A stretch of DNA of 20,994 bases from positions 1 to 20,994 of the IMG/VR virus record IMGVR_UViG_3300013094_000337; one strand, 5' to 3'. The notes beneath the pieces are model-generated. The model ran no database searches. It saw only the letters and a program-made list of their open reading frames with translations, and was not told the DNA's origin. Within the stretch, counting starts at the first letter, position 1; every line of letters starts with the position of its first letter. Shown one piece after another: positions 1 through 20,994 of this stretch. Origin of the DNA: a virus. A program made the translations under genes and the position numbers.

Positions 1-285
1 AGTTAGGATGCTCGTTTTACCAATTTGACGGCTTGCTAACACAACGTTAAATCTATTTTCTACTAGTGCTTTAAGAATACGTTTTTGATACGGATAAAGC
101 TTGATTGGTTGTTTACCTTCGTCTAGATTAACAATATAAAAAAAGCGAGAAAAGTGTAATACGGATTTGCGTGCACGCTCTAGGTTTTCTACCATAGTCG
201 CAGTCCACTCAAAGTTTGTCTCTGGTGTGGGTAGGTTTTTATTACCCAAATAAAATGTAGTTTGATCCTTTTTAGGTTTGGGCAT
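1..285 (-). CDS. terL: Terminase large subunit, N-terminal part (runs off left edge)
   Basis: This encodes the first 95 residues of the DNA-packaging motor ATPase; the rest lies beyond position 1. Residues 64-68 read YPYQK, the adenine-contacting Q-motif position. Residues 85-91 read SRQIGKT, which matches the deviant Walker A motif of T4 gp17 (SRQLGKT, known from the family). The C-terminal nuclease domain cannot be seen. The start is the ATG complementary to 283-285; no Shine-Dalgarno is visible in front of it. About 85 residues precede the Walker A motif, fewer than in T4 gp17, so the N-terminus is compact. In T4 the terminase gene is co-directional with the sheath and tube genes, but here it is divergent from the tail block. 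The identification is secure from the motif and its setting. Confidence 0.88.
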   Translation of the reverse strand, partial: MPKPKKDQTTFYLGNKNLPTPETNFEWTATMVENLERARKSVLHFSRFFYIVNLDEGKQPIKLYPYQKRILKALVENRFNVVLASRQIGKTSILT

Positions 286-302
286 TGTTATTGCTCGGAT
301 TG

Positions 303-318
303 ATGTAAATATTTACAT
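303..318. promoter_or_regulatory. 16-bp perfect palindrome in the divergent terL/nucleotidyltransferase gap
   Basis: The sequence atgtaaatatttacat is a perfect inverted repeat in the 36-bp gap between two divergent genes. Each strand reads TAAATAT, close to the T4 late promoter core TAAATA, so it could serve as a back-to-back late promoter. It could also be an operator. The symmetry is seen directly; either function is inferred. Confidence 0.4.
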
Positions 319-321
319 AAT

Positions 322-1371
322 ATGTTACCTTCTGCAAATAAGCTTACCTTTGAATACCACGATTCGTTAAATCCGGTATTGTGGCAGAATGGTAAACTTA
401 AGCCTGAAATAAGAGAAAAATTACTAGAAGTAGCGCAAGCGTTTTTAGAGTTTGTAGAAGTTACCATTGATGTAGAAGATATTACCTTAACTGGTTCGTT
501 AGCTAATTTTAACTATACAGAATATAGTGATATTGATCTACACATATTAACAGATTACAATGATTATAATATAGAGAAAGATTTGCTTAAAGATTATTTC
601 AAAGCTAAAAAGACTGTTTGGAATAGCTCCCACAACGTTAAAGTAAAAGGGTATGATGTTGAAGCTTATATACAAGATGTATCTGAACCTCATCACTCTA
701 CCGGGGTATATTCTATAAAGCACGACGATTGGTTAGTTAAACCAGTTAAGGCTGGTGCAGTAGATAAAAAAGCATTACTCAAAAAGGTCGATTCAATGAA
801 AGAGCTTATTAAACACGCATTAAGTGATAAATGCGATGTAGAGTGTGCTGAAAATGTAAAAGACAAAATACTTAAAATGAGACAAGCCGGGTTGGAAAAG
901 TCTGGAGAATTCTCTATTGAAAATTTAGCATTTAAAGAACTAAGACGTACAGGCGAGATAGACAATCTAATTAAAGGTGTAATAGCTAAAACCGATAAAG
1001 AACTTTCATTAAGTCAAGAAAACTTTAAAAGCTTTTTTGGTATACCAGGAATGACCGGTGAGAGAAAGCCACGTGGTCCAAGACACCAGGCTCCATTAGC
1101 TGGGGTAAGAAGATTAATGAATCCTAATGCTAAGACTGTTGGAGTGGTAGCAAAAATGCATACGGATAGAGAAACGCCTTTCTCTCAAATAGAAAACCTT
1201 AAGAAACAGAAACAGGGTAAAGTACCGATAAATCCAACTTTAGCTGCTACAATAGCTCGTTTCTATGATATTAATTTCGATAAAGTAAAAGAGAAACCAC
1301 GTGGTTTAAGTACTAGTGGCATATCGTTAATGTATGATCCAGTGTTTAAAGCGTATTTTTTAACTAAGTAA
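322..1371 (+). CDS. Nucleotidyltransferase-like (pol-beta fold) phage protein
   Basis: The N-terminal half carries the signature of the DNA polymerase beta-type nucleotidyltransferase superfamily. GSL at residues 58-60 is followed nine residues later by SDIDLH at 69-74, giving the two metal-binding aspartates D70 and D72. A third acidic position is plausible at E114 in YDVEAYI. Residues 200-232 hold a conserved-looking helix with FKELRRTGEID. The C-terminal third (about 245-349) is rich in Lys and Arg, including RKPRGPRHQ near 248-256, and could bind nucleic acid or another virion component. Proteins of this type occur in marine T4-like phages, but their substrate is not known to me. It heads the rightward tail block and ends 5 bp before the next gene. 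No Shine-Dalgarno precedes the ATG. The fold call is good; the role is open. Confidence 0.72.
   Translation: MLPSANKLTFEYHDSLNPVLWQNGKLKPEIREKLLEVAQAFLEFVEVTIDVEDITLTGSLANFNYTEYSDIDLHILTDYNDYNIEKDLLKDYFKAKKTVWNSSHNVKVKGYDVEAYIQDVSEPHHSTGVYSIKHDDWLVKPVKAGAVDKKALLKKVDSMKELIKHALSDKCDVECAENVKDKILKMRQAGLEKSGEFSIENLAFKELRRTGEIDNLIKGVIAKTDKELSLSQENFKSFFGIPGMTGERKPRGPRHQAPLAGVRRLMNPNAKTVGVVAKMHTDRETPFSQIENLKKQKQGKVPINPTLAATIARFYDINFDKVKEKPRGLSTSGISLMYDPVFKAYFLTK
1365..1371 (+). promoter_or_regulatory. TAAGTAA, variant of the recurrent upstream motif
   Basis: The motif overlaps the last codons and stop of the previous gene and lies 5 nt before the ATG at 1377. It differs from TAAGTAT at the last base. 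Because it is partly coding (Lys-stop), chance cannot be excluded. Confidence 0.25.
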
Positions 1372-1376
1372 TAACA

Positions 1377-2456
1377 ATGCCAACTCAACTAGATCCAACA
1401 CCTACACCGACTCCTACACCAGTACCTACCTCTACGCAATCTTCAGCTGGAGCGTATTGGGGTGATTTTGCTAAAAAACAAGGGTCAAGAATTGCAAAAA
1501 ATGCACCTGGTGCAATGATAGACTTTGCTAGACGGTTAGGCGGGGGTAAGCCTTCTACCGAACAAAAGGGTGTTGAAATATATGTACCATCTACAAGACT
1601 TTTAATAAGCTATATTAATAAAGCTCAACCGACGGTTGATGCCACCAACCGTGTCACGGTTGATGGGGTATTAGATGATCGACCAGTAATAACTGTAGAA
1701 TATCTTTTAAGAGCTGGAGATAACGTTTTACCAGCAGATGCTAAAAATAAAATAAAAGAGTATTTAGTTAAATTAAACGAAACAGAAGCTTTAGTTTTAA
1801 AGTCTCAAACTCAAACAGAAAATGAGACAGTAAAAATAATTTACTCAGCTGAAAAAAAGTTATGGGTTGCATTTGCTACAGCGACATCTTACGAGACAGC
1901 ACAAACGGCTAAACAATTGTATGCAGCATTACCTTTAGATGACGCTATAAAATTTATAAACGATAATGGTATAAAACTTGCTGGGTATGCAGAAAAAATG
2001 CTTCCATTAGATATTAATGCAATAGAAAACTATAATCCGGCGAACACTGACGTTACAACCGAATTTTTAAAAAAATTAAAAGACTGGAAGGGTACGGGTA
2101 ATCAAAAAATAGTTAATACACTTAGAAAAGAAATTACTTTTTTAGTACATAGTAATAACACAATCGAGATATTGACAGCGCAAGATGAAATAAAGCGAAC
2201 AGGTATTACAGCGAAGGATGTTGCAAGGCATCAACAAACTATTTCTATAGGCTATGTTAAAGGGGTAGAGTCTAATGGTAAAGGAACAAATGAACCGAAA
2301 GCTGGTATATTTGCTTATAAATCTGCGGGGCCGGATAGTTTTAATAGTACAGCAACACCACCAGCAAATCAAGATCAAATCGGTCAAACGAATTTACCGT
2401 TCCAACAAGAATCATTTAATATTACATTTAATAAAGCTCTTAAACGGTTTGAATAA
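1377..2456 (+). CDS. Uncharacterised virion-block protein with Pro/Thr-rich N-terminus
   Basis: I do not recognise this 359-residue protein. It opens with a Pro-Thr dipeptide repeat (residues 6-18, PTPTPTPTPVPTS), a likely flexible linker, then a basic stretch around 33-60. The centre (about 65-260) looks like a mixed alpha/beta globular domain. The C-terminus ends in FNITFNKALKRFE after a polar, Asn/Gln-rich segment. There is no signal peptide or membrane span. It lies 5 bp after the nucleotidyltransferase gene and 2 bp before a tube-fold gene, just upstream of the sheath. That is where T4-like phages keep neck and tail-completion genes (gp13, gp14, gp15, gp3), so a neck or tail-terminator role is a guess from position only. 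Confidence 0.6.
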   Translation: MPTQLDPTPTPTPTPVPTSTQSSAGAYWGDFAKKQGSRIAKNAPGAMIDFARRLGGGKPSTEQKGVEIYVPSTRLLISYINKAQPTVDATNRVTVDGVLDDRPVITVEYLLRAGDNVLPADAKNKIKEYLVKLNETEALVLKSQTQTENETVKIIYSAEKKLWVAFATATSYETAQTAKQLYAALPLDDAIKFINDNGIKLAGYAEKMLPLDINAIENYNPANTDVTTEFLKKLKDWKGTGNQKIVNTLRKEITFLVHSNNTIEILTAQDEIKRTGITAKDVARHQQTISIGYVKGVESNGKGTNEPKAGIFAYKSAGPDSFNSTATPPANQDQIGQTNLPFQQESFNITFNKALKRFE

Positions 2457-2458
2457 AA

Positions 2459-3076
2459 ATGGCTGATCCAACACTACAGCAGTCTATTCTTAACAAGAGT
2501 AGGAAAGATAAATTTATCTTGGTATTAAATTTACCTGATGCTCTTAAGAAACTTAATAAAGCCGGTCAATTAGTTAGAACCACTGAAACATTAAATTTAG
2601 ATGCTTTGCAGTATTCTATATACGGTACTGTTGTACCGCAAAGTGGTATACAACCAGTAAACCTACCTTACGGTGGTCAATTTTTAAATCTTACAACAGG
2701 GAAAAAAGATGACTGGGCTGCTATTACGGTAAATTTTACAGTAGATAACGGATTTAACAATTGGTGGGTATTGTGGAAGTGGTTAAGTTTTATTAACGAT
2801 CCGGAAAAGAGTATAATGGATTCGGATAATTTAACACCGGCAACAAAAACCTCTTTAGATAAAGTATTGTATACAAGTACCAGTAATTTACAACCATACC
2901 AGGCTGACATAACAGTATACGGACTTGATGAGTATAATAACAAAAAAATCCAATGGAATTACTCAAAAGCTTTTATAACTGGGTTGGCGGGAATATCGTA
3001 CAGTTACAGGGATGCAGAACAAATGGAGTCTTCGTTTACGTTTACGTTTAGTCAGCTCGTCGCAGAATTACTTTAA
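2459..3076 (+). CDS. Tail-tube-fold protein upstream of the sheath (tube paralogue or tail terminator)
   Basis: This 205-residue protein shows the same element order as the tail tube protein at 5436. It has an early strand (FILVLNLP, 19-26) and a strand-turn near 50-60 (LQYSIYGTVVP). The pattern ITVNFTVDNGFNNWWVLWKWL at 89-109 parallels the tube protein's strand plus helix (VTFRNDKGG...LEDW). The C-terminal part (149-200) has DITVYGLDEYNN followed by strands ending FTFTFSQL, as in tube proteins. The match is by eye and moderate. It sits between an unknown and the sheath, so it may be an end-of-tail (terminator) ring or a tube variant. The ATG follows the previous stop by 2 bp with no Shine-Dalgarno, which suggests translational coupling. 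Confidence 0.55.
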   Translation: MADPTLQQSILNKSRKDKFILVLNLPDALKKLNKAGQLVRTTETLNLDALQYSIYGTVVPQSGIQPVNLPYGGQFLNLTTGKKDDWAAITVNFTVDNGFNNWWVLWKWLSFINDPEKSIMDSDNLTPATKTSLDKVLYTSTSNLQPYQADITVYGLDEYNNKKIQWNYSKAFITGLAGISYSYRDAEQMESSFTFTFSQLVAELL

Positions 3077-3102
3077 TAATTAAGGGTTTCGTTCCGGAAA
3101 TG

Positions 3103-3124
3103 CCTAAATAATAGTATAATACTA
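3103..3124 (+). promoter_or_regulatory. Candidate promoter region of the sheath gene
   Basis: Two signals lie in the 50-bp gap. CCTAAATA (3103-3110) matches the T4 late promoter TATAAATA at 6 of 8 positions and sits 16 nt before the ATG. The perfect dyad TAGTATAATACTA (3112-3124) contains a TATAAT hexamer (3115-3120) without a convincing -35 box. Either could drive this presumably highly expressed gene. Confidence 0.4.
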
Positions 3125-3126
3125 CT

Positions 3127-5415
3127 ATGGCAACTACCAAACGCGACATTAATTCCCCAGGCGTTCAAATCCGCGAAATCGACCTTAGCACAAGAGCAGT
3201 AGCACCAAACGGTACAAGTGTACTAGTTACAGGTTTTGCGCCTCAAGGTCCAACAGCGGAAATTGTTAACGTTTCAACACTCGCTGAATTTCAGACAATA
3301 TACGGTACACCTACTAATGCAGCTGAACGTTATTTTTATTATTCAGTTAACCAGATTTTTCAAGCTGGTACCAATACACAGGTAAATGTTGCTCGTTTAC
3401 CATACGGTGTAGGTGCAGGTGACGGATTTAATGGTAATAATAGCTATACAGCTTTACTTTATCCAGTAGTTCCTGTTAATACCGGTTCTTCTAACAATAC
3501 GTTTGCTTTAGCTACTTCAGCAGGTTCAACAGCAATAGCTCTTAGTGCTGCTACTGAGTACTGGATTACAGCTCCTATTTTAATTTCATTAAATGAATCT
3601 GATTATAATGCAGTAAAACAAAACAATATTACCTGGTCGTCAACCGGTGCAGGTGCTGGTAGTGCACCAGGTTACTCTTCAATAAGTGATATTGGTAGAT
3701 TCGGTATTATTGTATTAAATGAAGCCAAAACAACTATCAACGAAAAATTTGAAGGTTTTTATATTAACGTAACTGATTCAACAAGTTTCGGACCAACAAC
3801 AAATTACGATTCTGCATTAAGCATTTATTCTATTAACGGTGCTTCTGTTTACGGTAACGCTCCAGCTACTCAAGTGCCTGCTTCTACCCTTACATTTAGC
3901 GTAAGTTCTGCAGCAAATAGTAACATTGATTCAGTATCATTTGCAATTGAAAACGTACCAACGTTTAACATTTCTCCTGGTAGCGGTTATGAAGACGAAG
4001 CAGTATTAAGTGTTGTAAAAGTTAGAACAACACCGTTTGCTAATAACAGTACAGCTTTAACATATAGCTTACAGGAAGGTTATACCGGTTCATTATATGC
4101 TAACCGTACATTGCAAGATCCAAATGGTGGTGCACCTATTACAAACTTTATTAGTAACATTATTAATAATGCATCAGCAAATGTTAGCGTATATGTAAAT
4201 CCAAATATTTCTACTGCTACTGGCTGGTTAAAAGATGATGGTACAGCATTAAAGAAAACAAAAGTGTTACGCACTACTACTAACGGTTATGGTGCTGCAA
4301 ATTATCTTTATGCAGTTGGTGCATATGCTCCTTCCTTAGATAGTATAAACTATAATACAAAACTTATTGGTTCAGTTGCTACTAAACTTGATTATATTCT
4401 TAACGTTGCTGAAAATGCTGAAGTTTACGATTTAGATATTGTTGTTGATGCTGGTCTTACAACTGTTGCAGCTGTAACTGGTTTATATGATGATACATTG
4501 TACTCGTCTACCCTACAAACAACGATTAACACTAACTTAACTGACACTTCTGGTAATTACTCTCCATTTGCAGGTGACGCAGTAGATAGCTGGAGAACGA
4601 TTACAAACAAGTTTGTAGACTTTGCACAATTCCGTCGTAAAGATTGCGTATTCATTTCAGATCCTTTACGTCAAATACTCGTACAGGGTGAAAACTTTAA
4701 AGTATTAGATGATAAGTCAAAGAACTTCTCACTCAATGTTTACTGGCCGCTACGCAATAGTTATAACATTTATAACTCAAGCTATATGGCAGCATACGGT
4801 AACTGGGGTAGAACAGTTGATCAATATACTGGTAAACCAGCTTGGTTACCATTCTCAGCATTTGCTGCAGCAATTTATTCAACTAACGATGCTGTAGCTT
4901 ATCCTTGGGGTGCACCTGCCGGTCTAAACCGCGGTGTTGTAACCGGTATTAGCGATTTAGCAATCAACCCACAGCAGAAACAACGCGACTTACTTTACAA
5001 AGTGTCTATTAACCCTGTAGTTAACTTCCCTAATGAAGGATTTGTAATTATGGGTCAAAAGACAATGCTAAAGACTCCTAGCGCTTTTGACCGTGTTAAT
5101 GTACGTCGTCTATTCTTATATCTAGAAAAGTCAGTACTTGCTACAACAAAGTATTTCGTATTCGAACCAAATACAACGTTTACTCGTAACCGTTTGGTTA
5201 ATACAATTAGCCCTGTATTTGACTTAGCTAAGAACACTCAAGGCATTTACGACTACTTAATTGTATGTAATGATACTAACAATACACCTGATGTTATTGA
5301 TGATAACTCGCTTGTTGTAGATATCTATATTAAGCCAGTTCGTACAGCAGAGTTTATCTTAGTAAACTTCTACGCAACTCGTACAAGTCAGAACTTCCAG
5401 GAGTTACTACAATAA
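3127..5415 (+). CDS. gp18: Contractile tail sheath protein (T4 gp18-like)
   Basis: This is the subunit of the contractile sheath around the tail tube. The N-terminus has the sheath signature SPGVQIREIDLS (residues 10-21) followed by a Gly/Val strand region (VLVTGFAPQGP, 33-43). The C-terminus (about 735-762) has the interlocking strand pattern RTAEFILVNFY. At 762 residues it is longer than T4 gp18 (659); extra Asn/Ser/Thr/Gly-rich sequence between about 110 and 430 is probably a surface insertion. Arginine codons here are mostly CGT or CGC, whereas the flanking nucleotidyltransferase gene prefers AGA, which fits selection for high expression. The gene stands alone behind a 50-bp leader with promoter-like elements, and the tube gene follows 20 bp downstream, the T4 18-19 order. 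Confidence 0.93.
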   Translation: MATTKRDINSPGVQIREIDLSTRAVAPNGTSVLVTGFAPQGPTAEIVNVSTLAEFQTIYGTPTNAAERYFYYSVNQIFQAGTNTQVNVARLPYGVGAGDGFNGNNSYTALLYPVVPVNTGSSNNTFALATSAGSTAIALSAATEYWITAPILISLNESDYNAVKQNNITWSSTGAGAGSAPGYSSISDIGRFGIIVLNEAKTTINEKFEGFYINVTDSTSFGPTTNYDSALSIYSINGASVYGNAPATQVPASTLTFSVSSAANSNIDSVSFAIENVPTFNISPGSGYEDEAVLSVVKVRTTPFANNSTALTYSLQEGYTGSLYANRTLQDPNGGAPITNFISNIINNASANVSVYVNPNISTATGWLKDDGTALKKTKVLRTTTNGYGAANYLYAVGAYAPSLDSINYNTKLIGSVATKLDYILNVAENAEVYDLDIVVDAGLTTVAAVTGLYDDTLYSSTLQTTINTNLTDTSGNYSPFAGDAVDSWRTITNKFVDFAQFRRKDCVFISDPLRQILVQGENFKVLDDKSKNFSLNVYWPLRNSYNIYNSSYMAAYGNWGRTVDQYTGKPAWLPFSAFAAAIYSTNDAVAYPWGAPAGLNRGVVTGISDLAINPQQKQRDLLYKVSINPVVNFPNEGFVIMGQKTMLKTPSAFDRVNVRRLFLYLEKSVLATTKYFVFEPNTTFTRNRLVNTISPVFDLAKNTQGIYDYLIVCNDTNNTPDVIDDNSLVVDIYIKPVRTAEFILVNFYATRTSQNFQELLQ

Positions 5416-5423
5416 CCTTAACA

Positions 5424-5430
5424 TAAGTAT
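5424..5430 (+). promoter_or_regulatory. TAAGTAT motif before the tail tube gene
   Basis: TAAGTAT lies 5 nt before the ATG at 5436 in a 20-bp gap. It differs by one base from the TAAATA core of the T4 late promoter. A late-promoter role is inferred from recurrence at other genes of the block. Confidence 0.45.
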
Positions 5431-5435
5431 TTAAT

Positions 5436-5957
5436 ATGTCACAAACAATACAAGACTTCTTTCGAGTAGCACAAGCAAGAGATTTCGCAAGAGATTATAT
5501 GCTACGTGTTGTATCTTTAGGTAATGATACATTAAACGAAGATGATTTCGTTTATATTACCACAACACAACTACCCTCAAGAGATATTAGCAATCAAACT
5601 GCTACGTATATGGGATTAGATTTCAACTTCCCTGGTACTGTAAAGTATCCAGGTAGCAATGGTTGGAATGTTACTTTCCGTAATGATAAAGGCGGTATTA
5701 TTCGCAAGAAATTAGAAGACTGGCAAATTAACGGAGTATTTGATGATGCAACAAGCACAGGTAATCTTTCAGTAAGAGGTCCTGAATCAATTATTCAGTT
5801 AAATCTTGTAGATGATAAACTAAATGTTCTCAACACTTATAAACTTTTTGGAGCTTATATTCAAAAATTAGGTACTGTTGATTACAATGTAGCAGGTACT
5901 GGTGCACCATTAACGTTCACTGCCCAGCTAGCTTACCACTACTGGAGACACGAATAA
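5436..5957 (+). CDS. gp19: Tail tube protein (T4 gp19-like)
   Basis: This is the major subunit of the inner tail tube through which DNA passes. Its 173 residues match the usual gp19 size (T4 gp19 is 163). Visible family elements are the N-terminal helix and strand (FFRVAQARDFARDYMLRV, 8-25), TTQLPSRD (43-50), the strand-helix unit WNVTFRNDKGGIIRKKLEDW (77-96), the strand IIQLNLVDD (119-127), and the closing GTVDYNVAGTG...FTAQLAYHYW (146-170). It follows the sheath directly and is followed by a strong terminator, as expected for an abundant product. The product of 7549 shares its N-terminus (MSQT.QDF) and is a clear paralogue. This one is the best candidate for the true tube subunit because of its minimal length and its position after the sheath. 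Confidence 0.88.
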   Translation: MSQTIQDFFRVAQARDFARDYMLRVVSLGNDTLNEDDFVYITTTQLPSRDISNQTATYMGLDFNFPGTVKYPGSNGWNVTFRNDKGGIIRKKLEDWQINGVFDDATSTGNLSVRGPESIIQLNLVDDKLNVLNTYKLFGAYIQKLGTVDYNVAGTGAPLTFTAQLAYHYWRHE

Positions 5958-5981
5958 GATATATTAAAGTTTAATCCTATT

Positions 5982-6007
5982 AACCCGGCTCATATTGCCG
6001 GGTTTTT
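5982..6007 (+). terminator. Rho-independent terminator after the tube gene
   Basis: An 8-bp perfect GC-rich stem (AACCCGGC at 5982-5989, GCCGGGTT at 5997-6004) with a 7-nt loop is followed by further T residues to 6007. It ends the sheath/tube transcripts and separates these abundant proteins from the low-copy baseplate genes. A TAAGTAT motif for the next gene follows 13 bp later. Confidence 0.9.
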
Positions 6008-6020
6008 AGTGTACGTATAT

Positions 6021-6027
6021 TAAGTAT
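6021..6027 (+). promoter_or_regulatory. TAAGTAT motif after the terminator
   Basis: TAAGTAT lies 4 nt before the ATG at 6032, directly downstream of the strong terminator. Transcription must restart or read through here, so this is the best-placed promoter candidate of the series. Confidence 0.5.
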
Positions 6028-6031
6028 TAAT

Positions 6032-6811
6032 ATGGCCGAAACAGGACAACAGTCTAGCCTGGGATATACTACATCTAATGATCTATTAAAAACGTATCAA
6101 AGATTGGGTGGAATTGCTTGGACTTATCAATTTCAAGTTAAGGGAATATATAAAACCGGTGGTGGTGCGGTACCTGGTTTTGAATCTACTAGTGTTCTTG
6201 CAACTAAATTACCCGGTAAAAAACTTAATAACGCTACTGTATCTTACGGAGCATTTGACTTTAATGTTCCTATGAATACCGTGTTTCCGGATAATTTAAA
6301 CTGGGCGTTAACATTTTTAAGTGATCAAAAAGGCTTGATAAGAAATTTTTACGAATTATGGCAAGATAGTTTTTATAATTTTAATACTCAACGGTCTAAT
6401 GGAAATCAACTATATGATATAGAATTATCTTACGGTACAGGTACTGCTACTAAGGCTACAATAAATGTACTAAAAGGCTTTGTAAATGATTTTAAAAATA
6501 GTGGTAAGCCGTTAATAACCCCTGATGAAATAGATAATATAGAAAAAAATAATGAAATTGATAGTGATGTAATAGTTTCTTACACCACTGACATTCGTCT
6601 ACCGTCTGATTTGAGAGATAAAATAATAAACGCTTTGAACAAAGCTGACCAGACAGAACCTAGTAGCGTATCTACATATACACTTTATGGTTGTTTTCCG
6701 GTGTTATTAAACGGGTTAGATTTTGACACATCTCAAAAAAATTTAATAAAATTCACTGTTACTTTAGCGTATCAATATTTTAAAAAGGGTAGTAGATCTA
6801 AATCACAATAA
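6032..6811 (+). CDS. Tail-tube-like protein, enlarged paralogue
   Basis: This 259-residue protein keeps tube-fold landmarks: ATKLPGKKL (57-65), FDFNVPMNTVFPDNLNWALTF in the 75-95 region aligning with the tube protein's FNFPGTVKYPGSNGWNVTF, a following DQKGLIRNFYELW helix (98-110), and a C-terminal strand pair ending FTVTLAYQYF (241-250). An acidic, polar insertion at about 155-210 separates the last strands. A diverged tube protein at the baseplate end, comparable in role to T4 gp54 or gp48, is a reasonable inference, but which ring it forms is unknown. The gene begins after the terminator and a TAAGTAT motif and is 3 bp from the next gene. Confidence 0.65.
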   Translation: MAETGQQSSLGYTTSNDLLKTYQRLGGIAWTYQFQVKGIYKTGGGAVPGFESTSVLATKLPGKKLNNATVSYGAFDFNVPMNTVFPDNLNWALTFLSDQKGLIRNFYELWQDSFYNFNTQRSNGNQLYDIELSYGTGTATKATINVLKGFVNDFKNSGKPLITPDEIDNIEKNNEIDSDVIVSYTTDIRLPSDLRDKIINALNKADQTEPSSVSTYTLYGCFPVLLNGLDFDTSQKNLIKFTVTLAYQYFKKGSRSKSQ

Positions 6812-6814
6812 ATT

Positions 6815-7525
6815 ATGAGCACATTAACAGAGTTTTATTTAGATACATCTCAGCACGGGTTTAGTAAAGACTATCAAATATGTATAGGGGGGCTAAATTT
6901 GGGTGGTAATTTTTCAAAACAAAAAGATGCGTGGTTTAATTCATATTTTAAATCTGTTGCAATACCAGGTTTAAAAACGTATACCACTTTTCTCGAGGTG
7001 GGTGGTGGTAGAGTGCCGTTTTCAAACAATATACAGACTCCTGCAGGAGAATCTATTTTAACATTAACGTTTTCTTGTGATGAATCTCAAGAAATATACC
7101 GTTTGTTTAAAGCTTCAACTAAATCAAACCCGGGTGATATTTTAGTATTAAATTTATTAGACGGTGCGGGTGCATATATAAAATCGTATAAGTTTAAGAC
7201 CGATAACGGTTTTAGCTGTATAGGTGTAAGTGATTTAAAATACGATAAAAGCGGTACAGGTAAAATACTTGAATTTAATGTACAGTTCAAATTCGTAAGC
7301 TTTGATGAATATGTTGATAATAATTTTCTTGGAGCTAGAATTGCTGACAGCATAAACCGCGGGCCTTTACCTAATAATATAAAGTTTTCTAAAGGCGCTA
7401 AACAAGATAATAATCCACTTAAAGATATACTTAAAACAATTAATACTGTTACACAAGGATTAAAAGGTGTACAGACGGCTGCAACTGCAATAAAAAGTTT
7501 AGGTAGAGCTGTACGCGGTAGATAA
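6815..7525 (+). CDS. Tail-tube-like protein with helical C-terminal tail
   Basis: The first 165 or so residues of this 236-residue protein follow the tube pattern. They show an N-terminus TEFYLDTSQHGFSKDYQI (5-22) related to those of 5436 and 7549, FKSVAIPGLK (45-54), LTLTFSCDESQEIYRLF (82-98), a strand ILVLNLLDG (109-117), and VSDLKYDKSGTG...FNVQFKF (138-160). A 70-residue extension follows, ending in a Thr/Val/Ala-rich helix (about 202-236) with TVTQGLKGVQTAATAI and a terminal RGR. The 7549 product ends in a similar segment, so the two are duplicates that share a specialised tail. Codons are AGA-rich. It is spaced 3 bp after the preceding gene with no promoter-like motif. Confidence 0.65.
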   Translation: MSTLTEFYLDTSQHGFSKDYQICIGGLNLGGNFSKQKDAWFNSYFKSVAIPGLKTYTTFLEVGGGRVPFSNNIQTPAGESILTLTFSCDESQEIYRLFKASTKSNPGDILVLNLLDGAGAYIKSYKFKTDNGFSCIGVSDLKYDKSGTGKILEFNVQFKFVSFDEYVDNNFLGARIADSINRGPLPNNIKFSKGAKQDNNPLKDILKTINTVTQGLKGVQTAATAIKSLGRAVRGR

Positions 7526-7537
7526 GATATCTCTTAC

Positions 7538-7544
7538 TAAGTAT
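7538..7544 (+). promoter_or_regulatory. TAAGTAT motif before the 7549 gene
   Basis: CTAAGTATA lies in a 23-bp gap, with TAAGTAT ending 4 nt before the ATG at 7549. Spacing and sequence equal those at 6032, 10705 and 12579. Confidence 0.45.
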
Positions 7545-7548
7545 ACAT

Positions 7549-8226
7549 ATGTCTCAGACCTTACAAGATTTTTACACAACAGCTTCTTCAAGAGGCTTTA
7601 GTAGGGATTTTCAAATAAGAGTAGAAAGTATTTTTATTAACGGAGAATCCTTACCGTCCGATTACTTAAATTATGTAAAAACAGTAAGTCTACCTTCTCG
7701 TAAAGTAGAAATTAACACCATAACATACAACACGGTTAAAGTACCGGTTAGTACAGGTATTTCAGATTTTGGTAATAAAGACAACTATCAGATTTCTTTT
7801 TGGGCTGACCAGGCTCTAGAGTTTAGAGATTGGTTCTATGATAGAGCAGAAGCTACAGACACACCAGGAACACCAATGTTTCCTAATACTTTAGGTTCAA
7901 ATTTAATACAAATAAGTGTATTAGATGATATGTTAAACCCTGTATATGGATGTCAGTTAGAAGGGGTAACTATAAAAGAAGTTAGTGATATAAAATACAC
8001 TAAAGAGGGTACAGGTAAACCGCAAGAGTTTAGTGTAACATTTGCATATTATAGAGTTTCACCTTATACAAGTAAAGCTACTGATGTAAATAGTAATCCA
8101 GGTGGGTTTTTAGGAGCAATACAAGACCTCACTAGCGGTATTAAAACTGTCACTCAAGGTGTTAACGCGGTAAGGGGCTTAGCAACTGCTGCACGCGGGG
8201 CTTCTAATGCTATTAGAGGTAGATAA
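7549..8226 (+). CDS. Tail-tube-like protein with helical C-terminal tail (second copy)
   Basis: This 225-residue paralogue of the tail tube begins MSQTLQDFYTTASSRGFSRD, position by position close to the tube protein at 5436. Further landmarks are VKTVSLPSRKVE (43-54), the strand-helix unit YQISFWADQALEFRDWF (80-96), LIQISVLDD (119-127), and VSDIKYTKEGTG...FSVTFAYYRV (145-170). Residues 185-225 form a Gly/Ala/Thr-rich tail with TVTQGVNAVRGLATAARG and a terminal RGR, similar to the tail of the 6815 product. A role as a tube-baseplate adaptor ring is inferred. Its stop overlaps the next start (TAATG). The AGAGGT at its end would act as a Shine-Dalgarno for that next gene, one of the few in the block. 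Confidence 0.7.
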   Translation: MSQTLQDFYTTASSRGFSRDFQIRVESIFINGESLPSDYLNYVKTVSLPSRKVEINTITYNTVKVPVSTGISDFGNKDNYQISFWADQALEFRDWFYDRAEATDTPGTPMFPNTLGSNLIQISVLDDMLNPVYGCQLEGVTIKEVSDIKYTKEGTGKPQEFSVTFAYYRVSPYTSKATDVNSNPGGFLGAIQDLTSGIKTVTQGVNAVRGLATAARGASNAIRGR

Positions 8227-8927
8227 TGACTCTTGATATACCTAATTTTCTTCCGTTAATAAATAGTAGGGAATATAGTATTCCTATTGAAGCTAATTTT
8301 GCTGTAACTATAGAAAATTTATTTGAACCAAATTCAGGTATATTAGATAAATTAGGTAATGTAGAGGAAATTATATCACCTTCTAAACCTTTCGTAGGGG
8401 TACTTAATAGTGATTTTTGGAATGATTTGCCGAACAGCTTAACTAAAGCGGGTATATTTTTTGCAAACAGTGTGACTGTACCCGGAGAAAGTTCTTCAAC
8501 CGCTAGAGTGGGTATGGCTCAGGTAAACAACCTGTTTGGTGGTTTGTTATCAGCCCCTATACTTAAAGGACGTGCTGATGCAGCTAATTTAGATATAAGC
8601 TTTATTGAAACTAATATGTCTTTTGTGGATTCAGTAATGAGACCTTGGAGTATAGCTACCTCTCAATTCGGTTTATTTGCTAGAGAACCAACTTCGTGGC
8701 AAAACTTTAAAACTAATGTTTCGATAAACTATCTTAATAAGAGAGCATACTCAGACGAAGATTATAGTATAAGAAAAAGAATAACTTTTTTTGATGCAGC
8801 ACCAGTTAGTGTAGAAGGTTATACATCCAAATACGGTGCAACCGGTGCAAATGTACAAACAAGAACTTCGAAAACTAGTTGGGTGTATTCAACTTACGCA
8901 ATCGAGTATCCAGCATTTGTAGAGTAA
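8226..8927 (+). CDS. Diverged tail-tube-fold or baseplate adaptor protein
   Basis: This 233-residue protein lacks the MSQT-type N-terminus of its neighbours but shows a comparable strand pattern: FFANSVTVPGESSSTARVGM (78-97), ANLDISFIETNMSFVDSVMRPW (119-140), and C-terminal strands including RKRITFFDAAPVSVEGY (183-199) and WVYSTYAIEYPAF. The order (PG turn, strand, helix with a Trp, long paired strands) is that of gp19-fold proteins. It is translationally coupled to the 7549 gene through a TAATG overlap with an upstream AGAGGT, so near-equal production of the two is likely. Which baseplate or tube component of T4 it corresponds to cannot be decided by eye. Confidence 0.5.
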   Translation: MTLDIPNFLPLINSREYSIPIEANFAVTIENLFEPNSGILDKLGNVEEIISPSKPFVGVLNSDFWNDLPNSLTKAGIFFANSVTVPGESSSTARVGMAQVNNLFGGLLSAPILKGRADAANLDISFIETNMSFVDSVMRPWSIATSQFGLFAREPTSWQNFKTNVSINYLNKRAYSDEDYSIRKRITFFDAAPVSVEGYTSKYGATGANVQTRTSKTSWVYSTYAIEYPAFVE

Positions 8928-8941
8928 TACACAGACTGTTA

Positions 8942-8948
8942 TAAGTCT
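8942..8948 (+). promoter_or_regulatory. TAAGTCT, degenerate upstream motif
   Basis: TAAGTCT lies 6 nt before the ATG at 8955 in a 27-bp gap. One base differs from TAAGTAT, and spacing is slightly longer than at the other sites. Confidence 0.3.
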
Positions 8949-8954
8949 ATTGTA

Positions 8955-9872
8955 ATGCCTTTCACGTTAAATGCATATCTTCCTAGCTTTAAACAGGATG
9001 TATCTGTTTATGAACTCAATTATAAACAATACAGAGATCTTGTAAAGAGCCTTTATAATAGTAATAAAAAAGAAACTATACAGCAATACAATTCGATAGT
9101 AGCAGATTTGTGTCCATTTATAAAGGATAGAGATACAACCTTTGAAGATAAGCTTTCTATACTGCTAACATTAAGAAACTTTTGTATAAGTCCGGATTTA
9201 AAATTAAAGGGTACAGCAGATAAGGATACGTTTTATCATACAGTAACAATTGATAATTTATTAAAGGAAGTAAGAACAATTAATAAATCCGCTACAATAG
9301 TTATAGATAATATTACTGTAGATATATCTTCTTATAAAATGAGAGACGAACAGGTTTTCGCTGGAAATAACAAAGATATAACCATTATCTTAGCGTCTTA
9401 CATAGATACACTTAAAATTGATAATGACAAGGTAGAATTTAAGGATTTAACGATAGAAGAAAGAGTGAAAATAGTAAACTCTTTACCATATGCATTATCG
9501 GATAAAGTATACGAGAGTATAATACAAACTGAAAATTATTATGACTCGCAAGAACTATTAGTTGTAGCTAATCCTCATACAGATGAAGCTGTGTTGAGGT
9601 TATCTAAAAACATTACATTCGAGGTACTACAAAAAATGATAGAGTTTTTGTTCACTGAAGACCTTGGTAATGTGTTTAGAGCGTTTTATAATATGGTAAA
9701 ATTTGCTGGGTTCTCTCCAGAATACATTGATAGTATAACACCAGTAGAAATGCAAGTGTATTGGATGTATTATATGCAAGATCAATCCGAAAAACAAAAG
9801 AGCACTAGTACAAACAATTCCGGTGCAATGTTGCCATCTACAAGCTCTCCTAATGCAGAATTGGGCTTTTAG
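8955..9872 (+). CDS. gp26-like baseplate hub assembly chaperone with C-terminal extension
   Basis: The N-terminus (NAYLPSFKQDVSVYELNYKQYR, about 6-27) followed by a helix with DKLSILLTLRNFCIS (65-79) matches the pattern of T4 gp26-type hub assembly proteins (a 'LPS.gk...' opening, then a conserved LL.R helix). The tandem gene at 9896 has the same plan, including the later DLTIEERVKIVNSLPYAL segment (164-181). The C-terminal 80 residues (about 221-280) form an extra helical part with TPVEMQVY at 262-269. That resembles the P.E..+Y pattern of gp51-like chaperones, so this may be a gp26-gp51 fusion. The last 25 residues are Ser/Asn-rich and probably disordered. The position just before the tape measure gene fits a tail assembly chaperone. 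Confidence 0.6.
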   Translation: MPFTLNAYLPSFKQDVSVYELNYKQYRDLVKSLYNSNKKETIQQYNSIVADLCPFIKDRDTTFEDKLSILLTLRNFCISPDLKLKGTADKDTFYHTVTIDNLLKEVRTINKSATIVIDNITVDISSYKMRDEQVFAGNNKDITIILASYIDTLKIDNDKVEFKDLTIEERVKIVNSLPYALSDKVYESIIQTENYYDSQELLVVANPHTDEAVLRLSKNITFEVLQKMIEFLFTEDLGNVFRAFYNMVKFAGFSPEYIDSITPVEMQVYWMYYMQDQSEKQKSTSTNNSGAMLPSTSSPNAELGF

Positions 9873-9883
9873 TACACCCCCAG

Positions 9884-9890
9884 TAAGTAG
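9884..9890 (+). promoter_or_regulatory. TAAGTAG, degenerate upstream motif
   Basis: TAAGTAG lies 5 nt before the ATG at 9896 in a 23-bp gap. The last base differs from TAAGTAT, while the spacing equals that at 5436. Confidence 0.35.
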
Positions 9891-9895
9891 AATTT

Positions 9896-10672
9896 ATGGC
9901 TAGCATTACAAATATTATATCTTCTCTTAACTCTATTACAGAAAAGAGTTCTTTTAACGTTTATATACCATCTTTAAAAAAAGAGGTTAGGTTTAAGCCA
10001 CTTTCAACTAAACAGCAGCAATCGTTTTATAGTTGTGTGGTTGACATTGTACCTTTTTATACTAGGTTTATTATTGCTACATTTAATATAATTTCAGAAA
10101 ATTGTACAGAACCGGCTATTATATCGCAATTGAATGTTTTTGATAGATTGGTTATTCTATTAGCGTTGCGTAAAAATACATTAGGTTCCAGTATTGCTAT
10201 AATAAAAGACAAAGTACAGTATGTTAGTGATTTTGATATCTGTTTTGAAAATGCAAAAACATTAGACATACCAGATAGCAAATCTGTAAATTTAGGTAAC
10301 ATAATCGTAGAATTACAGGTACCCCGTGTTGTTGATCAATATGTTTTAGAAAAAACGTTAAGAGAGAACGTAGATACAAGTAAAATGAATCCTGATACTA
10401 TTATTAGTCAATCGGTATTAGGTGAAACTAGTAAATTAATTAAGAGTGTTAAACTTGTACAAGAGAATGAAACTATTGACGTAAACTACGAGCAATTAAA
10501 CGTAAAAGATCGGTTTACAGTATTGGAAAATTTACCAGCTGAAATAATGATTGAAGTACAGCAATATGCTAAGCTTGTATCTCAAACAACGGATAAGCTA
10601 TTAACGGTTAATATTACAGAAGATAAAACTGCTATATTTGATATTACTGTGGATTTCTTTTTGAGTAAATAA
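9896..10672 (+). CDS. gp26-like baseplate hub assembly chaperone (second copy)
   Basis: This 258-residue protein parallels the product of 8955: NVYIPSLKKEVRFKPLSTKQ (21-40) against NAYLPSFKQDVSVYELNYKQ, FDRLVILLALRKN (82-94) against FEDKLSILLTLRNF, and LNVKDRFTVLENLPAEI (201-217) against LTIEERVKIVNSLPYAL. It lacks the C-terminal helical extension of its neighbour and stops soon after FDITVDFFL. Tandem duplication followed by division of labour is the simplest reading. T4 uses separate gp26, gp28 and gp51 around the hub, so the two copies may correspond to two of these. The ATG is chosen because it follows TAAGTAG at the usual distance. Confidence 0.58.
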   Translation: MASITNIISSLNSITEKSSFNVYIPSLKKEVRFKPLSTKQQQSFYSCVVDIVPFYTRFIIATFNIISENCTEPAIISQLNVFDRLVILLALRKNTLGSSIAIIKDKVQYVSDFDICFENAKTLDIPDSKSVNLGNIIVELQVPRVVDQYVLEKTLRENVDTSKMNPDTIISQSVLGETSKLIKSVKLVQENETIDVNYEQLNVKDRFTVLENLPAEIMIEVQQYAKLVSQTTDKLLTVNITEDKTAIFDITVDFFLSK

Positions 10673-10693
10673 CGTAAAGTTCAGCTTCATTGC

Positions 10694-10700
10694 TAAGTAT
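10694..10700 (+). promoter_or_regulatory. TAAGTAT motif before the tape measure gene
   Basis: CTAAGTATT lies in a 32-bp gap and TAAGTAT ends 4 nt before the ATG at 10705. Its presence supports the ATG at 10705 as start over an in-frame TTG at 10690, which would place the motif inside the gene. Confidence 0.45.
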
Positions 10701-10704
10701 TTCT

Positions 10705-12570
10705 ATGGCAGATAACTCAGCAAGCACCTCTAACGTTGTTAATAAAAACGATGCTGGAGGACTACCTGACAAAGAAGCGTGGCAACGCTTTCTTGAAACA
10801 TATCGTGGCAATGCAGGAATGGTACAACCTGTTAATCAACCGGATACGACAGTAAAAGATGCAATACAGTCTGTTGCTAAACAGTTACAAGCAAATACAG
10901 AAAAGATAGCTGAATTTACTAAATCTGTCGCTCAATTATCGGATAGAGTCAGTACAAGTAAACCCAATCAAGAAACTGCTGATATAGTAGCTAGAAGAAT
11001 TAGAGAAGAATGGGATGCAGTTAAAAAAGATACTGGTTTAGTGGGTGGTTTTATAGACCAGGTTACTAAAGGCGGGTACACAAAGCTACTCAATACAATG
11101 GAACTGGGAGCACTAAGGAATGCTGGAGTGGTTCCAGAATCTAATCTCAAACCTGATACTACAAGTAAAACCGATGAACAGATAAAAGAAGGTGAAATAA
11201 GAGAAGAAGAACGTAGTACAGGTATATCTAAAAAAATGTACCGGGTTGAGCTAGCTAAAATTAGCGATAGCGTAATGAGTGATTTAGAAGATTTATTAAA
11301 TCAGGAATTAAAAAAACTTTGCGAGTGTATTTGTGAATGTCAAAACGGTAGTCCTCAAAGACTTCCAAGAGTACCGATAGAGTCCCCAGTAAGTGCACCG
11401 GTAAAGCCGCCTGTAACAGTGGGTAGCCCTGGTATAAAGGAAACCCACTCTGTTGGTGTACCCGCTCCTATAGCTTCAGTACTAGTTGCAACCAATACAG
11501 AAGTAAAGACTAAACCAGGAAACGAAGAAGTAAGGACTGGTAAAGGTGCTGAACACACAGAAAATAAGCCTACAGAAGATATAAAAACTCACGGCTGGTG
11601 GGAAGACGTAGGTAAACCTGTTTTAGAGCTTGCTGGTATAACTGCATTAGCATCAGTAGCATTACCTGAAATTTTAGCAGCTGCAGGGGTTGCAGAAGTA
11701 ATCGCATTAGCTACGGGCGCAGCTGAAACGGCTGCAACAGTAGCAGAAACAGCTGCGGTGGTAGCAGAAACAGCTACAACAGCGACAGAAACGGCTGCAA
11801 CAGCGACAGGGGTGGCTGCGGATGCTACTACGACTGTTAAAACTGCTGTAGACGCTTCAGAATTTCTTATTGCACCGGCAGAAGCTTCAGAAGGACTAGA
11901 AGCAACTGAAGCGGTTTCCTATTTAGATAAATTAAATAAAGTAGCACCGGGTTTGATACAAGGTGTTAATGTATTACCAGAAGCTGAAGTAACTGCAGAA
12001 GAATTAGCAGCTGTAGATAAAGTCTTGAGCGCTGTACCCATAGCAACTGTACCTGAAACAGCTAGCCTGGTAGGAACTGGCACGACAGCGCTGGGTGTTG
12101 GAGTGGCTGGTGTTGGTGGTTATACTGCATTAGCAGCTACACCCGCGCTTAAAGCTGTTGCTGGTGTACCTGAAAGTATAAACGGATTACCAGTGTTATC
12201 GGATGAACAATGGAGAGAAAGGGGTTATAGTCCAAACGGTCTAGAAGGTACCTATACTAAATCAACAGCTAATGTTAGTGCAGCAGGGCAAAATACCCCT
12301 ACATTTAATGTCGCAGCAAAGCCGCAAACTGAAACATCTGATTTTTATCAGGATTTCTTAAATGTTACTAAAGAATTTCATAACGATGTAAAGCAACTTA
12401 TAAACAATAAGACGTTTGAAGATAAAGGCAGCCTTTCTAACATTGTTAATAAGGGTGGTAACAAAACATATAGTAATACGTATAATATCAGAACATACGC
12501 CGGGGACGGAATTGCTTCTTTGAGAAAAGATACTGATATGTTGTTATATAAACTCAGTACTATGAATTAA
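10705..12570 (+). CDS. Putative tape measure protein (T4 gp29 position)
   Basis: The assignment rests on position (after the hub chaperones, before a gp48/54-like gene), length (621 residues; T4 gp29 has 590) and composition. Residues 45-110 and 157-205 are charged and helical with coiled-coil character. Four cysteines alternate at 206, 208, 210 and 212 (CECICEC), unusual for a phage tail protein and able to bind metal or form disulfides. A Pro-rich linker (about 217-245) follows. Residues 305-385 are Ala/Thr/Val-rich and hydrophobic, with five heptad units from residue 340 (AETAATV, AETAAVV, AETATTA, TETAATA, TGVAADA). A second Gly/Ala segment spans 455-487, and the C-terminus (545-621) is helical and polar. 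At about 1.5 angstrom per residue it would set a tail of roughly 93 nm. No enzyme domain is seen. Confidence 0.55.
   Translation: MADNSASTSNVVNKNDAGGLPDKEAWQRFLETYRGNAGMVQPVNQPDTTVKDAIQSVAKQLQANTEKIAEFTKSVAQLSDRVSTSKPNQETADIVARRIREEWDAVKKDTGLVGGFIDQVTKGGYTKLLNTMELGALRNAGVVPESNLKPDTTSKTDEQIKEGEIREEERSTGISKKMYRVELAKISDSVMSDLEDLLNQELKKLCECICECQNGSPQRLPRVPIESPVSAPVKPPVTVGSPGIKETHSVGVPAPIASVLVATNTEVKTKPGNEEVRTGKGAEHTENKPTEDIKTHGWWEDVGKPVLELAGITALASVALPEILAAAGVAEVIALATGAAETAATVAETAAVVAETATTATETAATATGVAADATTTVKTAVDASEFLIAPAEASEGLEATEAVSYLDKLNKVAPGLIQGVNVLPEAEVTAEELAAVDKVLSAVPIATVPETASLVGTGTTALGVGVAGVGGYTALAATPALKAVAGVPESINGLPVLSDEQWRERGYSPNGLEGTYTKSTANVSAAGQNTPTFNVAAKPQTETSDFYQDFLNVTKEFHNDVKQLINNKTFEDKGSLSNIVNKGGNKTYSNTYNIRTYAGDGIASLRKDTDMLLYKLSTMN
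11720..11821 (+). repeat. Degenerate 21-bp tandem repeat encoding Ala/Thr heptads
   Basis: Units of about 21 bp built on gcagaaacagctgc-type sequence occur four to five times and encode AETAATV-like heptads of the putative tape measure. The near identity of the units suggests recent slippage or unequal exchange, which would change protein length in steps of seven residues. Confidence 0.65.
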
Positions 12571-12574
12571 GTAT
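12568..12574 (+). promoter_or_regulatory. TAAGTAT motif overlapping the tape measure stop codon
   Basis: The TAA stop of the preceding gene is the first three bases of TAAGTAT, which ends 4 nt before the ATG at 12579. The motif is kept although the gap is only 8 bp. Confidence 0.45.
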
Positions 12575-12578
12575 ACGT

Positions 12579-13976
12579 ATGCCCGATAAATCAAATTCTA
12601 CTGGCCCTGTACAGGATGATACAAGTCAACCACCTAATTTAAAGGGCGGAGCACCAGAATTAGAAAAAAATCTGTCGTTTAATGTACATAGGGATTATCC
12701 TTGGACATTAACTCCGGCTAACTCTCAATTAAGAAAATACGTACCACAACTAGAATTAATAGAATATGATCTACAATTTTCTGGTGAAGTACAATCGATA
12801 AAAACTTTATTAAACGCAACACTCAATTCAAAATACGCTCAGAGCGTAGTAGCAGGTGTTGGCGCAGCAACAGGGGCATCTGTAGCTACCGGGGCTTTGA
12901 ACCTGGCTGAGCAAATCGCCGCTGGTGGAGGGGGTGGACAGGGTCAAGTAGCACAGAAGATTGCCACAATAGCAACTAATGGTGGTGTACAAGTAGTAGC
13001 TGCTACAACCGGGGCTGTAGTTGGATATGGACTCAGTGAAGCAACTATGAAACAAATACCAAGCCTTACCAATCTTGATTATTTAGCGCCGTATAAAAAT
13101 TTATACCCCGCTATACCAACAGGTAATACATACTATTTACCGTATTTAAATGTAGAGAACTTTACTAATGTGAGCGGGGTATGGGGAAGTGTAGAGTTGA
13201 ATAGAATAACAACTGCAGCTACTACTGTTGCAGGGGCTGGAGGTGCTATAGCAGGATTAGCATTCGGAGAAGCAGCTAGTTTAAAATTTGACAAGCAATT
13301 AGCTGGTGCTCTAGAAATATTAAAAGGTATACAAAATGTTGCAGAACTAGAATTTGCATTACGAGCACCAGGAGCAAGTATTGAAAATATAAAGAAGTTT
13401 AAACCAAAAGAAGATGGTGATACGATTGCAGTAACATTTTATCTTTACAACACTCAAACTCAATTAGATATAGTTAATAATTGGAAGTTTTTATACTACT
13501 TAACGTATCAAAATTTACCAAATAGACGTAGTATGAGTTTGCTTGACCCGCCTTGTGTGTATGAAGTAAACGTACCCGGTTATAAAAGGTTTCCTATAGC
13601 TGTAATTGAATCATTTAATGTTACTAATGAAGGTACTACTCGCTTGATAGATATTACTACTGGAGAAATGAGTACATATTCAACAGGTAGCACTAATAAT
13701 AATATAAAGATAGTACCAGAAGCATATAAAGTAAGCATAACGTTTAAAAGTTTATTAACTAGTACTCGTAATTTATTACGTTATTCTAATGATCAATCTA
13801 AAATTACGGTTACTGATCAATCTCCAGAGGGTTCATTAGGTACTGGAGATAACAAGTTTAATAAACCGAAACCCCCAGAAAAATCTAAACCAACACCACC
13901 ATCGCCTCCAGCGCCGGAAGCAGCTCCAGCAATACCAACATCCCCGCCTAATCCTAACGGGGTACTCACAGATTAA
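12579..13976 (+). CDS. Baseplate tail-tube cap/initiator-like protein (gp48/gp54-like)
   Basis: The second half of this 465-residue protein has the pattern of tube-junction baseplate proteins: DTIAVTFYLYNT (281-292), a Trp-containing helix NWKFLYYLTY (301-310), PPCVYEVNVPGYKRFPIAVIESFNV (about 324-348), and VPEAYKVSITFKSLLTSTRNLL (379-400). In T4 gp48 and gp54 form the platform on which the tube polymerises. Two Gly/Ala-rich hydrophobic stretches (about 88-155 and 211-235) are inserted before this domain; they look like tape-measure-type or membrane-active segments and are unusual for this family. The last 40 residues are Pro/Lys-rich and probably disordered. The gene lies between the tape measure and gp53-like genes, consistent with a baseplate role. 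Confidence 0.55.
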   Translation: MPDKSNSTGPVQDDTSQPPNLKGGAPELEKNLSFNVHRDYPWTLTPANSQLRKYVPQLELIEYDLQFSGEVQSIKTLLNATLNSKYAQSVVAGVGAATGASVATGALNLAEQIAAGGGGGQGQVAQKIATIATNGGVQVVAATTGAVVGYGLSEATMKQIPSLTNLDYLAPYKNLYPAIPTGNTYYLPYLNVENFTNVSGVWGSVELNRITTAATTVAGAGGAIAGLAFGEAASLKFDKQLAGALEILKGIQNVAELEFALRAPGASIENIKKFKPKEDGDTIAVTFYLYNTQTQLDIVNNWKFLYYLTYQNLPNRRSMSLLDPPCVYEVNVPGYKRFPIAVIESFNVTNEGTTRLIDITTGEMSTYSTGSTNNNIKIVPEAYKVSITFKSLLTSTRNLLRYSNDQSKITVTDQSPEGSLGTGDNKFNKPKPPEKSKPTPPSPPAPEAAPAIPTSPPNPNGVLTD

Positions 13977-13979
13977 CCT

Positions 13980-14339
13980 ATGGACGGACAAAAACAAAAT
14001 AGTATAGACGCTTTACCTAATCTTAATTCGTTAAGATTGGAAAACCTGTTTAAAGTGTATAATGATAATAAAAATTATTATTATAATATACTAGGTACTG
14101 TTAACATACCTAACGAGATTGATGCTAGCACGTATACTACATTTACGGTAACTAGTGATTATATGCCCTGGACTCATATTTCACAGAAAATATACAACAC
14201 ACCAGAATTATGGTGGTTAATTTGTTCTACCAACAACATACAGAATCCAATACAATTTCCAAAAGCAGGTACAGTATTAAAGGTATTACTACCAAATTAC
14301 GTAACAAGTATTTTACAACAGTTAAATAACACTCAATGA
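13980..14339 (+). CDS. gp53: Baseplate wedge protein (T4 gp53-like)
   Basis: This 119-residue protein has the gp53 hallmark in its second half: WTHISQKIYNTPELWWLI (64-81), then the NNIQNP turn (85-90) and PKAGTVLKVLLP (94-105). This is the LysM-like arrangement by which gp53 clamps wedges to the hub in T4. Residues 20-60 form the N-terminal strands. At 119 residues it is shorter than T4 gp53 (196), mostly because the N-terminal arm is reduced. It starts 3 bp after the previous stop, and its own stop overlaps the next start by 4 bp (ATGA), so it is translationally coupled to the hub gene. Confidence 0.75.
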   Translation: MDGQKQNSIDALPNLNSLRLENLFKVYNDNKNYYYNILGTVNIPNEIDASTYTTFTVTSDYMPWTHISQKIYNTPELWWLICSTNNIQNPIQFPKAGTVLKVLLPNYVTSILQQLNNTQ

Positions 14340-15874
14340 GTACCACGATAGATAGTATTGCTACGTATTACGATATAAAGAATACAGAAAGTAATACGTA
14401 TAAAAGTGATAATCAAAAATATCAAATAGATGTTATTTTTGATAACTTACAGGGTAATTCGTTTGCTTTGAATTTGGCTAGCTTGGAATCTCTAGAGATC
14501 GATCAAGATAGTAGAAACTGGTACATAAACGCGGCTTTAACTATAAGGAACCCAAAAAACGCTTTCGAACAAAAAGGTACAAGTACTGCTCGGTTATCTG
14601 ATTACTATAAATTTCGTAATGATGGTAGAGATTTGGTTTATATAATAATTAAACCAATTATAGATAGTACTATTAAAGAGTCTGATTTAAATTTGGATTA
14701 TGATATATGGGGAATGGCTTATACATTCGCTATATACGATAGAGAGGAAATACTTGGAGAGAGTGCAGATCAAAAACAATTAAAATTGTATCTTTGGGAG
14801 TTTGATTATCAGGTATTATCTGAAACAAAATCTACCTGGTCAACAGCAGATATGCTAACTATAAATGCTGCTTATGCATCTGATAATGAAAAGTTAGTGT
14901 ATACAGGCGATGCAATGCAGGATTTAATTAAAAAGACTTTAAAGAATTTTGATACACCTGTTTTTAGCAAATACTGGGATAAAGGTGCTAGTAAGTTGTT
15001 TTTTACTGCTCCTGCTAGTTACACAGCAAATGATGCATTAATATATCTTTACAATAAGCACGTAAGTAGTAGCACTAACGATCCAGCTATACTAAGCCGT
15101 ACAAGTTACACTAGACAGTGGCAATTACAGTCTTATTCAAGCATATTTAACGATGCAACCGATCAACAGGGTAATGTGGGTAGATTACACAGAGAAACAT
15201 TTACACTAACCACACAAACCGGTTTGTTAGAGAGCGAGTATACCTTTAATATAAAAAGCCCGGTTTTAGGTTATTCTAGTGTATATAAGTTTTCAAACTA
15301 TCAAGATACAATAAGAAGTGTATTAAGAAATGTACAGATTACTGATATGGCTACATTTGATAGTATGAAAAAAATGGTAACCACCCCCTGCTACAGTAAT
15401 GATATTAAGAACAATAATTTTCAGGTTGATTTTAAAAACACTAGTATTGAAAATGTAAAGAACTTTATACAAGACCACTACTCTAAAAAATTAAGTAGGT
15501 TTGTGCCAGATACCTTAATATCTTTAAATAAAACAAAAACAGATGGGTTAGTAGTTAATAATATATATTCATACGGATCAGATCCTATTTCGCGTTTATC
15601 TGAAAGTAGAAACAAGACATTAATGGCTGCATTATTACTCAACACTTCAATAAAGTTTGAAGCTCCTGGTTCATTAATAAGAGAGGCTGGTACATTTATT
15701 ACAGTTGCATCTGCAACAGGCGGCGTGTCGGATGAATTTAGTAGTAAAACAACCGGGCAATGGCTCGTGTATAAAGCAATACACCGCTTTGCTAACACTG
15801 GTTATACCAATGATATAACAGCAGTAAGAGTACACGCTAACGATGATATTGGTATTAAGAATGATATAGTCTAA
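14336..15874 (+). CDS. gp27: Baseplate hub protein (T4 gp27-like)
   Basis: The hub trimer joins the tube to the central spike. The C-terminal signature GQWLVYKAIHRFANTGYTND (474-493) is the conserved final strand of gp27 and VgrG-type hubs: a turn, a strand, then an H.F..+.Y.n element. The N-terminal part (about 30-75) has the strand-rich start IDVIFDNLQGNSFALNLASLES and IDQDSRNWYINAALTI typical of hub domains. The central region (about 170-260, AMQDLIKKTLKN...APASYTANDALIYLY) fits the helix-containing hub domain. At 512 residues it is longer than T4 gp27 (391). It is coupled to the gp53-like gene by a 4-bp overlap. The spike gene is separated from it by one unknown gene. Confidence 0.72.
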   Translation: MSTTIDSIATYYDIKNTESNTYKSDNQKYQIDVIFDNLQGNSFALNLASLESLEIDQDSRNWYINAALTIRNPKNAFEQKGTSTARLSDYYKFRNDGRDLVYIIIKPIIDSTIKESDLNLDYDIWGMAYTFAIYDREEILGESADQKQLKLYLWEFDYQVLSETKSTWSTADMLTINAAYASDNEKLVYTGDAMQDLIKKTLKNFDTPVFSKYWDKGASKLFFTAPASYTANDALIYLYNKHVSSSTNDPAILSRTSYTRQWQLQSYSSIFNDATDQQGNVGRLHRETFTLTTQTGLLESEYTFNIKSPVLGYSSVYKFSNYQDTIRSVLRNVQITDMATFDSMKKMVTTPCYSNDIKNNNFQVDFKNTSIENVKNFIQDHYSKKLSRFVPDTLISLNKTKTDGLVVNNIYSYGSDPISRLSESRNKTLMAALLLNTSIKFEAPGSLIREAGTFITVASATGGVSDEFSSKTTGQWLVYKAIHRFANTGYTNDITAVRVHANDDIGIKNDIV

Positions 15875-15882
15875 TTAATAAT

Positions 15883-17109
15883 ATGGCATTAAGCGCAACT
15901 CAAGTAATTCGCACATTTGACTACTACAACACTTTAACAATGTTGCCAGGGTTTACTGTGCCTGGCTATGAAGACGAGCACAATATTGCTAAAGCTCACT
16001 ACAGTACAGATTTTTCATCTAACCCAATTGGTTCAAAGGTAGATTTTTTTGCTCATTTAAATGACCCTTGTTTAGCTATATATGCACCTAACCCGGTGTT
16101 TACTATAAACAAGCCTTTATCAGCACTAGACCCACAGTGGTTCAACGGGTGGTGGGATCAGGCAATGTACTACTCTCATCCTTTAGTGACAGACCAGGTA
16201 AGTGCAGAAAATCCTAATATATATCAAAGTTTCTCCGACTCTGTAGGCACTATGGCATATGCCCCTACAGCAGATGACCCTGCTGACCCTACATACGGAG
16301 ATGATGCAGTAAGTTCAGCTATTGCATCTAAAATACCTAGTAGAATATCTGGTATGATGAAAGGTTTAAATAGTAGTGTGTTGGGTCAAGCTAATGCAAG
16401 CGTGCCTGCAGCATTAAAACCGGTACAAACATCTTTTCTGTCTCAGGTAGCTGCTGTTAAGAAACTTTCTACTTCGTTGCAAGGTGCTATAACCAATCAG
16501 GTAGGGCCTTTAAAAGCTAAATTACCATTTAGTACTAATATAACCGGTAATCTGTTAAACACAAATTCTTGGACTCATTCTTATAATATAGAAGGGGTAA
16601 ATTCAGTTGTAAGTAAGGCTAATAACATTATTGCTGCTCCTGGTAAAATGTTAACCGGTGCAATTAATAAAGTAACGAATTTAATACCAAAAATTAATTT
16701 ACCTTCTATTAATAAATTGGTTGGTGCATATGTACCTAATATGCCTGCAGTGAGTAACGTTGTAAGCAATATACAATCTGCTAGTACTGTTGCTAAGACT
16801 GCAATAAGCACCGCTCAAAGCACTCTTGCAGCAGGAGCTGCAATTGCTAGCAACGTAACTGGTACTATTAGTAATGTAACAGGACAAGTGGCCGCTGCTA
16901 CAAGCTTGCCTATAAAAAATACGGTTAGTTTGACTAACTTTAATCAAACGGTTACTTCAGCTGGTGGTAATGTAATATCAGGTGCATTGAAGCAATCTCC
17001 AAGTAATGTAACACCTCTTGCTAATAACCCAGTCACTATCATTACACCGAATCTAACAAATGCACAAAACAATAAAGCTGTTATAACTGTATTAGGAGCA
17101 CAAGGTTAA
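15883..17109 (+). CDS. Uncharacterised tail protein between hub and spike genes
   Basis: I do not recognise this 408-residue protein. The first 130 residues are aromatic-rich and look globular (for example DPQWFNGWWDQAMYYSHPL in the 83-101 region). From about 140 to the end the sequence is rich in Ala, Ser, Asn, Thr and Val, with long amphipathic-looking segments and few charged residues (such as STVAKTAISTAQSTLAAGAA in the 302-321 region). No signal peptide or enzyme motif is visible. The position between gp27-like and gp5-like genes suggests a hub-interior component, comparable in place to T4 gp28 or gp29. Its composition would also suit a second tape-measure-like or ejected protein. The ATG lies 8 bp after the previous stop without a Shine-Dalgarno. 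Confidence 0.6.
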   Translation: MALSATQVIRTFDYYNTLTMLPGFTVPGYEDEHNIAKAHYSTDFSSNPIGSKVDFFAHLNDPCLAIYAPNPVFTINKPLSALDPQWFNGWWDQAMYYSHPLVTDQVSAENPNIYQSFSDSVGTMAYAPTADDPADPTYGDDAVSSAIASKIPSRISGMMKGLNSSVLGQANASVPAALKPVQTSFLSQVAAVKKLSTSLQGAITNQVGPLKAKLPFSTNITGNLLNTNSWTHSYNIEGVNSVVSKANNIIAAPGKMLTGAINKVTNLIPKINLPSINKLVGAYVPNMPAVSNVVSNIQSASTVAKTAISTAQSTLAAGAAIASNVTGTISNVTGQVAAATSLPIKNTVSLTNFNQTVTSAGGNVISGALKQSPSNVTPLANNPVTIITPNLTNAQNNKAVITVLGAQG

Positions 17110-17111
17110 AA

Positions 17112-19268
17112 ATGGAAAAATACAATAGCAATTACCTCGGTATAGTAATACAAAACAACGACCCGGAGCATCGTGGTAGAGTAAAAGTATGGGTACCACA
17201 CATTTCTGCTAACATATACGATAAGTGGAATAATTTAAAGAAAGACCAAACATTTAGCTTTCCTGGCACCCCGCACGGAGAAAACTTAAGTGCTATTTTA
17301 CCCGAATTAAGAAAGATTTTACCCTGGGCTGAATATGCAGCTCCTATTGTAGGTGGTTCTACAGCTGGTTATTACAACGCGCCTACTGATACTCACCAGG
17401 TTTCAGATGCTCACTTATTCTACGGACAACCTGGTAGTAACACTACTAGTACTTCTTCAGCTACCAATATAGATCCAGAAGGTAAAGGCGGCAAGCCCGG
17501 TGCTTTATTTGAATCTAACCCGGTTAGCGACAATTTTGGTAATACTGCTAAAGTGGGTAGTTTAAATGTTAATCCTAACTCTAACGACTACAAGCCATCA
17601 ACTTATAGTAATGCAGCTAAAGGTTTATTCTCAATACCTAATGTAGGTGCACACGTTTGGGTGTTTTTTAGAGATGGTATGCCGCAGTATCCTGTTTATT
17701 TTGGTGCAAGCTTCGGTCAAGATGATTTTGATAGTATTTTTAAAGCTGGCGACGGTTCTTATCCTGATTACCCAGGTACATACGAAAACATCAAAGCTAC
17801 CACTACAGATAGTTCTATTTATCGTAATAAAATGGTATTAAATCAGCGCGGTGCTACTATAGAGATTATTAATACTACAGATAGAGAATCATATAAAGTT
17901 ACTCATTATAATGGGGCTTATTATGAAATGAATAAGGATTATACAGCTATATTTAATCCTAAAAAAATACAAATACTAACTTTAGGTGATAAGTTTGAAA
18001 CTATTAACGGTCATAATAATGTTTGTTACGGTAGAAGTTATGACCATATAGTACGAGGCGATAATTATCAAAAAATAGGCAATTTTAATATAGATGCAAC
18101 TGCAGCCTGGAACTCTCTTTATCAGCAATTAGCTAGTGGTGCAGATGAAGCTACTATTGCAACAACACTTCAAAGCTTAAGTGCAGATATGACTGTACAG
18201 GAGAAGCAAATGGGTGAAGGCGGTAATAGCTTTGAATTTGTCACAAAACATAAAGTTATAACGGTAGGACTAGTACAGAATACAGCTAATGCTTATAGTG
18301 CTTCAATTAACCCACTCGATTTTTTCAATCTTGTTACTAGTGTATCACCTAATTTAATTACCGGCTACTATCAACCTATTACCAAATTAGTAGCACCATT
18401 TAAAAAGCTATTTGTACCAGATATGCCTGGTGGTAACTTAGATATATTTGCTACTAGTAGGTTTAAAGTACAAACCGGTGCAGGTGGTATTGCAATGCGT
18501 ACTACTGGTAATATTGATATAACTGGTGGTCTGGTATCTGTAGCTGGTGCTCAGGTAACAGTTGGTTCTAAGGATGGTCAGGTTGCATTAAACGGTAGTG
18601 TTGTGCAAATCGGGGGTGATGCAGTAGTACTGAAGAGTAATATAGGGGGGCAAGTAGTTGTAGATAGTACTCTAGGGGTTTCAAAGAACGTTATTATTGG
18701 TGGCGGTGCATACGTGGAAGGTGAATTATTCGTTAATCATATTACCGCTCCAGTAGAATATCAGGTAACTGAAAATACACAAATTATTGCAAAAGGACCA
18801 CCAGTAAACATAAATGGCACCCCAGGTGTAGAAGCTTCTGGTTGGGCTATAGAGGGTGGTTTAGCTACAGGGTCTTTAGTTGTTACCTGTGTAGCCGGTA
18901 ATCTAAATTCTACAGGCAGTACAGCTACTTTAAGTATAAACATAGGTAGCTTGTTAAATGTTATAGGTGGGGTGTTAAATATTGCACAACCGCACTCTCA
19001 CGTATTTAAAAATATACCACTATCTTTACTCAGTCAAAAACCAGGGCCTAATGACTTTAATGAATACGCTGCTGATACACTTAAAGATGATAAAGCAGCT
19101 GGTTCAAGTCCACGTTTTGATGGTAGAATCAGTACAGTTGGTATACCCGGGCCCGGAGAGGGTGTAGGCTTATACGACGTAATTGGTACAAGCTTTACTA
19201 TAATTGATAGTAATACGCCTAACGGACCAGGTTCTGATGTTGCTGGTCCAGTTAAGCTACCTATTTAA
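17112..19268 (+). CDS. gp5: Baseplate central spike protein (T4 gp5-like, no lysozyme domain)
   Basis: The N-terminal OB-fold is recognisable: YLGIVIQNNDPEHRGRVKVWVP (8-29), LPWAEYAAPIVGGS (70-83) and VGAHVWVFFRDGMPQYPVYFG (178-198) match the gp5/VgrG pattern of an 'R..RVkV.vP' strand, PWA and a G..V.v.F.dGd..yPv..G strand. A polar insertion (about 95-170) separates the last two. Intertwined beta-helix repeats follow at about 240-325 and more regularly at 440-545. HSH at 628-630 resembles the metal-binding HxH of spike tips but lies about 90 residues before the end. The T4 lysozyme domain between OB-fold and helix is not visible, and no Glu/Asp/Thr lysozyme motif was found. The stop overlaps that of the converging 19265 gene. 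Confidence 0.78.
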   Translation: MEKYNSNYLGIVIQNNDPEHRGRVKVWVPHISANIYDKWNNLKKDQTFSFPGTPHGENLSAILPELRKILPWAEYAAPIVGGSTAGYYNAPTDTHQVSDAHLFYGQPGSNTTSTSSATNIDPEGKGGKPGALFESNPVSDNFGNTAKVGSLNVNPNSNDYKPSTYSNAAKGLFSIPNVGAHVWVFFRDGMPQYPVYFGASFGQDDFDSIFKAGDGSYPDYPGTYENIKATTTDSSIYRNKMVLNQRGATIEIINTTDRESYKVTHYNGAYYEMNKDYTAIFNPKKIQILTLGDKFETINGHNNVCYGRSYDHIVRGDNYQKIGNFNIDATAAWNSLYQQLASGADEATIATTLQSLSADMTVQEKQMGEGGNSFEFVTKHKVITVGLVQNTANAYSASINPLDFFNLVTSVSPNLITGYYQPITKLVAPFKKLFVPDMPGGNLDIFATSRFKVQTGAGGIAMRTTGNIDITGGLVSVAGAQVTVGSKDGQVALNGSVVQIGGDAVVLKSNIGGQVVVDSTLGVSKNVIIGGGAYVEGELFVNHITAPVEYQVTENTQIIAKGPPVNINGTPGVEASGWAIEGGLATGSLVVTCVAGNLNSTGSTATLSINIGSLLNVIGGVLNIAQPHSHVFKNIPLSLLSQKPGPNDFNEYAADTLKDDKAAGSSPRFDGRISTVGIPGPGEGVGLYDVIGTSFTIIDSNTPNGPGSDVAGPVKLPI

Positions 19269-19759
19269 GAACGAGGTAATACGTTATTAGTAGTAATGAT
19301 TTGAACGGGTTCTTTAGTCTTAATCTTTAAATTATTAGTCTTAAAGAACTTATTCGGTACATTAGCAATAGCCTGGCCAATAGATGATACTGGATACTTT
19401 TGACCCTTCTTAGAGGCATTGAAGTTGTATGCGCCTGTCTTAATAGAATCAATAACAGTAGCTACATCATCATCTTCTGGAATCTGTAATACCCAGCCTA
19501 CCAAGTCTTTAGTAATAATACCAGTAGTATCTGATACAAGCATAACGAATTGTTGTTTAGGTTTTGGTTCACCTTCTTCATCGTTGCCTGTTTCCTCAGC
19601 AGGATCAACACCTTCTTCTTCTGCTTTAGCGGCTTCATCAACAGCTACAGTAGCATTACTTAAGAGATCGAGAATTTCATCAATCTTTTCTTGATCTTCT
19701 ACGGTTTTTTGTAAAGCTGCAACAACAGCCTGTAATTTGACGTACTCTTCTTTAGACAT
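19265..19759 (-). CDS. Uncharacterised acidic phage protein with C-terminal globular domain
   Basis: The protein has 164 residues. Residues 1-48 are helical and probably coiled coil (KLQAVVAALQKTVEDQEKID). Residues 43-65 are strongly acidic (EEEGVDPAEETGNDEEGEP). The rest (69-164) is a compact domain beginning QQFVMLVSDTTG and containing GWVLQIPEDDD (88-98), YNFNASKKGQKYPVSSIGQAI (111-131) and KIKTKEPVQII (145-155). I have the impression that such a domain recurs in marine T4-like phages, but I cannot name it. The acidic N-terminus could mark a scaffold-like or nucleic-acid-mimicking part. Its stop codon overlaps the spike stop within a TTAA, with no terminator between. The minus-strand ATG has TATAAT 6 nt upstream (complement of 19766-19771). 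Confidence 0.7.
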   Translation of the reverse strand: MSKEEYVKLQAVVAALQKTVEDQEKIDEILDLLSNATVAVDEAAKAEEEGVDPAEETGNDEEGEPKPKQQFVMLVSDTTGIITKDLVGWVLQIPEDDDVATVIDSIKTGAYNFNASKKGQKYPVSSIGQAIANVPNKFFKTNNLKIKTKEPVQIITTNNVLPRS

Positions 19760-19789
19760 AAGTTTATTATATATTTGGTTTTAAAAAAA

Positions 19790-20437
19790 TCAAGAAAAAC
19801 GATACTCTGTTAAGCTATCAGCTGAACCTAAACAAATAGTGGGCATAGAATTAAATGCTAAGCTCCACCTGTCTTTTCTAGAGTTAGTTGGTAATACTCC
19901 GTGCATCAAGTACGATGGAAACATTACAATGTCACCGGTATTAACTTTAAATGTGTGGCGTATTTCACTTGAAAGAGGGTTTCTAGTTGACCCGCGTTTA
20001 TAGTTAGGTAACATTGCAAATTGAGTGCTCTGTCCATTATCGTTACCATATTTAAAAAAATTAATCTGACTTTCATTTTCGGGTACATTTAAATATATAC
20101 AGCCCGATATAATAGAATTAGGGTGCGGATGAGGGGGTGTTGACTGATGAGGGGCGTTGCGGTTAACCCAACTTTGTGTAATTTTAAATAAATCATCTAT
20201 ACCTAATTCATTGCGCATAAAATCATTAATAAAATCTGTAGTATATTGTTTAAATTCGGGATAATCATTAAGAATATAAAGACTCTTACTTCTATAACGA
20301 CTGCCCGATTCCATACCTTCTTTTATGCATCTATCTATAATATTATTTAAAAGCGGCAAATATTCATTAGACACCCGGTATCTTGCAACCGGTATAGGGT
20401 ATAGATATCTTACTTCAACAGGTAACGTATCGCTCAT
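19790..20437 (-). CDS. 2OG-Fe(II) oxygenase family protein
   Basis: This 215-residue protein has the layout of the small 2-oxoglutarate/Fe(II) dioxygenases common in marine T4-like phages. SWVNRNAPHQS (89-99) is followed by PPHPHPNSIISGCIYLN (101-117) with likely iron ligands at H103 or H105. INFFKYG (125-131), VNTGDIVMFPSYLMHGV (165-181) with the distal ligand H179, and the 2OG-binding Arg candidate R190 in KDRWSLAFN (188-196) follow. The usual Asp of an HxD pair is not obvious in HPHPNS, as is typical of this subfamily. It should hydroxylate a protein or small-molecule substrate, which cannot be predicted. It is upstream of the 19265-19759 gene on the same strand, with a 30-bp gap. A sigma70-like promoter precedes it. 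Confidence 0.85.
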   Translation of the reverse strand: MSDTLPVEVRYLYPIPVARYRVSNEYLPLLNNIIDRCIKEGMESGSRYRSKSLYILNDYPEFKQYTTDFINDFMRNELGIDDLFKITQSWVNRNAPHQSTPPHPHPNSIISGCIYLNVPENESQINFFKYGNDNGQSTQFAMLPNYKRGSTRNPLSSEIRHTFKVNTGDIVMFPSYLMHGVLPTNSRKDRWSLAFNSMPTICLGSADSLTEYRFS

Positions 20438-20438
20438 T

Positions 20439-20474
20439 ATTTTATAATGATATGCTTTAATTTAAATTAGTCAA
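20439..20474 (-). promoter_or_regulatory. Sigma70-like promoter for the oxygenase gene
   Basis: On the minus strand TTGACT (complement of 20469-20474) and TATCAT (complement of 20447-20452) are separated by 16 nt. TATAAAAT (complement of 20439-20446) lies closer to the ATG. The TTGACT box is the only good -35 element noticed in the window and suggests early expression by host RNA polymerase. Confidence 0.4.
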
Positions 20475-20566
20475 GTATTATCTTATGGATTTCCCAAGGT
20501 TTAACAGGTTATATCCAAAGGTAACAGTAAAGTTGTACATTGTACCTGGGTATATTCTACAATTGG

Positions 20567-20574
20567 TATAAATA
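20567..20574 (+). promoter_or_regulatory. TATAAATA, exact T4-type late promoter consensus
   Basis: An exact TATAAATA lies 13 nt before the ATG at 20588, leaving room for a leader of about 8 nt. It is the only perfect match to the T4 late consensus that I noticed upstream of a gene here. Confidence 0.55.
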
Positions 20575-20587
20575 TAATAAAACTAAT

Positions 20588-20812
20588 ATGAAGTTTCAAG
20601 AACTCTTAGAACAATACGGTATGATAAAGAAAGAACAGCGTATGTTCTATCCAAAGAACTTTAACTTATCTGAAGGATTTCTAAAAGCTCTAAAAGAAGA
20701 GATTGCTTTACAAGAAAAAGCAGGTATTGATGCTAATAAGTTTGCACATAAACTTAATAGAGCACTTCAGTTTCATATTAACGAACACAAAAAAAACCTC
20801 CCACCGAAGTGA
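20588..20812 (+). CDS. Small phage protein, possible capsid-targeting-like N-terminus
   Basis: The 74-residue product starts MKFQELLEQYG and continues with helical, Lys/Glu-rich sequence (FLKALKEEIALQEKAG at 31-46, NKFAHKLNRALQFHINEHKK at 50-69). I start it at 20588 rather than at the upstream in-frame ATG at 20540, because TATAAATA lies between the two and the earlier segment looks non-coding. The opening recalls the capsid-targeting peptides of T4 internal proteins (MKTYQEFIAE), and LLE at 6-8 would fit the T4 prohead protease site (L/I-x-E); this is a weak inference. The last codons (KKNLPPK-stop) lie inside the terminator hairpin. The gene is alone between divergent and convergent neighbours. 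Confidence 0.65.
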   Translation: MKFQELLEQYGMIKKEQRMFYPKNFNLSEGFLKALKEEIALQEKAGIDANKFAHKLNRALQFHINEHKKNLPPK

Positions 20813-20821
20813 GAGGTTTTT
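20789..20821. terminator. Bidirectional rho-independent terminator overlapping a gene end
   Basis: A 10-bp stem with one C-A mismatch (AACCTCCCAC at 20795-20804, GTGAGAGGTT at 20809-20818) closes a CGAA loop. It is followed by T5 on the plus strand and, read on the minus strand, by T8. It serves the small plus-strand gene, whose stop codon TGA (20810-20812) is in the descending arm, and the convergent gene ending at 20846. Confidence 0.9.
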
Positions 20822-20845
20822 AAATTATCAATTAACTAAGTTTTA

Positions 20846-20994
20846 TTAGAACTTATAAGCGTAACCTACATTGTAACCAGTGATTTGAGAAGCTGTGCTT
20901 GTGAAATCACCACGATGTACGAATAAGTTAGCCTGTAAGCCTTTCCATTCAAGGCCTGCACCAGCTGTTGCATACTTTTTATTAGCAGCAAAAG
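20846..20994 (-). CDS. C-terminus of an outer-membrane beta-barrel-like protein (runs off right edge)
   Basis: Only the last 48 residues are present; the start lies beyond the window. The sequence has strand pairs typical of transmembrane barrels: KKYATAGAGLEWKGLQANLF, then a turn with RGDF, then ITGYNVGYAYKF. The final strand has alternating aromatic or hydrophobic residues (Y, V, Y, Y, F) and a terminal Phe, which is the outer-membrane insertion (beta) signal of porins in Gram-negative bacteria. A phage-encoded outer-membrane protein could alter receptor exposure or permeability of the infected cell. With only the C-terminus visible, a virion protein with a similar hairpin cannot be excluded. 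The bidirectional terminator lies 25 bp past its stop. Confidence 0.6.
   Translation of the reverse strand, partial: FAANKKYATAGAGLEWKGLQANLFVHRGDFTSTASQITGYNVGYAYKF

Follow-up and report, generated by a model that had tools for sequence, protein, structure and literature searches.

A TAARTA element adjoining start codons as a probable late promoter core in a clade of T4-type phages

In a 20,994-base linear virus record (IMGVR_UViG_3300013094_000337; the whole stretch is called the window below) and in its relatives, many late genes are preceded by a short element, TAARTA(T) (R = A or G), that lies almost directly against the ATG. Judged from sequence comparison, this element very probably is the core of gp55-type late promoters that give leaderless or nearly leaderless mRNAs. 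The element holds its position, is conserved, is restricted to late genes and lacks a -35 partner; at one gene it stands next to a conserved terminator, and relatives of the window carry genes for gp55 and gp45. From these features we infer that the element acts as a promoter, where exactly +1 lies and that translation is leaderless.

The element in the window

The window, a fragment without a gp55 gene of its own, holds a T4-type tail module with sheath, several tail-tube paralogues, baseplate proteins and a divergent large-terminase fragment. No near phage isolates were found, the best matches for terminase and polymerase reaching ~31-36% identity. Gene starts were taken from a simple first-ATG caller and checked by homology, as well as against the deposited annotation in the pelagiphage HTVC008M. 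Core positions are given as the distance of the first base from the ATG.

The original prediction, made from the letters of the window, had placed TAAGTAT 4-5 nt before the ATGs at 5436, 6032, 7549, 10705 and 12579, and one-base variants before 1377 (TAAGTAA), 8955 (TAAGTCT) and 9896 (TAAGTAG). This observation is confirmed, each copy being present where it was described (Table 1). Equally, all seven plus-strand genes that are separated from the gene upstream by 20 bp or more (3127, 5436, 6032, 7549, 8955, 9896 and 10705) carry the motif or a relative of it, and the seven that abut their upstream neighbour (2459, 6815, 8226, 13980, 14336, 15883 and 17112) are all without TAAGTAT. A TAAATA at -13 of gene 14336 lies inside the preceding gene and is kept by no relative.

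Table 1. Predicted promoter cores and associated features in the window
Feature	Position	Strand	Context	Prediction or remark
Palindrome TAAATATTTA	306..315	.	plus core 306-311 at -16 of ATG 322; minus core 310-315 at -30 of terminase ATG 285	the two cores overlap
Probable core TAAGTAA	1365..1371	+	-12 of ATG 1377	TAAGTA at -11 in L005
Predicted late promoter core TAAATA	3105..3110	+	-22 of sheath ATG 3127	predicted leader ~11 nt, no Shine-Dalgarno site
Tail sheath gene (late)	3127..5415	+		PHROG_23, E 3.5e-69
Predicted late promoter core TAAGTAT	5424..5430	+	-12, 5 nt before ATG 5436 (tail tube paralogue)	predicted +1 at -1 or A of ATG
Intrinsic terminator, 8-pair stem and U-tract	5982..6009	+	between genes 5436 and 6032	hairpin 5982-6004
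Predicted late promoter core TAAGTAT	6021..6027	+	-11, 4 nt before ATG 6032	predicted +1 at A of ATG
Predicted late promoter core TAAGTAT	7538..7544	+	-11, 4 nt before ATG 7549 (tail tube paralogue)	
Weak variant TAAGTCT	8942..8948	+	-13 of ATG 8955	uncertain
Probable core TAAGTAG	9884..9890	+	-12 of ATG 9896 (baseplate-hub-like)	
Predicted late promoter core TAAGTAT	10694..10700	+	-11, 4 nt before ATG 10705	
Predicted late promoter core TAAGTAT	12568..12574	+	-11, 4 nt before ATG 12579	TAA doubles as stop codon of gene 10705

The number of TAAGTAT copies in the whole window is ordinary (9 seen versus 10.5 expected), so that only their position is informative. The 17 plus-strand genes offer 34 slots at -11 and -12, and five of the six plus-strand copies occupy such slots (binomial P = 6.7e-14). 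The coding background, which the original prediction had named as a check, is low: of the 1712 in-frame ATGs inside genes of the clade, just 4 have a core at -10 to -13.

Conservation, late genes and the lack of a -35 partner

Relatives were collected by sheath-based scans, from 82% down to ~30% sheath identity, and include contigs of up to 140.7 kb and beyond. TAAGTAT followed by ATG after 3-6 nt is present again in 20 of 22 records from these scans. When 822 upstream regions of twelve contigs are pooled, TAAGTA (65) and TAAATA (55) outnumber all other hexamers at -11/-12, with 34-fold and 21-fold enrichment over the local background and other one-base variants at or below ~5-fold; as the contigs are related and only identical upstream sequences were removed, these counts do not represent independent events. 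The prediction of TAAGTAT as a promoter core needs widening: the core is TAARTA, and TAAGTAT alone is too narrow a definition.

Comparison of orthologues leads to the same definition, with the element staying at -11/-12 of the same genes and its fourth base being G or A at a fixed position. For gene 5436, the window and G002 have TAAGTA, and the 82%-identical L005 has TAAATA, as do G004, L017, L023 and G003 (G and L numbers denote individual contigs). The core of gene 6032 occupies the same place in L005, G004, G002, G017, G001, G023, G024 and G028, and the gene in the place equivalent to 10705 also has TAAGTA at -12/-11 in G001 and G002. The core of gene 9896 recurs as TAAGTA at -11 in G028 and is absent from several other relatives; relatives of gene 8955 have TAAGTA or TAAATA at -12 to -16, or nothing; the TAAATAT at -16 of ATG 322 is found also in G004, G002 and G001; and the distance of the sheath core floats between -21 and -29 in the clade, being -11 in the distant G003. 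The double use of TAA as core and as stop codon of the preceding gene occurs in 28 of 153 clade cores. For the abutting genes 6815, 8226, 13980, 14336 and 17112, the core is absent in nearly all relatives, and the orthologue of 15883 has TAAGTA in G004, G001, G016 and G017.

These data bear directly on the rival reading offered with the original prediction, namely that TAAG is a weak Shine-Dalgarno site with a translational role, pairing through UAAG. In its favour, UAAG can pair with the CUUA that forms the extreme 3' end of 16S rRNA, and start codons are close to the motif. Yet orthologues exchange TAAGTA and TAAATA at a fixed position, and all 23 sites in G003 have the A, with which anti-Shine-Dalgarno pairing is lost; by our own reasoning, TAAG at -11 to -8 would also lie ~4 nt too close to the ATG for the Shine-Dalgarno register. 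The abutting genes, which would be most in need of a ribosome site, are those that lack the motif, as do all 44 replication genes, and in the large contigs genuine Shine-Dalgarno cores do not exceed chance. This rival is thus dropped as extremely improbable.

The scarcity of classical Shine-Dalgarno sequences, another element of the original prediction, is borne out by counts: G001 has them at 2 of 160 genes versus 5.8 by chance, and the clade contigs as a whole range from at or below chance to not clearly above it. The T4 late region has them at 30 of 53 genes.

Among genes with recognisable homologues in T4, S-PM2 or the window, which define the two classes, a core is found at -10 to -17 of 90 of 172 late genes versus 0 of 44 genes for replication and nucleotide metabolism (Fisher P 1.7e-12). 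Its presence also follows the gap to the upstream gene on the same strand: where the gap is at most 3 nt, it precedes 4 of 109 genes in the clade and none of 25 in G003, versus 70 of 143 clade genes where the gap is 4-60 nt. About half of the late-gene starts have no core; these are mostly internal cistrons, and genes that abut their upstream neighbour would be internal cistrons of transcripts started at a core further up. At the -35 position no clear partner was detected for either form of the core (TAAGTA, 11 versus 10.5 expected; TAAATA, 16 versus 10.8 expected), whereas TATAAT at the same distance does have one (14 versus 4.7 expected). Restriction to late genes and to genes with a gap, the exchange of A and G and the missing -35 bear out the earlier view that this distribution suits a promoter better than a ribosome site.

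The promoter could instead be a host one: the element would act as a sigma-70 -10 hexamer that drives leaderless transcription in the manner of Actinobacteria or Deinococcus, without any late sigma factor. Sigma-70-like promoters of the clade peak with their -10 starting 11-14 nt before the ATG, and bacteria are known to have leaderless genes with an adjacent -10 (PMC3160421, PMC12340547). Nevertheless, TAARTA is a poor -10 hexamer and, unlike TATAAT in the same place, has no -35 partner; its occurrence is limited to late genes, its sequence is that of the T4 late core, and relatives carry a gp55 gene. We consider a host sigma-70 element very unlikely. The position of the sigma-70-like promoters has a further consequence: as these also tend to sit on start codons, the trait probably belongs to the phages generally and not to their late genes in particular, and leaderless initiation probably reflects a general habit linked to the host.

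Bacteroidota-type promoters (TTG-N-TAnnTTTG), tried as an explanation for the lack of Shine-Dalgarno sites, show no excess (5 versus 5.0). A phage-encoded bS21 was rejected as an explanation of leaderless translation, there being none in 14 clade or near-clade contigs; it was found only in HTVC008M and in the pelagiphage Mosig EXVC030M. The search for a host through genome contigs was uninformative, the sole gp55 match being a weak, partial one in Methanosarcina.

Predicted start site and transcription machinery

The distance of the core from the ATG has a sharp inner limit. TAAGTA begins 10 nt before the ATG in no case, 11 nt before it in 38, 12 nt in 27 and 13 nt in 13, followed by smaller counts out to about -25; TAAATA has a distribution of the same shape, with a weak background inside -11. 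In T4, the late core occupies -13 to -6 relative to the start site (PMC1524935, PMC2988020). By this geometry, a TAARTA beginning at -11 would put +1 on the A of the ATG, and a core any nearer would put it past the A of the AUG; a ribosome site would have no reason to stop at exactly -11. Peak and wall at -11/-12 thus constitute a promoter position that predicts +1 at the start codon, and the case for leaderless mRNAs is built on this geometry together with the absence of Shine-Dalgarno sites. The original prediction had transcripts starting at or next to the A of the ATG. The wall at -11 agrees with this, but the sheath gene would keep a short leader; where the core begins 13 to 17 nt before the ATG, or at -22 as in the sheath gene, leaders of 2-11 nt would result, so that not all of the mRNAs would be strictly leaderless.

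Additional constraint comes from the intrinsic terminator upstream of gene 6032 (Table 1). This ranks first in a scan of the window, in which terminator-like sites overall are not in excess (12 versus 11.5). A hairpin with a U-tract is found at the same spot in nine contigs, with stems of differing sequence and with TAAGTA following within ~20 nt. Unless there is read-through, the terminator confines the transcript start of gene 6032 to the last ~27 nt before the ATG. This weighs against the possibility that the promoter is real but that +1 lies further upstream, or that 5' ends are processed, so that the mRNAs have ordinary leaders. Some genes do fit such a scheme, the sheath with its core at -22 and short leader among them; the ~27 nt left at gene 6032, the fit of the sharp -11 wall to T4 start-site geometry and the lack of any Shine-Dalgarno site for a leader to carry make it highly improbable as a general account.

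For gp55-type promoters, the following sequence of events is proposed. Host RNA polymerase carrying the phage sigma factor gp55, probably aided by the gp45 clamp, would read the TAARTA core and start transcription 11 nt downstream of its first T. As the majority of cores have their first base at -11 or -12, the start would fall on or next to the A of the AUG, giving mRNA leaders of 0 to ~5 nt, and translation would proceed from the 5'-terminal AUG without a Shine-Dalgarno site.

Genes for this machinery occur in relatives. The 140.7-kb G001 encodes a gp55 homologue (134626-135138, minus strand; PHROG_234, E 3.7e-18) between UvsW and gp47, an order shared with S-PM2; gp55 is also encoded by G024 and G028, and the G001 protein has 420 matching stretches in viral contigs. 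The gp45 clamp is encoded by G001, G002 and G025. A search for gp33 (PHROG_254) found none in the clade or near-clade contigs G001, G002, G003, G023, G024 and G028, which loss, sequence divergence or incompleteness of the contigs may explain; the same search does find it in S-PM2 and HTVC008M. Of the two late-transcription genes that the original prediction proposed to look for, gp55 is therefore present in relatives and gp33 was not found. The link between gp55 and the promoters is suggested by homology and co-occurrence. The C-termini of the clade gp55 proteins, the region of the clamp-binding motif, are unlike that of T4; as the S-PM2 C-terminus is equally unlike it, no conclusion on loss of this motif was drawn.

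Significance and comparison with known systems

T4 late transcription is a textbook system whose depictions, to our knowledge, invariably include a leader and a ribosome site. Joining the core to the AUG would turn the promoter into a start-codon selector and make the Shine-Dalgarno site dispensable. A wider proposal, to which we give an even chance, is that a large freshwater T4-type clade runs its entire lytic programme on leaderless mRNAs: sigma-70 and gp55 promoters would both put +1 on the start codon, Shine-Dalgarno sites would be unused, the late core would have broadened to TAARTA, with a possible loss of gp33, and the same fusion of core and start codon would have evolved, or been kept, in part of the late genes of pelagiphages. 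In practice, TAARTA-N5/6-ATG could serve as a simple marker of late transcription units and true gene starts in an abundant group of uncultured phages. A late core adjoining the AUG is undescribed for T4-type phages in the open literature searched, and no title on a TAAGTAT phage promoter appears among the matches listed there for that string.

The T4 late promoters (TATAAATA, gp55/gp33/gp45) share with those proposed here the core sequence, the absence of a -35, the restriction to late structural genes, an AT-rich segment 3' of the core and, by way of the homologues in relatives, gp55 and gp45. They differ in that T4 cores lie 15-45 nt before the ATG (most of them at least 20), with a leader and a Shine-Dalgarno site, whereas the clade cores abut the ATG and such sites are absent; moreover, position -8 accepts G in the clade, unlike in T4. 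Late cores are known to drift between T4-type lineages (PMC1524935). That of Aeh1 is CTAAATA, which is also frequent in G003, but Aeh1 cores stand at -24 or further and most of the genes that follow them have a Shine-Dalgarno site, in contrast to the -10 to -17 of the clade. Cores in S-PM2, P-SSM4 and AG-345-F15 likewise stand at -18 or beyond, with counts at -10 to -13 about at chance or below, and in Rhodothermus phage RM378 no enrichment of the core was detected. The leaderless genes of Deinococcus-Thermus and Actinobacteria share a promoter element a few nucleotides before the ATG and a transcript that begins at the AUG; their element, however, is the host sigma-70 TANNNT and not a phage late core.

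A parallel is found in pelagiphages. TAAATA stands at exactly -11 ten times in HTVC008M, for example at the genes 18943, 19456, 31132 and 49760, and five times in Mosig EXVC030M; in HTVC008M, with starts as chosen by the depositors, these copies mostly precede annotated structural genes, such as those for the DNA end protector, head closure, tail tube cap, baseplate wedge and tape measure. A Shine-Dalgarno site precedes just 1 of the 13 short-spaced genes of HTVC008M, versus 68 of 145 others in this genome. Unlike the clade, both phages have Shine-Dalgarno sites at many other genes and encode bS21, and HTVC008M has gp33. According to a survey of pelagimyophages, attempts to predict late promoters in their genomes failed (PMC7029224); placement at -11 may explain this, as a search for promoters with leaders could overlook such sites. 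HTVC008M and its host are both in culture.

Probable promoters close to start codons

In the cultured pelagiphages HTVC008M (NC_020484) and Mosig (MT647606), TAAATA starting at exactly -11 relative to the ATG precedes a number of genes that lack a Shine-Dalgarno site, and those behind this motif in HTVC008M are mostly annotated as structural; TAAATA at -11 is a late-promoter candidate for cultured pelagiphages. Early genes of the clade may be leaderless as well, because the -10 elements of sigma-70 host-type promoters also peak 11-14 nt before the ATG (upstream regions of the related contigs G001, G002, G004 and G023-G028).

The palindrome upstream of gene 322 consists of overlapping late cores, one per strand, and its TAAATAT half keeps its -16 position in relatives. 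The terminator likewise keeps its site, with a stem sequence that varies from one relative to another.

Features located in the window
Feature	Position	Strand	Remarks
Palindrome TAAATATTTA	306-315		between terminase gene and gene 322
Conserved protein	322-1371		adjoins terminase; PHROG_36119 (family of unknown function)
Intrinsic terminator	5982-6009		immediately upstream of promoter core at 6021; conserved in relatives
End of open frame	20813-20994	minus	hairpin-like sequence precedes

Tail-tube paralogues and other genes

Four window genes (2459, 5436, 6032 and 7549) have matches to PHROG_45, a tail-tube family, with a weak match for gene 6815; window 2459-8226 is an unusual expansion of tail-tube paralogues.

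Judged by eye, the motif GSLANFNYTEYSDIDLHI of the conserved protein resembles nucleotidyltransferases, and the minus-strand frame, ending ...GYNVGYAYKF, seems to encode the C-terminal portion of an outer-membrane barrel. The T4-type contig G001 carries a tryptophan-halogenase-like gene (L041, 13336-14805; PHROG_2928, E 7e-104).

Late sigma factor and co-activator

The co-activator gp33 was not detected in G001, G002, G003, G023, G024 or G028. Whereas T4 gp55 carries a hydrophobic C-terminal clamp-binding motif, the clade homologues of this late sigma factor (G001, loci L138-L217) appear to lack it and end instead in ...DDPVNP followed by a polar tail.
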